From Paenibacillus sp. Root52 (GTDB lineage: Bacteria; Bacillota; Bacilli; Paenibacillales; Paenibacillaceae), in assembly GCF_001426865.1 (NCBI RefSeq), contig NZ_LMFO01000004.1:1-64000 (forward strand): 64,000 bases of DNA, read 5' to 3'. Made by a program: the position numbers and the translations under genes. Each line of letters begins with the position of its first letter. Position 1 is the stretch's first letter. Positions 1 through 64,000 of this stretch are shown one piece after another. The notes under the pieces were generated by a model that saw only the letters and a list, made by a program, of their open reading frames with translations, was not told the origin of the DNA and searched no databases.

Positions 1-59
1 GCATGTATTAGGCATGCCGCCAGCGTTCGTCCTGAGCCAGGATCAAACTCTCCAATAAA
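1..59 (-). rRNA. 16S ribosomal RNA, 5' end only (runs off the left edge)
   Basis: Read on the minus strand, the first bases give TTTATTGGAGAGTTTGATCC followed by the universal 27F primer region (TGGCTCAGGACGAACGC). This is the conserved 5' terminus of bacterial 16S rRNA. Only the first 59 bases lie in the window; the gene continues leftwards. The mature 5' end is placed at 59 by analogy with Bacillus 16S. The rRNA operon is therefore transcribed leftwards, the same direction as most genes in the window. Confidence 0.95.
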
Positions 60-123
60 GTATTGAAAAGAGCGATTAGCTCATTTTGAATCTGACGATT
101 CATTGTAAAACAAAAGTTACTTT

Positions 124-145
124 CCATTTGTTCAGTTTTCAAGGA
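124..145 (-). promoter_or_regulatory. rrn leader conserved processing/antitermination-like segment
   Basis: On the minus strand this reads TTCCTTGAAAACTGAACAAA, a sequence typical of Bacillales rRNA leaders and 16S-23S spacers. There it takes part in precursor pairing and processing. It lies about 65 bases upstream of the 16S 5' end. The match to the spacer motif is seen directly; the processing role is inferred from relatives. Confidence 0.5.
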
Positions 146-191
146 ACTTGTTGTCCGATATTGTAATAACCTTCAACCGGACAGGAATTAT

Positions 192-221
192 ATCTTATCA
201 TGTCGCTTGACATGATGTCAA
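192..221 (-). promoter_or_regulatory. candidate proximal rrn promoter
   Basis: On the minus strand a perfect TTGACA (216-221) is followed after 18 bases by TAAGAT (192-197). A second TATAAT (187-192) overlaps it but is too far away (23 bases) to pair with this -35. The site lies upstream of the leader, which suits a proximal rRNA promoter. Confidence 0.45.
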
Positions 222-283
222 TCTTTTTTTTCCGTCGGCGTTCGAATGTTTTCAACATTTCAACGTCCGAAGCGACAAGAAAT

Positions 284-312
284 AATATATCATGCCCACA
301 TTTATTTAGCAA
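284..312 (-). promoter_or_regulatory. candidate distal rrn promoter
   Basis: On the minus strand TTGCTA (307-312) and TATATT (284-289) are separated by exactly 17 bases. The location, about 90 bases upstream of the proximal candidate, fits the tandem P1/P2 arrangement usual for Bacillales rRNA operons. Confidence 0.5.
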
Positions 313-759
313 GCACTTTTTGAATTAAAATTAGGTTTATTCATATAACAACTGATTTAACTAGTTCGTATCTTTATATTTAGATCAATCGGCTTACGTA
401 TCTATCAGAGGATTGTAGAAAATCCCCGTTTTTTGGCATCCATGCGATATAACAGTCCATGATTATACTTGTTATTCTCCACACTGTAATCACTATCACT
501 CGCCTAATTTGTTCTCTTTTCAATTAGCTCTCATGTTTGTTCTACGTCCGCGAGTTAATATCTCTGGCGAACTACAATTCAACGTCCATTTTCTCCGTTG
601 AGAGTATTTGAAGAAAGTGATCCAAAGCTTCTATAATAAAGTATATAAAAATGAATATGATGATTGCTCTTAACAGGGTTACGGTCACTATTTAGTCGCT
701 TTTTAATTTATAGAAGAACATGAATGGCTTACGAATTGAATTAAGTGAGGTGATTGCAT
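313..759. other. intergenic region between rrn promoters and the oxidoreductase gene
   Basis: This AT-rich stretch of about 450 bases separates the leftward rrn promoters from the rightward gene beginning near 760. No convincing ORF, RNA gene or strong hairpin was seen. It presumably carries upstream elements for rrn and the promoter of the plus-strand gene, but no clear -35/-10 pair stands out for the latter. A ribosome binding site (GAGGTG, 747-752) closes the region. Confidence 0.5.
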
Positions 760-2121
760 TTGAATCAATGGCTGAAGAGTATGCGCAAGGGGTATGGCAA
801 AAAACTGGTCTCCATCCACGCTTGGAATGCTTGGATTGTAGTCATCCTTGCCATTACTGGCTTGATGTTAGTTGGAGGCTTTTGGCGAGAGTTACTGGGC
901 ATTGGTCGTGTATGGTTGAAATGGATTCACATTATTGTTGGTCTGGCCATGCTAGCGCCTGTCGTATATTACTTGATCTTGGCAGGTAAGCACTGGAAGC
1001 AGCTTCGAAATAGGCCATGGCAACGGGTAAACACAATTGTAGTTCTGGTACTATTGGTCGGCTGGCTGATCTCAGGCATTGTGTTATGGCAGTTCAAACT
1101 TGCCGGTCCGAAGATGTCCAATGCTGCACTACTCACTCATGATCTATTAACCTGGGTCGGACTACCCTATATTATCTACCATTCCATTACCCGCACTAAA
1201 TGGTTGAAGGACCCTGCACGTAGGGCGGTACGTACCAGAACGAGTTCACCGGTTCAGGATGGGATCAATTCAGGCTCACCTGTCCCTTCAGATCAAGACA
1301 CTTATGTAGCATCAACATCTTCCTCCGATTCGAGAATAACGTCTAGAGACGAACTATTAAATGATACCGATAAACCTCAACCATTATATACGCGACGGGC
1401 TTTCATACGCTCAGCTGTTGGTCTTGGACTTACCGTTACGCTTGGACCTACATTTGTATCCTGGATTGGACGTAATATAAATATGAAAAACAGCATCGAT
1501 TCTATGTTGGAGAATGACCCCAATCGCATGGTACCTTTACCTCAACCCATGTCTGCTTCTTCCCCTCCAATCGGAGGAGGCGCAGAGGGACATTTCAGAG
1601 TGTATACGGTAACTCCGATTCCTTCTTTCACCAACGAGAACTGGTCATTCCGGATTGATGGATTAGTTGAAAGAGGGCAGATCTGGAACTGGGAACAGTT
1701 TGTGAAGCTCACGCGTACGGTTCAGGTCAGCGACTTCCACTGTGTTACGGGTTGGTCTGTTTACAAAAACACCTGGGAAGGAATCACTCTCAAACAGTTA
1801 CTGGCTCAAGCCGGCGTGAAACCCGAAGCGCATAGCGTCAAGTTTTATTCGGGAGACGGCGTGTATACTGATGCGATCACGTTAGAACAAGCTCAAATGG
1901 ATGATATTATAATTGCTGTCATGCATGATGGTAAACCTATTCCAGCAGATCTGGGTGGCCCGGTTCGCTTGGTTATCCCTCAAATGTATGCTTATAAATC
2001 AGTGAAATGGCTCAATCGCATCGAACTGATTGACAGTGAGCATATTGGATACTGGGAAGAGCGTGGATATGATAAGGATGCATGGCTCCCGGGGTCAAAG
2101 ACACGAACTTCTAGCCTTTAA
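760..2121 (+). CDS. fused cytochrome b561-like membrane domain / molybdopterin-dependent oxidoreductase (sulfite oxidase/YedY family)
   Basis: This is a two-domain protein of about 453 residues. The first 140 residues hold four hydrophobic segments with histidines resembling a cytochrome b561-like membrane anchor. A variable Ser/Thr/Asp-rich linker follows (about 155-205). Next comes a twin-arginine-like stretch (YTRRAFIRS plus a hydrophobic run), and then an oxidoreductase molybdopterin-binding domain of the sulfite oxidase/YedY type to the C-terminus. The motif FHCVTGWSVYKNTWEG carries the cysteine (about residue 328) expected to ligate molybdenum. It probably passes electrons between the membrane quinone pool or haem and a Mo centre outside the cell; the substrate is unknown. 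The start is set at TTG 760, seven bases after GAGGTG; the TTG at 754 is too close to that site. It is monocistronic. Confidence 0.8.
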   Translation: MNQWLKSMRKGYGKKLVSIHAWNAWIVVILAITGLMLVGGFWRELLGIGRVWLKWIHIIVGLAMLAPVVYYLILAGKHWKQLRNRPWQRVNTIVVLVLLVGWLISGIVLWQFKLAGPKMSNAALLTHDLLTWVGLPYIIYHSITRTKWLKDPARRAVRTRTSSPVQDGINSGSPVPSDQDTYVASTSSSDSRITSRDELLNDTDKPQPLYTRRAFIRSAVGLGLTVTLGPTFVSWIGRNINMKNSIDSMLENDPNRMVPLPQPMSASSPPIGGGAEGHFRVYTVTPIPSFTNENWSFRIDGLVERGQIWNWEQFVKLTRTVQVSDFHCVTGWSVYKNTWEGITLKQLLAQAGVKPEAHSVKFYSGDGVYTDAITLEQAQMDDIIIAVMHDGKPIPADLGGPVRLVIPQMYAYKSVKWLNRIELIDSEHIGYWEERGYDKDAWLPGSKTRTSSL

Positions 2122-2212
2122 TCTTCTGTCACAGACAGTGAACATAAGTTGTTCTGCGATCTTTGGTTTTAAAAGTACCGTTGCTCATCCACTTTAGGGT
2201 TTACCTATAATA

Positions 2213-2256
2213 AAAAAAGACCGATTAGCACATTAGCGTGCCATTCGGTCTTTTTT
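2213..2256. terminator. bidirectional intrinsic terminator
   Basis: A hairpin AAAAGACCGA...TCGGTCTTTT is flanked by an A-run and a T-run. It sits between convergent genes, the plus-strand oxidoreductase and minus-strand ligA, so it can serve both. Confidence 0.85.
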
Positions 2257-2339
2257 AGTGTATTATTACTAGCCTGTTCCAGCATTTTACTTATAACGTC
2301 ATAAGCTGATAATCAGCGGCTTCTGTTCAAATCATTTAT

Positions 2340-4385
<2,046 letters not shown>

Positions 4386-4425
4386 TCAAACTTTATGTGA
4401 TTTTATGCCAAATATATATGTAGAA

Positions 4426-4453
4426 CGAACGCCAGAGCATGGCTCCGCGTTCG
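4426..4453. other. hairpin between pcrA and ligA
   Basis: CGAACGC (4426-4432) pairs perfectly with GCGTTCG (4447-4453), with an inner GAGC/GCTC stem. No T-run follows, so it is more likely an mRNA processing or stability element in the pcrA-ligA transcript than a terminator. Confidence 0.4.
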
Positions 4454-4493
4454 CTCTTGAATCCATTTCGTAACTCACTAACCTCTTATAGAC

Positions 4494-6854
4494 TTATTCT
4501 ACTTTGGTAATTGGTGCAAAACCAGCAAGCAGACGCTTCACCCCTACGGGTGCCGGGAATGCAATCTGCAGCTCGGTATCATTACCGCTGCCTTTTACCG
4601 CAACAATTGTACCTGTTCCCCACTTGCCGTGCTGCACTTTATCCCCTGCTTTGAAACCTGATTCACTATTCGAAGCCGCAGGCTTGGAGGCAGATGATGG
4701 CGTAGCATATGTTGAATGAGATGTACTTGTAGTTACACGGGAAGTTGGTGTGGATGCACTAGCGGAAGAACCGCTCCGGCTTTGATGTTCAAACAGCTTA
4801 GCCGCATTACCACCACCAAAGTTACTTCCCCCGCTGGAGCCTAGTCCACGCCCACCATAAGATCCCCCTGTATTCGTGCCACGACGATAACGGTCACGTG
4901 CGATAGAGGTATCTTCTTTTAGCTCATCCGGAATTTCGTCTAAGAAGCGGGACGGCGGATTTGCCGTTGTACGCCCAAACAATGTCCGCATCTGAGCACA
5001 TGACAGGAACAACTGCTCTTCCGCACGTGTAATACCTACATAAGCAAGGCGGCGTTCTTCCTCCAACTCTTCATTATCCATGAAAGCTCGGCTATGCGGG
5101 AAGACACCTTCTTCCATACCCACGATAAAGACAACCGGGAACTCTAAACCTTTGGCACTGTGCATCGTCATCAGGGTCACCGCATCGCTCTGTTCCTCTT
5201 CGTCATCGTTCATGCTGTCAATGTCCGCAATTAAGGCGAGATCGGTAAGGAATGATACGAGCGTTTTGTCTTCATTATTTTTCTCAAACTCCATCGTTAC
5301 GGACAGGAACTCGTCAATATTCTCCAGTCGTGCACGTGATTCGAGTGTATTTTCATTTTGCATCTCAATACGATACTGACTCATCTCCAGAATTTTCTCC
5401 GTCAGTTCAGTTACCGACAGATACTCTACCATCTGGTGTAATGCAGCGATCATATCATAGAACTCCACTAGCGCATTGCGCGTCCGCCCTGCAAAACCAA
5501 GATCATCCACAACCTGAAGCACTCGGAAAATGGAAATTCCACGCTCACCGGCAGCAGCCGCAAGCTTCGCAACCGTTGTATCCCCAATGCTGCGCTTCGG
5601 CACATTAATGATCCGAGTGAGGCTGATATCATCGTCCGGGTTAGATAACAAACGCAGGTAAGCCAAAATGTCCTTGATCTCTTTACGATCATAGAACTTG
5701 ATGCCGCCCACGATCTGATACGGAATATCTGACTTGATCAGAATTTCCTCTATAACCCGGGACTGGGCATTCGTACGATACAGAATGGCATGGTTCTGAT
5801 AGGATTTGCCGTTCTTCACATTTTTACTAATCTCGGAGGTTACGAAATAACCTTCATCATGCTCGGAATCAGCACGGTAAACCTTAATCTTCGAACCGCC
5901 TTCTTTGTCCGTCCACAGCTTCTTGGGTTTGCGTCCAGTGTTGAGGCCGATCACTTCATTCGCTGCATTCAGGATGTTAGAGGTTGAGCGATAGTTCTGC
6001 TCCAACAAAATCGTATTTGCTTCAGGGTAATCTTTCTCGAAGTTCAGGATATTGCTGATATCCGCTCCACGCCAGCGATAGATCGACTGGTCACTATCCC
6101 CTACAACGCAGATGCGGTGATGACTGTCAGCAAGCATGCGGCAGAGCATGTATTGTGCACGGTTCGTATCCTGATACTCGTCCACGTGAATGTACTGGAA
6201 TTTCTTCTGATAAAAGTCGAGAACTTCCGGCACTTCCTTAAAGAGTTGAATGGTCGCCATAATGAGATCGTCGAAGTCGAGCGAGTTATTGGCTCTTAAC
6301 CGCTTTTGGTACATCGTATATACCTTCGCCACAATCCCCTCAAAATAGTCGCCTGCCTGCTTCTCATATTGCTCAGGACTGATCAGTTCATTCTTAGCTG
6401 TGCTCATCATCGCCTGAACCGCTTTGGGTTCGAACTTCTTCGTATCGATATTCTGATCCTTCATGCAGCTACGAATAACAGATAATTGATCGGATGAGTC
6501 CAAAATACTGAAGTTAGGTGTAAAACCGATTCGTTCAATGTCACGGCGCAAAATGCGAACACACATAGAGTGAAATGTGGATACCCAGATGTCGCGGCCT
6601 TGAGAGCCACCTACGAGTTGGGATACCCGATCCTGCATCTCCCGGGCTGCTTTGTTCGTAAAGGTAATTGCCAAAATACCCCAAGGGGGTGCTTTTCGTG
6701 TTGCGATAAGGTAGGCAATCCGGTGCGTAAGCACTCGAGTCTTACCACTTCCCGCTCCAGCCATAATCAGCAACGGGCCATCCGTCGCCTCGACGGCTTG
6801 TCTCTGTGGAGTGTTAAGCCGTGCAACGGCATCATGTATATTAATAGGTTGCAT
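4494..6854 (-). CDS. pcrA: ATP-dependent 3'-5' DNA helicase PcrA (UvrD/Rep family)
   Basis: PcrA is an SF1A helicase that acts in nucleotide excision repair, plasmid rolling-circle replication and removal of RecA or transcription complexes. The 786 residues contain the Walker A motif GAGSGKT (33-39), Walker B and motif II (DEYQDTN), motif III ([14 protein letters not shown]), motif IV-V region (EQNYRST) and the C-terminal [10 protein letters not shown] and [10 protein letters not shown] motifs. After about residue 650 comes a long Gly/Ser/Thr-rich linker, then a small conserved C-terminal module (about 735-786: [15 protein letters not shown]), the RNA-polymerase-interacting Tudor-like domain typical of PcrA. 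The start is ATG 6854 with GGAAGGAG nine bases upstream, embedded in a GCATGCATGCATGC run. It lies between pcrB and ligA. Confidence 0.96.
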
Positions 6855-6871
6855 GCATGCATGCTCCTTCC

Positions 6872-7294
6872 ATTAGTTGATCATATAAGAAAGCCAGGGG
6901 TTACACTTTCCACTCCGAGTGCAGTAGCATCTTTCGATCGTCGTTATCCCCAGATTTTTTGATTCCCTTCTTGAAAGGGAAAATCCGGAGATAAATACGA
7001 GCACTTCGTTCTCTAGATCGCTTCTGCACTCTCTGTTCGGGTGTAAACATCGTATCCTTATATTTTGGTATTAGGCAAAAATAACGAGAAAACTGTAGTA
7101 ACTTTTCAGTTTAAAAGAGGGACACTTCGTTTCTCACATCGCTCCTAAAATCTGCATTTCTGTCAGAAACATAAATCGCAAATACAATTATTTACAGAGG
7201 TGAACCCCTGAATGCGATAATACTAAGTTATAAGGGCAAAGTTCTATTTTAACAGATTCAAAGGGGGATGTGGGGGATTGGTAAACTAAACCAC
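6872..7294. other. intergenic region between pcrB and pcrA
   Basis: This is a gap of about 420 bases with no convincing ORF. One small hairpin (TTCCCTT/AAGGGAA near 6963-6982) is not followed by a T-run on the minus strand. The gap is long for genes that are usually tightly linked, so pcrA may have its own promoter here. No clear sigma-A pair was identified. Confidence 0.4.
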
Positions 7295-7990
7295 TTAAAC
7301 CGATTGTTTCACAGCCTGTACAGTTTCCAGCGCCTTCTGTAGATCACTATAAATGATGTTTCCTACAACGACCGTATCGGCAACTTGAGCTGCTTGTTCC
7401 GCTCTATCGCAACTATCAATTCCACCGCCATAGATAAGATGCGCCTGATCCAGTTGCCTGTGTATGTCGCCGACAAGTTCCATGTCGCCAAATGTACCGC
7501 TGTACTCCATGTAAATGATAGGCAGGTGAAGCAATCGCTCTGCAGCCTGGGCATAGGCAACGGCAGCCTCTGTCGTTAACTCAGTATCCGCTCCGGTCAT
7601 TCGTGCCACGGTGGAGTTCGCATGAAGCACAATGTACCCTTCAGCAATGAGCAGATCCCAAGGAATTAGATAACCATAACGCTCTATCGCCTGCTGGTGC
7701 TGTCCAATCATCCATTTACTATCCGTCGCATTAAGTACAATGGGAATGAGATACCCGTCAAATCCAGGGACGACTGCCTCCAGATCGGACACTTCAAGCA
7801 CACACGGCAGCTCATAACGACGAATACGAGACATGAGGTCTACGGTGTTGTCATACGTTATCCCTGAAGACCCCCCCACGATGATCGCATCCGTTCCAGA
7901 CATACATACCTTGTCCAATGCTTCATCTGATATTTCTCGATCCTGATCGAGCTTAAATACATGTCTCCACTGCTTAATCATGTCTATCAA
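7295..7990 (-). CDS. pcrB: heptaprenylglyceryl phosphate synthase PcrB
   Basis: PcrB is a TIM-barrel prenyltransferase that joins sn-glycerol-1-phosphate to heptaprenyl diphosphate, giving archaeal-type ether lipid precursors in Bacillales. The 231-residue length is typical. The recognisable family signatures are GTDAIIVGGSSGITYDNT near the N-terminus, the region around PIVLNATDSKWMIG, YMEYSGTFGD, and the glycine-rich phosphate-binding end LIYGGGIDS...ADTVVVGNIIY. Translation most likely starts at TTG 7990, seven bases after GGAGGA. The next ATG (7981) is too distant from that site. It is the first gene of the pcrB-pcrA-ligA group. Confidence 0.93.
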   Translation of the reverse strand: MIDMIKQWRHVFKLDQDREISDEALDKVCMSGTDAIIVGGSSGITYDNTVDLMSRIRRYELPCVLEVSDLEAVVPGFDGYLIPIVLNATDSKWMIGQHQQAIERYGYLIPWDLLIAEGYIVLHANSTVARMTGADTELTTEAAVAYAQAAERLLHLPIIYMEYSGTFGDMELVGDIHRQLDQAHLIYGGGIDSCDRAEQAAQVADTVVVGNIIYSDLQKALETVQAVKQSV

Positions 7991-8091
7991 CGAACATTCC
8001 TCCAGAGGTTCTTCTCTATCCTATTGAAGCTTATAAACTCAGTCTAAGTCAGCAGGGAGTGAGTGTCAATGTTCGCATAAAAAGGGGAACA

Positions 8092-8139
8092 AAAAATTAC
8101 AGACTCTCCCCGCATATTCAGGAGTAACCTGTAATTTTT
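8092..8139. terminator. intrinsic terminator downstream of the GDPD-like gene
   Basis: AAAAATTACAG (8092-8102) is the exact reverse complement of CTGTAATTTTT (8129-8139), giving an 11-bp stem with a T-run on either strand. On the minus strand it lies just past the stop of the gene at 8165-9040. Confidence 0.75.
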
Positions 8140-8164
8140 AATAAGAAAATCGATCAACCATCAA

Positions 8165-9040
8165 TTAGGGTCTCCAGGCAAATCTCGTGTTCATCTGCTC
8201 CATTTCTTGTTCGGTCAAGATATCGGAGTAGACGCCGTACACGCCCCATTTCTCATAGCTCGCGACTTGATCTGTATCATTGATGGTGTGTACATAGGTA
8301 ACCGCTCCAGCCTTGTTCAGCTTGGCGACGAAGTTTTGATTCACCTTATATTCAGGCATCGTTACTGCATCAATATCATTCTTTTGCACAAAATCGACAA
8401 CCTGAGCCTCTGTATCCTGGGTAGCATATAACGTATAGATAATGGAAGGAAATGCATAGACCTCTTTAACCGTTTGCAACATCGGTTCGTTATAGATCTG
8501 GACTACGATGCGATCAAGCACTTCCGAATCATATTTCTTACCAGCATCAACTAAGGATTGTAGAACCTGCTTAATATCTTTGTCCTTCTGCTCCTTGGTG
8601 TCTGTCACAATGTACATGTCTGGGTAATGAGCGAGTACGTCCACGATACCTTCTGCATCCATCGGTTGATACATGCCCAGAATTGGCGTATTCATAAATT
8701 CATCATATGTTAATCGCTCTGCCTGCTTCTCTTCCGGAAGCTCTTCATCCTGTCCTAGCATTTTGCTCATATTCGCTGTCCATTCATGTCTAGCTACTGT
8801 TTTGCGATCAGATGTCAGCATAAAATCAATCTCAAACACACGTGTGCCTTTCTCGTAATTGGCGATCATCGCCTCGTAAGCATTGGTGTAAGGTTGATCC
8901 CGGATACTTCCCATGGCATGGGCGATTAAACGATATGCTGTAAAGCCTTCCCGTTGCTCCTCGCTCTGACTATCATAGGCAAAAAAGAGCATACCTACGG
9001 TAACAAGAAGTAATGTAAGAACTGCAGCGATGCGTTTCAT
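8165..9040 (-). CDS. exported glycerophosphodiester phosphodiesterase-like protein
   Basis: This 291-residue protein has an N-terminal signal or anchor (MKRIAAVLTLLLVTVGMLFF) followed by a GDPD/PI-PLC-type TIM barrel. Family motifs are recognisable but diverged: RLIAHAMG for HRG, YTNAYEAM for PENT-A, and FEIDFMLTSDRKTVARHEW, which keeps the ExD and catalytic-type His. It should act outside the membrane, perhaps on glycerophosphodiesters or teichoic-acid-like polymers. The replacement of the usual HRG arginine region makes substrate prediction unsafe. The ATG start follows AAGGAAGTGA. The gene has its own downstream terminator and lies just beyond the end of the glycan locus. Confidence 0.75.
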   Translation of the reverse strand: MKRIAAVLTLLLVTVGMLFFAYDSQSEEQREGFTAYRLIAHAMGSIRDQPYTNAYEAMIANYEKGTRVFEIDFMLTSDRKTVARHEWTANMSKMLGQDEELPEEKQAERLTYDEFMNTPILGMYQPMDAEGIVDVLAHYPDMYIVTDTKEQKDKDIKQVLQSLVDAGKKYDSEVLDRIVVQIYNEPMLQTVKEVYAFPSIIYTLYATQDTEAQVVDFVQKNDIDAVTMPEYKVNQNFVAKLNKAGAVTYVHTINDTDQVASYEKWGVYGVYSDILTEQEMEQMNTRFAWRP

Positions 9041-9176
9041 AGGGCATTCACTTCCTTAAGTGAGTGATAGTATAGATGATTGAGCAGATTGATTACCTCG
9101 ATTAGGATTGTGTGCATCACGCGGATGCACAATTGCTTTTTGATAACTAACTACCCTGATATGAGAGGTATCAAAC

Positions 9177-9198
9177 AAAAAAGCCGCCCGTAGGCGAC
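9177..9198 (-). terminator. intrinsic terminator after the initiating glycosyltransferase gene
   Basis: On the minus strand a short GC-rich hairpin (CGCC-tacg-GGCG) is followed by six T residues. It lies about 30 bases past the stop of the gene at 9228-10628 and marks the end of the glycan operon. Confidence 0.7.
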
Positions 9199-9227
9199 TG
9201 TTAAATGAAGGAATGCAGTTGTGAATG

Positions 9228-10628
9228 TTAATAGGCGTTCTTGAGACCATTACGGATCGTTTTCCATATGATTTTGATATCAAATAATAAAGACCAATTC
9301 TCAATATAAAAGATGTCCTGTTCAATTCGATCCTTGATGGAGGTATCTCCTCTTAATCCTTTGCACTGTGCTAATCCTGTTATTCCCGGGCGAACGTGAT
9401 GTTTAATCATGTATTTAGGGATTTCATCCTTGAATTGATTAACATAATAAGGTCGTTCTGGCCTTGGGCCAACTACACTCATATGACCTAGTAATACGTT
9501 GAAAAATTGAGGTAATTCATCCAGGCTGGTGCGTCTTATAAATGTTCCAAATACCGTTCGGCGCGGATCATCTTTAGTTGACCACCCCGTGTCCACCACG
9601 TCCTCAGGAACCACTTTCATTGAACGAAATTTATACATCATAAAGTTGCGACGGTTGAGCCCCACACGCTCTTGCTTGAAAATTATGGGACCAGAAGAAG
9701 TCATTCTCACCCCTATTGCAACTGCCAGCATCACTGGAGACGTTAACAAGATGGCGAAAAGGGAGAACAAAATGTCGAAGGCACGCTTCATTAAGCGGTT
9801 AACAGCGATGTCCAATGGAATGTCTCTAACGTTAATCATGGGCATTCCAGCAAAATTGTCAAAGTATGGACGAGCCGGAAGATAATCAAAAAAGTCTGGT
9901 ATGATAAGTGTTCGCACACCCGCCTTTTCGCACACATTGATGATATGTGAATATCTGTCGTGTGCATCCAAAGGCAAAGCCAAGATAACTTCATCAACAA
10001 GATGAGTGGATAAGAACTCCTCTAGTTGATCGACTCTTCCTATGATAGGTTTATATCTTCCTTCTTCGGTTCGATCCCAGCGGCGATAATCATCTAGAAA
10101 ACCCGTAACTTCATATCCAAGCTCGGGATAGTTGCGAAGGTTGTCATAGAACCTTTGACCGAGTGAACCTGCACCGAGAATAAGAACAAATTGCCGGTTA
10201 AAGCCTTTTTTACGCAATCTCTTCAGCTGTACCTTTACAACATATCGATAAAACAGTGTAAACAATACATTTCCAATCATATACATAGCAAGATAAGCAC
10301 GGGAAATGTTGATCTCCTTAAAGAAAAACATTAGGCTCATTAGCATGAAAAAAGCTATACCATGAGATTGAACAAGTCTCCATACTTCGTCTGCAAAGCG
10401 CTTTTTTCGCTTGGGTGTGTATAAAGAAGATAGTACACCCACACATATCGCAAGCACTCCGTAAGCAAGACTCCAGATCATATATTTTTCGATAGGTAGC
10501 GAATTTTGATTCGTTAATAAATCACTTTCAAACTTCACCCACCATGCTAACAAAAACGAACACTGGATCACACCAAAGTCAGCTGCAATATACATTTGAG
10601 TTAAAAACCGTTGATTGCGCCGAATCAT
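9228..10628 (-). CDS. undecaprenyl-phosphate hexose-1-phosphate transferase (WcaJ/WsfP-like, glycan-initiating)
   Basis: A polyisoprenyl-phosphate sugar-phosphate transferase of 466 residues. The N-terminal half has four to five membrane segments and a CoA-binding_3-like Rossmann region (FVLILGAGSLGQRFYDNL, about 147-164). A further hydrophobic hairpin leads into the C-terminal catalytic domain (about 275-466), with FKQERVGLNRRNFMMYKFRSM, RTSLDELPQFFNVLLG and MSVVGPRPERPYY, all hallmarks of the PglC/WcaJ/WsfP family. It transfers a sugar-1-phosphate (commonly Glc or Gal) to undecaprenyl phosphate on the cytoplasmic face, starting the repeat unit. ATG 10628 overlaps the stop of the upstream gene (ATGA), showing translational coupling. 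In S-layer glycan loci of Geobacillus and P. alvei this role belongs to WsfP. Confidence 0.9.
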   Translation of the reverse strand: MIRRNQRFLTQMYIAADFGVIQCSFLLAWWVKFESDLLTNQNSLPIEKYMIWSLAYGVLAICVGVLSSLYTPKRKKRFADEVWRLVQSHGIAFFMLMSLMFFFKEINISRAYLAMYMIGNVLFTLFYRYVVKVQLKRLRKKGFNRQFVLILGAGSLGQRFYDNLRNYPELGYEVTGFLDDYRRWDRTEEGRYKPIIGRVDQLEEFLSTHLVDEVILALPLDAHDRYSHIINVCEKAGVRTLIIPDFFDYLPARPYFDNFAGMPMINVRDIPLDIAVNRLMKRAFDILFSLFAILLTSPVMLAVAIGVRMTSSGPIIFKQERVGLNRRNFMMYKFRSMKVVPEDVVDTGWSTKDDPRRTVFGTFIRRTSLDELPQFFNVLLGHMSVVGPRPERPYYVNQFKDEIPKYMIKHHVRPGITGLAQCKGLRGDTSIKDRIEQDIFYIENWSLLFDIKIIWKTIRNGLKNAY

Positions 10629-11614
10629 ACGTTCACCTCAGTTGATGCTTCTTTCTCCGCTCTGACACGGGGTACAGAGTTCCCTTTCCGATTGGAAGGA
10701 GATAGCTTACTGCTCAGCAAAGATAGTGTGAATTTGAGCGAAATCCCTAACCAGACACTGGCATTCATATATACACTGTACTTCCTTGCATAGTGCTTGC
10801 GGTGAAATACCCACATCGCTCTATGAAACTCATACGTAATTTTCAAAGGTTTACGACGTGCACTTCCACCCTTATAGTGCACAATATATGTACGCGGATA
10901 ATAATAAATGCCCCATCCTGCCTCTTTGATCCGATAACACCAGTCAATATCTTCACCATACATGAAGAAGGTTTCGTCCAAGCCACCCACTTGTTCAATG
11001 GTCTCACGTCTTACAAGCATGAACGCACCAACAAGACAGTCTACAGGATACTCATCATCTGGGCTTAGATGTCCCAGTTGATATTGATTGTACTTCGGTC
11101 GATCAGGAAACAGACGAGAAATACCAAATGCATAATAAAATGATGCAGACGGTGTAGGGAACCCTCTCTTACAAGCTTTATCTAGTGAACCATCAGGAAG
11201 AATAACTTTGCAACCAGACGCCCCCATCTCGGGATGACGATCCATGAAACCAACCATAATCTCCAGCGTATTTGTCTGCACGACCGTGTCGGAATTAAGC
11301 AGTAATATATAACGCCCCTCGGCAATGTCCATTCCTTGATTATTGGCAACAGCAAAACCTGTATTGTCCCTATTCGCTATTAACTTTACTGCTGGATATC
11401 CTCTTCGAATCGCTTCCACGGATCCATCATGCGATGCATTATCAACGACAATGATTTCGTATTGAAAGGAAGTAAGGGATTCATATACGGATGCCAAACA
11501 ATCTAGCGTTAGTTCGCGTGTATTGTAGTTAACGATGATAATGCTAACATCAAAATCATATTTTCTATTTTTTTTTAATTCTCCTCTTAATAGAGGGTCT
11601 ACTATTTCAACCAT
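10625..11614 (-). CDS. glycosyltransferase family 2 (rhamnosyltransferase-like)
   Basis: A 329-residue GT-A enzyme of the WbbL/rhamnosyltransferase type. The nucleotide-sugar fold starts at VSIIIVNYNTRELTLDCL (about 24-41), with VVDNASHDGS, LLLNSDTVV as the DxD-like metal site, a GAFMLVRRETIEQVGGLDE acceptor-side motif and FFMYGEDIDWCYR. The donor is plausibly dTDP-L-rhamnose because the four rml genes lie in the same cluster; that is inference. The C-terminal amphipathic segment (about 285-300) may bind the membrane. ATG follows AGGAG by nine bases. Its stop overlaps the start of the initiating transferase gene by four bases. Confidence 0.88.
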   Translation of the reverse strand: MVEIVDPLLRGELKKNRKYDFDVSIIIVNYNTRELTLDCLASVYESLTSFQYEIIVVDNASHDGSVEAIRRGYPAVKLIANRDNTGFAVANNQGMDIAEGRYILLLNSDTVVQTNTLEIMVGFMDRHPEMGASGCKVILPDGSLDKACKRGFPTPSASFYYAFGISRLFPDRPKYNQYQLGHLSPDDEYPVDCLVGAFMLVRRETIEQVGGLDETFFMYGEDIDWCYRIKEAGWGIYYYPRTYIVHYKGGSARRKPLKITYEFHRAMWVFHRKHYARKYSVYMNASVWLGISLKFTLSLLSSKLSPSNRKGNSVPRVRAEKEASTEVNV

Positions 11615-11707
11615 TTTATAAAACTCCTGACTTTGTAATGCTGTGTTCAGCTATTAAAAGTATAGCATACTATGGAAGAAGAGAGGGAACCCAAGACCGG
11701 AGATAAC

Positions 11708-12646
11708 TTATACCTTCTTCAAGACATATATGAGTTTAAGAACAGCGTTATCGAGAGTAGATTGGCGGTAAAAAGGCATCTTGATCGCGTATATTATACG
11801 ATTGATCCATGAAGCGTTTAATTGATATAAGAACTGCTGTAAGTCCTTTTGTTGCTGAGCAGATAACTGATCTTTATAAAGATGCATAAACAATTGTGCT
11901 TGTTTACTTAGTATAAAGTGATTATTACCTTTCATGAAGCGAACCCATCTGTTCTTCCATTTCATGATCCAGCTCTCATTGCTACCTCCCAGTACGTTCC
12001 CCTGATGCTGGCGATACAAAATAGTCGGTTCTTCATCAAATATTACTTCTCCAAATGCACTAACAAAAAGATATATCCACCAATCGTGCATGATAACCTT
12101 AGTTAGATCAGCTGGAATGTTTCCCCTAACCCTCTCAAATGTAATTTGGTTCAAAATCATCGTACACCCAACGCAACGATTTTCAACCACAGCATTATAC
12201 ATACTTAATGGTTTAGATGGGAGGGTTGGCCACACATTTAGATTATTCAAGTCCTGGTCTACCATTTGTGTAGAGGAACAATACATCAATGGTATGTTCG
12301 ATTGTCTCAATTTCAGCTTTTTTGCTGCCCGAATGAGTTTGTCCGGCTTCCACACATCGTCCTGATCACAAAATGCATAAAAATCGTATACAGGCTTCGT
12401 TTGACGCATCAGCTCAAAAAAACTTCCGATTACGCCCAGGTTCTTTCCTACATTAACTTGGATCTGATCAGGATATACGTTGCCATACTCGATCAATTTT
12501 TGAACAGTTCCGTCAGAGGATCCGTCATCCCTAATATGAATCCGGAAATCTACATCATGTTGTGACAAAAGGCTTTCGATCTGTTCATCAATGTATGGTG
12601 CTCCGTTATATGTAGAAAGCATAATGCATACTGTAGGTTTATTCAC
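11708..12646 (-). CDS. glycosyltransferase family 2
   Basis: A 312-residue GT2 enzyme. CIMLSTYNGAPYIDEQIESL opens the GT-A fold, IRDDGSSDGT follows, and FYAFCDQDDVWKPDKL is the characteristic DQDD metal/nucleotide site of rhamnosyl- and related glycosyltransferases. The C-terminal third is less conserved. It starts at GTG 12646 after GAGGTGAC. A hairpin resembling a terminator lies between this gene and rfbD, so the distal glycosyltransferases may be expressed at a lower level than the rhamnose genes. Confidence 0.87.
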   Translation of the reverse strand: MNKPTVCIMLSTYNGAPYIDEQIESLLSQHDVDFRIHIRDDGSSDGTVQKLIEYGNVYPDQIQVNVGKNLGVIGSFFELMRQTKPVYDFYAFCDQDDVWKPDKLIRAAKKLKLRQSNIPLMYCSSTQMVDQDLNNLNVWPTLPSKPLSMYNAVVENRCVGCTMILNQITFERVRGNIPADLTKVIMHDWWIYLFVSAFGEVIFDEEPTILYRQHQGNVLGGSNESWIMKWKNRWVRFMKGNNHFILSKQAQLFMHLYKDQLSAQQQKDLQQFLYQLNASWINRIIYAIKMPFYRQSTLDNAVLKLIYVLKKV

Positions 12647-12683
12647 GCGTCACCTCAATATCTGAATTTTCTTTATTATATAC

Positions 12684-12718
12684 GAAAACTCCCGCCCATA
12701 AGTAATAGAGCGAGAGTT
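12684..12718 (-). terminator. possible weak terminator downstream of rfbD
   Basis: On the minus strand AACTCTCGC pairs with GCGGGAGTT (12687-12718) with one mismatch and ends in TTTTCG. The T-run is short, so partial read-through into the next glycosyltransferase gene is likely. Confidence 0.5.
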
Positions 12719-12729
12719 ACATTGTGCTA

Positions 12730-13605
12730 TTATGGCTGTTCATTCTTCGATAATAAGCGAATAAATTCACGCAGACCCTCTCGCCATGGCGGAAGATCAA
12801 CCAGCTCATTCGTTCGAATCGATAGATGATCCATTACAGAATTACGCGGTCTCGGAGCTGGTCTAGGAAATTGTTCTGTTGTACAGGGCTCTAAATGTGC
12901 TTGAATGGAAAAATATTCACTCCCCCGAGCTTCCTCAAAGATAGCTTGGGTGAATTCATACCACGTACAAGTACCACTGTTGGAAGCATGGTATACTCCA
13001 TATTTTTCTGTTTGCATCAATTGTATCAGGAAGTTTGCCAAATCTGCGGTATATGTGGGTGAACCTTTTTGATCATGTACTACCTGTAGCTTCGGCTTCT
13101 CTCGCGCCAACTTCAGCATCGTTTTGACAAAGTTATTCCCGTATATGCCGTAGACCCAAGAAGTACGTACAACAAACCATTTGGTTGACAAAGATTGTAC
13201 TAGTAATTCTCCTGCTCGTTTGGACTTTCCATACACACTTTGTGGATTAGTGTCATCGTATTCCTGATAAGGGATTGCAGAATTGCCATCAAATACATAA
13301 TCAGTACTGATATAGATGAGTTTGGCTCCAACTTTTTCTGCTGCAACAGCAACATTTCGTGTTCCCACAGCATTCACCTTATATGCACCATCGACATCCG
13401 TCTCTGCAGCATCTACGGCTGTATAAGCTGCACAATGTATGACCGCTTCAGGATGATAGGAGGAAATAACGTCATTACACTGTGCCTGATTGGTTATATC
13501 CATCTGATTCCGATCACAAGCAAGAACAGAATGCCCCTCCCTCTCCAAAAGAAGAACGACATCCCGACCCAGTTGTCCATTTGCTCCTGTAACCAAGATC
13601 TTCAT
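12730..13605 (-). CDS. rfbD: dTDP-4-dehydrorhamnose reductase RfbD (RmlD)
   Basis: RmlD performs the last step of dTDP-L-rhamnose synthesis, the NAD(P)H-dependent reduction of dTDP-4-keto-L-rhamnose. The 291-residue protein starts at ATG 13605 (MKILVTGANGQLG, the Rossmann glycine motif). That ATG overlaps the rfbB stop as TAATG, so a reading frame extending further upstream is not the real start. Other signatures are VIHCAAYTAVDAAE, STDYVFDG, YGKSKRAGE (YxxxK catalytic pair) and RTSWVYG. It is translationally coupled to rfbB and is the last of the contiguous rfbA-C-B-D set. Confidence 0.95.
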   Translation of the reverse strand: MKILVTGANGQLGRDVVLLLEREGHSVLACDRNQMDITNQAQCNDVISSYHPEAVIHCAAYTAVDAAETDVDGAYKVNAVGTRNVAVAAEKVGAKLIYISTDYVFDGNSAIPYQEYDDTNPQSVYGKSKRAGELLVQSLSTKWFVVRTSWVYGIYGNNFVKTMLKLAREKPKLQVVHDQKGSPTYTADLANFLIQLMQTEKYGVYHASNSGTCTWYEFTQAIFEEARGSEYFSIQAHLEPCTTEQFPRPAPRPRNSVMDHLSIRTNELVDLPPWREGLREFIRLLSKNEQP

Positions 13606-14627
13606 TAATTCATGTCTCCCAATCGAGAGCCATATTGTTTGGCATAGTACTGTTGGTACACTCCAGATTGGATGCGGGTCCACCACTCCTGGTTATCGAG
13701 GTACCAATGGATAGTCTCCTTGATCCCGGTTTCAAACGTATGCTTTGATTTCCAGCCTAGTTCAGACATTGTTTTGGCCGGATCAATGCCATATCTGCGG
13801 TCATGCCCAGGCCGGTCTTGCACGTATTTGATTAAGGAATCCGGCTTGCCGAGTTGCTCCAAAATGGTTTTCACGATGTGCACGTTAGTTCGTTCATTAT
13901 TACCACCAATGTTATATACTTCTCCGTTACGTCCTTGATGAATGACCAGATCAATGGCACTGCAGTGGTCTTCAACATAGAGCCAGTCCCGGATGTTCAA
14001 TCCATCTCCATATACAGGTAGAGTCTTATCAGCAAGGGCATGGGAGATCATAAGTGGGATTAGCTTCTCGGGGAATTGATAAGGACCATAGTTATTAGAA
14101 CAACGTGTGATATTTACCGGAAGACCAAAAGTCTCATGGTAAGCCCGCACAAGCAAATCCCCACCTGCTTTGGATGCGGAATAAGGACTGTTTGGCTGCA
14201 ACGGTGTCTCCTCTGTAAATAGACCTGTAGGACCAAGTGAACCGTATACTTCATCCGTTGATACTTGAACGAATTTAGTAATATGATGTTTTTTAGCCGC
14301 TTCAAGCAGTGCTAGAGTACCGTTAACATTCGTTCGAACAAACACATCTGGCTCCAAAATACTTCGATCCACGTGAGATTCTGCTGCAAAGTTAACAACA
14401 ATGTCTACACCTTGACTAATTAAGCGATCCATCTCGGCAGCATCTGTAATGTCTGCTTTGACAAAGGTATGACGTGTGTTGTTTTCAAGTGATTTTAGAT
14501 TTTCTAAATTACCGGCATACGTCAACGCATCCACATTAATAATCTCATAATCAGGATGCTGATCCAACATATACATCACAAAATTACTTCCAATAAAGCC
14601 GGCTCCGCCGGTAACGAGCAGTTTCAT
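13605..14627 (-). CDS. rfbB: dTDP-glucose 4,6-dehydratase RfbB (RmlB)
   Basis: RmlB converts dTDP-glucose to dTDP-4-keto-6-deoxyglucose, the second step toward dTDP-L-rhamnose. The 340-residue SDR protein shows the NAD-binding TGGAGFIG at residues 6-13, VDALTYAGNLENL, FAAESHVDRSI, STDEVYG, SPYSASKAGGD (Tyr-Lys catalytic pair) and RCSNNYGPYQFPEKLIP, all diagnostic for this enzyme. Stop and start overlap with rfbD (TAATG). It lies 14 bases downstream of rfbC. Confidence 0.96.
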   Translation of the reverse strand: MKLLVTGGAGFIGSNFVMYMLDQHPDYEIINVDALTYAGNLENLKSLENNTRHTFVKADITDAAEMDRLISQGVDIVVNFAAESHVDRSILEPDVFVRTNVNGTLALLEAAKKHHITKFVQVSTDEVYGSLGPTGLFTEETPLQPNSPYSASKAGGDLLVRAYHETFGLPVNITRCSNNYGPYQFPEKLIPLMISHALADKTLPVYGDGLNIRDWLYVEDHCSAIDLVIHQGRNGEVYNIGGNNERTNVHIVKTILEQLGKPDSLIKYVQDRPGHDRRYGIDPAKTMSELGWKSKHTFETGIKETIHWYLDNQEWWTRIQSGVYQQYYAKQYGSRLGDMN

Positions 14628-14641
14628 AATGTCGAAACCTC

Positions 14642-15205
14642 CTAATCACTCACTCCGAAATTGAAATTGATCTCTGCATCCTGAAGTAAAGGATGCCTTT
14701 GATCCTTATCTGACAAAATTGGACTAGATGTAGGCCAATAAATTCCAAGAGCCGGGTCACTCCATAATATGCCGCGATCCTGCTCCGGGGAATAGTATTC
14801 GTCCACTTTGTACAAGACTTGGGTGTTTGGTACCAGAGTGCAGAAGCCATGCGCAAATCCTTTGGGAACTAGTAACTGACGGTGATTATGCTCACTCAGG
14901 ATGAAACCTTCCCATTGTCCAAAGGTGGGCGATCCATGTCGAATGTCTATAATAACATCATAGATTGCACCTGAGATAACCCGAATTAACTTGGTTTGCG
15001 CTTTGGGATTAAGTTGGTAGTGCAGTCCACGCAACACACCTGCCTGAGCAGATAGGGATTGGTTATCCTGAATAAACTGATATTTAATCCCTTGTTGATT
15101 CATGAGCTGTTCATTGTAACTTTCCATAAAAAAACCCCGGTGATCACCATGAACCACCGGTTCAATCAAACATGCGCCTGTCAGCTTGGAAGGAGTGATT
15201 TTCAT
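14642..15205 (-). CDS. rfbC: dTDP-4-dehydrorhamnose 3,5-epimerase RfbC (RmlC)
   Basis: RmlC epimerises C3 and C5 of the 4-keto intermediate in dTDP-L-rhamnose synthesis. The 187-residue cupin carries the usual signatures: HGDHRGFFMESYN, QDNQSLSAQAGVLRGLHYQ (catalytic His in LRGLHYQ), RVISGAIYDVIIDIR and VPKGFAHGFCTL. The length is typical. The start follows a GGGAT/GGCGGG purine stretch. It sits between rfbA and rfbB on the minus strand. Confidence 0.95.
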   Translation of the reverse strand: MKITPSKLTGACLIEPVVHGDHRGFFMESYNEQLMNQQGIKYQFIQDNQSLSAQAGVLRGLHYQLNPKAQTKLIRVISGAIYDVIIDIRHGSPTFGQWEGFILSEHNHRQLLVPKGFAHGFCTLVPNTQVLYKVDEYYSPEQDRGILWSDPALGIYWPTSSPILSDKDQRHPLLQDAEINFNFGVSD

Positions 15206-15227
15206 TTATCCCGCCATCCCTTCTCTT

Positions 15228-15971
15228 CTATAACTTTAACTTCCCGAACTCATCTCCGAATACAATATCCCTCGCTAATTCATTAGCTCTTGCCAAAGAT
15301 GCATGGGTTCCTGCATCAGTCCACCAACCCGTAAGTATATCGTAAGTAAGATTCCCTTGTTCAATATATGCATTGTTCACGTCTGTGATTTCCAACTCAC
15401 CTCTTGCAGAAGGCTTTAAAGTCTTGATGATCTTGAAGACTTCGCTATCAAACATATATATGCCTGTTACTGCATATTTGCTTTTGGGCTCCTGCGGTTT
15501 TTCTTCAATGGATACGATTCGATTGCCATCCAATTCGGGTACCCCGAAGCGGTGAGGATCAGTGACTTCTTGAATCAGAATTTTAGCTCCACTTTGTTGT
15601 TTCTCAAAATTTTGCACATAAGGAGTTATATCGTCTACGAAGACGTTGTCACCCAGTATTACAATCATTTGATCATTGCCTGCGAATTGTTCTGCCAACC
15701 CAAGTGCTTGGGCGATTCCTCCTGCTTCATCTTGAACTCGATATGTGAAAGAAACACCTATATCGCTTCCGCTACCCAGGAGATTAACGACGTCCCCCAT
15801 ATGATCTTTACCGGTAATTAGCATGATGTCAGTTAGGCCAGCTTGTTTTAGTTTAAATGCGGAATGAAAGATCATTGGATACTTCCCTACAGGAAGCAAG
15901 TGCTTATTAGTTACCTTAGTTAAAGGAAAAAGGCGGGATCCTGTCCCGCCAGCAAGAATTATAGCTTTCAT
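15228..15971 (-). CDS. rfbA: glucose-1-phosphate thymidylyltransferase RfbA (RmlA, short type)
   Basis: RmlA makes dTDP-glucose from Glc-1-P and dTTP. The protein opens with MKAIILAGGTGSRLFPLTKV, the nucleotidyltransferase signature. It then has NKHLLPVGKYPMIFH, VQDEAGGIAQAL, ILGDNVF and the C-terminal TGWWTDAGTHASL. At 247 residues it belongs to the short RmlA group, which lacks the C-terminal extension of about 45 residues found in E. coli RmlA. ATG 15971 overlaps the stop of the preceding glycosyltransferase (ATGA) and follows AAGGAG. It is the first rhamnose gene in transcription order. Confidence 0.94.
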   Translation of the reverse strand: MKAIILAGGTGSRLFPLTKVTNKHLLPVGKYPMIFHSAFKLKQAGLTDIMLITGKDHMGDVVNLLGSGSDIGVSFTYRVQDEAGGIAQALGLAEQFAGNDQMIVILGDNVFVDDITPYVQNFEKQQSGAKILIQEVTDPHRFGVPELDGNRIVSIEEKPQEPKSKYAVTGIYMFDSEVFKIIKTLKPSARGELEITDVNNAYIEQGNLTYDILTGWWTDAGTHASLARANELARDIVFGDEFGKLKL

Positions 15972-17083
15972 CGTTGAACTCCTTCCAGAATCCCAGTAAT
16001 TTGACTACATCTTTCTTTCCAGGTGTTGCTTTCTAAGAAATGCCTTGCTTCCTTATGTGAGTGCAACTTTATCTTGTCACTTCTTACTTTTTTTATAAAA
16101 TCAATAAATTCTGACTCTTCAGAGTAAAGATAAACAAAAGGCTTAAACTTTTGCATCTCCTGGTAATCGATGGTCAGTATCGGTTTATTAAAATGAATAT
16201 ATTCATATATTTTAACCGGATCCACAGCTCGAACAAGTTCGTTTAACACAAAAGGCATAACCAAAGCATCTGCTGTTTGAGCATAGCTCGACAATTGATC
16301 ATGCCTCACAGTTCCCGCGCATTGAATACGTGGATGTGACGGAACTTTAGTTTCTGCTGGACCCACCAGTGTAAACATACAATCAGGAATTTTTTCGAGC
16401 ACAAGCAGCATCATATCAAAATCCATCCATTCTCCAATCGTACCGATGTACATCAGATTCAACAACTCTGGGGAAGGGTTAGTTTTGATAGATTGAATAT
16501 CGGAAATTTGTCCATTCAATACAGATCTGCTGATTCCGTTATTAACAACCACCGGTTCGTTGCCCATATATTCATGATAAGAACTTATCATTCTTTTCTT
16601 TAAATATTCTGACGAAGTGATGATTTGGTTAGCCCTTTTCACTAGACGTATCTCTAAATTTCTCAGCCTGCTTAGGTTACGATTTTCTGAATAAAATCCT
16701 AGAAAATCATCCATACAATCATAGATCACGACCTGGTCCTTTAACTGATCTAAAGGTATAAAATCCAAAAGGAGGGGGGATGTGATCCATATATAATCAT
16801 ACTGCTTTAGAGATTGGTTTACTAATCGATTCATTAACCCTTCCATTTTTCTCAACACATTAAACCTTCCGGACATCGGCAGTTTCTTGAGCGTATGCAT
16901 GGTTGACATAGAGTACACATTCCGGGAATTAAGGTTCGTTGTCTTGTTACCATACAATTTATTAATATAGAACAAGTCAACTGAATAATACCTCGTTAAT
17001 TCCTCGTACAAAAAGTGGGGGCGCTGCTTAATCCAATCCCAGTCTACGTGCATTAAAAAAGCTATTTTGGACTCGGCTGACAA
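15968..17083 (-). CDS. glycosyltransferase, TuaH-like (GT4 type)
   Basis: About 371 residues. The N-terminus (FLMHVDWDWIKQRPHFLYEEL) matches the start of TuaH-type glycosyltransferases of teichuronic acid and related glycan loci. The C-terminal half has GT-B features: LNLMYIGTIGEWMDFDMM, FTLVGPAE, and DALVMPFVLNELVRAVDPVKIYEYIHFNKP, which contains the sugar-nucleotide-binding E. It probably adds one sugar to the lipid-linked chain. TTG 17083 is preferred as the start because GAGGGGTGAT precedes it at proper spacing; a GTG at 17098 overlaps that site. Its stop overlaps rfbA (ATGA), so it heads the rhamnose operon. Confidence 0.82.
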   Translation of the reverse strand: MSAESKIAFLMHVDWDWIKQRPHFLYEELTRYYSVDLFYINKLYGNKTTNLNSRNVYSMSTMHTLKKLPMSGRFNVLRKMEGLMNRLVNQSLKQYDYIWITSPLLLDFIPLDQLKDQVVIYDCMDDFLGFYSENRNLSRLRNLEIRLVKRANQIITSSEYLKKRMISSYHEYMGNEPVVVNNGISRSVLNGQISDIQSIKTNPSPELLNLMYIGTIGEWMDFDMMLLVLEKIPDCMFTLVGPAETKVPSHPRIQCAGTVRHDQLSSYAQTADALVMPFVLNELVRAVDPVKIYEYIHFNKPILTIDYQEMQKFKPFVYLYSEESEFIDFIKKVRSDKIKLHSHKEARHFLESNTWKERCSQITGILEGVQR

Positions 17084-17098
17084 GCGATCACCCCTCAC

Positions 17099-17440
17099 TT
17101 TGTTTCGAATGTCTCATAATTTTTATAGTATACTTTCATATAATAGTCATCAGTATAATGCACACGACTTAATCCCCTAGTATGTTCCTTACTACCTATA
17201 AAAGATCCCCTTCTTTATTTAACATATATTTCAAGAAGTTCTTTTAAAATCATTCAATATCATATTTAGTTGAAATTTAGAATCTAGCTCTATACCAGTA
17301 TTAGCTATTGTTAGTGACTCAACCGAGCATAATACTAAATGTTGATTTCTTCCTTTGCTATTCTAAATCTCTCGTAATACAACTCCCGAATATCACAAAT
17401 TCATACATAAGTGGTCTCCTTTAAGAATTATAAGAAGCCT
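17099..17440. other. AT-rich intergenic region inside the glycan locus
   Basis: About 340 bases between the TuaH-like operon and the heparinase-like gene, both on the minus strand. No ORF of consequence and no clean T-tailed hairpin was seen. It probably contains the promoter of the rhamnose/glycosyltransferase operon; TATACT- and TATAAT-like words around 17120-17160 are candidates but no -35 at good spacing was found. Confidence 0.45.
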
Positions 17441-19879
17441 TCAAGGGACTTCTATCTCTTCAAAATTATTAAAATCAATTTCACCAAAATAAATATCATT
17501 TATTCTATAAATACATGTGTACTTTCCTGGTTCAGTAAAATTGTAGGTCAACTCGTTACTATTATTTCCAACAAAATCATAACTTGCCCCATCCTTGTAT
17601 ATATACCATTTCGATGTCAGTCTATGATTACCTAATAAATTCACTTTAAAATTATACTGTCTGTCACCTATCTTTTTTACTTGTGAGCCTTTAACCGCAG
17701 GTTCTTGTTCCATCTTTGGAACCTCATTATAAACAAAATCCTTACCATTAAATTCTACAAACCCTGTTAACTTTTTTGAAGTTTCCTTAGCTGAATTCCG
17801 CAAATAACTAATCACCGCATAGTTTTTACCCTTTTCCAAATCGAAAACAGCATTACTATCAAAAGAATATGGTGTAGAACTATGCTTTCTTCCCGTTTCT
17901 TTGTCAAGCAAATAAAAGGAATATGATAATTTCTGTAGAGTAGAAGTCGTCACGTTGTTTGTTAGTTCTAACTTTGTTGCATCAATTGAAGCGAAGATGT
18001 GAGTGTTTGGAATCCTCTCTCGTTCAGACGTGTCTATCTGAACCTCATTGAAAGTAACTGTATCCCCCTCAAGAATGGGTTTATCCAAAATGATATCTTT
18101 TAATTCGTTTGACTCTAGTATTCTCAGAGAAGTGATAAATTTTGAATTCGATCCTTTCTTATTAAATAAGACAGAACTTGTCGGAATACTCTTGTTAAAA
18201 CCACTTGAAGTAAAACTCAAAAAAGCCTTATCACTTCCTCCCGTAAACTTTTGAACTGAATCTACAGGAATTAATTGCTGCAATAATACATGATAATTAG
18301 TACCTTTGATTTTAAGGATCATGTGATCCTCAGAAAGTTCTTCAACTTCTACATCATTTGACAGATGAAATATTTGAGAGTATTTATGTGTCTGATTAGA
18401 AAGAATATCATCCACTATAAGATAATTATCTCCATCAATATAATTGACCGACCTATCAATATTGACTCCGGAGAATATATTATTAAAGCCTTTAACTGCC
18501 ATATACCCACTATTTTTCTTATAAGAGTAAAGCCCTACTTTATTTGAATTAAACATACTTACAGAATAAGATTGATCATCAACCATTACTGTATTGTGTG
18601 CCATACTACTATTCATGTAGTCATGCAATTTTGTACCGACCATATAGTTATACATACCAGGATCTATAAAAATATCATGACCTTTAGAATAAAGTAAAAT
18701 AGAAAGATCGTCAGCGTGCTTATGAGTACTTGACAAAAATCCTGATTTAAAGAGGAGCCACGTGGCTTGATCGAAGTTAGTAGCGTCCCAATGCTCTCGA
18801 AATATTGCAGTACCATCTTTTAAGTAAACTTTCACCTTTTCTTTTGGAACACTACCCTCTAGTCCTTTTGTTTGTATATACTTTAGATTCGCATCACCAA
18901 AATCATTCTGAATTGAAGATGGTTTCCCTAATGAACCAATTGTATCCCCTATAAATGGTACTGATAGATTAGGTTTATGAACATAAACTAAATAGTCCAC
19001 TGCTCCTTTATAATAATTAAGAGCAGTAACTGCATACTTATCATTAAACTGGGTTAAAAAATCTCCGACCCCTTTTATATAAGAAATTATTCCAATGTGA
19101 TATCCAAGTGAATTTTCAATATGAATTTGTCCATTTGGAAAAGCATATTTAAGTTGCTCATCTAATCTGTTGATACCTTTCTGTATATATTGTGTATTAT
19201 TCATATAATAACCTGACTTTATTAAGGCCCCATCCTCAAAAATACCATGGTTGTGCTTATGAGTATAATTATCATCATTGTAGAGCCATTTGGCGTTATC
19301 ATTTATTAATTTTGAAATTTGTGAATTAGTGGTGCCATCACCAACAGATTCTTTAATTATGGAGTAAAAGATTAAATTTTCTGTTCGCTCAGCGACAGAG
19401 TGATCATACCACGTATACCTATTAATTTTATTTGAACCTTCAGCATAAGCGGCCCAGGATTCCACAAATTTATCAGCAGCATCCAAATATTTCATATCGT
19501 TAGTCTGAATAAAAGCCTGGCACAAATAATATACTGGACTAAGGGTGTGCAAATACAAAGAAAAAGTATTAGGAGATGCTGTTACACTCATATTCCAGTC
19601 AATATTTTCGATATCATATAATATATCATCTGTAATTTTTTCTTCCACTATAAGTCGATTATTGAGCAATTTATCTGCGTTTTCTTTAAAAATCCCATCT
19701 AACTTTTCGTCACTATATCCATCCTTCAAATAGAATGGTTTATATATTTCTATCTGCTCTTCTAGTGTTATTTCTGACTGATTTTGTTTCTTTCCAGGAT
19801 AAATGACCATTAAGATCACAACAAAAGTGACTAATAACGATAGTAAAATTATTGATGTTTTTCTTCTACCAGTGAGCAT
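17441..19879 (-). CDS. heparinase II/III family protein, membrane-anchored (alginate-lyase-like fold)
   Basis: An 812-residue protein with an N-terminal signal anchor (residues 8-27). An all-alpha toroid domain follows (about 40-360), including RYTWYDHSVAERTENLIFY, HKHNHGIFEDGAL and ENSLGYHIG. A heparinase II/III-type beta domain covers about 375-620, with STHKHADDLSILLYSKG and IDPGMYNY as the family core with the metal-binding His. The last 170 residues look like two beta-sandwich modules. The fold predicts cleavage of uronic-acid-containing polysaccharide outside the membrane by beta-elimination. The residues expected for catalysis (His/Tyr in the toroid) seem present. Codon use is strongly AT-rich. 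It is translationally coupled to the upstream glycosyltransferase (TAATG), which ties it to synthesis or trimming of this locus's glycan. Confidence 0.85.
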   Translation of the reverse strand: MLTGRRKTSIILLSLLVTFVVILMVIYPGKKQNQSEITLEEQIEIYKPFYLKDGYSDEKLDGIFKENADKLLNNRLIVEEKITDDILYDIENIDWNMSVTASPNTFSLYLHTLSPVYYLCQAFIQTNDMKYLDAADKFVESWAAYAEGSNKINRYTWYDHSVAERTENLIFYSIIKESVGDGTTNSQISKLINDNAKWLYNDDNYTHKHNHGIFEDGALIKSGYYMNNTQYIQKGINRLDEQLKYAFPNGQIHIENSLGYHIGIISYIKGVGDFLTQFNDKYAVTALNYYKGAVDYLVYVHKPNLSVPFIGDTIGSLGKPSSIQNDFGDANLKYIQTKGLEGSVPKEKVKVYLKDGTAIFREHWDATNFDQATWLLFKSGFLSSTHKHADDLSILLYSKGHDIFIDPGMYNYMVGTKLHDYMNSSMAHNTVMVDDQSYSVSMFNSNKVGLYSYKKNSGYMAVKGFNNIFSGVNIDRSVNYIDGDNYLIVDDILSNQTHKYSQIFHLSNDVEVEELSEDHMILKIKGTNYHVLLQQLIPVDSVQKFTGGSDKAFLSFTSSGFNKSIPTSSVLFNKKGSNSKFITSLRILESNELKDIILDKPILEGDTVTFNEVQIDTSERERIPNTHIFASIDATKLELTNNVTTSTLQKLSYSFYLLDKETGRKHSSTPYSFDSNAVFDLEKGKNYAVISYLRNSAKETSKKLTGFVEFNGKDFVYNEVPKMEQEPAVKGSQVKKIGDRQYNFKVNLLGNHRLTSKWYIYKDGASYDFVGNNSNELTYNFTEPGKYTCIYRINDIYFGEIDFNNFEEIEVP

Positions 19880-22800
19880 TATCTACCTTTCTCCTTTACG
19901 GTAGCATTACACTTATTTATTAAATCAACTTCTTTTGAGATAGTTGCATCGAACCCACTCTGAAAGGTCACACGCTCCGCTGCCTTACGTGATAAATGTT
20001 GAAACTTTATTGGATCATTATACAGTTCGATAATACCTTTAGCCAGCCCCTCATAATCTTCCCCATCCACTAAAATGCCGCAAGTTTCATCTACAAATTC
20101 AGGTATAGCTGTAACATTATTTGTTAAGGGGACAAGTCCAGAAGACATTGCTTCGTCTCTAGATACTCCTTGTGAATCCATACGGGTAGGCACTATAAAT
20201 ACTCCGTATTGTTTGTGTAGTAGAGCGATTTCCTCCTGCGTGAGAAATTTCTCTTCTAACGTAACATTTTTATATTTCTTTATAGGCTTTAAAGTTGAAT
20301 GGAAAAGCTCGCCCTTACCTATAATAGTAAACTCAAGTTGTTTGAATATTGGATTCTTTGATAAAGATTGAATTGCTTTCACGGTAAGATCATTAGCATA
20401 TTTATTACTTGCAAAAGGTCTGATTGATAGAATTTTTTTTCTAAGTTCAGTATCTTTTTCCTCAAAGTTAAATAAATTTGTGTTTATATAGTTATGAATA
20501 ATCGTGTATTTGTCCACAGGCAAATTAACCTTGTGATCTTCAAATACTTCATTGGCAAAATATTCTGATACAAATATAAAATGAATGTTATAGTCTTCAT
20601 GGAGAGCTGAAGCAAACACTTGCTCCCAGAGTCTCAGCCTTTTTTCCGACTCTTTCTTAGCTACCTCCAATTGTTGCGTTGTAGTATAGTTATATTCCCT
20701 GCGCCACCAAGGTTGAATCTCAGAACCATGCACCCAAATTATGATTCGCTTATTAGATAACTGATTCTTTACACTGTTCCAAATTGTTTCATTCAGGAAA
20801 TGGATTAACAAAGTATCATGTTCACCATTCATAACCACATTGTTAAATTCCTCAAAATACCCACTTGTTACATCGATTCCGCAAAACTCACTATACTCTC
20901 TCGGGAGACGGTCATTAAACTTAAACATATCAATTACTTCGCCAACATTTTTGTATTCTGACATTCTGCTATGAATGAAACCATATCTATATAAATCCTT
21001 ATAATCCGGATAATTATCAGCAATAAGAAGGGCATTCGACTTGTTCAGAAAACATCCGTTATCTAAATCAATCTTTCCAACTAAGATACTTTTAATTTTA
21101 CAAATACCTTCGCCCGCGAATCTGATCCCCAACTTGATATATTTTGCTTCCCGACCGATTTTAATTTGATTTTTCCGAGAGCTTGGCTTAACATAACTTT
21201 CTATTTTCTTCTCATTACGATCAAGAGTTGTAACAACGATGTCCACGCTAAATTTAGAAATGTAGTCCACATCTAAATAAACGTCAAGATCAGGCTCAAG
21301 TCCTAAGTTATCGACGCTGTATAGTTTATTTAAATACACATAGTCATGTCCGTCTCGTAATTTGGACTCTACAAGAAGACCGTCAGTTTGGTTTTTATAA
21401 CTTAGGTTATTTGATTTCCCAATCATTTCATACAACTCTTTAGGAGCGACATGAATCGAATCAGACGATTGAATACCCGGCTTAATTGCTTCGGCTTTGC
21501 GGTAAATATCGTCCATTTTGATTCCAAGGTCTACAAGATTGAGGTCGTCCACTAATGGGCAATCCTCTTCTACGTAATTTTCACAATAATTGTATTCATC
21601 TATGGAAAATACCTGACTGGGAGATATATTTTGGTCTTCAATGTCAGTAACATATTCAATAAGATTATCAACCGAACAATCCGCCAATCTGATCGCAGAC
21701 CTGCGCAATTGATAAGAAGTTACTGTGTTATATACCCTGCCCCCCGATACTCTTGTAACTTGTCCAGCATTTGTGAAATAAACATTTTTCGTATAAACAG
21801 GGAAGTCGGCGTATTTAGTAGCAAACACGAAGTCAGTAATATAATGTTTTCCATAATAATCATTGGAGGAAAAAAACACTGCAACGTCAAAATCCGTTTG
21901 AATGTGTCTTGCAACCTCTTCTGTCCATTCATCTACAATTTTAACGTTATCATTTTCTATTTTAAGATCAATAGCGTCAGAAATGATGAACAATCGAGTA
22001 GTTTTGTAATCTTGTCTTTGATATTGACGATATATATGCTCTAATTCATCTTTGGAGTTTACACATGCCAAAATAGCAACATCAACTGACGCCGTTTGCA
22101 TTTTATTTGTATACACCGTGTCTACAATATAACTTAAGCGATGGGTATACGTGTGTTCAGTCAATACTTTTCTCAAGCCAAGTAATCTATATTTGTTATA
22201 ATATTCTTCATCTGAAAATTTGCTTATCTGATCGCTCAACTGCTTCCCATCATCCGTACAAATGACCAAATCACCAAGCAAATTTCTTACGGCTCTGGAA
22301 TAGTTGCTGACTGTCACTGTGTTCGAAGCAAGAAGTTCAAAAACTCGTCGTGCGCACATGCTTTGGGACTGCTTTACCGAATTCATGTTGATGTTAAAAC
22401 GATATCCTTTATAAGCCTTATCGATCTCCTCTGGCTTCAAATTCCCTACAATATACTTCTTGTAACTGCTCGGGAATGCATAGTTCGGATCATTCTTATA
22501 GTAATTTCTATCGTAAATATCCAATCCTTTGCTTGCCGTAACGGACTCAATGAACGTTTCCAAGTCACGATTACGGTCAGGGTAACGTTTATAATAAGCA
22601 CCAGCGAAACAAAACTTATCTGCTCTTTCATACAGTTCAATAGGATTATGATTCTTTAACTGTGCAGCAAACGGCATTAAATAAACACGGTCATGCTTCA
22701 ACAGTGTTTTATATTTCTTAATACAGTCTATATCTGTAGTAAAAACAAAATCGGCGTATTTTGCTGTTGCAAGGAACGTTTCGAAATGAATCGGATCTTC

Positions 22801-23205
22801 TTTGTTCCAAAAAACAACGGGAATATTATTCTTTTTACAGTAACTAAGGACTTCAATCAATTCATTACTCAAATGAGGAACTTTGGTTTTCCATAGTTCT
22901 CCTATTCCAAGCCAGGCTGACTCCAAAAAGAACAAATCCGGCTGTAGCATCTGCATCTGTGTCAGCCAGTCTTGAGGCGTAATCTGCAACAATTCGCATT
23001 CCGGAGCAAATGAATTATAGGTGAATTCATCCATAATACACGCTATTTTCATATTTGAAAGTTGATCAAATGTTCTTTCAAATCTCAAATTTCCATGGGG
23101 ATCTTCAGGCATCACAGAATCCGGAGATACATTCATCTCCGTTAAGATTTCAGCCCTTTTAACTCTAATTTCATGCAACTTTTCTTCTATATAGCGTAAG
23201 CCCAT
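19879..23205 (-). CDS. multi-module glycosyltransferase (CgeB-like module, central module, GT4 module)
   Basis: An 1108-residue protein with at least three parts. Residues 45-370 resemble CgeB/DUF3880-type glycosyltransferases (IACIMDEFTYNSF, NIPVVFWNKEDPIHFETF, FCFAGAYYKRYPDRNRD, MCARRVFELLASNTVTVSNYS). Residues 375-520 look like a partial GT2-type or nucleotide-binding segment (VDVAILACVNSKDELEHIYRQ), and 580-720 like a beta-rich insert. Residues 735-1108 form a GT4 enzyme (IWVHGSEIQPWW, FIFVSEYFANE, FTIIGKGELFH, VFIVPTRMDSQGVSRDEAMS with the EX7E-like end). Such fused enzymes often add alternating linkages in one polypeptide. ATG 23205 follows AAGGAG. It is AT-rich and coupled to the heparinase-like gene by TAATG. 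Confidence 0.85.
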   Translation of the reverse strand: MGLRYIEEKLHEIRVKRAEILTEMNVSPDSVMPEDPHGNLRFERTFDQLSNMKIACIMDEFTYNSFAPECELLQITPQDWLTQMQMLQPDLFFLESAWLGIGELWKTKVPHLSNELIEVLSYCKKNNIPVVFWNKEDPIHFETFLATAKYADFVFTTDIDCIKKYKTLLKHDRVYLMPFAAQLKNHNPIELYERADKFCFAGAYYKRYPDRNRDLETFIESVTASKGLDIYDRNYYKNDPNYAFPSSYKKYIVGNLKPEEIDKAYKGYRFNINMNSVKQSQSMCARRVFELLASNTVTVSNYSRAVRNLLGDLVICTDDGKQLSDQISKFSDEEYYNKYRLLGLRKVLTEHTYTHRLSYIVDTVYTNKMQTASVDVAILACVNSKDELEHIYRQYQRQDYKTTRLFIISDAIDLKIENDNVKIVDEWTEEVARHIQTDFDVAVFFSSNDYYGKHYITDFVFATKYADFPVYTKNVYFTNAGQVTRVSGGRVYNTVTSYQLRRSAIRLADCSVDNLIEYVTDIEDQNISPSQVFSIDEYNYCENYVEEDCPLVDDLNLVDLGIKMDDIYRKAEAIKPGIQSSDSIHVAPKELYEMIGKSNNLSYKNQTDGLLVESKLRDGHDYVYLNKLYSVDNLGLEPDLDVYLDVDYISKFSVDIVVTTLDRNEKKIESYVKPSSRKNQIKIGREAKYIKLGIRFAGEGICKIKSILVGKIDLDNGCFLNKSNALLIADNYPDYKDLYRYGFIHSRMSEYKNVGEVIDMFKFNDRLPREYSEFCGIDVTSGYFEEFNNVVMNGEHDTLLIHFLNETIWNSVKNQLSNKRIIIWVHGSEIQPWWRREYNYTTTQQLEVAKKESEKRLRLWEQVFASALHEDYNIHFIFVSEYFANEVFEDHKVNLPVDKYTIIHNYINTNLFNFEEKDTELRKKILSIRPFASNKYANDLTVKAIQSLSKNPIFKQLEFTIIGKGELFHSTLKPIKKYKNVTLEEKFLTQEEIALLHKQYGVFIVPTRMDSQGVSRDEAMSSGLVPLTNNVTAIPEFVDETCGILVDGEDYEGLAKGIIELYNDPIKFQHLSRKAAERVTFQSGFDATISKEVDLINKCNATVKEKGR

Positions 23206-23226
23206 ATTGATCTCCTTAGACTAGTT

Positions 23227-24333
23227 TTAAAAATTCTCAGGAATTCTTTTTTTAAACTTCCAATATTTCAACGTAAGACGCCCGAGTTTTGCATTACTAA
23301 GCAAGTTATATTTCTTGGTAACATTTGCATATTTGGCTTCCAACTGATTGTAGTCGAAGATGGACTCCTTGTATTTCTTCAAGGTTTGTTCTTCACTTTC
23401 CAGTCTGCTTAACAATTCTTTATTCTTCACTTCAATAGTCTTCTCTAACTCTTCAACTTCCTTCTTGTGAGACCAGAAGCCTTGGTGTGATTCATTCCTC
23501 ACATTAGAGTCCATTGATTTGATGGGTTCATTTTGTTGTTTTAATTTCTTGTTTTCGGTTTCCAATCGAGCAATTGTAGCCAGCAATTTCTCATTTTCCT
23601 TTTGAATGCTAGTCAATTTTTCTCTACTCTCATAGGCTTTGTCCTTCATTTGATCGATCAATTTAACCTTTCCATTCAGTTCATCAACAGTTGATCTTTC
23701 AATTGTATAGAAGGCTTCCTCTAGCCTATTAATTGACTCCCGTGTGATCAGTGCAGAACAGCCTGAGGGATCAGCTACATTACGACCGACAACACCAATC
23801 CACTTACCCAAAAACTTTATTTCTCTCACTTCGAAATAGGGCTCTAACTCTTCAAGTAAATTCAACATATAATAGGTCTTCTTGTGATCAAAATAGTCAT
23901 TGATGCCAAATGGAACAGTAATAACAATAGTTCCGTTATCCGTCAAAAAACTTTTCACCTTATTAAGAAGTGATGATGAAGAAGTAAAGTGTTCCATGAC
24001 TTCGGTAAGAATAACTGTGTCAAATTTCTGGTTACTCTCGTAGTCGAACACGCTACTAGCAAAATATTTTACGTTACGCTTGACAGAATCACTTTGATTT
24101 TGCAGAGCTTCATTGGCATATACAATAACGCTTTCTTCGATATCGATACCGACCGCTTTCTTTCCTTCTCTGGCTAGAATAAGTTCTGCAATCCCCTGAG
24201 AACATCCGATATCGAGTACCGTTTCTCCTTCTACCTTAGAGCAAATCCAATGGATGCGATCTCTAGTCTTGCGGGAAAACTGATCTCCCATTCCACCATA
24301 ATATGCTTCGGCAACTTTATCTAAAGGCTTCAA
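23227..24333 (-). CDS. class I SAM methyltransferase with C-terminal coiled coil
   Basis: About 368 residues. Residues 25-200 form a Rossmann methyltransferase: VLDIGCSQGIAELILAREGK is motif I, VGIDIEE the acidic loop, and VILTEVMEHF motif II/III. From about 205 to 335 the sequence becomes a long charged heptad-rich coiled coil (ENEKLLATIARLETENKKLK...EVEELEKTIEVKNKELL). It ends in a basic, aromatic tail (LGRLTLKYWKFKKRI) that could lie on the membrane. The same organisation occurs in O-antigen chain-terminating methyltransferases such as WbdD, whose coiled coil sets chain length. TTG 24333 is chosen because GAGGAG lies eight bases upstream. The 5' end overlaps the 3' end of wecC. Confidence 0.85.
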   Translation of the reverse strand: MKPLDKVAEAYYGGMGDQFSRKTRDRIHWICSKVEGETVLDIGCSQGIAELILAREGKKAVGIDIEESVIVYANEALQNQSDSVKRNVKYFASSVFDYESNQKFDTVILTEVMEHFTSSSSLLNKVKSFLTDNGTIVITVPFGINDYFDHKKTYYMLNLLEELEPYFEVREIKFLGKWIGVVGRNVADPSGCSALITRESINRLEEAFYTIERSTVDELNGKVKLIDQMKDKAYESREKLTSIQKENEKLLATIARLETENKKLKQQNEPIKSMDSNVRNESHQGFWSHKKEVEELEKTIEVKNKELLSRLESEEQTLKKYKESIFDYNQLEAKYANVTKKYNLLSNAKLGRLTLKYWKFKKRIPENF

Positions 24334-25621
24334 TATATCCACTCCTCAAATTCGCAAGACTGGTTAATGGTTGTCCTAACACATGGTAAAGAAAACCAGC
24401 TTCCGTCCAAGCTTGATGATTTACTACCCGTCTGGTATCAAACACAAGAGGTCTTCGAACCAGCGATGTAATTTCCTTGGGATCAATCTGCTTAAACTCG
24501 TTATGGTCGGTCAGAATGAGTATGGCTTCAGCACCGTCAACCGCCTCCGTTAGCGTAGCCTTTTTCCCTTGAATATCCTCTTTGACGTGCGGATCATATA
24601 TTTGTAAATCATAGTAGCTCTGTAATTGATGAACAATCTCAACTGCTGGGCTCTCTCTCATGTCATCAATGTTTCCTTTGAATGCCAAACCAAGTACAGC
24701 TACTTTCTTCGTATTCTCACCTTGAGGAGGCAACAATTGTATCATTTGATTTACTACAAAATTAGGCATTCCATCATTCGTCGTTCTCGATATATGAATC
24801 AAATTGGCAAGGGACGGAGCGGATTCATAAATGAACCAAGGGTCCACAGCGATACAGTGGCCTCCTACACCTGGACCTGGCTTATGGATATTAACTCTCG
24901 GGTGGCAGTTAGCCAGTTCTATGGCTTCCCAAACATTAAACCCCACATTTTCTGCAATTTTCGCCATTTCATTTGCAAAGGCAATATTCACATCACGATA
25001 AGTATTCTCCATTAATTTGACCATCTCAGCTGTCGTTGCATCAGTTATATGAATATTTCCATTAACAAATCTTTTGTACAACTCTGCCGTCCGCTCCGAA
25101 GATTCTTGGTTGATCCCCCCAACAATGCGATCATTTTGAACGAGCTCAAAAAGTAATTGCCCGGGAAGGACACGTTCGGGTGAATGTGAAACAAATAGTT
25201 CATTTCCAATATCAAACTTGGTTTTTTCCAAGATGGGTATCACTACATCTTCAATTGTTCGAGGTGGAACCGTCGATTCCAGAATAATTAAATCGCCCTT
25301 CTTAAGAAAAGGTATAATGGAATGCGTTGCATCAATTACATAATCGACATTTGCAGTTTTATCATTATTAATCGGGGTAGGAACAGCAATGATAAAAGCG
25401 TCTGCCTGATCCGGCACAACTCCGAAACTAAGTTGTTTGGCTTGGATTACCTCATCAAGCATTTCCTGAAGTCCCGGTTCTTCAATATGGATTTGACCAT
25501 TCAAGAGTTTCGTAACAACATCGGGATTAATATCAACACCATGGACTTCAACGCCATGTTTAGCAAACATAATAGCTGTTGGCAATCCTATATAGCCAAG
25601 ACCGATTACACATAATTTCAA
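24317..25621 (-). CDS. wecC: UDP-N-acetyl-D-mannosamine dehydrogenase (WecC-type nucleotide-sugar dehydrogenase)
   Basis: This enzyme oxidises UDP-ManNAc twice to UDP-ManNAcA with NAD+. The 434 residues include CVIGLGYIGLPTA (NAD site), LESTVPPRTIEDVV, SPERVLPGQ, GPGVGGHCIAVDPWF (with the catalytic Cys in GGHC) and VLGLAFKGNIDDMRESPA. RVLPGQ...NDRIVGG and YRDVNIAFANE fit the WecC branch better than UDP-glucose dehydrogenase. No UDP-GlcNAc 2-epimerase (WecB) gene is in the window, so the UDP-ManNAc supply must come from elsewhere. It starts at TTG 25621 behind AAGGAGATG and leads the minus-strand wecC-methyltransferase-glycosyltransferase-heparinase operon. Confidence 0.9.
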   Translation of the reverse strand: MKLCVIGLGYIGLPTAIMFAKHGVEVHGVDINPDVVTKLLNGQIHIEEPGLQEMLDEVIQAKQLSFGVVPDQADAFIIAVPTPINNDKTANVDYVIDATHSIIPFLKKGDLIILESTVPPRTIEDVVIPILEKTKFDIGNELFVSHSPERVLPGQLLFELVQNDRIVGGINQESSERTAELYKRFVNGNIHITDATTAEMVKLMENTYRDVNIAFANEMAKIAENVGFNVWEAIELANCHPRVNIHKPGPGVGGHCIAVDPWFIYESAPSLANLIHISRTTNDGMPNFVVNQMIQLLPPQGENTKKVAVLGLAFKGNIDDMRESPAVEIVHQLQSYYDLQIYDPHVKEDIQGKKATLTEAVDGAEAILILTDHNEFKQIDPKEITSLVRRPLVFDTRRVVNHQAWTEAGFLYHVLGQPLTSLANLRSGYIEAFR

Positions 25622-25792
25622 AGTAACATCTCCTTAGTATTCTCCGAGAATTCATAGTGTCTATTTGAATAACAAGTTTTAGGTTTATTATTCTATATAA
25701 TAGTGCATTATAGCACGAATAATGACATCTTTCTCCTCTATTTCCGGTATGATATTTCACTTCAATAACCTCACAGATTGTAGAAGCTTATT

Positions 25793-25812
25793 CAAGTATG
25801 TTAACATACTTG
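25793..25812. promoter_or_regulatory. 20-bp perfect palindrome upstream of the glycan exporter
   Basis: CAAGTATGTTAACATACTTG is its own reverse complement. It lies 38 bases before the ABC permease start, in the divergent spacer between wecC and the exporter. Part of the half-site (CAAGTAT) recurs at 25827-25833, just before the ribosome binding site. It is a candidate operator or a stable mRNA-leader hairpin; no protein that would bind it is identified. Confidence 0.5.
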
Positions 25813-25849
25813 TGACGTATTGCCCTCAAGTATAAAAGGAGATTAGGAA

Positions 25850-26626
25850 ATGAATACATATTTTTTGAATTTTTTCAAGTATAAAGACTTGTTATTTGAA
25901 TTGGTTAGGAAAGATATTAAGCTTAAGTACAGAAACTCCTTTCTTGGTTTGATATGGAGCATCTTGAACCCGCTTATGTTCATGATTGTTTTAACAGTTA
26001 TCTTCTCCCAACTATTCTCGACGACAATCGAACATTTCGCGGTCTACGTCCTAACCGGTCGCTTGATCTACGTATGTTTTTCAGAAACTACGAACTTTGC
26101 GATGCAGTCCATTTTTGCAAATGCTTCATTAATAAAGAAAGTTTATGTGCCGAAGTATTTCTTTCCACTTTCTAAAGTTTGTTCATCATTTGCAAATTCC
26201 TTATTATCCATGATTTCAATTATCCCCGTAATGCTTTTTAGTGATTTACACTTTACTTGGGTCAACATAATGATTGTTTTCCCATTGTTCTATCTATTTC
26301 TATTTAGCCTTGGAATAGGCCTGATCCTGTCAACAATTTATGTGTTCTTCCGGGATTTGCAGCATATATACTCTTTGGCACTCGTTATTGTTATGTATGC
26401 ATCAGCAATTTTTTACCCAGTAGATATCATCCCAGACAAAATTATGCCGTTCATACAACTGAACCCGATTTTTCTGATCGTTGAAATGGTGAGAGAATCT
26501 CTTATCTATAATTCTACTTCAGCACTTAGTACACATCTTTTTTGTATAGGTTATGCAGGAGTATTGATTCTTATAGGATTATTCACTTTCTACAAAAAGC
26601 AGGATAAATTCATTTTTTACTTGTAG
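25850..26626 (+). CDS. polysaccharide ABC-2 exporter permease (Wzm/TagG-like)
   Basis: A 258-residue membrane protein with about six hydrophobic segments. The N-terminal cytoplasmic stretch LVRKDIKLKYRNSFLGLIWSILNPLMFM is the signature of Wzm/TagG/KpsM permeases. Others are KVYVPKYFFPLSKV and a late INPIF-like segment (LNPIFLIVEMVRESLIYN). It should form the channel that flips a lipid-linked glycan across the membrane, together with the ATPase encoded 19 bases downstream. The ATG is preceded by AAAGGAGATTAGGAA. The direction is opposite to wecC. Confidence 0.92.
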   Translation: MNTYFLNFFKYKDLLFELVRKDIKLKYRNSFLGLIWSILNPLMFMIVLTVIFSQLFSTTIEHFAVYVLTGRLIYVCFSETTNFAMQSIFANASLIKKVYVPKYFFPLSKVCSSFANSLLSMISIIPVMLFSDLHFTWVNIMIVFPLFYLFLFSLGIGLILSTIYVFFRDLQHIYSLALVIVMYASAIFYPVDIIPDKIMPFIQLNPIFLIVEMVRESLIYNSTSALSTHLFCIGYAGVLILIGLFTFYKKQDKFIFYL

Positions 26627-26645
26627 TGGGATTGGAGATGAAAGA

Positions 26646-27377
26646 ATGAAAGATGTCGCAGTTAGAGTAGATCATGTCTCCATGAAATATAAACTGATGA
26701 GCGGGAAAGTTAATTCATTAAAACAGGTTTTCATCAATGCAATGACTCGTAAAATAACGTATGAAGAATTTTCTGCACTAGAAGATGTCAGTTTCGAGAT
26801 TCAAAAAGGTGAGGTATTTGGTGTAGTTGGCTTGAATGGAGCTGGAAAAAGTACATTATTAAAAATTGTTGCAGGGATTATTAAACCAACATCGGGGGCG
26901 GTAGAAAGATTTGGTTCGTTGGTTCCCTTGATAGAGCTTGGCGGAGGGTTTAATGCAGAGCTTACCGGATTTGAAAACATATATTTAAACGGTATGCTTT
27001 TGGGGTATTCCAAGAAATTCATTAAGGAAAGAACAAATGAAATTATTGAATTTTCAGAACTAGAGAAATTTATTCATACACCGCTTAAAAACTATTCTTC
27101 TGGCATGAAAGCCAGATTAGGATTTGCCATTGCTACTCTTGTTAAGCCTGAAATTTTAATAGTAGACGAAGTACTCTCAGTTGGAGACTACAAATTTAAA
27201 GAAAAGTCCGAGGCTAAAATGAAATCTCTTATGTCCTCAGGAACTACTGTGTTATTTGTATCCCACTCTATAGAGCAGATGAAAAGCATGTGTAATCGAG
27301 TTCTATGGTTAGATCAAGGGAGAGTAAAGGAGATTGGCCCAGCAGTTGAAGTATGTGAGAAGTACCAATCACAATGA
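26646..27377 (+). CDS. polysaccharide ABC exporter ATP-binding protein (Wzt/TagH-like, lacking a C-terminal glycan-binding domain)
   Basis: A 243-residue ABC ATPase. VVGLNGAGKSTLLKIVAGII is Walker A. The segment LVPLIELGGGFNAELTGFENIYLNG is the hallmark of Wzt/TagH/KpsT polysaccharide exporters. LKNYSSGMKARLGFAIA is the ABC signature, ILIVDEVLSVGD the Walker B, and VSHS the switch. The protein ends directly after the nucleotide-binding domain. It has none of the 150-200 residue C-terminal domain by which O9a/S-layer-type Wzt proteins recognise a capped chain end. It is paired with the upstream permease. Confidence 0.92.
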   Translation: MKDVAVRVDHVSMKYKLMSGKVNSLKQVFINAMTRKITYEEFSALEDVSFEIQKGEVFGVVGLNGAGKSTLLKIVAGIIKPTSGAVERFGSLVPLIELGGGFNAELTGFENIYLNGMLLGYSKKFIKERTNEIIEFSELEKFIHTPLKNYSSGMKARLGFAIATLVKPEILIVDEVLSVGDYKFKEKSEAKMKSLMSSGTTVLFVSHSIEQMKSMCNRVLWLDQGRVKEIGPAVEVCEKYQSQ

Positions 27378-27526
27378 ATACAATCCTACTTGAAATGATC
27401 TATAATCAGCTTCAACTTAATTGTACATGTTATCAATTTAAACTGAATGCTAATTACCCCTAAGATGATATGCTATGAGAAAAATATTCAACAATTTCTT
27501 TAATATTCACAAAGGAGACTCACACC

Positions 27527-29986
27527 TTGTCGAATCCAGTATACGGTATAACAAAGAAGACGTCGAGGACACAAACTTCAGCCTCACCACTTCTATGGAC
27601 TCTGTCCATTGGACTTATTTTATTTTTACTCTGGTCCTCATTCCAAATTGCACTATTTAATGGTCAATCGCTTCAATTCGAAGGCCCCATTTATTGGGCT
27701 CTCGTGCTTACAACCCTCCTGTTCGCCATCTGGGTTGTAGCTTATTACAAAGTAATTACACTAGAATCCCAACGAGATTGGCTCAAATTATTCGTTATTT
27801 TGCTGCCACTGACGTACATACTGTCACTCATTAGCGCCGCATCGAGTTACTTGGCAGTTAACATGATTCTGATTCAATGTATCTATGCTATGTTATTTGT
27901 AATTACGATGCAATTGCTCCAGAACAAACAAATTAATCATATCATACAATCTTCCTTAATAGGACTTGCATATATTATTGTGGGATATGGTTTATTGAAT
28001 TGGTTTGGTGCATTCAACTTCTCAGGGAAGCTCGTGGGTTGGTTCTCATCAGGAGTAAACAACGGGGTTTATAACCAAGCGATTTGGAACGATGCCAACG
28101 GCCCAAGACTTGCATCCGTATTTCAGTATCCAAATACATATGCAGCATTTTTGATGGCATTTCTATTCATTGGCATATTCAGTTTGATTCGTTCCAGAAA
28201 GGCATACATAAAGCTGCTTCACGGTTTTATGTTAGTCCCCATCTTGCTGTCTCTGTTGCTAACACTCTCCCGGACAGGGCTTGTGATGATGCCAATCGTA
28301 TTTGTGATTACCCTGTTGTTGCTCAAACCAGCAAAACAGATCCTATGGTTCATCTATCTTGCCATATCAGGATTGGGTACAATTATTATCCTCAATCCGG
28401 TCAATAACGCTGGACTGGAACTACAACAACAGTTCACGACTGGGCTTGCAGTCAAAGGCTGGATCTACTTGATTGTCGCTTCCATCATTGTGGCACTCGT
28501 GATCTGGGCTCTTCAACTTTGGATCGCCCCTAAGTTGGAAACCAAGCTCCTATCCTGGAGTCAACGTAAAGGTGCTAGTCTCTGGATTCCTCTTGGATCA
28601 GTACTACTTGCCATTATTGCGGCTGTGCTTTTATTGGGTACCAGCGTTCGCAATATTTTGCCTGATAGCATTAGTACGCGTCTGGAAAATATCAACCTCC
28701 AGCAACACAGTGTTCTGGAACGGATCACCTTTTACAAAGATGCCGCCAAGGTAATTGCTGACTATCCTATGATTGGTGCAGGCGGTGGCGCCTGGTCTGC
28801 TTTATATGAAAAGTATCAGAACAATCCATATGTCAGTGCACAGGCACATAACTTTTTCATGCAATATATAGTAGAAGTTGGAATTTTGGGATTTGTCATT
28901 TTCATGGCATTCATTCTATATATTTTCTATCAATTCATTCGTAGCTATATACGAAAGGATGAAACCGAAAGAGAATCATATTTTCTATTTTTCATTTTGT
29001 CTATGACCATATTGGTACTTAGTCTTCTTGATTTCAATATGAGTTATGTTTTTATCGGCATGCTTGTGTTTATCGGGTTTGGAGGTATGGCAGCAGCAAT
29101 CGAACCACAGCCTGTGCAACGTTTAAAATTAAGCCCAGCAGCTGCACGAGGTATTTACACTACCATTGCCGGGATATCGGTTGTCGTTCTATTGATTGTT
29201 TCAGTCCGTTTTTTGCAGGCCAATAATTACGCTAATGAAGCGAAGAAGGTTGCAGAAACTAGTCAATCGTTTGAAGAAATCCAGGCCGCTTTGGACAAAG
29301 ATCTAGTTATTCGTAATACGCATCCAGATTCTCTATTGATGCTATCTTCACTATATCAGCAAGGTTTCCAGCAGACACAAGATGAACAATTCTATTCGGC
29401 TGGCGTAGCTCTTCTTCAAAAAGGGCTGCGAGCAGAACCATACAATAAATATATGGTTACACAATTGATCCAAATCTATAAAGTTAAAGGTGAAAATGAT
29501 CAAGCCTATGCCCTACAAAAAGAATATGCAAACAACTATATCTGGGATATGGAGTGGTACGAGAATCTAATTGCTCTTTCATATGATCTAGGATATCAGA
29601 CACTTGGACAAGGTGATCCCGCTAAGAAAGAATCCTACTTTACTTCTGGCTTAGCAGCATATCAGCATGTAGTAGATGGAGCAGAACATCTGAAGACTCT
29701 CCCTGAGGGGCAACTTCAAGGTAAGCCGTTCGAGTTGACTCCAACCATGATTCTCAATGCAGGAAAAATGAAGTACATGCTGAACGATTTTGGAGGAGCA
29801 GCAACCTTACTTCAAACTGGAATTGCGGAGGAACTTTCTGATGCTACTCAACGGGAAATTGCACGATGGTACCTTGCCGCGCTAGTTAAGGATGGTCATC
29901 AAGACCAAGCGGTGTATGATCAATTGATTGCTGTTGATCCTAATGAAGCAGAAGAAATAGAAAAACTATCTCAGCTGAACTTCTAG
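27527..29986 (+). CDS. O-antigen ligase/polymerase-like membrane protein with C-terminal helical (TPR-like) repeats
   Basis: An 819-residue protein. Residues 20-540 carry about 12 membrane segments with the Wzy_C/O-antigen-ligase signature around 375-460: VLERITFYKDAAKVIADYPMIGAGGGAW and AQAHNFFMQYIVEVGILGF. The conserved Arg and His of the large outside loop are seen. After a last membrane segment (about 543-565), some 250 residues form TPR-like helical pairs (NEAKKVAETSQSFEEIQAALD, ALLQKGLRAEPYNKYMV). It could ligate an exported glycan to an acceptor, as WaaL does to lipid A core or as WsfB-like transferases do to S-layer protein, or it could polymerise. It starts at TTG 27527 after AAAGGAGA. 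It is in line with the ABC exporter genes. Confidence 0.87.
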   Translation: MSNPVYGITKKTSRTQTSASPLLWTLSIGLILFLLWSSFQIALFNGQSLQFEGPIYWALVLTTLLFAIWVVAYYKVITLESQRDWLKLFVILLPLTYILSLISAASSYLAVNMILIQCIYAMLFVITMQLLQNKQINHIIQSSLIGLAYIIVGYGLLNWFGAFNFSGKLVGWFSSGVNNGVYNQAIWNDANGPRLASVFQYPNTYAAFLMAFLFIGIFSLIRSRKAYIKLLHGFMLVPILLSLLLTLSRTGLVMMPIVFVITLLLLKPAKQILWFIYLAISGLGTIIILNPVNNAGLELQQQFTTGLAVKGWIYLIVASIIVALVIWALQLWIAPKLETKLLSWSQRKGASLWIPLGSVLLAIIAAVLLLGTSVRNILPDSISTRLENINLQQHSVLERITFYKDAAKVIADYPMIGAGGGAWSALYEKYQNNPYVSAQAHNFFMQYIVEVGILGFVIFMAFILYIFYQFIRSYIRKDETERESYFLFFILSMTILVLSLLDFNMSYVFIGMLVFIGFGGMAAAIEPQPVQRLKLSPAAARGIYTTIAGISVVVLLIVSVRFLQANNYANEAKKVAETSQSFEEIQAALDKDLVIRNTHPDSLLMLSSLYQQGFQQTQDEQFYSAGVALLQKGLRAEPYNKYMVTQLIQIYKVKGENDQAYALQKEYANNYIWDMEWYENLIALSYDLGYQTLGQGDPAKKESYFTSGLAAYQHVVDGAEHLKTLPEGQLQGKPFELTPTMILNAGKMKYMLNDFGGAATLLQTGIAEELSDATQREIARWYLAALVKDGHQDQAVYDQLIAVDPNEAEEIEKLSQLNF

Positions 29987-30024
29987 CAATAGAATGCTAA
30001 ACTAAAACTAAGTTGATATGAAAG

Positions 30025-30067
30025 TAAAAAAGGTTTGCCCGGGATAAGGGCAAACCCTTTTTTTGCT
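30025..30067. terminator. bidirectional intrinsic terminator
   Basis: AAAGGTTTGCCC pairs with GGGCAAACCCTTT (one bulge), flanked by an A-run and a T-run. It separates the rightward ligase-like gene from leftward galU. Confidence 0.85.
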
Positions 30068-30089
30068 TCAATTCAATTCTTTGAAAATT

Positions 30090-30968
30090 TTAATCTGACG
30101 ATACGATCTTCTCCATGTATTTCATTAAATCCTCACGCAGGTCAGGACGTTGCATCGCATAATGAAGAGTTGTCTCGATGAAGCCCAGTTTCTCTCCTAC
30201 ATCGTGACGCAGACCATCAAAATGATAGGCGAGAATCTGACGTTGATGATTCAGTAGAGATAGGGCATCGGTAAGCTGAATTTCTCCACCCACCCCCACA
30301 GACTGACGACCCAGAATTTCGAAAATATCTGGCGTTAAAATATAACGACCCATAATAGCCAGGTTGGAAGGGGCATCTTCCTGCTTCGGCTTCTCGATTA
30401 AACGACGTGCACGAAATACTCGATCTTCGGAGTGAGGGATGGCTTCCCCATCAACAATCCCGTACCGATATACCTCATCCCAACCTACGGGCTGCACACC
30501 AACGATCGGCGACTGCAGTTCGTCATACACTTCGATCATCTGTTGCAGACAAGGATGCTCGGACTCCACAATATCATCACCTAGCAGAACGGCGAAAGGC
30601 TCATTACCGATGAACTTACGGGCGCACCAGATCGCATGCCCTAGACCTTTGGCTTCCTTTTGACGAATATAATGAATATCAGCCATCTCGGAAGGTTTAC
30701 GTACCTGTTCGAGCAGATCCCACTTTTGTTTGCTTGCCAAGTTCTGCTCTAGTTCAAAGGAGGAATCAAAATGATCCTCAATAGCGCGTTTACCTTTACC
30801 TGTGACGATAATAATATCTTCAATCCCTGAAGCCACGGCTTCTTCAATAATGTATTGGATTGTCGGCTTGTCCACGATGGGCAGCATTTCTTTGGGCATT
30901 GCTTTTGTGGCTGGGAGAAATCGGGTACCCAGTCCGGCTGCAGGAATAATGGCTTTGCGTATACGCAT
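30090..30968 (-). CDS. galU: UTP-glucose-1-phosphate uridylyltransferase GalU
   Basis: GalU forms UDP-glucose from UTP and glucose-1-phosphate, feeding cell-envelope glycans and glycolipids. The 292-residue protein has [27 protein letters not shown] (the nucleotide-binding signature), [42 protein letters not shown] and [14 protein letters not shown]. All are standard for bacterial GalU/GtaB. The start is ATG after GAGGGGTGG. It lies at the edge of the glycan locus and likely supplies UDP-glucose to it, perhaps also to the initiating transferase; the substrate link is inference. Confidence 0.96.
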
Positions 30969-31056
30969 GCTGAATCCACCCCTCTGATCGAGAAATTTTG
31001 AACATTATAATATAAACGGATGAAAATAATGGACATATCTACGTAATTGGAATCCA

Positions 31057-34000
31057 TTATACCATCAAAAGTTCACGAATATCCTGTTCCGATAATGTGG
31101 TCGATCCACCATCTCCCGGCTCGATCACTTCTGCAATAAGGTCTTTCTTACGCTGCTGTAACTCTAAAATCTTTTCCTCGATGGTACCCTCCGTAATCAG
31201 ACGAATAACTTGTACCACTTGCTTCTGTCCCATCCGATGAGCACGACCAATTGCCTGCTCTTCCACCGCAGGGTTCCACCATAGATCGTACAAAATAACG
31301 GTATCCGCTCCGGTTAAGTTCAATCCTGTGCCGCCTGCTTTTAAGGAGATAAGGAATAGTTCACCTTCTCCTTCATTGAATCTACGACACATCTCTACAC
31401 GACTGGCAGCAGGTGTCTGTCCATCGAGATAGAACAAATCCCGTCCCTGTGCCGTCAATGTCTGCCGAATCAAGTTCAACATACTCGCAAACTGAGAGAA
31501 AATGAGGATGCGTTTGCCAGCAGCAAGGCAGTCTTCCACGGTCTCCAGCAACTGTTCCATTTTGCCCGAATCCCCTAGGTAACCTTCTACAAAGAGCGCC
31601 GGATGGCAGCATAACTGTCTTAATCGAGTAATACCTGCCAATATCTTGATACGGTTCTTATTGAACCCGCCATCTTCCATATCTTTTGACGTTTCATCCT
31701 GAAGCTGAGCAAGATAAGCCGCATAGAGTTTCTTCTGTTCAGCCGTCAGCTCGGAACGCTGTACCGTTTCAATTCTGTCTGGTAGCTCCTCAAGTACGTC
31801 TTTCTTCAAGCGGCGGAGAATGAACGGACGTACCATCCGCGCAATCCGTTCTGGGGGTAGATCACGGAATCGCCGATAGTTCGGAAACAAACCGGGGAAG
31901 ACCGCTTCAAAGATCGACCACAGCTCATCCAGTGAATTTTCCACTGGCGTGCCTGTAAGAGCAAAGCGGCGCGGAGCTTGAATTTGCTTGACTGCTTGAG
32001 CTGTTTGAGACGAAGAATTCTTAACCGCCTGCGCTTCATCCAGAATAAGCGTATGGAAACTTCTGCCCAAGTACATGTCTAAATCCCGTCTCAGTAATGG
32101 GTAGGACGTCACAATAACGTCTGCCTGATTCATATCCGCAAGCATCGAAGCTCGCTCTTCTCGGTGTCCTGCTGCAATTAACACACGCAATTGTGGAGCA
32201 AATCTTGCAAATTCATTCGCCCAGTTATAGGTTAACGAAGCTGGGGTGACAACAAGCACTGGGGGATGCGTAGCCCTCGTTCGGATAGTTAGTCCGTCTT
32301 GCTGTGTGGTAGTCCATATGCCATCCGTAGTTGCCCCCATATCATCTATAGGGAGACCCGTTACCCGGTCATCACTGTACTCAGGCTTCTCCTGAAGTGA
32401 TGCTGTGATGTAAGCAATACTTTGTAGCGTTTTGCCAAGCCCCATATCATCTGCTAAAATGCCCCCGAACCGATAAAATGCAAGCGTACGAAGCCACTGG
32501 TACCCGCTAACCTGATAATCACGCAGCACAGGCGCTAGGTCGGAAGGTAACTCAAAATCCATTCCATCTGGATCGCGTAGATGATCCAAGAAACGTCGTA
32601 ACGAGCCGCCCCATTTTACATGGTTGGACACTTCGTCACGCCCTGGTAGTTGGAGTGCCCGAACCGCAGGCAATGTTAGTTGGCTACTCTTCATGTCAGC
32701 TGCCTCTAAACCAAGCGAGTTTGCGAGACGTGCAAAGCTCTCTGCACCTTCATTTTCAAGTGAGACAAACACGCCACTGCGTAAGCGGAAATAAGGTTTC
32801 TTTTCCACAATACTACGCATAATCTCTCGCAGCTCCAGCTCATCAATGCCTTCCATTTCAAACGAAATTTCTAGCCAATCCAGTCCTTTTCCTAAATCTG
32901 CTCTAACTTTGGGAGGTGTAGGATAGGATTGCATCATCGCTTTCACCGCGTGTGGCATATAAATATCTACTATACCTTCGAGTTCGGGAAGCAAATGATA
33001 CATAACATCATAGATCGCATCTTCCCGTTCACTCGTCCACACACTTCCATCCCGTTCTAGAAAAGAGTGATCCAAGCGATCAATCAGATTTCGTTCCGCA
33101 TGGCGATCACGCACGAGAATGATCTTCTTCTCATCCTCATCGATCAGATATTCAGCAAGTGGATTAATAACCATGACACTATAATCAAATTCCAGACGTG
33201 CTGTAATCCGCTCTCGATAAAAGTCGATATATAGCTTCGGCGCAAGTTTCGGCTCCGCAATCTGCTCACGCACCTGTGAATCAATAGATAGATGCCCAAG
33301 AAGGCGAAGCTCAGGCACGACATGCTGTACGAACTCATCCACCTGCTGAGCTGAGATGTCGATGCTTTCTTTAATGCCATACGAGGTAAGAGCCTTGCTT
33401 AGATCCTCTAAGCCCCGCATCTGCATTGCATTTAATATATGCAACTGTCCTTCGACGACAGCAGCATCATACGCAGGAAGCAGAATAAGTTCACGTAGTC
33501 CAGAAACTTCAAGCTGATACCCTTCATTCGAACCTTGCGCAATACGATAGTACAGAGGCAATGCACCTTCGCCTAACGTCAGAGGTCCATTAATAAAACC
33601 CGTACCTTCCATTCGGCTATCCGCCTGAAGCAACAATTCGAGCAGCGACTTCCAGACGAATGGTGCAATGAGAATATCCCTTCCATCCGAAGCACCCAGG
33701 TATCCAGAGATGGATTGTCGATAAGCTTCCTCACTCTGTCTCATCCGGATTAACATCGATAGAATAGCCTGATCCTGAGCATTAAAATAATGCATGGATG
33801 GGTCGTAGAGGAATAACTTCGTAAACGACATTGGTTCGCCCTTCTCAATACAGTTCAGGAATTGCTTTACCTTCTGAACAACGTACAGGCGCTTGCCTCC
33901 AACTTTCAGTTCAAGAGCCAGTTTGGCTCCACCTTGATGAACTTGTACCAGTTTACATATAAACTGCACATGTAACTCTTCCCGCAGTGAAGACCGTGTG

Positions 34001-34524
34001 ACAGGTGCTGTGTGACGCGGTCTATGATCATCTACGTAATGGCGTTCCTTAGCAAACATAGACAAAATCTGATCCGCTGTCCGATAGGATGGTTTATCTG
34101 CCGACTTGCCCCATCCTGGAGCTGAGCTTGACCGGCTTGCCTGAGCGAAATGAACTGGAGCAGGACGTTCCCACTCCGTTTCTTCTACGAATGTACCCAC
34201 TACGGAAGGGAGATTGCTTCTAGTCTCACGCTCTTGCTGCTCCCCCCACTCATGAATTGCCAGCAGTATAGCAGCAACATGTTTGCATTGATCATAATAG
34301 CTCGTGTCGTTGGGACAGTTGCAGTCAGCTACAATGTCCCCCATCTCATCAAGGTCAACGGTAACTTTATAACGCTGCGTGCCGCGGACTAACGCTTCAT
34401 AATGCCTTTTATCCTCGCTGGCAGTGAGGCCCGTGACCCTTCCCGATTCATTGTACGCTTCCCCTTGTTTGAATGCCGTGACTCCGCACAGCAACTTAAT
34501 ATCCATGATTGTGAATGGCGCCAC
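31057..34524 (-). CDS. SNF2-family DNA-dependent ATPase/helicase with N-terminal SWIM zinc finger
   Basis: An 1155-residue bacterial Swi2/Snf2 protein. An N-terminal SWIM finger (CNCP...QCKHVAAILLAI, about 70-92) is followed by a long bacterial SNF2-associated region (about 170-650). The two-lobed SF2 ATPase covers about 665-1140: GGILADDMGLGKTLQ (Walker A), VVTPASLTYNW, LILDEAQAVKN (motif II), ALTGTPVENSLDELWSIFEAV, LIFSQFASML, LFLISLKAGGTGLNLTGAD and QAIGRAHRMGQ (motif VI). It probably translocates on DNA to remodel protein-DNA complexes or in repair; the exact role in Bacillales is not known. The start is GTG 34524 ten bases after AAGGAGG. Confidence 0.92.
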   Translation of the reverse strand: MAPFTIMDIKLLCGVTAFKQGEAYNESGRVTGLTASEDKRHYEALVRGTQRYKVTVDLDEMGDIVADCNCPNDTSYYDQCKHVAAILLAIHEWGEQQERETRSNLPSVVGTFVEETEWERPAPVHFAQASRSSSAPGWGKSADKPSYRTADQILSMFAKERHYVDDHRPRHTAPVTRSSLREELHVQFICKLVQVHQGGAKLALELKVGGKRLYVVQKVKQFLNCIEKGEPMSFTKLFLYDPSMHYFNAQDQAILSMLIRMRQSEEAYRQSISGYLGASDGRDILIAPFVWKSLLELLLQADSRMEGTGFINGPLTLGEGALPLYYRIAQGSNEGYQLEVSGLRELILLPAYDAAVVEGQLHILNAMQMRGLEDLSKALTSYGIKESIDISAQQVDEFVQHVVPELRLLGHLSIDSQVREQIAEPKLAPKLYIDFYRERITARLEFDYSVMVINPLAEYLIDEDEKKIILVRDRHAERNLIDRLDHSFLERDGSVWTSEREDAIYDVMYHLLPELEGIVDIYMPHAVKAMMQSYPTPPKVRADLGKGLDWLEISFEMEGIDELELREIMRSIVEKKPYFRLRSGVFVSLENEGAESFARLANSLGLEAADMKSSQLTLPAVRALQLPGRDEVSNHVKWGGSLRRFLDHLRDPDGMDFELPSDLAPVLRDYQVSGYQWLRTLAFYRFGGILADDMGLGKTLQSIAYITASLQEKPEYSDDRVTGLPIDDMGATTDGIWTTTQQDGLTIRTRATHPPVLVVTPASLTYNWANEFARFAPQLRVLIAAGHREERASMLADMNQADVIVTSYPLLRRDLDMYLGRSFHTLILDEAQAVKNSSSQTAQAVKQIQAPRRFALTGTPVENSLDELWSIFEAVFPGLFPNYRRFRDLPPERIARMVRPFILRRLKKDVLEELPDRIETVQRSELTAEQKKLYAAYLAQLQDETSKDMEDGGFNKNRIKILAGITRLRQLCCHPALFVEGYLGDSGKMEQLLETVEDCLAAGKRILIFSQFASMLNLIRQTLTAQGRDLFYLDGQTPAASRVEMCRRFNEGEGELFLISLKAGGTGLNLTGADTVILYDLWWNPAVEEQAIGRAHRMGQKQVVQVIRLITEGTIEEKILELQQRKKDLIAEVIEPGDGGSTTLSEQDIRELLMV

Positions 34525-34597
34525 GGATCTTTCGCCTCCTTATTCATGCTGAATAATGGACATCAACTATCCCGTCACGATTATTCCGATTTTATAG

Positions 34598-34640
34598 AAA
34601 AAAACCCCAAGAGCTCCGTAAGGCAGAGATTGGGGTTTGT
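34598..34640 (-). terminator. intrinsic terminator of the U32 peptidase gene
   Basis: On the minus strand AAACCCCAA pairs with TTGGGGTTTTTTT around a 19-base loop. The T-run immediately follows the stem. It lies right after the stop of the gene at 34645. Confidence 0.85.
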
Positions 34641-34644
34641 GAGC

Positions 34645-37158
34645 TTATTTCACCAATTGACCACGCGTTACGCCGAGTTGGTTCGTTGCTTTTAGCGTTT
34701 TCCAAACTTGCGTACCGCTGATCTCACCGCGCAATGCACGGTTGTACAGATCAATAACTTCACGTACTTGTTCAGGTGTTTCCTCTAGGAACTCTACACG
34801 GTAACGGGATACGCCCAGATCCATGAAGTTGGCTAGATATTCAGCACCAGATTGCTCTACTGCGTTATAAACGGTATTACGGCAACCTTCATCCACGCGT
34901 ACGGGGTGAGACATACCGATCCGATCCTGCAGAGATGCGCGGGAATCTTCACATGGACGTCCACAGTTCGTATAGTCCGTGCCTTCACTCATAAACGTAC
35001 AATACACGCAGTGTTCTGTATGGAACATCGGCAAATGTTGGTGGATAACCACTTCCATCTTGTCTGTCCGTGAGCGACCCAGCAGGTCAACCATTTGCTG
35101 AATGTTCAGGTCATATGAAGGAGTAACCGCGTCACAACCTGCTTCCAGGAACAATTCAACAGCCTTGTGATTCGCAATGTTCAATGAGAAATCACCGATC
35201 AATTCTGGGTGCTGCGCATCTGGATTCTCCATCCGATGACGGAGATAGAAATATAGTGCACCCGTGTTACGTACCAGCACTGCATCCGGCTTCAGACGTA
35301 AGATGTTGTTGTGGTATCCGTTCTCGCCAGGCATATGAATACGTGGAGTTACCAGCGCAATTTTGCGTCCTGCCGTCCGAACTGCCTCTACAGCTGCCGG
35401 GAACTGTTTGATGAACTCGAAATCAGCGTAAATCATCTCAATCCCCGCTTCCAGTGCTGCCTCTACTTGCGGCAGACTACGGCAGAGCGCAGTCAGTTCT
35501 GCTTGACCACGAGCAACTGGCGATGCTGGCTTAACCGTATCGCCATATACGTCTACCGCACGTTTCACATAGACGGGCGGCTTAGGACGCTCACCTGCGA
35601 GCTGTTCAACCGCCTGACGGCGAATATTGTTCAACTCGCGCATTGGGATGATGATGTCACCGTGCAGGTTGACATCCAACTGCTCCAATTGGAACACTGT
35701 GCCACCCAAACGTCCAAACTGCTCTTCGAGCAACTCGTAAGTCATTGGACGTTTCTGTGCAATATCCAGTTCCATCTCAGAATCAACACGGACTGTTGTG
35801 CCCTTCTGCACATCTGTCCACCACGTACTAAGCGGCTGCCCAGGGCTGCCGATCACTTTGACGTTTACCGGGAACACACAGTATGGCTTCTCCGTTTCAA
35901 ATGACTGACGCAGACGTTTATCCAGCGCAGGGTCATTCGTTTTCCATACTTTGTCGCCAACCTTCACACGACGCAAGTCCACATCACTACGGCCTGGCAC
36001 GATATCCACAATCCAGCCCTCTCCAGCTTCGCCTTCGAGTTTCACGCCTTTACGACGCACATCGTATACACGTCCGCCTTCTTCCTTCTGCGTTGGATCT
36101 CCGGCATCAAATACAATTCCGTCTCCACGCTTCACCGGTGCATCCAGCTTTAGAACGACGCCATCGCGCAACACTTGATCAACACGTCCAAGGTAGACGC
36201 CACGGCTTTTCGGGAATGTACCGTCTACGAGTTGCTTGTTATTCGTACCATCAAGGAAGCCGTGTGTGAAGCCACGAGAGAAGCTCTGTTGCAGTTCACG
36301 AACTTCTTCCTTACTAGGCGGTGTGTTATCTCCTTCAAAATACCGGTCAATCGCTTTACGATATTTACTTACCACGTTCGCCACATATTCTGGCGTTTTG
36401 AGACGTCCTTCAATTTTGAAAGAAGTTACACCTGCTTCAATCAGTTCAGGCATCAAGTCAATGGCAGCCAGATCCTTAGGAGACAACAGATAAGCTACAT
36501 CACCCATCGGTTTATGCTCACCATCAACCATCAGATCGTACGGCAAACGGCAGGCTTGTGCACATTCTCCGCGGTTCGCAGAACGTCCACCCCACATTTC
36601 AGAAGTAAGACATTGACCCGAATAGGATACACACAGTGCACCATGGACAAACACTTCCATCGGCAATTTTGCCTGCTCGCCGATCTTCTGAATCTGCTTC
36701 AAGTTGTTCTCACGTCCAAGTACGACACGTTCCATATCAAACGGCTTCGTAAATTCCACCGCTTCCGGGGATGTGATCGTCATTTGCGTTGAACCGTGAA
36801 TCGGGAAGTCCGGCGAGATTTCGCGGATCAATTTGACCAAACCAAGATCCTGTACAATCACTGCATCTACGCCAGCATCCACACAAGCATCGATGAGTTC
36901 TTTGGCATCTGCCAACTCATTTTCGAAAATCAATATATTAAAGGTCAAAAAACCTTTTACGCCGTAACTGTGCAAAAACGCCATAATCTCTGGCAGCTCA
37001 TCCATACGGAAATTGTTTGCGCGAGCGCGTGCATTAAATTTTTCGACTCCGAAGAAAATGGCATCTGCGCCGTTGGCTACCGCCGAACGCATACAATCCC
37101 AGTCACCTGCGGGTGCCAGAAGCTCGACATCTTCTCTTCGTATTGTTGCTGTTTTCAT
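34645..37158 (-). CDS. U32 family peptidase, RlhA-like (23S rRNA hydroxylation type)
   Basis: An 837-residue U32 protein. The N-terminal part (about 5-270) has VELLAPAGDWDCMRSAVANGADAIFFG, FVHGALCVSYSGQC and the cysteine-bearing GECAQACRLPYDL. A beta-barrel collagenase-like domain follows. The C-terminal half is a second TIM-like part with a cysteine cluster (HTEHCVYCTFM, YTNCGRPCEDS, DEGCRNTVYN) suggesting an Fe-S site. This long form matches RlhA/YrrO-type proteins; E. coli RlhA hydroxylates C2501 of 23S rRNA. The start is moved to ATG 37158 (MKTATIRRED), six bases after GGGGAGG; frames extending upstream pass through the ribosome binding site. It is monocistronic. Confidence 0.88.
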   Translation of the reverse strand: MKTATIRREDVELLAPAGDWDCMRSAVANGADAIFFGVEKFNARARANNFRMDELPEIMAFLHSYGVKGFLTFNILIFENELADAKELIDACVDAGVDAVIVQDLGLVKLIREISPDFPIHGSTQMTITSPEAVEFTKPFDMERVVLGRENNLKQIQKIGEQAKLPMEVFVHGALCVSYSGQCLTSEMWGGRSANRGECAQACRLPYDLMVDGEHKPMGDVAYLLSPKDLAAIDLMPELIEAGVTSFKIEGRLKTPEYVANVVSKYRKAIDRYFEGDNTPPSKEEVRELQQSFSRGFTHGFLDGTNNKQLVDGTFPKSRGVYLGRVDQVLRDGVVLKLDAPVKRGDGIVFDAGDPTQKEEGGRVYDVRRKGVKLEGEAGEGWIVDIVPGRSDVDLRRVKVGDKVWKTNDPALDKRLRQSFETEKPYCVFPVNVKVIGSPGQPLSTWWTDVQKGTTVRVDSEMELDIAQKRPMTYELLEEQFGRLGGTVFQLEQLDVNLHGDIIIPMRELNNIRRQAVEQLAGERPKPPVYVKRAVDVYGDTVKPASPVARGQAELTALCRSLPQVEAALEAGIEMIYADFEFIKQFPAAVEAVRTAGRKIALVTPRIHMPGENGYHNNILRLKPDAVLVRNTGALYFYLRHRMENPDAQHPELIGDFSLNIANHKAVELFLEAGCDAVTPSYDLNIQQMVDLLGRSRTDKMEVVIHQHLPMFHTEHCVYCTFMSEGTDYTNCGRPCEDSRASLQDRIGMSHPVRVDEGCRNTVYNAVEQSGAEYLANFMDLGVSRYRVEFLEETPEQVREVIDLYNRALRGEISGTQVWKTLKATNQLGVTRGQLVK

Positions 37159-37254
37159 GTATATCCTCCCCATAACCGGCTGTATGCCGGGTTTCATGCC
37201 TGAACATCCAACCTATCAACTAATAAATCATTTAATCATTCTATCTATACATGC

Positions 37255-37427
37255 GTGTTCAAAAAGGTCGGTTTTCAGTACCGAGAAAATGGGATGAAGC
37301 TAGAAATGGAGTAGCGGAGCGTAGGCAAAACTACGTGAGCAACGGACATTTCGGCTGAATCCCATATTCGACGCTGAGATGCCGTAAGGCATCCTTCGTA
37401 ATCAAAAGCGGACTTTTTGAACAACTT
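37255..37427 (+). repeat. MITE-like structured repeat, copy A (about 166-bp core 37257-37422)
   Basis: The core begins GTTCAAAAAGGTCGGTTTT and ends CAAAAGCGGACTTTTTGAAC, so the ends are imperfect inverted repeats. Inside are a long imperfect stem (ATGGGAT...ATCCCAT with AGC.GAAATG/CATTTC.GCT) capped by CGTAG-gcaaaa-CTACG, and a separate GATGCC-gtaa-GGCATC hairpin. A second copy lies inverted at 47274-47439, with about 11 differences by eye. It encodes no protein. It lies in the 490-base gap between the U32 gene and the stalk-protein gene. Confidence 0.85.
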
Positions 37428-37584
37428 CTATACATATGTCTGTATTCCCCGATATCCAGGCCTACAGTCATTCTTTCATATCAGATCAGCAGTCATAACT
37501 CCTGAACTAGTATAGTGTAACACTTCTGCACCGACTCTTCTACGCTTTCCTGAAAAAACCGTTTACCATTTTCATACGGAAAAT

Positions 37585-37616
37585 AAAAAAACCGAAAGGT
37601 CACCTGACCTTCCGGC
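37585..37616 (-). terminator. intrinsic terminator of the stalk-protein operon
   Basis: On the minus strand CCGGAAGGTCAG pairs with ACCTTTCGG and runs into TTTTTTTATTTT. It lies about 35 bases beyond the stop at 37650. Confidence 0.8.
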
Positions 37617-37649
37617 ATGGATATTATATATTATTGTTTCATAACAGAC

Positions 37650-39560
37650 TTATTTTATAAATGTAAATGAGTTCACTGCTTTTTCCAAAATGGCTGCCTG
37701 AACTTCCGTTCGATTCGCATCGTTTAGTCCACTCGTGATCGTATAGGTGATTCCATTCTTCTCAAATACAATTTGACGACCGGTATATGGTACAGCCTTC
37801 TCCACATCATGATACGTAAAGGAGAATGCAGGCACACCTGCAAATGTGATCTTCTCACTATTCATCAGCTTGAAGTTCTTACGGGTTTGGCTTGCTTGTG
37901 TATATCCTTCTCTCAGCTGACTGACCGTCATCTCAAGGGTTTTCTCCTCGTCTGCAGCAATAGAAAACTCTCCGCCTGTGAAGGTGTATGCCACTGGAGA
38001 TTGTTCAAACTGATCATTATACGGCGTCCAATAGCGCGGAATATCAACACTGTACTGATAACGTTTGGATATCCGTGTACGTTGCTTCGTTTTGTCTATC
38101 AAATAGTAATCCTCTTCCAATTGACCAAAGTTATCAGCAACGATATCAAAATCAATATAGATACTCTCAACAATGCGTTCAAACCATGCTCGATCTTGCT
38201 TCTGATCTTCCGGGAACGAATATTCAACATAATAACGATAATCGCCCTTCTGCAAAAGTACATTGTACTCTGTCTGCCATCCATCGCCAAAGTTATAACG
38301 GAACTCCTGAACCTTAGCTGTCTCACCAGACATATCCATCGTATAGGATCGGATAGGCTCATAGTTATCTAACGTAAATGCCTCACGCATCCACTTGTCC
38401 AGTTGTTCGCTCCATTGTTGAACGGTAGCTCCCTTAGGCGTAGATGAAACAACCATTTCCAAGTATGCTCCATCCTTCGCTTGGTAGGACAGCTCGTCAT
38501 TGTCCATCGACCAATCTGCTGGCACATTCAGCTCAATGCCATAATTGCCATTGTGGATGTAACGCATCCCTTCAACGATTGTAGATAAATCTTTGATGGA
38601 ATCGTCTGACTGATCATAGGTAGGCTGGAATGAGTTCAGTAATGCTGCATGTTGATCGAGATCCTTATAATAGACCGCATCATAATCTGCAAAATAGATA
38701 CTATACAGTCGATTATCATGGATGTACTGACGCATCTCCCAGAACATCCCGTCCTTATCATTTACAACCGTTCGTGCATACGGCATGTCAGCTCGGTTAA
38801 CTGCTTCGCGATCCAGCACGATGTCTTCCGCTTCCTTGGATTCCTGTTCAAGCTGATGTAATAAGTCATCGGCATCCAGTGCAGCATTCTCATCGCTGAC
38901 ATACACCTGAAGATAATAACTTTCGTCCGCAGGGCCAAATGACATCATGCGCTCCTGTTCTTCCGTTTGTAAAATAATCATATCCTCCGGATAGTTGATC
39001 GACCAACCATAATAACTATTGCCGATTCTCGTTTTACCCGCATCCATATCGGTGTCGTCCTCGTCCACTTCTGTAGGCATTTCCGTTTGCGTTAAGCGAA
39101 TGACGATCTCTCCTGAAGATGTTGGAGCAAGTGTTGCTCCGATACCTGCTGCCACTACGCGAAGCGGAACCATAAGTACACCATTCACCATTTTAGGGGG
39201 TGTACCCATGTCTTTTTTGACGCCATCCACCCAGGCAATCGGACTACCAATCGTGATCGTTACCGTATGTGCACCTTCCTTGATTTTGACAACATCATTA
39301 CTCTCCAAACGGATTTCACTGCCAAAAGCCTTCTTAAAAACGCCGACAGGCACCATGGTCACGCCATTGCTCTTGTAAGGCTTCGCAATGGTTTGTTTGC
39401 TTCCATTGATGTAAGCGTAAGTGCTCCCTGCTTGAATTCGCATTTCGTTAGTGATGCTATCCTCGGATGCCCATGCTGTCATAGCTAGGGCAAAAGTTAG
39501 CACCCCAGCCAACATGCCCGTGCTCAGCACACGTAAAAATGACTTCTTCATTTCGTTCAT
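37650..39560 (-). CDS. exported stalk-domain (copper amine oxidase N-terminal-like) protein of unknown function
   Basis: About 636 residues with a signal peptide (MKKSFLRVLSTGMLAGVLTFALAMTAWA). A stalk domain covers about 40-155, with two half-repeats: YAYINGSKQTIAKPYKSNGVTMVPVGVFKKAFG and IAWVDGVKKDMGTPPKMVNGVLMVPLRVVAAGIG. The remaining 480 residues contain two or three copies of a beta-rich PsbP/DUF-like module, each with a (Y)S(I/V)-(N/D)-(Y/V)P-x-(D/Y) start: YGWSINYPEDM, YGIELNVPADW, YQYSVDIPRYW. No catalytic motif was recognised. The start at ATG 39560 places AGAGG just upstream; a TTG at 39572 and an ATG at 39551 are alternatives. It lies 30 bases after the S1C protease gene, so the two are co-transcribed. 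Confidence 0.8.
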   Translation of the reverse strand: MNEMKKSFLRVLSTGMLAGVLTFALAMTAWASEDSITNEMRIQAGSTYAYINGSKQTIAKPYKSNGVTMVPVGVFKKAFGSEIRLESNDVVKIKEGAHTVTITIGSPIAWVDGVKKDMGTPPKMVNGVLMVPLRVVAAGIGATLAPTSSGEIVIRLTQTEMPTEVDEDDTDMDAGKTRIGNSYYGWSINYPEDMIILQTEEQERMMSFGPADESYYLQVYVSDENAALDADDLLHQLEQESKEAEDIVLDREAVNRADMPYARTVVNDKDGMFWEMRQYIHDNRLYSIYFADYDAVYYKDLDQHAALLNSFQPTYDQSDDSIKDLSTIVEGMRYIHNGNYGIELNVPADWSMDNDELSYQAKDGAYLEMVVSSTPKGATVQQWSEQLDKWMREAFTLDNYEPIRSYTMDMSGETAKVQEFRYNFGDGWQTEYNVLLQKGDYRYYVEYSFPEDQKQDRAWFERIVESIYIDFDIVADNFGQLEEDYYLIDKTKQRTRISKRYQYSVDIPRYWTPYNDQFEQSPVAYTFTGGEFSIAADEEKTLEMTVSQLREGYTQASQTRKNFKLMNSEKITFAGVPAFSFTYHDVEKAVPYTGRQIVFEKNGITYTITSGLNDANRTEVQAAILEKAVNSFTFIK

Positions 39561-39590
39561 TCGTCCTCTCAATACGGGCTGCTCCCGTTC

Positions 39591-40778
39591 TTATTGATCT
39601 TCATCCTCTGTTAGAAACGCTTCGATCTCAGCCTCGAAATCTTCTCGATCTCCAAGTACCAACGTGCGTATAACGATGTCACCATCCGATTGCATCATCA
39701 GTTTCACTTTTTGCCCTGGTAAATACGCTTTGAGCAGCTCATTGATATCGGCCGCCGAAGATACACGTGTGCCTCCGATACTATATAATAGGTCACCCTC
39801 TTGGATTTTGGCCTTTTTCGCTGCTTCGGAGAACACGCCATTTACCGTTAAAGGATCATCCGTAGGCATCCCTACGACAGTAGAATAGCTTTCTTCCAGC
39901 AGTAGTCCAAGACTTGCGCGTTTCACCTTACCGTATTTGAAATACTGATCGATAACATATTGCACCGTCTCCACCGGAATTGAGAATCCCGTGTTATCTA
40001 TGCCGATTTCTGTATATTTCATCGAGTTAATACCGATGACTTCGCCCTTCAAATTGAACAATGGACCACCGCTGTTCCCTGGGTTAATGGCTGCATCGGT
40101 CTGGATTAAACGATAGTTCGCTGCCTCAACTTCACGGTTAAGTCCACTAATTACACCAACCGTTGCCGTGTTCCGCAAGGCAAATGTAACTGGTGTCCCA
40201 ATCGCAATCACCGTCTCTCCGACAGAGGTTTTTGGCGCTTTGGCGAATGTTGCGGGTTTGAGCGATTTGGCATTAATTTTAATGAGCGCAATATCACTGA
40301 TTGGATCACTATATGTTTTGGTAATGTGGTATGTATTGCCGTCAGACGTCACAACGAGTGGATTATCTAAACCATCAACGACATGTGCATTCGTTACAAT
40401 CCATCCATTCGAGCGGATAATCACGCCTGTCCCATGCGCCAGATCATATTCATCCGCGGATGCATCGCCATGTTCGTCACTTGCTTTACCAATAATGCTC
40501 ACAACGGATGGAGACACCCTTTCAATGATTTTTGGGATCATCTCATTTCCTTTATAAAGGTAGGTGCCTGTCTTAGCATCATATTGCCCGCTCCCCCCCA
40601 GAGCCTTAACCAAGTCCGCAGAACTGACATACACTTGTCCATCAACCACTTTGGCTTTCATGCCAGCCCCTGCCGTAGACTCCGCTGCTCCTACCGTTGT
40701 TGCCAAGCTGATGGAAAGCACCATCGCCATCATCATCGCTATACTTTTTCTCCCTAACCCGTTCATTCTCTCGCTCAT
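39591..40778 (-). CDS. secreted S1C serine protease (HtrA/DegP-like) with stalk-like N-terminus and PDZ domain
   Basis: A 395-residue protein with a signal peptide (about 10-31), then a half stalk-like motif (VVDGQVYVSSADLVKALGGSGQYD). A trypsin-like domain follows with the full triad: His132 in TNAHVV, Asp162 in SDIALIKI and Ser236 in GNSGGPL. A PDZ domain covers about 285-375 (LGLLLEE...GVFSEAAKKAKIQEGDLLYSIGGTRV). HtrA-like proteases degrade or refold damaged exported proteins. The stalk-like insert is not usual for HtrA and links it to the next gene, which has full stalk domains. AAAGGG lies immediately before ATG 40778 and 13 bases before a second ATG at 40766, so the exact start is uncertain. 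Confidence 0.9.
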   Translation of the reverse strand: MSERMNGLGRKSIAMMMAMVLSISLATTVGAAESTAGAGMKAKVVDGQVYVSSADLVKALGGSGQYDAKTGTYLYKGNEMIPKIIERVSPSVVSIIGKASDEHGDASADEYDLAHGTGVIIRSNGWIVTNAHVVDGLDNPLVVTSDGNTYHITKTYSDPISDIALIKINAKSLKPATFAKAPKTSVGETVIAIGTPVTFALRNTATVGVISGLNREVEAANYRLIQTDAAINPGNSGGPLFNLKGEVIGINSMKYTEIGIDNTGFSIPVETVQYVIDQYFKYGKVKRASLGLLLEESYSTVVGMPTDDPLTVNGVFSEAAKKAKIQEGDLLYSIGGTRVSSAADINELLKAYLPGQKVKLMMQSDGDIVIRTLVLGDREDFEAEIEAFLTEDEDQ

Positions 40779-40903
40779 CCCTTTCGGTCTATCCTCTGTT
40801 ATTCGGTTATGTAGCTGGAAACTCGTTCAATCCTTAATGATCTACTTATCTACTCTTCTAATCTCTTATCTCTTCTCTCTATCTTGTTCTGCCAGTATCC
40901 TCC

Positions 40904-40932
40904 AATCTATCACACAAATTATGGTTATACAA
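40904..40932 (-). promoter_or_regulatory. candidate sigma-A promoter of the S1C protease operon
   Basis: On the minus strand TTGTAT (40927-40932) and TAGATT (40904-40909) are 17 bases apart, about 125 bases before the protease start. Each hexamer has four consensus matches. The rest of the roughly 300-base gap (40779-41080) holds only the terminator of the next gene. Confidence 0.35.
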
Positions 40933-40990
40933 TTGTTCTGTGTCCTATTTATCATAGAAAGTTCATCCCGCTAAGATGATCACGATTCAA

Positions 40991-41030
40991 TAAAAAAAAC
41001 ACCTTCCACAATTAGCTCTGGAAAGTGCTT
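40991..41030 (-). terminator. intrinsic terminator after the small membrane protein gene
   Basis: On the minus strand GCACTTTCCA pairs with TGGAAGGTG and is followed by eight T residues. It is located 50 bases past the stop at 41081. Confidence 0.8.
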
Positions 41031-41080
41031 CGTCTGTATTCTCATTTGCTATACACCAACTACGTTAATCCGTAACTTAA

Positions 41081-41290
41081 CTAATTGAACCATCCGGTAA
41101 TCATGGCATAGTCCGTCATCAAGAAGACAAGCAAACTGACCACTGCAAATCCGATCGCAAACAAATTCTTCTTAGGTGCCCGAATCAATCGGACAACACC
41201 TATAAAGATAATAATCGTAAACAACAGGACAAAGATATCAAATGCATTAAAATTCGATGTACTCGCTGTGGCAGCTTCTGCAAGCAACAT
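41081..41290 (-). CDS. small membrane protein (DUF2759/YqgW-like)
   Basis: A 69-residue protein with a short Ala/Ser/Thr-rich N-terminus and two membrane segments (about 18-36 and 45-64) separated by a basic turn (RLIRAPKKN). Length and layout resemble the DUF2759 family of Bacillales; this match is by eye and tentative. The start is ATG 41290, eleven bases after AGGAGG. A longer frame (from 41353) reads through the ribosome binding site and is less likely. The gene is flanked by terminators on both sides and is monocistronic. The function is unknown. Confidence 0.65.
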   Translation of the reverse strand: MLLAEAATASTSNFNAFDIFVLLFTIIIFIGVVRLIRAPKKNLFAIGFAVVSLLVFLMTDYAMITGWFN

Positions 41291-41396
41291 GGATAGACAG
41301 ACCTCCTCACCATAATTAAACGCACGTTTTGGCAACGTCCCATTAAACAACATTCAATCCCTTACCTGAAACGCTTCAATACACTTGTGAATCCAT

Positions 41397-41440
41397 ACAA
41401 AAAAAGCTAACCCCTGCCCAATATCTAACTCTATGTTAGC
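41397..41440 (-). terminator. hairpin with T-run upstream of the small membrane protein gene
   Basis: On the minus strand GGCTAAC (41435-41441) pairs with GTTAGC (41406-41411), followed directly by seven T residues. A TTGCAT-17-TAACAT promoter-like pair lies at its upstream edge. It may be a second uvrA terminator or a leader attenuator of the small gene. The rest of the 41291-41732 gap contains nothing else recognised except the uvrA terminator. Confidence 0.55.
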
Positions 41441-41632
41441 CGTAGCCTGCTTGTAATGCAAGCCCTATCATCCATAAAAATGAAAAAAATCCAATTCATC
41501 CTGGTATGTCTATAATGCTTGTCACATCACATATGTAAACACTTTCATTTAATAATCCAAATTATACTTCCCCTCTACATCTCGTGCAGATGTTTAGAGC
41601 ATGTTTCATAGATCCGTTTAGTTGACATACAA

Positions 41633-41700
41633 AAAAACCTCCCCATTGAACAAGTGAAGCATCGCTGTATAAGCAATGCCTCACTGTCGTTCACTTGAGA
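41633..41700 (-). terminator. terminator-like hairpin downstream of uvrA
   Basis: On the minus strand GTGAGGCATTGC pairs with GCGATGCTTCAC around TTATACA, extended by GAAC/GTTC pairing. A run of seven T residues follows after about ten bases. It lies 33 bases beyond the uvrA stop. Confidence 0.65.
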
Positions 41701-41732
41701 AGGGCCTAACCGTTCGAATCTATTGTATCTCG

Positions 41733-44591
41733 TTATTCCGTTAACTGAAGCATCTTGCTTCGCTCTGTATCACGCACCAAGACAGGTTTCAGGTACTTCC
41801 CGGTGTAAGATGCATCTACTTGTATAATATCCTCTGGTGTTCCGGTTGCCACAATTGTTCCGCCGCCACTGCCGCCTTCTGGCCCCAGATCAACAATATA
41901 GTCGGCTGTTTTGATTACATCCAGATTGTGCTCGATCACCAGTACGGTCTCACCGGAATCAACCAAACGGTGCAATACGTTTAGCAACCGATCAATATCA
42001 TCGACATGGAGTCCTGTCGTTGGCTCGTCCAGAATATAAATGGTCTTGCCTGTACTGCGACGGTACAACTCAGAGGCAAGCTTCACACGCTGAGCTTCAC
42101 CACCAGACAGGGTTGTTGCCGGTTGTCCTAAATTGATATAACCCAAACCTACATCAAGCAGTGTCTGCATTTTGCGATGGATTTTCGGAATGTTCTCGAA
42201 GAATTGTGTTGCATCCTCAACTGTCATTTCGAGTACATCAGCGATGTTTTTGGATTTGTACTTCACTTCGAGCGTCTCACGGTTATATCGTTTGCCTTTG
42301 CAGACTTCACAAGGAACGTATACATCCGGCAAGAAGTGCATCTCAATCTTGATAATTCCATCACCACGGCAAGCTTCACAGCGCCCACCTTTAATGTTGA
42401 AACTGAAGCGACCTTTTTTGTAACCACGCATCTTGGCTTCGTTCGTCTGTGCAAACAAGTCCCGAATGTCATCAAACACTCCGGTATACGTAGCCGCATT
42501 GGAGCGCGGTGTACGACCGATTGGCGACTGGTCAATATCGATGACTTTATCGATATGCTCCAGACCTCGGATCTCTTTATGTTGCCCAGGACGCACGCGA
42601 GCACGATTCAGATCACGCGCCAATGTTTTGTACAAAATTTCATTAATTAGGGTGGATTTCCCTGATCCAGATACACCCGTAACGGCGGTGAACACACCAA
42701 CTGGAATTTTCACATTCAGGTTCTTCAGGTTATTCTCTTTGGCTCCGCGTACTTCCAACCAACGATCACCTACGCTGCGGCGTTCAGCACGTATCGGAAT
42801 AAACTTCCGTCCACTCAGGTATTGACCCGTTAACGAGTTCTCGTCGTTCATGATCTCTTCTGGTGTACCCTGCGACATTACGGTACCTCCGTGGATACCC
42901 GCGCCAGGACCAATATCAATAATATAGTCGGCTGCCATCATCGTATCTTCATCATGCTCAACTACGATTAACGTATTCCCGATGTCTCTCATGTGAGCCA
43001 GCGTACTAATCAAACGATCATTATCCCGTTGATGCAGACCGATACTTGGCTCATCTAGGATATAGAGCACACCCATCAGACTAGAACCAATCTGTGTCGC
43101 CAATCTGATCCGCTGTGCTTCACCACCAGATAACGTTCCAGCCGCACGGCTCAGAGTCAGGTAATCCAAGCCCACATTGACCAGGAAGCCCAGACGACTG
43201 TTAATTTCTTTGAGGATCAGGTTTGCAATGGTACGTTCCTTCTCACTGAGCTGCAATGTTTCAAAGAATTTACCTGCTTCTCCTATAGAAAGGCTCGTTA
43301 CATATGCCATGTTGTGGTCGTTAATTGTGACCGCAAGACTTTCACGTTTCAAACGATGTCCTTTACATGTACCACAAGGCTTCGCACTCATATAACCTTC
43401 AATGAATTCCCGGATGCCCTCAGATGCTGTTTCACGATAACGCCGCTCCAAATTGTTCACGATACCCTCAAAGGTCACCAGTGCTTCTTTGCGTTGTCCA
43501 AAATCGTTCTCATAACGGAAACGGATTTTCTCTGTACCTGTACCTAGCAACAACTTGTTCATCTGATCGGCTGGTAGATCTTCAACAGGCACATCCTGCG
43601 GGATGTTGAAGTGTTCACATACTGATTTCAAGAACTGAGGGTAGTACGTTGACGTTCCTCCTGTCCATGCATCAAATGCGCCCTCTTCAATCGTTTTACT
43701 CCGGTCAGGCACTAGCAGATCCGGGTCAACGATCATTTTCACACCAAGTCCATCACATTCAGGGCAAGCTCCAAACGGGCTGTTGAAAGAGAACATTCGC
43801 GGGGCGAGCTCTTCAATACTGAATCCACACACCGGACATGCAAAATTAGAGCTGAAACGGAGCTCTTCCTCTCCGATGATATCAACGAGCAATTGTCCAC
43901 CGGACAAGTTCAGTGCCGTTTCAATGGAGTCTGCCAGGCGTGACTGAACATCTTCCTTAATGACAACCCGGTCAACGACAACTTCAATCGTGTGTTTCTT
44001 ATTTTTCTCCAACTGGATATCTTCAGACAGTTCACGCATCTCGCCATTCACCCGTACACGGACAAATCCTTGTTTGGATATATCGGCAAACACACTCTTA
44101 TGCTCGCCTTTCCGTCCAGAGATAATCGGTGCCAAGATCTGCAATCGCGTTCTTTCCGGATACTGCATGACACGATCGACCATCTGCTCTACCGTCTGCG
44201 ATGTAATTTCTACACCGTGATCCGGGCAGTGGGGATGTCCTACACGTGCAAATAAAAGACGTAAATAGTCATAAATCTCGGTTACCGTTCCCACGGTTGA
44301 ACGCGGATTACGGCTAGTCGTTTTCTGATCAATCGAGATCGCTGGGGAGAGTCCTTCGATGGAGTCCACATCTGGTTTCTCCATTTGTCCTAGAAACTGC
44401 CGTGCATAAGCGGATAATGACTCTACATATCGCCGCTGGCCTTCTGCATAGATCGTATCAAAAGCCAGCGAGGACTTGCCTGAGCCGCTTAGACCCGTCA
44501 ATACAACAAAACGGTCACGCGGAATGGTAATATCAATGTTCTTTAGGTTATGTGCTCGTGCACCTTTGATGACAATATTCTCGCTAGCCAA
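41733..44591 (-). CDS. uvrA: excinuclease ABC subunit A (UvrA)
   Basis: UvrA is the damage-sensing ATPase of nucleotide excision repair; the dimer loads UvrB at lesions. The 952 residues carry two ABC modules: Walker A GLSGSGKS at 33-40, a second [15 protein letters not shown] in the C-terminal half, and two LSGGEAQR signatures. The zinc-binding cysteine sets CPVCGF...CPECDG and CEACRGDG...CEVCKG are intact. The start is TTG 44591 after AGGGTGGAT. uvrB lies upstream on the same strand but is separated by a 640-base repeat-rich spacer, unlike the usual tight uvrBA operon, so uvrA may have a separate promoter. Confidence 0.97.
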
Positions 44592-44624
44592 TGTGTATCC
44601 ACCCTTTCAAAATCAATATCGTGT

Positions 44625-44700
44625 TTCACACCCTCCCAAACCTCCCTTCCTAGGGAGGGCCCCATAGGGCTCAGCCCTCTGGACACCCGAAACAAGCGGT
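44625..44700. repeat. GC-rich inverted-repeat segment in the uvrA-uvrB spacer
   Basis: CCCTCCC/GGGAGGG words (CTCCCTTCCTAGGGAGG) and GGGCT-c-AGCCC form two short hairpins just upstream of uvrA. The composition differs from neighbouring genes. It looks like a dispersed intergenic repeat rather than coding sequence; no second copy is in the window. Confidence 0.4.
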
Positions 44701-44755
44701 GCATTGGCGGTGGGTCGGGTCTTGCTATGTGAAGGTATATCATGCGTTCGCGATT

Positions 44756-44794
44756 CTGCACTAGATTCCAGCCTATTGCCGGAATCTAGTGCAG
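44756..44794. repeat. perfect 14-bp-stem palindromic (REP-like) hairpin
   Basis: CTGCACTAGATTCC (44756-44769) is the exact reverse complement of GGAATCTAGTGCAG (44781-44794), with an 11-base loop. No T-run follows on either strand. It is a REP-type palindrome or a cruciform/mRNA stem; it is adjacent to the 69-bp tandem repeat. Confidence 0.75.
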
Positions 44795-44812
44795 TCGCTC
44801 TACTGCGAGGGG

Positions 44813-45026
44813 ACGCCTCGCGGCTTTGCCTCGCTTGCGTTTAGGTCGCCATTGCCTTTGGCTCGGCTCCCTTTACTACCGAGACGCTCACAGCTTCGCC
44901 TTGTTCGCGATAGGTCGCCATTGCCTTCGGCTCGGCTCCCTTTACTACCGAGACGCTCACAGCTTTGCCTTGTTCGCGGTAGGTCGCCATTGCCTTCGGC
45001 TCGGCTCCCTCTCTATGATCGGGACG
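44813..45026. repeat. tandem repeat, 69-bp period, about three copies
   Basis: AGGTCGCCATTGCCTTYGGC starts at 44843, 44912 and 44981, an exact 69-base period. Between them CTCGGCTCCCTTTACTACCG and GAGACGCTCACAGCTTYGCC recur nearly unchanged. The first copy is the most diverged on its left side. The period is a multiple of three, so long open frames appear in several registers, but no start with a ribosome binding site supports translation. It lies between uvrB and uvrA. Confidence 0.85.
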
Positions 45027-45149
45027 CATGATTTCCTTATGCTTTCCTATAAACCTTTTAACCAAATTCAACTTTTCTACTAGTATAGCCGTGAAGAGAA
45101 CATTCCAACATGTCTATTATCGGCAATCCATACTATTTTCCTTACTGAA

Positions 45150-45179
45150 CAAGAGAACGGCCCATAGGCCGTTCTCTTG
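45150..45179. terminator. strong hairpin downstream of uvrB
   Basis: CAAGAGAACGGCC pairs perfectly with GGCCGTTCTCTTG over 13 bases around a CATA loop. The T-tail is poor (TTCAGT on the minus strand). It lies 56 bases beyond the uvrB stop and probably terminates or stabilises that mRNA. Confidence 0.6.
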
Positions 45180-45234
45180 TTGCATATCCATCTTTTCGGA
45201 CATATCTGTAATTGTTGCGTTATTGTTCAATCGC

Positions 45235-47226
45235 CTACTCTGCTCGCAGTTCCAACAATGCGTCACGAAGCTCAGCAGCACGCTCAAACTGCAAGTTTTT
45301 CGCTGCGTCTTTCATCTCTACTTCTAGGCGCTGTATAAGCGACTGACGTTCCTTCTTGGACATCTTCTCTGCAGCACCAGTAAGAAATTCGTTCTTCGAT
45401 TCGGCAACCTTCGTTGCCTCAATCACATCACGTACCTTTTTGCGAATCGTCTGTGGTGTAATGCCATGTTTCTCATTGTAGGCCATCTGGATTTCACGAC
45501 GACGTTCCGTCTCCTTGATCGCCTTATCCATCGAATCCGTCACTTTATCACCATAGAGAATAACTCGACCATCACTGTTCCGCGCTGCGCGTCCAATGGT
45601 TTGAATCAGTGAACGCTCTGAACGAAGGAATCCTTCTTTATCCGCATCCAGAATCGCAACCAACGATACCTCAGGTAGATCCAGACCTTCCCGCAGCAAG
45701 TTGATCCCGATTAAGACATGGAACGTACCAAGCCTTAGATCACGCAGAATCGACATCCGCTCTAGTGTCTTAATCTCGGAGTGAAGATATCGCACCTTAA
45801 TCCCAATCTCTTTCAGATAGTCGGTTAGATCCTCTGACATCTTCTTCGTCAACGTCGTGATTAACACACGTTCGTCTTTGGCAATGCGGTCATTGATCTC
45901 TGCAATCAGATTATCGATCTGTCCCTTCGTTGGGCGCAGCTCGATAATTGGATCAAGTAGACCGGTAGGACGAATAATCTGCTGTACCATCGTATCGGTA
46001 TGCTCAATCTCATATGGCCCTGGCGTAGCCGATACATAGATAATCTGATTCATCTTCTCTTCAAACTCATCGAATTTGAGTGGACGGTTATCAAGCGCAG
46101 ATGGCAGTCGGAATCCGTGTTCAACCAGAACCGTTTTCCTCGCTTGGTCACCGTTATACATTGCGCGAATCTGTGGCAACGTTACGTGAGACTCATCCAC
46201 CACGATCAGCATGTCATCTGGAAAATAATCCATCAGTGTATATGGTGTATCTCCACGTTCACGGAAGGTCAATGGTCCGGAATAGTTCTCGATTCCTGAA
46301 CAGAAGCCAACTTCCTTCATCATTTCAATATCATAACGTGTACGTTGTTCCAGTCGCTGTGCTTCCAACAACTTTCCTTGTTCACGGAGCACTTCAAGAC
46401 GTTCTTCAAGCTCACGTTCGATGTTGACCAAAGCGACCCGCATCGTCTCTTCTTGGGTTACGAAGTGAGATGCTGGGAAGATCGCAATATGTTCACGTTC
46501 TCCTACTAGTTCTCCGGTCAATACATCAATCTCGGTAATCTTCTCAATCTCATCCCCAAACAACTCGACCCGAATCGCATGTTCACCCTTGGAGGCTGGG
46601 AAGATCTCAATGACATCACCACGTACTCGGAACGTACCCCTTACAAAGTTGATATCATTTCGCTGATACTGTATTTCTACCAAACGGGACAAAATCTGAT
46701 TCCGTGGCTTCTCCATACCTACCCGCAGTGACAATAACATGCTGGAGTATGCAGACGGCGAACCCAAACCATAAATGCAGGAAACGCTGGCTACAATGAT
46801 GACATCTCTACGTTCAAATAATGAACTCGTCGCTGCGTGACGCAGTTTGTCAATCTCTTCATTGATGCTGGAATCCTTCTCGATATACGTATCCGAGGAC
46901 GGAATATACGCCTCCGGCTGGAAGTAGTCATAATAGCTGACGAAGTACTCAACCATATTATTAGGAAAGAAATCTTTAAATTCACTCGCAAGCTGAGCTG
47001 CCAACGTTTTATTGTGGGCAATAATCAGCGTTGGACGTTGAAGCTTTGCAATGGTCTGTGCAATGGTAAATGTCTTACCTGTACCGGTTGCACCCAGTAG
47101 TGTCTGATACCTCTTTCCTTCCCGAACACCCTGAACCAATTGTTCAATGGCTACAGGCTGGTCACCTTGGGGAGAAAACTCAGACTCGATTTCGAACGTT
47201 TTGTCGCTCATTACAATATCGCTCAT
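45235..47226 (-). CDS. uvrB: excinuclease ABC subunit B (UvrB)
   Basis: UvrB receives damaged DNA from UvrA, verifies the lesion and recruits UvrC. The 663-residue protein has Walker [11 protein letters not shown] (residues 43-52), the beta-hairpin region [70 protein letters not shown] and [11 protein letters not shown]-terminal UVR domain for UvrC/UvrA contact covers about 625-660 ([24 protein letters not shown]). The start is ATG 47226; a second in-frame ATG six codons in is also possible. The divergent motAB genes lie beyond the upstream repeat element. Confidence 0.97.
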
Positions 47227-47267
47227 TGCCGTATCTCACCCTATCGTCTAAAATAATAGTCACTGTA

Positions 47268-47441
47268 GAGGTTGTTCAAAAAGTCTGCTTTTGATTACGA
47301 TCGATGCCTAGCGGCATCATCAGCTTCGAATATGGAATTCAGCCGAAATGTCCGTTGCTCACGTAGTTTTCCTACGCTCCGCTACTCCATTTCTAGCTTC
47401 ATCCCATCTTCTTGGTACTGAAAACCGACCTTTTTGAACAC
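47268..47441 (-). repeat. MITE-like structured repeat, copy B (about 166-bp core 47274-47439)
   Basis: This is the inverted partner of the element at 37257-37422. Read on the minus strand it starts GTTCAAAAAGGTCGGTTTTC and ends CTTTTTGAAC, with the same core length. Differences from copy A fall largely in loops: the CGTAG/CTACG loop loses one base, the GATGCC/GGCATC loop changes gtaa to gcta, and one stem C becomes T, which still allows G-U pairing. It fills much of the 47227-47578 spacer between divergent uvrB and motA. Confidence 0.85.
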
Positions 47442-47578
47442 ACACTTATATATTGTCGAAGTTCCCCGAATTTTCATATGGGAAAACTTATAGGCATAGG
47501 AATATTTGTTCCCGTTAGATTATACCTCGTTCGTTCAAGTGATGCAAACGTGAAGTGAAGACAGGAGTGGGTTAATTT

Positions 47579-48376
47579 ATGGATATTGCGACACTTATCG
47601 GCATCATTGCCGGGATTGCCGCAGTCATCGGCGGTTTTTTGTGGGAAGGCGGCCAAGTTTCTGGGTTGTTACAAAAAACAGCTGCATTAATTGTATTTGG
47701 TGGAACAATCGCTGCGGTCGTTGCCAGCTTCCCTGCAAACCGGTTACGTACAATTCCGGCTGCACTGCGCATGGCCTTTGGACGCAAAAACAACGAATCA
47801 AGCCAGTGGGTCGAAGAACTGGTGGACATGTCAACCATCGCCCGCCGCTCAGGCGTGCTCGCATTAGAACGTAGAGTAACGGATCACCCTCATCCTTTTT
47901 TAAGAGACGGCATTCAAATGGTTGTGGACGGTACCGATCAAGATGTCATTCGGCAGATCATGGAGATGGAGATTGATTCTGTTGAACAAAAACATGATGG
48001 GTATGCCAAAATTTTTGAAGCTGCTGGTGGTTATGCACCGACCATGGGGATCATAGGTACCGTAATGGGTCTAATTCAAGTACTAGGAAGTCTAACTGAT
48101 CCGACAGGACTTGGCCCTGCCATCGCTGTTGCCTTCACAGCTACTTTATATGGTGTAGCTAGTGCCAATCTAATCTTTTTACCCATCGCTTCCAAGATTA
48201 AATCCCGCGGTGCGGAAGACATACAACTCATGGAAATGATACTTGAAGGTGTACTTGCGATCCAAAATGGGGAGAATCCTCAACTTGTCCGCAAACGCCT
48301 GGAATCATTTACATTAACACATCGCCAGATCACTCAACCTGTACTAAAGGAGGGATTTGATGAGTCGGCGCAGTAA
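47579..48376 (+). CDS. motA: flagellar motor stator protein MotA (MotA/MotP family)
   Basis: A stator ion-channel subunit of 265 residues with four membrane segments (about 3-22, 33-50, 147-170, 182-203). MotA-family features are GGTIAAVVASFP, the cytoplasmic loop rich in charged residues (ALERRV...PFLRDGIQMVVDG) and GGYAPTMGIIGTVMGLIQVL, with the conserved Pro near the third membrane segment. With MotB it forms the H+ or Na+ channel that drives flagellar rotation; ion type cannot be told safely. The ATG follows CAGGAGTGGG. It overlaps motB by 17 bases. Confidence 0.9.
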   Translation: MDIATLIGIIAGIAAVIGGFLWEGGQVSGLLQKTAALIVFGGTIAAVVASFPANRLRTIPAALRMAFGRKNNESSQWVEELVDMSTIARRSGVLALERRVTDHPHPFLRDGIQMVVDGTDQDVIRQIMEMEIDSVEQKHDGYAKIFEAAGGYAPTMGIIGTVMGLIQVLGSLTDPTGLGPAIAVAFTATLYGVASANLIFLPIASKIKSRGAEDIQLMEMILEGVLAIQNGENPQLVRKRLESFTLTHRQITQPVLKEGFDESAQ

Positions 48377-49178
48377 ACGGCGCGCTAAACGTGAGCCTGG
48401 TGAACATCGGGATCGTTGGATGATTACTTATGCTGATCTCATCACCCTTCTGCTGATCTTCTTTGTCATTATGTACGCGATGAGTAATCCGGATTCCGGT
48501 AAATATAACGTTGTGACACAATCGCTGCAAAATACGTTTAATCAATCGAACTCCATACTTGAAGGTGGTAGTGGCATTGTAGGCGAAACAATTACGAAAC
48601 CTACTCCACCCGACAATGAAGAACAGAATCCTACAGATTCAGATACGGAACCGGATGCTACCGATGATGATAACCAGCCGCTCACTGAGAGGGAGAAGCA
48701 ATTCAGATCACAGGAAGAAGAACTGCAAAATCTATTTAATACGATTACACAATATATCGAGGACAACAGTCTCAATGATCAGATCTTTGTGGCAGACAAA
48801 CCGCAAGGCATCTCCATTACGCTAAGCGATCGTTTTCTGTTTGATCAAGGACAGGCCGCACTGAAAGATAATGCTGCACCTATACTTAGCAAACTTGCAA
48901 GTCTATTCCGTAACCTGAACACTGTTGTTAGCATCGAAGGTCATACTGATAACGTGCCTATTGGAGCCAACTCTTCCTATAAAGATAACTGGCAGCTATC
49001 CGGCGAACGCGCATTATCCATCCTCCGATTTTTCCTAGACCAAGAAAAGCTGGATCCCGACGGCTTCCAATATGCTGGATATGCAGACACACGACCTACT
49101 GGAGATAACTCCACCGAGGCTGGCCGTCAGAAGAATCGCCGCGTAGAAATTACGGTGCTACGACAATTACAACCGTAA
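48360..49178 (+). CDS. motB: flagellar motor stator protein MotB (MotB/MotS family)
   Basis: A 272-residue protein with a basic N-terminus, then one membrane segment with the ion-binding aspartate Asp26 in WMITYADLITLLLIFFVIMYAMS. A polar Thr/Asp/Glu linker follows (about 60-105), and then an OmpA/MotB peptidoglycan-binding domain (about 140-270: VVSIEGHTDNVPIG, NWQLSGERALSI, GRQKNRRVEI). It anchors the stator to the cell wall. ATG 48360 sits five bases after AAGGAGGG; a TTG at 48357 is too close. The ribosome binding site lies within motA, so the two are coupled. Confidence 0.92.
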   Translation: MSRRSKRRAKREPGEHRDRWMITYADLITLLLIFFVIMYAMSNPDSGKYNVVTQSLQNTFNQSNSILEGGSGIVGETITKPTPPDNEEQNPTDSDTEPDATDDDNQPLTEREKQFRSQEEELQNLFNTITQYIEDNSLNDQIFVADKPQGISITLSDRFLFDQGQAALKDNAAPILSKLASLFRNLNTVVSIEGHTDNVPIGANSSYKDNWQLSGERALSILRFFLDQEKLDPDGFQYAGYADTRPTGDNSTEAGRQKNRRVEITVLRQLQP

Positions 49179-49237
49179 CTCTCTTCATTGCACTATTCAT
49201 TCCTTAAATACGACGATTATTCGTAGAAAAACATTAA

Positions 49238-49284
49238 ATAAGGCACGTTCAAGTTGAAATCATTCAAACTGGACGTGCCTTATT
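49238..49284. terminator. bidirectional intrinsic terminator
   Basis: AATAAGGCACGTTC pairs with GACGTGCCTTATT, extended by CAAGTT/AAACTG. It lies between convergent motB and the Hsp70 gene, with A/T-rich flanks on both sides. Confidence 0.75.
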
Positions 49285-49339
49285 CGTATGGATTAAGATT
49301 CAATCAACCTTATATTGGCTATTTCATTTAACTTCCGTA

Positions 49340-51037
49340 TCACTCTCGAACACGTTCGATTTGATCCAAAACTTCCTTGAGTTTCTGCGCTTCTTTCTTA
49401 ATTTCACGATCATCCTGACGCTTAAGTGTCTCTTCGAACCACAGCATGACCTCGGCAATCATCAATCGCTGTTCAGCTAACGATTCTTCATACATGCGCT
49501 CACCGCGAGCTAACAACAGACGGTTCTCCATCCGATCACGTGGGTGAATTTTGATTGCTTCCAATGCTTTGAAACGCTCGGCAATTTCCTCTTGGGACAG
49601 ATCATTGTCCTTACCTTGGATGATGGCAACCTTTTTCTCCCCAGTCTCAACGGAGGAGACCTCCACTTCTAGAATTCCGTTGATGTCATATGTAAAACGA
49701 ATGTCTATTGCTTGTTCCCCCGCTGGAGCTGGTGGCACGTTTATGGGTAGCTCGCCTAACTTTACATTATTTTTAGCTAGCCGGCTCTCCCCTTGATAAA
49801 TGTCAACGTTGATGGATGTCTGATTATGATGCAGCGTATAATAACGTTCCATTTTGCTTACAGGGATAACCGTGTTACGTTCTATGATCGGCGAGAACAT
49901 CCCAGATTCAAACTGTCCATTGTCCATTCGTACAGAAACGGAAACTCCCAACGTATAGGGACATACATCTGTTAAAATAACTTCCTCCAGGTCTTGATGT
50001 CGTTCCTTCATCGCAGCCTGAATACCGACACCCAGCGCTACAGCTTCATCTGGATGTAAATGGTTAGCGGGCAGTCTGCCGAACAGTTTGCCTGTAAACG
50101 AATAGATCAGCGGCATACGCGTTGCTCCCCCAACAAGGATCACAGCATCCAGTTCACTCAGTTTAACGGATGCATCACGTAATGCACGTTCGACAGGTTT
50201 CTGTAAACGGGCTAACAGTGGCTTGGCTGCCAGATCAAAACGCGCACGATCCACGAACAGCTCCTTCAATCCCTCTTCAAGGGTTAGCATCATCTTGCCT
50301 TCACGAACATGACTCAAGTCCTGTTTGCAACGTTCCGCTTGCTTCCAGAGCGCTGATTGTTCTTTTGCAGATAAGCGATCTTGCTCTATTTGGTGGTTTT
50401 CAGTAAACAAGTCTGCGAGCAAACGTGTAAAATCTTCACCCCCAAGAAAGTTATCTCCAGCGACAGATTTCACTTCCATGATCTGATCAAATAATTCCAG
50501 TACGGATACATCAAACGTACCGCCTCCTAGATCAAATACCAGAAACTTGGTTTCAGGTTCATGTTGATGCAAACCATAAGCAATAGCTGCGGCGGTTGGT
50601 TCGCTAAGCAAACGTTCCACTTGTAGCCCCGCTAATTGACCTGCACGCTTCGTCGCCTTACGCTGTGCATCGTTGAAGTAAGCCGGTACACTAATCACAG
50701 CCTCAGTTACCGTCTCCCCAAGATACGCCTCCGCATCTGCCTTGAGTGATTTCAAGATGAACGCAGATAGTTCTTCCGGCAAAAATTGATATGTACCCAG
50801 TTCAAACGTCCGTCCGGTACCCATGTATCTTTTGAATACAGAAGCAGTTCTCTCCGGATGTGTAATCAAACGCTCTCTAGCAATCTCACCTACTACAATC
50901 TCCTCATTCTCATCCACACTTACCACCGAAGGTGTCAAACGATTGCCAAGCGCATTCGGGATAATCTGAGGCTCCCCATGAACCCAGCAAGATACTAAAC
51001 TATTCGTTGTTCCTAGATCAATACCTATGATTGTCAT
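49340..51037 (-). CDS. hscC: Hsp70-family chaperone, HscC-like
   Basis: A 565-residue Hsp70. The nucleotide-binding domain carries IGIDLGTTNSLVSCW (phosphate 1), FDLGGGTFDVSVLE (phosphate 2) and VILVGGATRMPLIY (adenosine). A shortened substrate-binding domain follows (about 385-500: DVCPYTLGVSV...ERNTVIPVSK, QTSINVDIYQGE), then a helical lid of about 60 residues. Length and TTNSLVSCW context match HscC rather than the roughly 610-residue DnaK. It starts at ATG 51037 (MTIIGIDLG) after AAGAAGG; a frame from 51097 is too long for the family. No J-domain partner gene is adjacent. Confidence 0.87.
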   Translation of the reverse strand: MTIIGIDLGTTNSLVSCWVHGEPQIIPNALGNRLTPSVVSVDENEEIVVGEIARERLITHPERTASVFKRYMGTGRTFELGTYQFLPEELSAFILKSLKADAEAYLGETVTEAVISVPAYFNDAQRKATKRAGQLAGLQVERLLSEPTAAAIAYGLHQHEPETKFLVFDLGGGTFDVSVLELFDQIMEVKSVAGDNFLGGEDFTRLLADLFTENHQIEQDRLSAKEQSALWKQAERCKQDLSHVREGKMMLTLEEGLKELFVDRARFDLAAKPLLARLQKPVERALRDASVKLSELDAVILVGGATRMPLIYSFTGKLFGRLPANHLHPDEAVALGVGIQAAMKERHQDLEEVILTDVCPYTLGVSVSVRMDNGQFESGMFSPIIERNTVIPVSKMERYYTLHHNQTSINVDIYQGESRLAKNNVKLGELPINVPPAPAGEQAIDIRFTYDINGILEVEVSSVETGEKKVAIIQGKDNDLSQEEIAERFKALEAIKIHPRDRMENRLLLARGERMYEESLAEQRLMIAEVMLWFEETLKRQDDREIKKEAQKLKEVLDQIERVRE

Positions 51038-51142
51038 GATGCTTGTACCTTCTTTCTTCTCAACTTCTACTTGTGACTCTATCGAACAATCTATCATAAT
51101 CGATAGCTAGAGCATAGGCATAACTTCATTCGTCCATGAAAA

Positions 51143-51178
51143 TAAAAAAACCGAATGCTCACTTACACATCCGGTTTC
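51143..51178 (-). terminator. intrinsic terminator of the ABC exporter operon
   Basis: On the minus strand AAACCGGATG pairs with CATTCGGTTT and continues as a run of seven T residues. It lies about 20 bases past the stop of the permease gene at 51196. Confidence 0.8.
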
Positions 51179-51195
51179 TACGACACTTAATGTTA

Positions 51196-52374
51196 TTATG
51201 CATCCATACCGCGCTCGCTAGGGCGCAAGATGACTGAACCTACAGCAAGTAAAATAGCTGCCATACCAAACAAAATCAGTAGAGGGAGCTGGATATCAGA
51301 CAACGAGCCACCAGCGGAGATCGTCTCCACAGCTTGAATCGTCCACTTTTGCGGAACAAAGTTGGCGATCTTCTGCATATATTCAGGCATAATCGAGATC
51401 GGCCAGAAGCACCCACCAATCATACAAGTTGGTGTGATAATAAGCGAATTCAACATGTTTGCATTTTTGGACTCACGGATCAACCCAGCAACGGTACTCG
51501 CAATTCCCATAGAGACTAACATAAATGCAGCCAGAATGAGGAAATGTACACCAAATGAAATGCCAGCGTCATAGTGCAGCACCCATCGACTAATGCCTAA
51601 TACTAGAACAATTTGAATGATACCGATGATAAAACTCCCTAGGAAATTGCCGACTGCAATTTCATAAGATCGTACTGGAGCTGTATATACCCGTGCCATC
51701 GTTAACTGTCTGCGATCTTCCAGAATAACGGATACAGCGCTTGTCAATAAACCCATCATAAACATGATCGTAAATCCAGTCACATTATTTAGACCCGGCT
51801 TCGGATAAATCTGTAGGTCAACAGCTGTGCCTGTAATAGCCGATTTATCTGTTTCCTGTAGTAGTTGTTCCAATTTCTCTTGATTCATCTGTTGATCTGA
51901 AGCTATATTCGAAACTGCACCTGTTCCGGCGTGTACAGCTGATGCCAATTGATTCAACCCCACGGTCATCCCGTCTACGGCAGCTCTGAACGTGTAGGAT
52001 TCTTCACTCACACGCATTTCGATCAGTTCCAATGGAGCTTGCTTCCCTTGCAACAGATTCTCTGTATACTGCGCCGGAATAACAAGACCTGTGCTTCCCT
52101 CTTGCCGAGCAATAGCTTCCTTCACCTCTGCTTCTGTGCCCATCGGCTTGAGTAAGTACTCCTCTTTATGACCAAGTTCGCTTATGATCCATTCACCAGC
52201 TACACCTTGATCCTCATTGACATACGGAATGATCGATCGATTCGCCTGCTCATTGCCAAATAGAAATACCGTACCCGTCACAACTAAACAAGGCAGTAGC
52301 AGAAACGTAATGACCCCTCGTTTACGCCCCAACGTTCGTCTAATCATAAGCCAGGCGATATGTAGACTATTCAT
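51196..52374 (-). CDS. ABC-2 type exporter permease
   Basis: A 392-residue membrane protein with one N-terminal membrane segment, a large outside domain (about 45-205) and five further segments (about 205-385). This is the layout of ABC-2/YhaP/LinH-type permeases. TVYTAPVRSYEIAVGNFLGSF-like and CMIGGCFWPISIMPEYMQKIANFVPQKW segments are family marks. It pairs with the adjacent permease and ATPase, probably to export a drug, peptide or lipid that the neighbouring two-component system senses; the substrate is unknown. Its start overlaps the preceding gene by eight bases. Confidence 0.87.
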   Translation of the reverse strand: MNSLHIAWLMIRRTLGRKRGVITFLLLPCLVVTGTVFLFGNEQANRSIIPYVNEDQGVAGEWIISELGHKEEYLLKPMGTEAEVKEAIARQEGSTGLVIPAQYTENLLQGKQAPLELIEMRVSEESYTFRAAVDGMTVGLNQLASAVHAGTGAVSNIASDQQMNQEKLEQLLQETDKSAITGTAVDLQIYPKPGLNNVTGFTIMFMMGLLTSAVSVILEDRRQLTMARVYTAPVRSYEIAVGNFLGSFIIGIIQIVLVLGISRWVLHYDAGISFGVHFLILAAFMLVSMGIASTVAGLIRESKNANMLNSLIITPTCMIGGCFWPISIMPEYMQKIANFVPQKWTIQAVETISAGGSLSDIQLPLLILFGMAAILLAVGSVILRPSERGMDA

Positions 52375-53557
52375 AGCGGTACCCTACCTTTCTGTAGATT
52401 ACACCTGCGATTAGAATCAGAACGGCGCAAACGACACCAAGCATGACGATATTATGCACAATGTCGCTCACAGGAGAATCCAGCATCATTCGCAAGAAGC
52501 TCTGTAAGGCCCAGTGATTGACTGTAAATTCGCTTATGCGATGTACTAAGTCAACGGCAATCGGTGTAAAACCACCGCTGATGAACGTCATTGCAATAAT
52601 AATGGCTTGCATCATCCCACTTGCTGATGTCGCATTTTTGCTAACTAATGCAACGATAATCCCAATCGTCATCGAAGCGATTGTAATCAACACACAGATC
52701 AGAATGATCAACCAAGGATGGCTTCCCCAGTTCACTCCGTACAACCAATAGGTCATCACGATAATAATAATGGCTTGCAGGAAGGCAAGCAGGCTGTTCC
52801 CGGCGATTTTCCCGGCAAAGATGATACCATTCCCTACTGGAGCCGCCTGAAGCCGGATCAAGGTCTTTTTATCCTTTTCTGAGAACAAGCTATTAATCGT
52901 CGTCATGCCAGAGTAGAGCATAAACATAGCCAGCATCGAGGCCGCGTAATATTGAGATGCACTATAAGAATTGCCCACCTTACCCGGACTGCTCGTGGTG
53001 ATATAGGTACGCTCTGTCAGATCATTATCTGGCACAGATGCCATCGCTGCGATCACTTCTGGGCCAAGCACTTTTGCAATGGCGACCTGTCTGTTCAGCT
53101 CATCCGTGAACCTTGTAAATACAGTCTGCCCCACAATATTTAGCGTGTTGTCTTTGCCCAGTATCCACTGTAATTCCGCGGCTTTACCTGCTACAAGCTG
53201 CTCTTGTAGGCCATTCGGTAGGATTACAGCAAAATCCAATTCACCCTGCCTGAGAGCACTAACGGCATCTTTTTCTGTAGCCAAATTCCTTACTTTCAAC
53301 ATGTCTGATACCGCTGGCGAGGTCAAGAAGGCCTGCAGAGCCTCATTTACAACGGAAGCTTCCGTTGCTTCTGTAGACTGAATGATACCAACTCGAACAG
53401 GTTTAATAACAGCATCTTCACCCGATCCCATCGTTCCCGAAAGAGCTGTACCTAATATAAAAATCAGGACTAATGGGAGTATAAATAGATTCAGTAATAC
53501 GGTTCGTATTTTCAAAATACGTCTAAGCTCAAAACCACATATATGCCACATATTCAT
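52367..53557 (-). CDS. ABC-2 type exporter permease
   Basis: A 396-residue ABC-2 permease with the same plan as its neighbour: an N-terminal membrane segment (about 15-40), an extracytoplasmic domain (about 45-210), then six hydrophobic segments. The cytoplasmic-loop motif FSEKDKKTLIRLQAAPVGNGIIFAGKI is typical of YhaP/NatB/DrrB-like permeases. The pair are probably paralogues forming a heterodimeric channel. The ATG follows AAGGAGGATTTC. It lies 12 bases after the ATPase gene. Confidence 0.87.
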   Translation of the reverse strand: MNMWHICGFELRRILKIRTVLLNLFILPLVLIFILGTALSGTMGSGEDAVIKPVRVGIIQSTEATEASVVNEALQAFLTSPAVSDMLKVRNLATEKDAVSALRQGELDFAVILPNGLQEQLVAGKAAELQWILGKDNTLNIVGQTVFTRFTDELNRQVAIAKVLGPEVIAAMASVPDNDLTERTYITTSSPGKVGNSYSASQYYAASMLAMFMLYSGMTTINSLFSEKDKKTLIRLQAAPVGNGIIFAGKIAGNSLLAFLQAIIIIVMTYWLYGVNWGSHPWLIILICVLITIASMTIGIIVALVSKNATSASGMMQAIIIAMTFISGGFTPIAVDLVHRISEFTVNHWALQSFLRMMLDSPVSDIVHNIVMLGVVCAVLILIAGVIYRKVGYRYE

Positions 53558-53569
53558 CTGAAATCCTCC

Positions 53570-54505
53570 TTAGTCTCGAAGCGTACGTCCGGTCAGATTA
53601 AGGAACAATGTTTCCAGATCAGGCTCTTCGACTTGAAGGGACTGAATAGCTAAGTCATGTTTGTTACAGATAAAAAGCATATCCTGCATATCCTGCTGCG
53701 CCGAAGGCACTGTAATGGTAATGGTATCGTCAGCAACTTCCACATTCTTCACGCGGGGATGAAGTTTCATCTCTTCAATGGCACTAGGATTAATGACCGA
53801 GGTAGTAAGTACAATTTTTTCCGTTGATGCTACGCGTTCTCTCAATTCCTTCTCGGTACCACAAGCGATGATATGTCCCTGATCCATAATGGCCACCCGG
53901 TGACTGATCGCAGCCACTTCCTCCATGTAATGACTTGTATAGATAATGGTAGATCCCATATTGTTGAGCGTTCGTACTGACTCCAAAATATGATTGCGTG
54001 ATTGCGGATCTATGCCGACCGTCGGTTCATCCATAATAATGAGATCTGGTCGATGCATAATCGCACATGCAATGTTCAATCTACGTTTCATTCCACCTGA
54101 GAAGGTGGAGGGTACTTCTTTGGCTTTGTCCTGCAAACCTACAAACTCAAGTGATTCCTGTACTCTCTCCTTCAGTAACTTGCCGCGTAATCCATACAAT
54201 CTAGCAAAAAAAGTGACATTATCCGCCGCAGTCATCGTTTCATACAATGCCAGATCCTGTGGTACCAGACCGATCTTGCGCTTCACCTCGAGCGGGCGTT
54301 CCTTGACCGAGATGCCATCCAGGCGAATTTCACCTTGATCCATTTTTAGTAACCCAGCGATCATACTGATGGTTGTGCTTTTCCCCGCACCATTCGGACC
54401 TAATAATCCAAAAATCTCACCTTTATTCACGCTAAGATTCAGATGATCCACCGACAGCTTGTTACCGTAACGTTTGACGACCTGATCGACTTCAAGTATT
54501 GGCAT
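53570..54505 (-). CDS. ABC exporter ATP-binding protein
   Basis: A 311-residue ATPase of the DrrA/CcmA-like group. LLGPNGAGKSTTISMIAGL is Walker A, VPQDLALYETMTAADNVTFFARLYGL the Q-loop region, STFSGGMKRRLNIACAIMH the ABC signature, and LIIMDEPTVGIDPQSRNHI the Walker B/D-loop, with YTSHYMEEV as the switch. The C-terminal about 80 residues are a DUF4162-like domain (PRVKNVEVADDTITI). The ATG follows AAGGAG. It is the first gene of a three-gene operon read divergently from a histidine kinase and response regulator, which suggests regulation by them. Confidence 0.93.
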   Translation of the reverse strand: MPILEVDQVVKRYGNKLSVDHLNLSVNKGEIFGLLGPNGAGKSTTISMIAGLLKMDQGEIRLDGISVKERPLEVKRKIGLVPQDLALYETMTAADNVTFFARLYGLRGKLLKERVQESLEFVGLQDKAKEVPSTFSGGMKRRLNIACAIMHRPDLIIMDEPTVGIDPQSRNHILESVRTLNNMGSTIIYTSHYMEEVAAISHRVAIMDQGHIIACGTEKELRERVASTEKIVLTTSVINPSAIEEMKLHPRVKNVEVADDTITITVPSAQQDMQDMLFICNKHDLAIQSLQVEEPDLETLFLNLTGRTLRD

Positions 54506-54611
54506 ATCCCCACACTCCTTCTCCCGTTCTAGCTTCCTTCATCGGATGTTATAACTGTATTGTAGCGAATTGTTGCCTTGCGCGAAGGTACGAAAAGTCA
54601 TACATCGAAGG

Positions 54612-54623
54612 TGACTTAAGTCA
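54612..54623. promoter_or_regulatory. candidate response-regulator operator in the divergent spacer
   Basis: TGACTTAAGTCA is a perfect 12-bp palindrome. Its centre is about 44 bases upstream of the likely start point of the kinase promoter and about 65 upstream of a weak minus-strand TACAAT box (54559-54564) for the ABC operon. This is a suitable placement for activating both. Binding by the NarL-type regulator at 56072 is inference. Confidence 0.45.
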
Positions 54624-54646
54624 TCTCCTGATCTAGAAGGTGCGTA

Positions 54647-54655
54647 TGATATAAT
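54647..54655 (+). promoter_or_regulatory. extended -10 promoter of the two-component operon
   Basis: TGATATAAT is a perfect extended -10 (TGnTATAAT), about 100 bases before the kinase start. The -35 region at 17-base spacing (CCTGAT) is poor, as is common where an activator helps. Confidence 0.55.
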
Positions 54656-54753
54656 CAGGGATGGATTACCAGGTAGGTACTTGTTCAAAAAAGTACACAA
54701 AAATGTTCTCTTTATTGCTACTCTTATCTCAAAATTAAAGGATGTCACGACAT

Positions 54754-56052
54754 ATGCCGATACGAGCACTTCAATACGGTCTTATTCTAGTTCCAGCGCT
54801 CTTGTACATCCTCGCACTACCGCAAGAACAAGATGGAATCTATACGCTTCATATTCTTATTGCTATTGGGATCGCTGTGGGGAAAGATTTCACTCGTGCG
54901 GATCTATCAAGGGTATTGCTCCTGATCATTGAGATCTTATGGAACTGCTGGCTCATCACTCAATATGGTCCATTTATGCTGTTCCTTTCAATATCCATGC
55001 TCTATGTATACATTTATCTACTGGATGGAGTACGGCGGTGGTTGATACTCGGAGCACAACTCATCGCCAGCAATATCGCATTACATGAATATTACACAAC
55101 GTCTATGGGCTCGTCTCCTCTTCTGTTCTCATTTCAAATGAATGCGGACTCCCCACTCTCTCCAGAAACTACAGGGTGGGTTATCGGCAATCTGCTGTTG
55201 GTTACCGTTGCAGTGATCTCCTGGCAAGGCTCAAGGACTGCAAGTAGCCGTGGACAGCTAGAACAGGTATATGACGAGCTTCGCAACAAACACTATGAGC
55301 TTCAGGATGCGCGTGCACAGATGGTACAATTCACGAAGCAACTGGAGGATGCCGCTCAGGCCGAAGAACGCACGCGAATTTCACGGCAGCTCCACGATGA
55401 TATCGGGCACCGTTTGATTCGCACCAAGATGATGTCCGAAGCTGCGCTTCTGACCCTACCGTTGGATTCAGAACAAGGGACGGAAATGGTAAAGCAAATT
55501 CGGGATCAACTCGCGGCGAGTATGGATGATATGCGTACAACGCTTCATAAGCTGAAGCCCGAATCCTATCAACCGGATACATATGCGCTGGATCGCTTAC
55601 TCGAAGAGGTGGGCCGTGAGACGGGTGTGAAGACAAGTTATCGGGAACTAGGGAATTCACACATCCTGTATCCCAGCATACAGATCGTTTTATACAAAAA
55701 TGCCAAAGAGGCCGTAACCAATGCGCTGCGACATGGGAATGCCAAAAGTATTCGAATCGAACTGCAGTTCCGGGAGAATGAAATTCAATTGACCGTTAGT
55801 AATGACGGGCAGATCAATGTAGAACCTATTAGCGGAGTATCCACGGTGTTCACAGATGAAGCCGAAAAGCACAACACGGGTCACAATACGAACCAATCAA
55901 CACAGGCAACAACGACTGCCGGACTAGGCATGGGACATGAGAGTATGCGTCTGCGCACACAACTGGTTGGCGGTGTATTGGAGATTCAGTCCGCCTATCC
56001 CTACACCGTAATCACGCGTCTTCCCCTCCCACGCCAAGCTGATATGATCTGA
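54754..56052 (+). CDS. sensor histidine kinase (DesK/LiaS/NarX-type, HisKA_3)
   Basis: About 432 residues. The N-terminal 155 residues contain five or six membrane segments with very short loops, as in intramembrane-sensing kinases. A short coiled linker leads to the HisKA_3 dimerisation domain with phospho-acceptor His214 in ERTRISRQLHDDIGHRL. The HATPase part shows NALRHGNAKSIRIEL (N box) and TAGLGMGHESMRLRTQLVGG (G box). A Thr/Asn/His-rich insert around 365-385 is unusual. ATG 54754 is preferred over ATG 54742, which touches the AAAGG site. The response-regulator gene follows at once, and the ABC exporter lies divergently. Confidence 0.9.
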   Translation: MPIRALQYGLILVPALLYILALPQEQDGIYTLHILIAIGIAVGKDFTRADLSRVLLLIIEILWNCWLITQYGPFMLFLSISMLYVYIYLLDGVRRWLILGAQLIASNIALHEYYTTSMGSSPLLFSFQMNADSPLSPETTGWVIGNLLLVTVAVISWQGSRTASSRGQLEQVYDELRNKHYELQDARAQMVQFTKQLEDAAQAEERTRISRQLHDDIGHRLIRTKMMSEAALLTLPLDSEQGTEMVKQIRDQLAASMDDMRTTLHKLKPESYQPDTYALDRLLEEVGRETGVKTSYRELGNSHILYPSIQIVLYKNAKEAVTNALRHGNAKSIRIELQFRENEIQLTVSNDGQINVEPISGVSTVFTDEAEKHNTGHNTNQSTQATTTAGLGMGHESMRLRTQLVGGVLEIQSAYPYTVITRLPLPRQADMI

Positions 56053-56071
56053 AAAGGAAGTGATTGTTCCC

Positions 56072-56773
56072 ATGATTAAACCAAAACCAAACGAAAATAT
56101 TCCAGCACCTCATTCTGAACCAACACAATCCTCGTCCATTCAGCTTATTCTTGTTGACGATGATCCCTTCATTCGCGAAAGTCTCAAAGTACTTATTGGA
56201 CTCGATCCTTCGATCACAGTGACAGGAACAGCGGGAAACGGGCTTGAGGCACTCGCTTTACTGGATTCAGGCGCAGATGCAGACGTTATCCTTATGGATA
56301 TTCGCATGCCAGAATGTGACGGGGTAGAAGGTACGAAGGTTATTAAAACGCGTTACCCAGACATTCGTATTTTAATGCTGACAACGTTCGATGATGATGA
56401 ATATATTATTCAAGCGCTGCAAAACGGGGCAAGTGGTTATCTGCTCAAAAATGTGCCGCCTGATCGGATTATTCAAGGGATTAAGACCGTCCACAACGGG
56501 GACATGTTAATTCATCCCGATATTGCACGCAAACTCGCTGGGCTACTTCGCCCCGCACCCACTTCTTCTACACATGATCCACTGGAATCCTCTGGTCTAA
56601 CACGAATGGAACTGTCCGTGGCACAAGCCATCTCAGAGGGTCTGTCCAACAAAGAAATAGCCGCCAAGCTGTTTCTAAGCGAAGGTACGGTCAAAAACTA
56701 TGTGACAGATATTCTTGGCAAGCTTAGCCTACGTGATCGAACCCAAATTGCTATCTATATCTTGAAGAAATAA
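56072..56773 (+). CDS. response regulator, NarL/FixJ (LuxR-type HTH) family
   Basis: About 233 residues. A 22-residue polar extension precedes a receiver domain (about 24-145), with acidic pocket Asp29-Asp31, phospho-acceptor Asp76 in VILMDIRMPE, Thr in MLTTFDD and Lys in GYLLKNVPP. A LuxR-type HTH covers about 165-230 (LTRMELSVAQAISEGLSNKEIAAKLFLSEGTVKNYVTDIL). It should dimerise when phosphorylated by the upstream kinase and bind a palindrome; TGACTTAAGTCA at 54612 is a candidate. GTG 56060 directly abuts the AAGGAAG site, so ATG 56072 is chosen. Confidence 0.93.
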   Translation: MIKPKPNENIPAPHSEPTQSSSIQLILVDDDPFIRESLKVLIGLDPSITVTGTAGNGLEALALLDSGADADVILMDIRMPECDGVEGTKVIKTRYPDIRILMLTTFDDDEYIIQALQNGASGYLLKNVPPDRIIQGIKTVHNGDMLIHPDIARKLAGLLRPAPTSSTHDPLESSGLTRMELSVAQAISEGLSNKEIAAKLFLSEGTVKNYVTDILGKLSLRDRTQIAIYILKK

Positions 56774-56850
56774 GAGGAATTAAACCATTTTCATCTCAAA
56801 AGTATGATCTTCAGCAACACAGAAACAGATGAGTTTTCGGAGAAAAATCA

Positions 56851-56898
56851 AAAAGGGTATTTCCACACCAGACCTATGAAGGCTGTGGAAATACCCTT
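56851..56898. terminator. bidirectional intrinsic terminator
   Basis: AAGGGTATTTCCACA pairs perfectly with TGTGGAAATACCCTT across a loop of about 17 bases. It lies between the convergent response-regulator gene and the minJ-like gene. Confidence 0.85.
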
Positions 56899-56906
56899 GT
56901 TATCAA

Positions 56907-58232
56907 TTACATCTCTACAGAACTAGATTCTCCTGTCGTAGGAGCAGGCAGAGCAAGTGGTGCCCCTTCGCTGCGCTGAGCTTTGCGACGAGCGAAAATC
57001 TTAAGACTTACAATATGGAACAGAGAATGCTGCCGAAGTTGAACTGCCCAGGCCTCATGATTATCTGGAGCCATAATGATTCCAAGCTGATGATGCTCGC
57101 CTTCATAGATGGCACGTTGCATGAACTTGCTCTCTCCTTGGTGATTACGAACCTCCAGCTTACAGAAGGCTGAGTTCATACGCAAGGCACGGTGTAATTC
57201 CTCAGGGGAATGAACCATTACCCCATTCGCCTTATAGATGGTCTCCCCTGCTTCAATACCTAGTTCAGCAGCTGGGCTATCCGGAATAACGCCGAGCACT
57301 TTCAGACCATGTTCAGGGTGTACAAACACTGGACTCCGATGCTGTTCTTCAAAACTGCTATACCATACCAACAATTCATGTCCAATAAACGCAGCCAAAG
57401 CTGCAACGACCATGAATGTTGACCACCATGCAGCCAGAAGGCTTAGTCCTAGAAGGCTTGTCCCGTAGATCAGAAGCCTTTTGGCAGAGATCTGCACTTT
57501 CTGTCCCGGCAGCATGCTCTGGGTCACTTCGCCGAATCCCAGCATGATAGGTAGAGCCGCCAGCATGTATCCATTCCCTGCGTTCATGAGCGGATTCCAT
57601 GCTAGCTCTGCACCACTCCCCGTCACCGGTACAAGGATTAGCAGCGGAATAGGCCAAAAATGTAGCAACTGATACCCGCCGACCAGCTTGCCTCGTTTAC
57701 CTTCAAAGAGTAGTGGTGATGCCATTGCAACACCCTGCATCCTTAACAACATTGCTTCCCCGAGATGTAGAAGCGCAGCCAACACAAGGAGTGCAGGCAT
57801 ATCTAATGCTCTAATTGCATCCGTAGAACTGCCCAGCCATCCAGATGGTTGCCAGTTAGAAGCCAGGCTCAAGCCAAACTGTACCACACCGAGTAATCCA
57901 GCCGCGTACGCGAAGCATAAGTACCGAATCCGGAATAATGCTAAGAGTATAGTAGCTACCCATATGCATATTACACTACCCAGCGTAAGATGCGCTCCAA
58001 GGAACAAAGAAATGATCGAGACGATTACACCGAGTAGGATCCCTCCCAGCACGGTTCGGATCGTCTGAGTAATTGAACTTTGTAGACGAACGTGAAATAA
58101 CTTACGCTCTTGTAACAATTGACGATGATAGACGAGTGCAACCAAGATTACCGCAATATAATAAAACGGCTGAATAAACAACTGCAACAATGCTTCCCCT
58201 AATGTAGTTAACCATGGCCAAGCCCATTCCAT
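56907..58232 (-). CDS. minJ: polytopic membrane protein with PDZ domain, MinJ-like
   Basis: A 441-residue protein with about eight to ten hydrophobic segments through residue 290, then a PDZ domain (about 305-385: GLKVLGVIPDSPAAELGIEAGETIYKANGVMVHSPEELHRAL) and a short polar tail. B. subtilis MinJ, which bridges DivIVA and MinD at the division site and poles, has the same topology. It lies in the same neighbourhood next to ctpB, ftsX and ftsE. The name rests on this topology plus synteny; sequence identity was not measured. The ATG follows GAGGAGTGACC. The gene is separated from ctpB by a terminator hairpin that could be partial. Confidence 0.75.
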   Translation of the reverse strand: MEWAWPWLTTLGEALLQLFIQPFYYIAVILVALVYHRQLLQERKLFHVRLQSSITQTIRTVLGGILLGVIVSIISLFLGAHLTLGSVICIWVATILLALFRIRYLCFAYAAGLLGVVQFGLSLASNWQPSGWLGSSTDAIRALDMPALLVLAALLHLGEAMLLRMQGVAMASPLLFEGKRGKLVGGYQLLHFWPIPLLILVPVTGSGAELAWNPLMNAGNGYMLAALPIMLGFGEVTQSMLPGQKVQISAKRLLIYGTSLLGLSLLAAWWSTFMVVAALAAFIGHELLVWYSSFEEQHRSPVFVHPEHGLKVLGVIPDSPAAELGIEAGETIYKANGVMVHSPEELHRALRMNSAFCKLEVRNHQGESKFMQRAIYEGEHHQLGIIMAPDNHEAWAVQLRQHSLFHIVSLKIFARRKAQRSEGAPLALPAPTTGESSSVEM

Positions 58233-58271
58233 TGTGGACGGTCACTCCTCTCCTTCAGCCGGTTCAGAAAA

Positions 58272-58298
58272 AAAGAAGGCTGAAAATCAGCCTTCTTT
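58272..58298 (-). terminator. intrinsic terminator overlapping the ctpB stop codon
   Basis: AAAGAAGGCTGA pairs perfectly with TCAGCCTTCTTT around an AAA loop. It overlaps the last bases of ctpB. Flanking A residues (minus-strand T-run) allow termination on the minus strand. Confidence 0.75.
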
Positions 58299-59769
58299 AT
58301 GGCTTCGACACAGCAGCCGAAATATCCTTTGAGACATTTTCGATCGCGCGCTTCAGCTGTGCATCATATTGAGGATTGGCAATGCGTTCAATCAGAGCCG
58401 CTTCTAGAGATTCCGCGGTTTTTTCATCAATCTCGCCTGTTGCCTGAATGCCTTTTTGTTTCTGGAATGCTTTGACCGCTTCTTCTGTCTTCTGGTCATA
58501 GTATCCATCCACACGATCTGGCTTGAATTCAAGTCCTCTCAGCATCGTCTGCGCACTTTTCACATCCGTGCTATTGCTGTCGTATTTGAGTGGTAATTTC
58601 TCTTTATTTATCGGTGCTACCGAGAAGTAATCCGGTTGATTCACCGCAATGTCCGGTTTGATGCCTTTCTCATGAATCCAATCTCCATTCGGCGTGAGCC
58701 ATTTTGCAATGGTGATCTTCAGCAAGCTGCCATCACCCATTTGCTTATCATAACTCGTCTGTACTGTACCTTTACCAAAGGAGTTCTCACCGATCAAGGT
58801 TGCGCCTGCGGATTGTTGCAATGCTCCAGCCAAGATCTCTGATGCACTTGCACTACCCTTATTCATCAGGACAGTGATCGGATAAGATTTACCTGAGCCA
58901 TTCGACTTACTTTGTTCCTTCTTGCCATTCTTGTCTTCAACCTGAACGATAACCTTACCTTTTGGAACAAACTGCTCGGCAATCTCGATCACGACTTGCA
59001 GCACACCGCCTGGATCATTTCGTACGTCAATGATCAGACCCTTCATGTTCTGCTTCTCAAGCTTAGCTAGCTCTTCCTTGAAGCGTTCACCCGTATTTAA
59101 TGAGAATTGTGTGATGGTGATAACCCCCACCCCATTATCCTCCATGTGGGCATAGATCGTCTCCAAATCAATGTCGTCCCGAACAATAACAAATTCAATC
59201 GGCTCGGTAGATCCAGCACGTTTAACCTGTACCTTAGCTTCACTACCTTTTGGGCCTCTGATTTTGTTAACAGCCTTATTTAGCTCTAGACCTTGCAACG
59301 TTTCACCGTTGACAGACATGATGATATCTTTTGCCCGAATACCAGCTTTCTCTGCCGGTGATCCTTTGATCGGAGATACAACAACCACGTTTCCGTCCTG
59401 AGACGAAACCTCTGCACCAATTCCAGTAAATGAACCCTCTATAGATTCCTCGAACTGAGCTGCTGTTTCCTGCCCCATATAATTGGAGTATGGATCTCCG
59501 AGCGATTCCATCATTCCGTTGATCGCACCATCGATCAGTTTGGTACGATCCACGTCTTTATAATAGTTTTTTGAGATCAAATCCATCGCGGTTTCAATCT
59601 TCTTCAGCTCGTTCTTCTGCTGCGTATTACCTGTCACACTGGCTAACAGGCCTTCACCTGGAGTCGTTGGGCTAGCCATACCGGGAAAACTCATTAACAC
59701 CAATGTGAGTAAGCTTCCTCCGAGTAGTGCTCCAATGACAAGCAGCAGCGCCGATCTTTTTTTCATCAT
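58297..59769 (-). CDS. ctpB: carboxyl-terminal processing protease (S41 family, CtpB-like)
   Basis: A 490-residue protein with a signal anchor (KKRSALLLVIGALLGGSLLTLVL). A PDZ domain covers about 90-175 (FTGIGAEVSSQDGNVVVVSPIKGSPAEKAGIRAKDIIMSVNG). The S41 catalytic core has the nucleophile Ser in MNKGSASASEILAGAL and the general-base Lys in GENSFGKGTVQT. A C-terminal PG_binding_1-type domain follows (about 385-445: SAQTMLRGLEFKPDRVDGYYDQKTEEAVKAFQKQ). In B. subtilis CtpB processes SpoIVFA during sporulation. ATG 59769 follows GGCGGTG; a longer frame from 59811 reads over this site. The neighbours M23, ftsX and ftsE upstream and minJ downstream match Bacillales order. Confidence 0.92.
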   Translation of the reverse strand: MMKKRSALLLVIGALLGGSLLTLVLMSFPGMASPTTPGEGLLASVTGNTQQKNELKKIETAMDLISKNYYKDVDRTKLIDGAINGMMESLGDPYSNYMGQETAAQFEESIEGSFTGIGAEVSSQDGNVVVVSPIKGSPAEKAGIRAKDIIMSVNGETLQGLELNKAVNKIRGPKGSEAKVQVKRAGSTEPIEFVIVRDDIDLETIYAHMEDNGVGVITITQFSLNTGERFKEELAKLEKQNMKGLIIDVRNDPGGVLQVVIEIAEQFVPKGKVIVQVEDKNGKKEQSKSNGSGKSYPITVLMNKGSASASEILAGALQQSAGATLIGENSFGKGTVQTSYDKQMGDGSLLKITIAKWLTPNGDWIHEKGIKPDIAVNQPDYFSVAPINKEKLPLKYDSNSTDVKSAQTMLRGLEFKPDRVDGYYDQKTEEAVKAFQKQKGIQATGEIDEKTAESLEAALIERIANPQYDAQLKRAIENVSKDISAAVSKP

Positions 59770-59905
59770 CCGTTTGTCACCGCCTTTAGTTATGAACCAT
59801 TCTAAGTTCATGGATCATCGAAGTCCAATTCCTGAACATGCCAACTTAGTATATGTCTAGCTTGTACGGAATATGTTTATTCCATTCGGTCAATGCGTCA
59901 CGTTA

Positions 59906-61198
59906 TTACAAATAGTTCATCGGATTTACTGCTGTACCATTATCTCGTACTTCAAAGTGCAAGTGAGGTCCTGTGGAGTTCCCTGTATTTCCTGACTCTG
60001 CAATGGTATCACCTTTGCTCACCGTGTCGCCCTTGCTCACTTTGAATCCACCCTCACGCAAGTGACCATAGAGTGTCCATAGTCCACCACCATGATCCAC
60101 TATAACGGTATAACCATAACCACTGTACCATTCAGCCATAATAACGATTCCGCCAGAGGCTGCATGAACAGAAGTACCGACTGGAACAGCAAAATCCACA
60201 CCATTATGCATTTTACCGACTACACCCGTAATTGGATGGGTACGAGGGCCAAACGGGGAAGAAATACGTCCTCCCGATACCGGTCTAGAGAAAATTCCGT
60301 TACCTGATGAATACGTAACCTCACTGCTACTATCCATGCTAACTCTAGTCGGATTCTTGGCTGCTGCTTTGGCTGCGGCAGCTGCACGAGCTGCGGCCTC
60401 TGCTTTGGCTTTGGCTGCGGCTGCGGCCTGCTCCTCGCGCAATATATTTTTCTCCTGCAACAGAGCCGAACGTTTGCTAGCAATCTGCATCAGCACATCT
60501 TCTTGCTCTTGCGTTAATTCCTCGGACTCTTCAATTTTAGCATCATAGGAAGCCAAAAGCACTTGCTTCTCTTGCTCTTTCTCATTCAACTGCGATTTAC
60601 GCTGCTTCTTCTGAGCATAAAGGCTCTTAGCTTCAGCATACTGCTGATCCAGTTCTGCCTTTTTGTCTACAACGAGCTGCTTGTCTTTCTTATGTTCATC
60701 AAGCAGATGCTGATCCTGATCCACGATTGTTTTTAGCGAGTCTGCACGAGTTAAGAAATCAGAGAAGCTTGTGGAAGACAATAATACATCCAGATAGGAT
60801 ACAGCACCATCGGTATACATGAGACGTACACGAGATTCCAACAATTTCTCTCTGGCTACGATCCGTTCCTCTGCAGCTTGAAGATCTTTCTTCGTAGTAC
60901 GTAGATCTTCTTCGGTATTCTCAATCTGCAGTGAGACGTTTGCGAGTTCATCACTAACGACATTAATCTGCTCCATAACAACCTTCAGGTAAGCATTCGT
61001 TTTGTTTTTGTAATGCTGAGCTTCCTTTTTGTTGGCAGCGGCCTTTTTCTGCTCTTGTTTGGCTGAGGCCGCCTTGTTCTCTAGTTGTTGAATCTGCTGA
61101 TCGATGTCACTGATGCTACTCTTAGCATATCCGTCCGAAGGTTGAAACGTTAAGCTAGCTAACAATGTAAAAGCTAGCAGCGAAGCGGTTTTTTTCAA
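59906..61198 (-). CDS. murein hydrolase, EnvC/LytM-like (coiled coil plus active-type M23 domain)
   Basis: About 430 residues. A signal peptide (LKKTASLLAFTLLASLTFQPSDGYA) is followed by two long coiled-coil stretches (about 28-245) with an Ala-rich hinge (AAAAKAKAEAAARAAAAAKAAA). An M23/LytM domain starts near 310. The zinc and catalytic residues are intact: His331 and Asp335 in HNGVDFAV, HGGG, and His412/His414 in PHLHFE. It should cut peptidoglycan cross-bridges. E. coli EnvC has the same coiled-coil plan but a degenerate LytM. The location beside ftsX and ftsE suggests gating by FtsEX. The start is TTG 61198 after GGGAG; a frame from 61261 is longer but lacks such a site. Confidence 0.9.
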   Translation of the reverse strand: MKKTASLLAFTLLASLTFQPSDGYAKSSISDIDQQIQQLENKAASAKQEQKKAAANKKEAQHYKNKTNAYLKVVMEQINVVSDELANVSLQIENTEEDLRTTKKDLQAAEERIVAREKLLESRVRLMYTDGAVSYLDVLLSSTSFSDFLTRADSLKTIVDQDQHLLDEHKKDKQLVVDKKAELDQQYAEAKSLYAQKKQRKSQLNEKEQEKQVLLASYDAKIEESEELTQEQEDVLMQIASKRSALLQEKNILREEQAAAAAKAKAEAAARAAAAAKAAAKNPTRVSMDSSSEVTYSSGNGIFSRPVSGGRISSPFGPRTHPITGVVGKMHNGVDFAVPVGTSVHAASGGIVIMAEWYSGYGYTVIVDHGGGLWTLYGHLREGGFKVSKGDTVSKGDTIAESGNTGNSTGPHLHFEVRDNGTAVNPMNYL

Positions 61199-61388
61199 AA
61201 TGTCGATCTCCCATCCTATGAATTCACAAGAAAGCAACCTGCACAGGCGGTGAACAAACATGTTCTATGCTTTCTTTCATCTTAAGAAATTCGGTCTCTC
61301 CTACATATCGTCAAACAGCTCCATTTTGTGAACCTGCTATGCCATTCTAGTTTGCGAACGTTCAACATTCTACGTGGTACACGTAGGT

Positions 61389-62306
61389 CTAAACGTTAAG
61401 GGACTTACGGATGGACAGCGTACTGCCCAGTATGCCTACCAATACCCCTAGCCCGATCAATAAGGTTGCGAAGAGCACCCAGATATCTCCAAGCGGAACA
61501 AGGTTAAGCATCTGCATAAATACATCCTGACCAATGGTCGCCATAAGACGACTGTACCCAAAGAAGAGTACGGCTACTGTAACCGCTGAACCAATCAGTC
61601 CGATCAGCGCGCCTTCAATGAAGAACGGCCAACGAATGAACGTATTGGTTGCCCCAACCAACTTCATGATGCCGATCTCTCGGCGACGGGCAAGAATCGT
61701 TACGCGAATCGTATTCGAGATCAGGAACATGGACATCAGACCCAGTCCCCCAACGAAGATAAATCCGATGTTACGAACCAGCTTCGTAAATTTGAACAAT
61801 ACCTCCACCGTTTCCTTGCCATAATTCACTTTCATGATCGGCTTCTCCGGGTGTTTCTCGTTCAATGCTTCGATTTTTTGCGCTACAAAAGTAACGGTTT
61901 CCGGTTCAATGACCTCAACTTCAATGGTCTCCGGCAGTGGGTTATTATCCACATCGAAACCGCTAAGTACATTATCTGCGCTGTCTCCGAGACGTTCACG
62001 AAACTCTTTTAGTCCATCTTCCTTGGAGACAAAGCGAATTTCACTTACTTCAGGCATGGCGCTGATTTCTTGTTCGAGTGTGTTGCGTAACTGCTCGTCC
62101 ACATTCAGTTCAAGAAACGTGCTGATCTCCACCTGACTGTCCACTTGGTTTGCCATAGAATTCACATTCAATACCAATAGCATAAATACACCAAGAATAA
62201 GCAGTGATACGATGATGGACATGATGGAGGCCACAGACATCCAGCCGTTGCGGAATACGTTTTTGAATCCCTCCCGCAAATGGCGCAAGAGAGTACTAAA
62301 ATTCAT
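61389..62306 (-). CDS. ftsX: cell division protein FtsX
   Basis: A 305-residue FtsX with an N-terminal cytoplasmic amphipathic part, TM1 (about 22-47), a large extracellular domain (about 48-170) that carries the hydrolase-binding site in relatives, and three further membrane segments (about 176-200, 225-250, 270-295). The motif TIRVTILARRREIGIMKLVGATNTFIRWPFFIEG is diagnostic. FtsX transmits ATP hydrolysis by FtsE to an outside peptidoglycan hydrolase. The ATG follows AGAGGAGAATACGG. The start lies within the 3' end of ftsE (11-base overlap). Confidence 0.95.
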   Translation of the reverse strand: MNFSTLLRHLREGFKNVFRNGWMSVASIMSIIVSLLILGVFMLLVLNVNSMANQVDSQVEISTFLELNVDEQLRNTLEQEISAMPEVSEIRFVSKEDGLKEFRERLGDSADNVLSGFDVDNNPLPETIEVEVIEPETVTFVAQKIEALNEKHPEKPIMKVNYGKETVEVLFKFTKLVRNIGFIFVGGLGLMSMFLISNTIRVTILARRREIGIMKLVGATNTFIRWPFFIEGALIGLIGSAVTVAVLFFGYSRLMATIGQDVFMQMLNLVPLGDIWVLFATLLIGLGVLVGILGSTLSIRKSLNV

Positions 62307-62982
62307 AACCGTATTCTCCTCTCATCTGATCCCGTACGATCTGTCCACGTTCAATGGCAATAACCCGTTTCCGCATCGTATTTACGATATCTTTGTTATG
62401 GGTTGCCATGACGATTGTTGTTCCTCGGAAATTGATCTCATCCAGCAGTTGCATAATTCCCCATGACGTCTCTGGATCAAGGTTACCTGTAGGCTCGTCC
62501 GCGATAATAACCGACGGATTATTCACAATCGCCCGTGCGATGGCAATACGCTGCTGTTCCCCACCTGAGAGCTGCGAAGGCTCACGATTAGCTTTGCTAC
62601 GCAGTCCCACCAGATCAAGTACTTCCATCACTCGTTTCTTGATATGACGCTTCGGTGCTTCAATAACTTCCATAGCAAAAGCAACATTCTCGAACGCCGT
62701 CATCTTAGGCAGCAGTCGGAAGTCCTGGAATACAACACCGATATTACGGCGTACATAAGGAATTTTCCTTGGTTTCAGCTTACCGATATTAAATCCGTTA
62801 ATGGATATTTGTCCTTTAGTCGGAACTTCTTCTCTGTACATCAATTTCATAAATGTCGATTTGCCTGCGCCAGACGGGCCGACGATATAGACAAATTCAT
62901 TGCGGTCGATCTTCACCGACACCCCTTGTAAAGCGTGGGTCCCATTGGCGTAGGTCTTCCACACGTCCTGCATTTCTATCAC
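62296..62982 (-). CDS. ftsE: cell division ATP-binding protein FtsE
   Basis: A 228-residue ABC ATPase that partners FtsX. Walker A is GPSGAGKS (35-42). The next stretch is VGVVFQDFRLLPKMTAFENVAFAME-like, with ABC signature PSQLSGGEQQRIAIARAIV, Walker B VIIADEPTGNLDPET and switch MATHNKDIV. GTG 62982 is chosen as start (giving MIEMQDVWKTY, the standard FtsE N-terminus) because AGGAAG lies eight bases before it. An ATG at 63003 adds seven non-family residues and has no good ribosome binding site. Confidence 0.95.
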   Translation of the reverse strand: MIEMQDVWKTYANGTHALQGVSVKIDRNEFVYIVGPSGAGKSTFMKLMYREEVPTKGQISINGFNIGKLKPRKIPYVRRNIGVVFQDFRLLPKMTAFENVAFAMEVIEAPKRHIKKRVMEVLDLVGLRSKANREPSQLSGGEQQRIAIARAIVNNPSVIIADEPTGNLDPETSWGIMQLLDEINFRGTTIVMATHNKDIVNTMRKRVIAIERGQIVRDQMRGEYGYEF

Positions 62983-63123
62983 ATCATCACTTCCTGCTCG
63001 CATAGTTAGCCATTATCATTTCGACACAATCCCGGCATTTCCTTTAAAAAGACCTGAATTTCATCAGGAGAAGTCCACTTCGACCTTTTTTGATGGTGAA
63101 GCATGGATTCATATGAAGTTTAT

Positions 63124-63140
63124 TGTAACAAATTTGTTAC
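63124..63140 (+). promoter_or_regulatory. WalR (YycF)-like box upstream of the VanW-family gene
   Basis: TGTAAC-AAATT-TGTTAC matches the WalR direct-repeat consensus TGTWAH-N5-TGTWAH in full. It also forms a perfect palindrome (GTAACAAATTTGTTAC). It lies in the spacer between divergent ftsE and the vanW-like gene, about 95 bases before the latter. The WalRK system controls cell-wall hydrolase genes in Bacillota; the assignment here is inference. Confidence 0.5.
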
Positions 63141-63234
63141 CTATTGAGTACCCGAAAGTTTTCCTACATTGGATCATATATATAGAAAGTGTTACAAAGT
63201 GCGGAACAACAGAAGTAAAAAGGAGCGTACGGTT

Positions 63235-64000
63235 ATGAAAAAAATACACGTGGCAGTCATTGCAATGTTCTCGATCCTCTTATTCGGTTCCGCATCCTAT
63301 GGAATGATCTATATGTATGTGAACCAATCGTCGTTACCCCAGAAGGTACAGGTAGGCGGATGGCAGATCGGAGAAATGAATCGAGCCGATGTCATGCTTG
63401 AACTGGATGAACGGTTACAACAGCTGGCAGAATGGCCTGTCATTTTGGAACTGGACGAACCCTTAGCGAAAACACTAACTTTAACAGCTGCGCAAATAGG
63501 CGCACAGTACGATGCAAACAGCTTCCGACTTGCCATGAAGCAACTGGAGGAGGGAAACTTATGGGAACGTGCCTATGCGCGTTATCATCTGGCAGAAGAT
63601 TGGCCACTAGAACTGATATATGATGCGACATCATTAAAATCTCAGCTGAGCCCTGCGTGGGAAAAAGAAACCTTCGGTTCTCCTTCCAACGCAGTTCGCA
63701 GGATCACGCCTAGCGACAAGATTCAATACATCCCGGAGAAAGGTGTACGCCGCATCGCTTGGGATGAACTTACCCGTCAATTACAGGTCAAGCTACCTCA
63801 TGATTTCAGCACATTAGACTTGGAGGGGAAACCTGATTCGATCCGTGTTCAGCTCCCACTGTATACGATGAAACCTGAAGTTACGGTAGACTCCTTGCGC
63901 TCAGAGGGCATCGAACGGAAAATCATTCAGTTCTCAACAGGGCTCGGCAATAGCAGTGAGGGTCGGGTACATAATGTGAGCGCAGCAGCCGAAGCCATTG
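63235..64000 (+). CDS. VanW family protein, N-terminal part (runs off the right edge)
   Basis: An open frame of 255 residues continues past the window. It starts at ATG 63235, nine bases after AAAAAGGAG. It has a signal anchor (HVAVIAMFSILLFGSASYGMIYMYV), then a peptidoglycan-binding-like (PG_binding_4/YoaR) region (about 35-210) with VQVGGWQIGEMNRADVMLELDERL and a second related repeat. The window ends in the opening of the VanW domain (FSTGLGNSSEGRVHNVSAAAEAI). VanW-family proteins occur with cell-wall and vancomycin-resistance genes, but their activity is not established. It is divergent from ftsE and follows a WalR-like box, which fits a cell-wall role. Confidence 0.85.
   Translation, partial: MKKIHVAVIAMFSILLFGSASYGMIYMYVNQSSLPQKVQVGGWQIGEMNRADVMLELDERLQQLAEWPVILELDEPLAKTLTLTAAQIGAQYDANSFRLAMKQLEEGNLWERAYARYHLAEDWPLELIYDATSLKSQLSPAWEKETFGSPSNAVRRITPSDKIQYIPEKGVRRIAWDELTRQLQVKLPHDFSTLDLEGKPDSIRVQLPLYTMKPEVTVDSLRSEGIERKIIQFSTGLGNSSEGRVHNVSAAAEAI

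What the first reader, a model, noticed from the sequence alone, without database searches (positions are those of the whole stretch)
37255..37427. MITE-like, highly structured 166-bp repeat present as two inverted copies 10 kb apart
The cores at 37257-37422 and 47274-47439 have equal length and differ at about 11 positions by eye. They have imperfect terminal inverted repeats (GTTCAAAAAG...) and two internal hairpins. The differences sit in loops (gtaa to gcta; one base lost in the CGTAG/CTACG loop) or keep pairing (C to T giving G-U), as expected if folding is preserved. No ORF is present. Conservation also extends some bases past the right terminus (GAACAACYTCTA). It could be a MITE, a REP-like element moved by a transposase encoded elsewhere, or a family of small structured RNAs acting as 3'/5' mRNA elements.
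Basis: partly seen in the sequence, partly recalled or inferred. Interest (0 to 1): 0.72.

Follow-up and report, generated by a model that had tools for sequence, protein, structure and literature searches.

The report
Folded mobile repeat in Paenibacillus
A 178-letter non-coding DNA repeat that has inserted itself between genes across Paenibacillus and related bacteria keeps a conserved folded shape, and at fixed sites it appears to exchange one hairpin segment for another.

Summary
The repeat is real and one of many. The true unit is 178 bp (37251-37428 +; 47268-47445 -), with 16-bp imperfect terminal repeats and 5-bp T-W-W-W-A target duplications. The host genome has 45 BLAST matches and 116 right-end matches, 0 in the control. 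The uvrB-side site is cleanly empty in 11 related genomes. So it is a MITE-like mobile element, not a duplicated segment.

It is in 45 of 75 same-genus and 125 of 295 family genomes. Of 83 divergent copies, 77 are 178-181 bp. On 66 aligned copies the fold covaries strongly: 153 doubly changed cells against 42 in shuffles.

After insertion, stem changes break pairs about as often as chance. I infer that the fold is kept in the propagating lineage, probably for mobility.

Least expected: at orthologous sites a 6-bp tip cassette (CGGACA) and a ~45-bp hairpin cassette replace each other while the rest stays orthologous: 25 of 55 pairs differ in length class, one by plain deletion. This was also seen between assemblies of one or two contigs. 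Short-tract gene conversion is the likeliest cause.

No mobilising enzyme found. Closest known: bcr1 of Bacillus cereus.

The parts
37251..37428 (+). copy 1 of the element, short form, 178 bp
37246..37250 (.). left target duplication of copy 1 (TATAC)
   Evidence: the site is element-free in 11 relatives
37429..37433 (.). right target duplication of copy 1 (TATAC)
37343..37348 (+). short cassette CGGACA of copy 1; at the orthologous site G013 has the long hairpin cassette
47268..47445 (-). copy 2 of the element, short form, 178 bp, between uvrB (45235-47226 -) and a motA-like gene (47579-48376 +)
   Evidence: empty sites in 11 genomes
47263..47267 (.). target duplication at the right end of copy 2 (TACAG on the - strand; TATAG in G013 and in the empty sites)
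47446..47450 (.). target duplication at the left end of copy 2 (TATAA on the - strand)
47349..47354 (-). short cassette CGGACA of copy 2

Best explanation
A non-autonomous, MITE-like mobile element of Paenibacillaceae. Shown: a 178-bp unit (GTGCGTGTTCAAAAAG ... CTTTTTGAACAACCTC) lies in A/T-rich sites with a 5-bp duplication (consensus TWWWA), mostly between genes, with clean empty sites in relatives. Shown: across genera its fold is kept by compensatory changes and its length is nearly fixed. Shown in assemblies: at fixed insertion sites a 6-bp tip cassette and a ~45-bp hairpin cassette replace each other while the rest of the element stays orthologous. Inferred: it is moved in trans by a recombinase or transposase that makes the 5-bp duplication and reads the ends and also the fold of a single strand (ssDNA or RNA), so that selection acts on the copies that propagate rather than on each inserted copy. 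Inferred: the cassette changes are short-tract gene conversion between dispersed copies, perhaps started by breaks at extruded hairpins.
For: Copies: 45 BLAST matches, 116 right ends and 60 left ends in the host genome, 0 for the reversed control patterns. TSD: 74 of 158 copies match exactly over 5 bp, random pairing of flanks gives 8.5 on average and 17 at most in 500 trials. Empty sites: 11 genomes at the uvrB site. Fold: 97.7% of cells paired, 17 pairs and 153 cells changed on both sides against 8.4 and 42.3 in shuffles, 0 of 500 shuffles as high; slid structures give 8-32 cells. Lineage rather than site: in 21 orthologous comparisons 20 stem changes keep the pair, 23 break it, 4 are double; the share kept matches random transitions (0.55). 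Cassette: 25 of 55 orthologous pairs differ in length class; outside the cassette discordant pairs differ by 1.5-2.7%, concordant ones by 1.0-2.5%, random copies by 10.5%; also in assemblies of one or two contigs.
Against: No mobilising enzyme or autonomous relative was found: none among paired ends in 1.24 Mb of fetched loci, in loci of two transposase families or in 11 viral-contig loci. Need for the fold in mobility is inferred only. Remnants of 34-60 bp with both ends and nearly no interior exist, some with near-matching duplications, which would fit a terminal-repeat-only mobility, although they may be deletions in place. Close copies show weak covariation: 16 doubly changed cells against 3.1 (short), 3 against 1.2 with shuffles reaching 5 (long). 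Stem sites change less than unpaired ones in place too (0.019 against 0.034), which leaves room for function at the site. The strand is not settled: alifold prefers the + strand (-38.0 against -12.8), but in pairs shared by both strands G.T and A.C changes are 6 against 4. Many discordant pairs are from draft assemblies.
Confidence: 0.65

Rival explanations
1. Ordinary MITE: an internally deleted IS whose terminal repeats alone suffice for movement; the interior fold is a passive remnant.
For: Terminal repeats, 5-bp duplications, no ORF, tiny deleted forms that keep both ends; right terminus like IS1182 termini of relatives (13 of 16 bases).
Against: The whole fold and the length are kept in 66 aligned copies from eight genera with strong covariation. 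No parent IS: the host genome has no PF13751 or PF01609 match.
Confidence: 0.25
2. A structured RNA with a host function (for example in mRNA leaders or as a small RNA) that was spread by mobility and is kept at its sites by selection.
For: Strong covariation and conserved loop motifs; the element diverges half as fast as its flanks at orthologous sites (2.4% against 4.7%); both window copies lie in 5' regions of genes.
Against: Stem changes in place keep pairs no more often than random transitions; no orientation bias among 38 own copies with genes on both sides; empty sites in relatives; no Rfam match.
Confidence: 0.12
3. About the cassette only: the long/short differences come from short-read assembly errors inside repeats, or from tandem insertion followed by collapse, not from gene conversion.
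For: Many of the 55 pairs involve draft assemblies. Tandem copies exist, also mixed long and short.
Against: Same pattern in 5 of 8 sites between assemblies of one or two contigs and one chromosome record (regions chosen partly on hints of a length difference; read type unknown). Sequence on both sides of the cassette stays orthologous.
Confidence: 0.25

Closest known systems
bcr1 repeat of the Bacillus cereus group
   Same: Similar size (167 bp in PMC2267715), conserved stem-loop fold, many intergenic copies, called structurally and functionally MITE-like (PMC3446304), a 5-bp A/T-rich motif TTTAT tied to its mobility and no settled enzyme (PMC6542083); passages only.
IS1182-family insertion sequences (IS1272 type)
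   Same: 16-bp terminus GAGGGTGTCCCAAAAG in relatives matches the right terminus GAGGTTGTTCAAAAAG at 13 of 16 bases (my count).
   Different: IS1272 replaces an inverted repeat and leaves no target duplication (PMC5678879, passages; its place in the IS1182 family is recalled); here 5 bp are duplicated. The host genome has no PF13751 match.
REP/BIME elements with RAYT transposases
   Same: Palindromic, intergenic, high copy number, some tandem arrays.
   Different: 178 bp instead of 20-40 bp (size from the abstract of PMC3733652 in a search listing); target duplications; no RAYT searched.

Membership tests
MITE | Short, non-coding, multi-copy, dispersed | tested here: met
   45 matches in the host genome; 0 of 41 own copies inside an ORF of 100 aa or more with a crude ORF caller
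MITE | Terminal inverted repeats | tested here: met
   16 bp, imperfect: GTGCGTGTTCAAAAAG and GAGGTTGTTCAAAAAG; the inner 10-11 bp match, the outer 5 only partly
MITE | Target site duplication of fixed length | tested here: met
   5 bp: 74 of 158 exact, 8.5 expected by random pairing; 25 of 83 divergent copies
MITE | Empty sites in relatives | tested here: met
   uvrB site: 11 genomes; copy 1 site: 11 genomes lack it, flank more diverged
MITE | Related autonomous element with the same ends | tested here: inconclusive
   None found; only two transposase families were searched in whole genomes
bcr1 | Sequence homology to bcr1 | not tested
   bcr1 sequence not available; source paper not held
bcr1 | TTTAT motif at the ends | tested here: not met
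   Right-flank consensus TWWWA; the commonest are TATAA, TACAA, TAAAA
IS1182-derived MITE | IS1182-like termini | tested here: inconclusive
   13 of 16 bases of the right terminus
IS1182-derived MITE | Insertion without target duplication by inverted-repeat replacement | tested here: not met
   5-bp duplications; mode of IS1272 from PMC5678879 passages
REP/RAYT | 20-40 bp palindrome without target duplication | tested here: not met
   178 bp with 5-bp duplications
Rfam RNA family | Match to a curated covariance model | tested here: not met
   No gathering match in the window; at E up to 5 one hit, outside copy 1, E 4.3

The most novel reading that the evidence does not exclude
The mobile unit is a folded single strand (RNA or ssDNA) and not a DNA element read by its ends alone: an enzyme not yet known in Paenibacillaceae recognises the conserved fold of about 179 nt and inserts it at TWWWA sites with a 5-bp duplication, and optional hairpin modules at its tips are exchanged between copies by a hairpin-triggered conversion process.
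Probability: 0.3. Interest if true: 0.85.

Novelty: new variant of a known kind. Interest (0 to 1): 0.57.

Why it matters
Small bacterial elements of this kind are usually described by their ends, with a free interior (general knowledge). This family keeps a whole fold with base-pair covariation in copies from eight genera, which points to a mobility mechanism that reads structure, and hundreds of natural variants make that testable. Exchange of a hairpin cassette at fixed sites, if confirmed by long reads, gives a natural reporter for short-tract gene conversion near hairpins. For annotation it matters that such repeats sit close upstream of genes such as uvrB.

Tried and rejected
Longer duplicated segment: rejected. 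Possible autonomous element in the P. cellulosilyticus record (955 bp between two ends): two separate remnants around ordinary genes, rejected. IS1182 as direct source: termini alike, insertion mode different. Host selection on the fold at each site: not supported by the kept/broken ratio, though stems change more slowly. Strand argument from G.T against A.C changes: inconclusive. Element as promoter or terminator: consensus scans gave no promoter inside either copy; one weak terminator-like site lies inside copy 1 (37268-37284, - strand) and none inside copy 2. Viral contigs: no copy with a gene between its ends; two environmental contigs (L412, L418) have one exact right end and only a weak partner (3 mismatches) 2.5 kb away, not followed.

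Rows dropped: a first alignment mixed both orientations and was redone with a filter. For one search, 5 of 96 short rows far from the consensus were dropped; the 42 long rows were kept. Of 83 divergent copies, 81 passed a length filter of 172-186 bp; with 2 own copies and a 93% identity filter 70 were left, and 66 of these 70 were given to the alignment used for the pair counts. The divergent copies were best hits of a short-form query, so long forms are under-represented there. In one search, 5 of 55 pairs did not parse.

Papers: searches listed no paper that describes this repeat; they cover only the held open-access library. Passages were seen from PMC10969869, PMC6542083, PMC3446304, PMC5678879 and PMC2267715; no paper was read whole.

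Full report
Observation. Both fold better than all of 200 shuffles. The full unit is 178 bp, because six conserved bases lie outside the GTTCAAAAAG/CTTTTTGAAC repeats on each side. Copy 1 lies between a U32 peptidase gene and a gene with a Cu_amine_oxidN1 domain; copy 2 lies between uvrB and a motA-like gene.

Copies and target sites. The host genome (6.63 Mb, 34 contigs) has 45 BLAST matches to copy 1 (40 of 152 first-look candidates were scored), 116 right-end matches and 60 left-end matches, with none for the reversed control patterns. Copies come as a short form (~178 bp), a long form (~217 bp with an extra hairpin) and remnants of about 34-60 bp that keep both ends. Some copies stand in tandem. 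Among 158 copies from all loci fetched by then, 74 show an exact 5-bp duplication, against 8.5 on average and 17 at most in 500 random pairings of flanks; for 41 copies of the host genome it is 21 against 2.3. These copies include orthologues and tandem copies, so they are not independent. The consensus is T-W-W-W-A, often with C before and G after it.

Insertion history. At the uvrB site 11 genomes have a clean empty site and G013 carries the element. G013 is P. tundrae DS1314 by its contig lengths (my inference). At the copy 1 site 11 genomes lack the element, but the flank on one side is diverged; TATACA is there in 6 of them and TATCTA in 5. With a crude ORF caller none of 41 own copies lies inside an ORF of 100 aa or more; of 38 with genes on both sides, 26 stand between tandem, 6 between convergent and 6 between divergent genes, with no bias of strand.

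Distribution. 45 of 75 genomes of the genus and 125 of 295 sampled genomes of the family match, the latter in 12 of 19 genera. Plasmid records of P. urinalis and P. cellulosilyticus carry diverged copies. With the whole element as query, the plasmid and phage collections gave matches in Paenibacillus records alone (one partial match in a Paenibacillus phage).

Fold. From 54 genomes 83 divergent copies were extracted; 77 are 178-181 bp long and 25 show an exact 5-bp duplication. The query was a short form and ends were sought near the expected places, so unusual lengths are under-represented. On an alignment of 66 copies (64 divergent, 2 own; eight genera by the labels) RNAalifold gives 45 pairs. 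With controls: 97.7% of cells paired (shuffles 91.6), 17 pairs changed on both sides (8.4), 153 such cells (42.3), covariation score 0.211 (0.101); 0 of 500 shuffles reach any of the five measures, and slid structures give 8-32 such cells. All seven helices have a pair changed on both sides. Shuffles do not remove relatedness, as the tool warns; the slid controls keep it, but they favour a structure derived from the alignment. Among close copies the signal is weaker: 16 doubly changed cells against 3.1 (maximum 8) in 91 short copies, 3 against 1.2 (maximum 5) in 42 long ones; single changes keep or break pairs as in shuffles. The apical loops and two bases inside the left repeat are the most variable places.

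Lineage or site. In 21 orthologous comparisons of short copies the element differs by 2.4% and its 150-bp flanks by 4.7%; paired sites change at 0.019 and unpaired at 0.034 per site and comparison. But of 47 changes in stems 20 keep the pair, 23 break it and 4 are double, and random transitions would keep 0.55. I read this as constraint on the copies that propagate, plus some slowing in place that conversion or weak function could explain.

Cassette exchange. Of 55 orthologous pairs in 24 sites (150-bp flanks on both sides), 25 pairs differ in length class. One of these (L120/L039) is a plain deletion. In the others a short cassette (CGGACA in 95 of 158 copies with its neighbouring A) stands against long cassettes of about 45 bp that differ from copy to copy; they fall in 13 sites, in one of which the long cassette did not parse. 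Of the 50 pairs that parse, 8 of 19 with flank divergence up to 5% are discordant. Outside the cassette discordant pairs differ by 1.5-2.7% and concordant ones by 1.0-2.5%, while random copies differ by 10.5%. Neither cassette can come from the other by a simple deletion (from the sequences), so a template elsewhere is needed (inference). In one search, among assemblies of one or two contigs (G011, G016, G022, G023, G066) and the OVF10 chromosome record, 5 of 8 sites and 16 of 33 pairs are discordant; those regions were chosen partly because listed lengths hinted at it, and the read type is unknown. At one site G016 (long) and G023 (short) have flanks 99.0 and 97.3% identical and share the apical loop, but differ in the cassette and at six positions to its right, as a conversion tract would leave them. 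The window's own copy 1 is such a case: short here, long in P. tundrae at the same target.

Mobilising enzyme. Not found. The right terminus is like IS1182 termini of relatives (13 of 16 bases), but IS1272 makes no target duplication (PMC5678879, passages) and the host genome has no match to PF13751 or PF01609. Other transposase families were not searched.

What is known. bcr1 of Bacillus cereus is nearest in kind: similar size, conserved fold, a 5-bp motif, MITE-like behaviour (PMC2267715, PMC6542083, PMC3446304; passages). Homology was not tested. Rfam has no match. Searches of the held library listed no description of this repeat.

Verdict. A real and widespread structured MITE-like family. 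That it is mobile is close to certain. That its fold serves mobility is the best-supported reading, but inferred. The cassette exchange in place is the least expected result and needs long-read confirmation.

Noticed in passing
L414 2297-2625; L421 470-721 (viral contigs): Copies enlarged by further hairpin modules at other tips (329 and 252 bp), as if hairpin cassettes were modular.
   Followed up: no
L411, L413, L416, L417, L419 (viral contigs): Long-form copies with the same flanking sequence in five viral contigs, which by eye vary most inside the cassette.
   Followed up: partly
L016 (tandem pair), L042, L403, L393, L396: Tandem copies separated by a short spacer like the target duplication, also mixed long and short.
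   Followed up: partly
L067 6003: A remnant of about 35 bp lies in the loop of an inverted repeat (ATCTCCCATA..TTATGGGAGAT) downstream of a gene.
   Followed up: no
L215 1045-3271: An IS1182 copy in a relative is flanked by ..CAAAAATAG and TTTTTTTG.., as if it sat in a palindrome, fitting the reported inverted-repeat-replacing insertion.
   Followed up: no
whole host genome G000: No match to DDE_Tnp_1 (PF01609) or DDE_Tnp_1_6 (PF13751), although 13 and 11 of 22 genomes in these searches have matches.
   Followed up: no
window 37268-37284 (-): A weak terminator-like stem followed by CCTTTTT lies inside copy 1.
   Followed up: no
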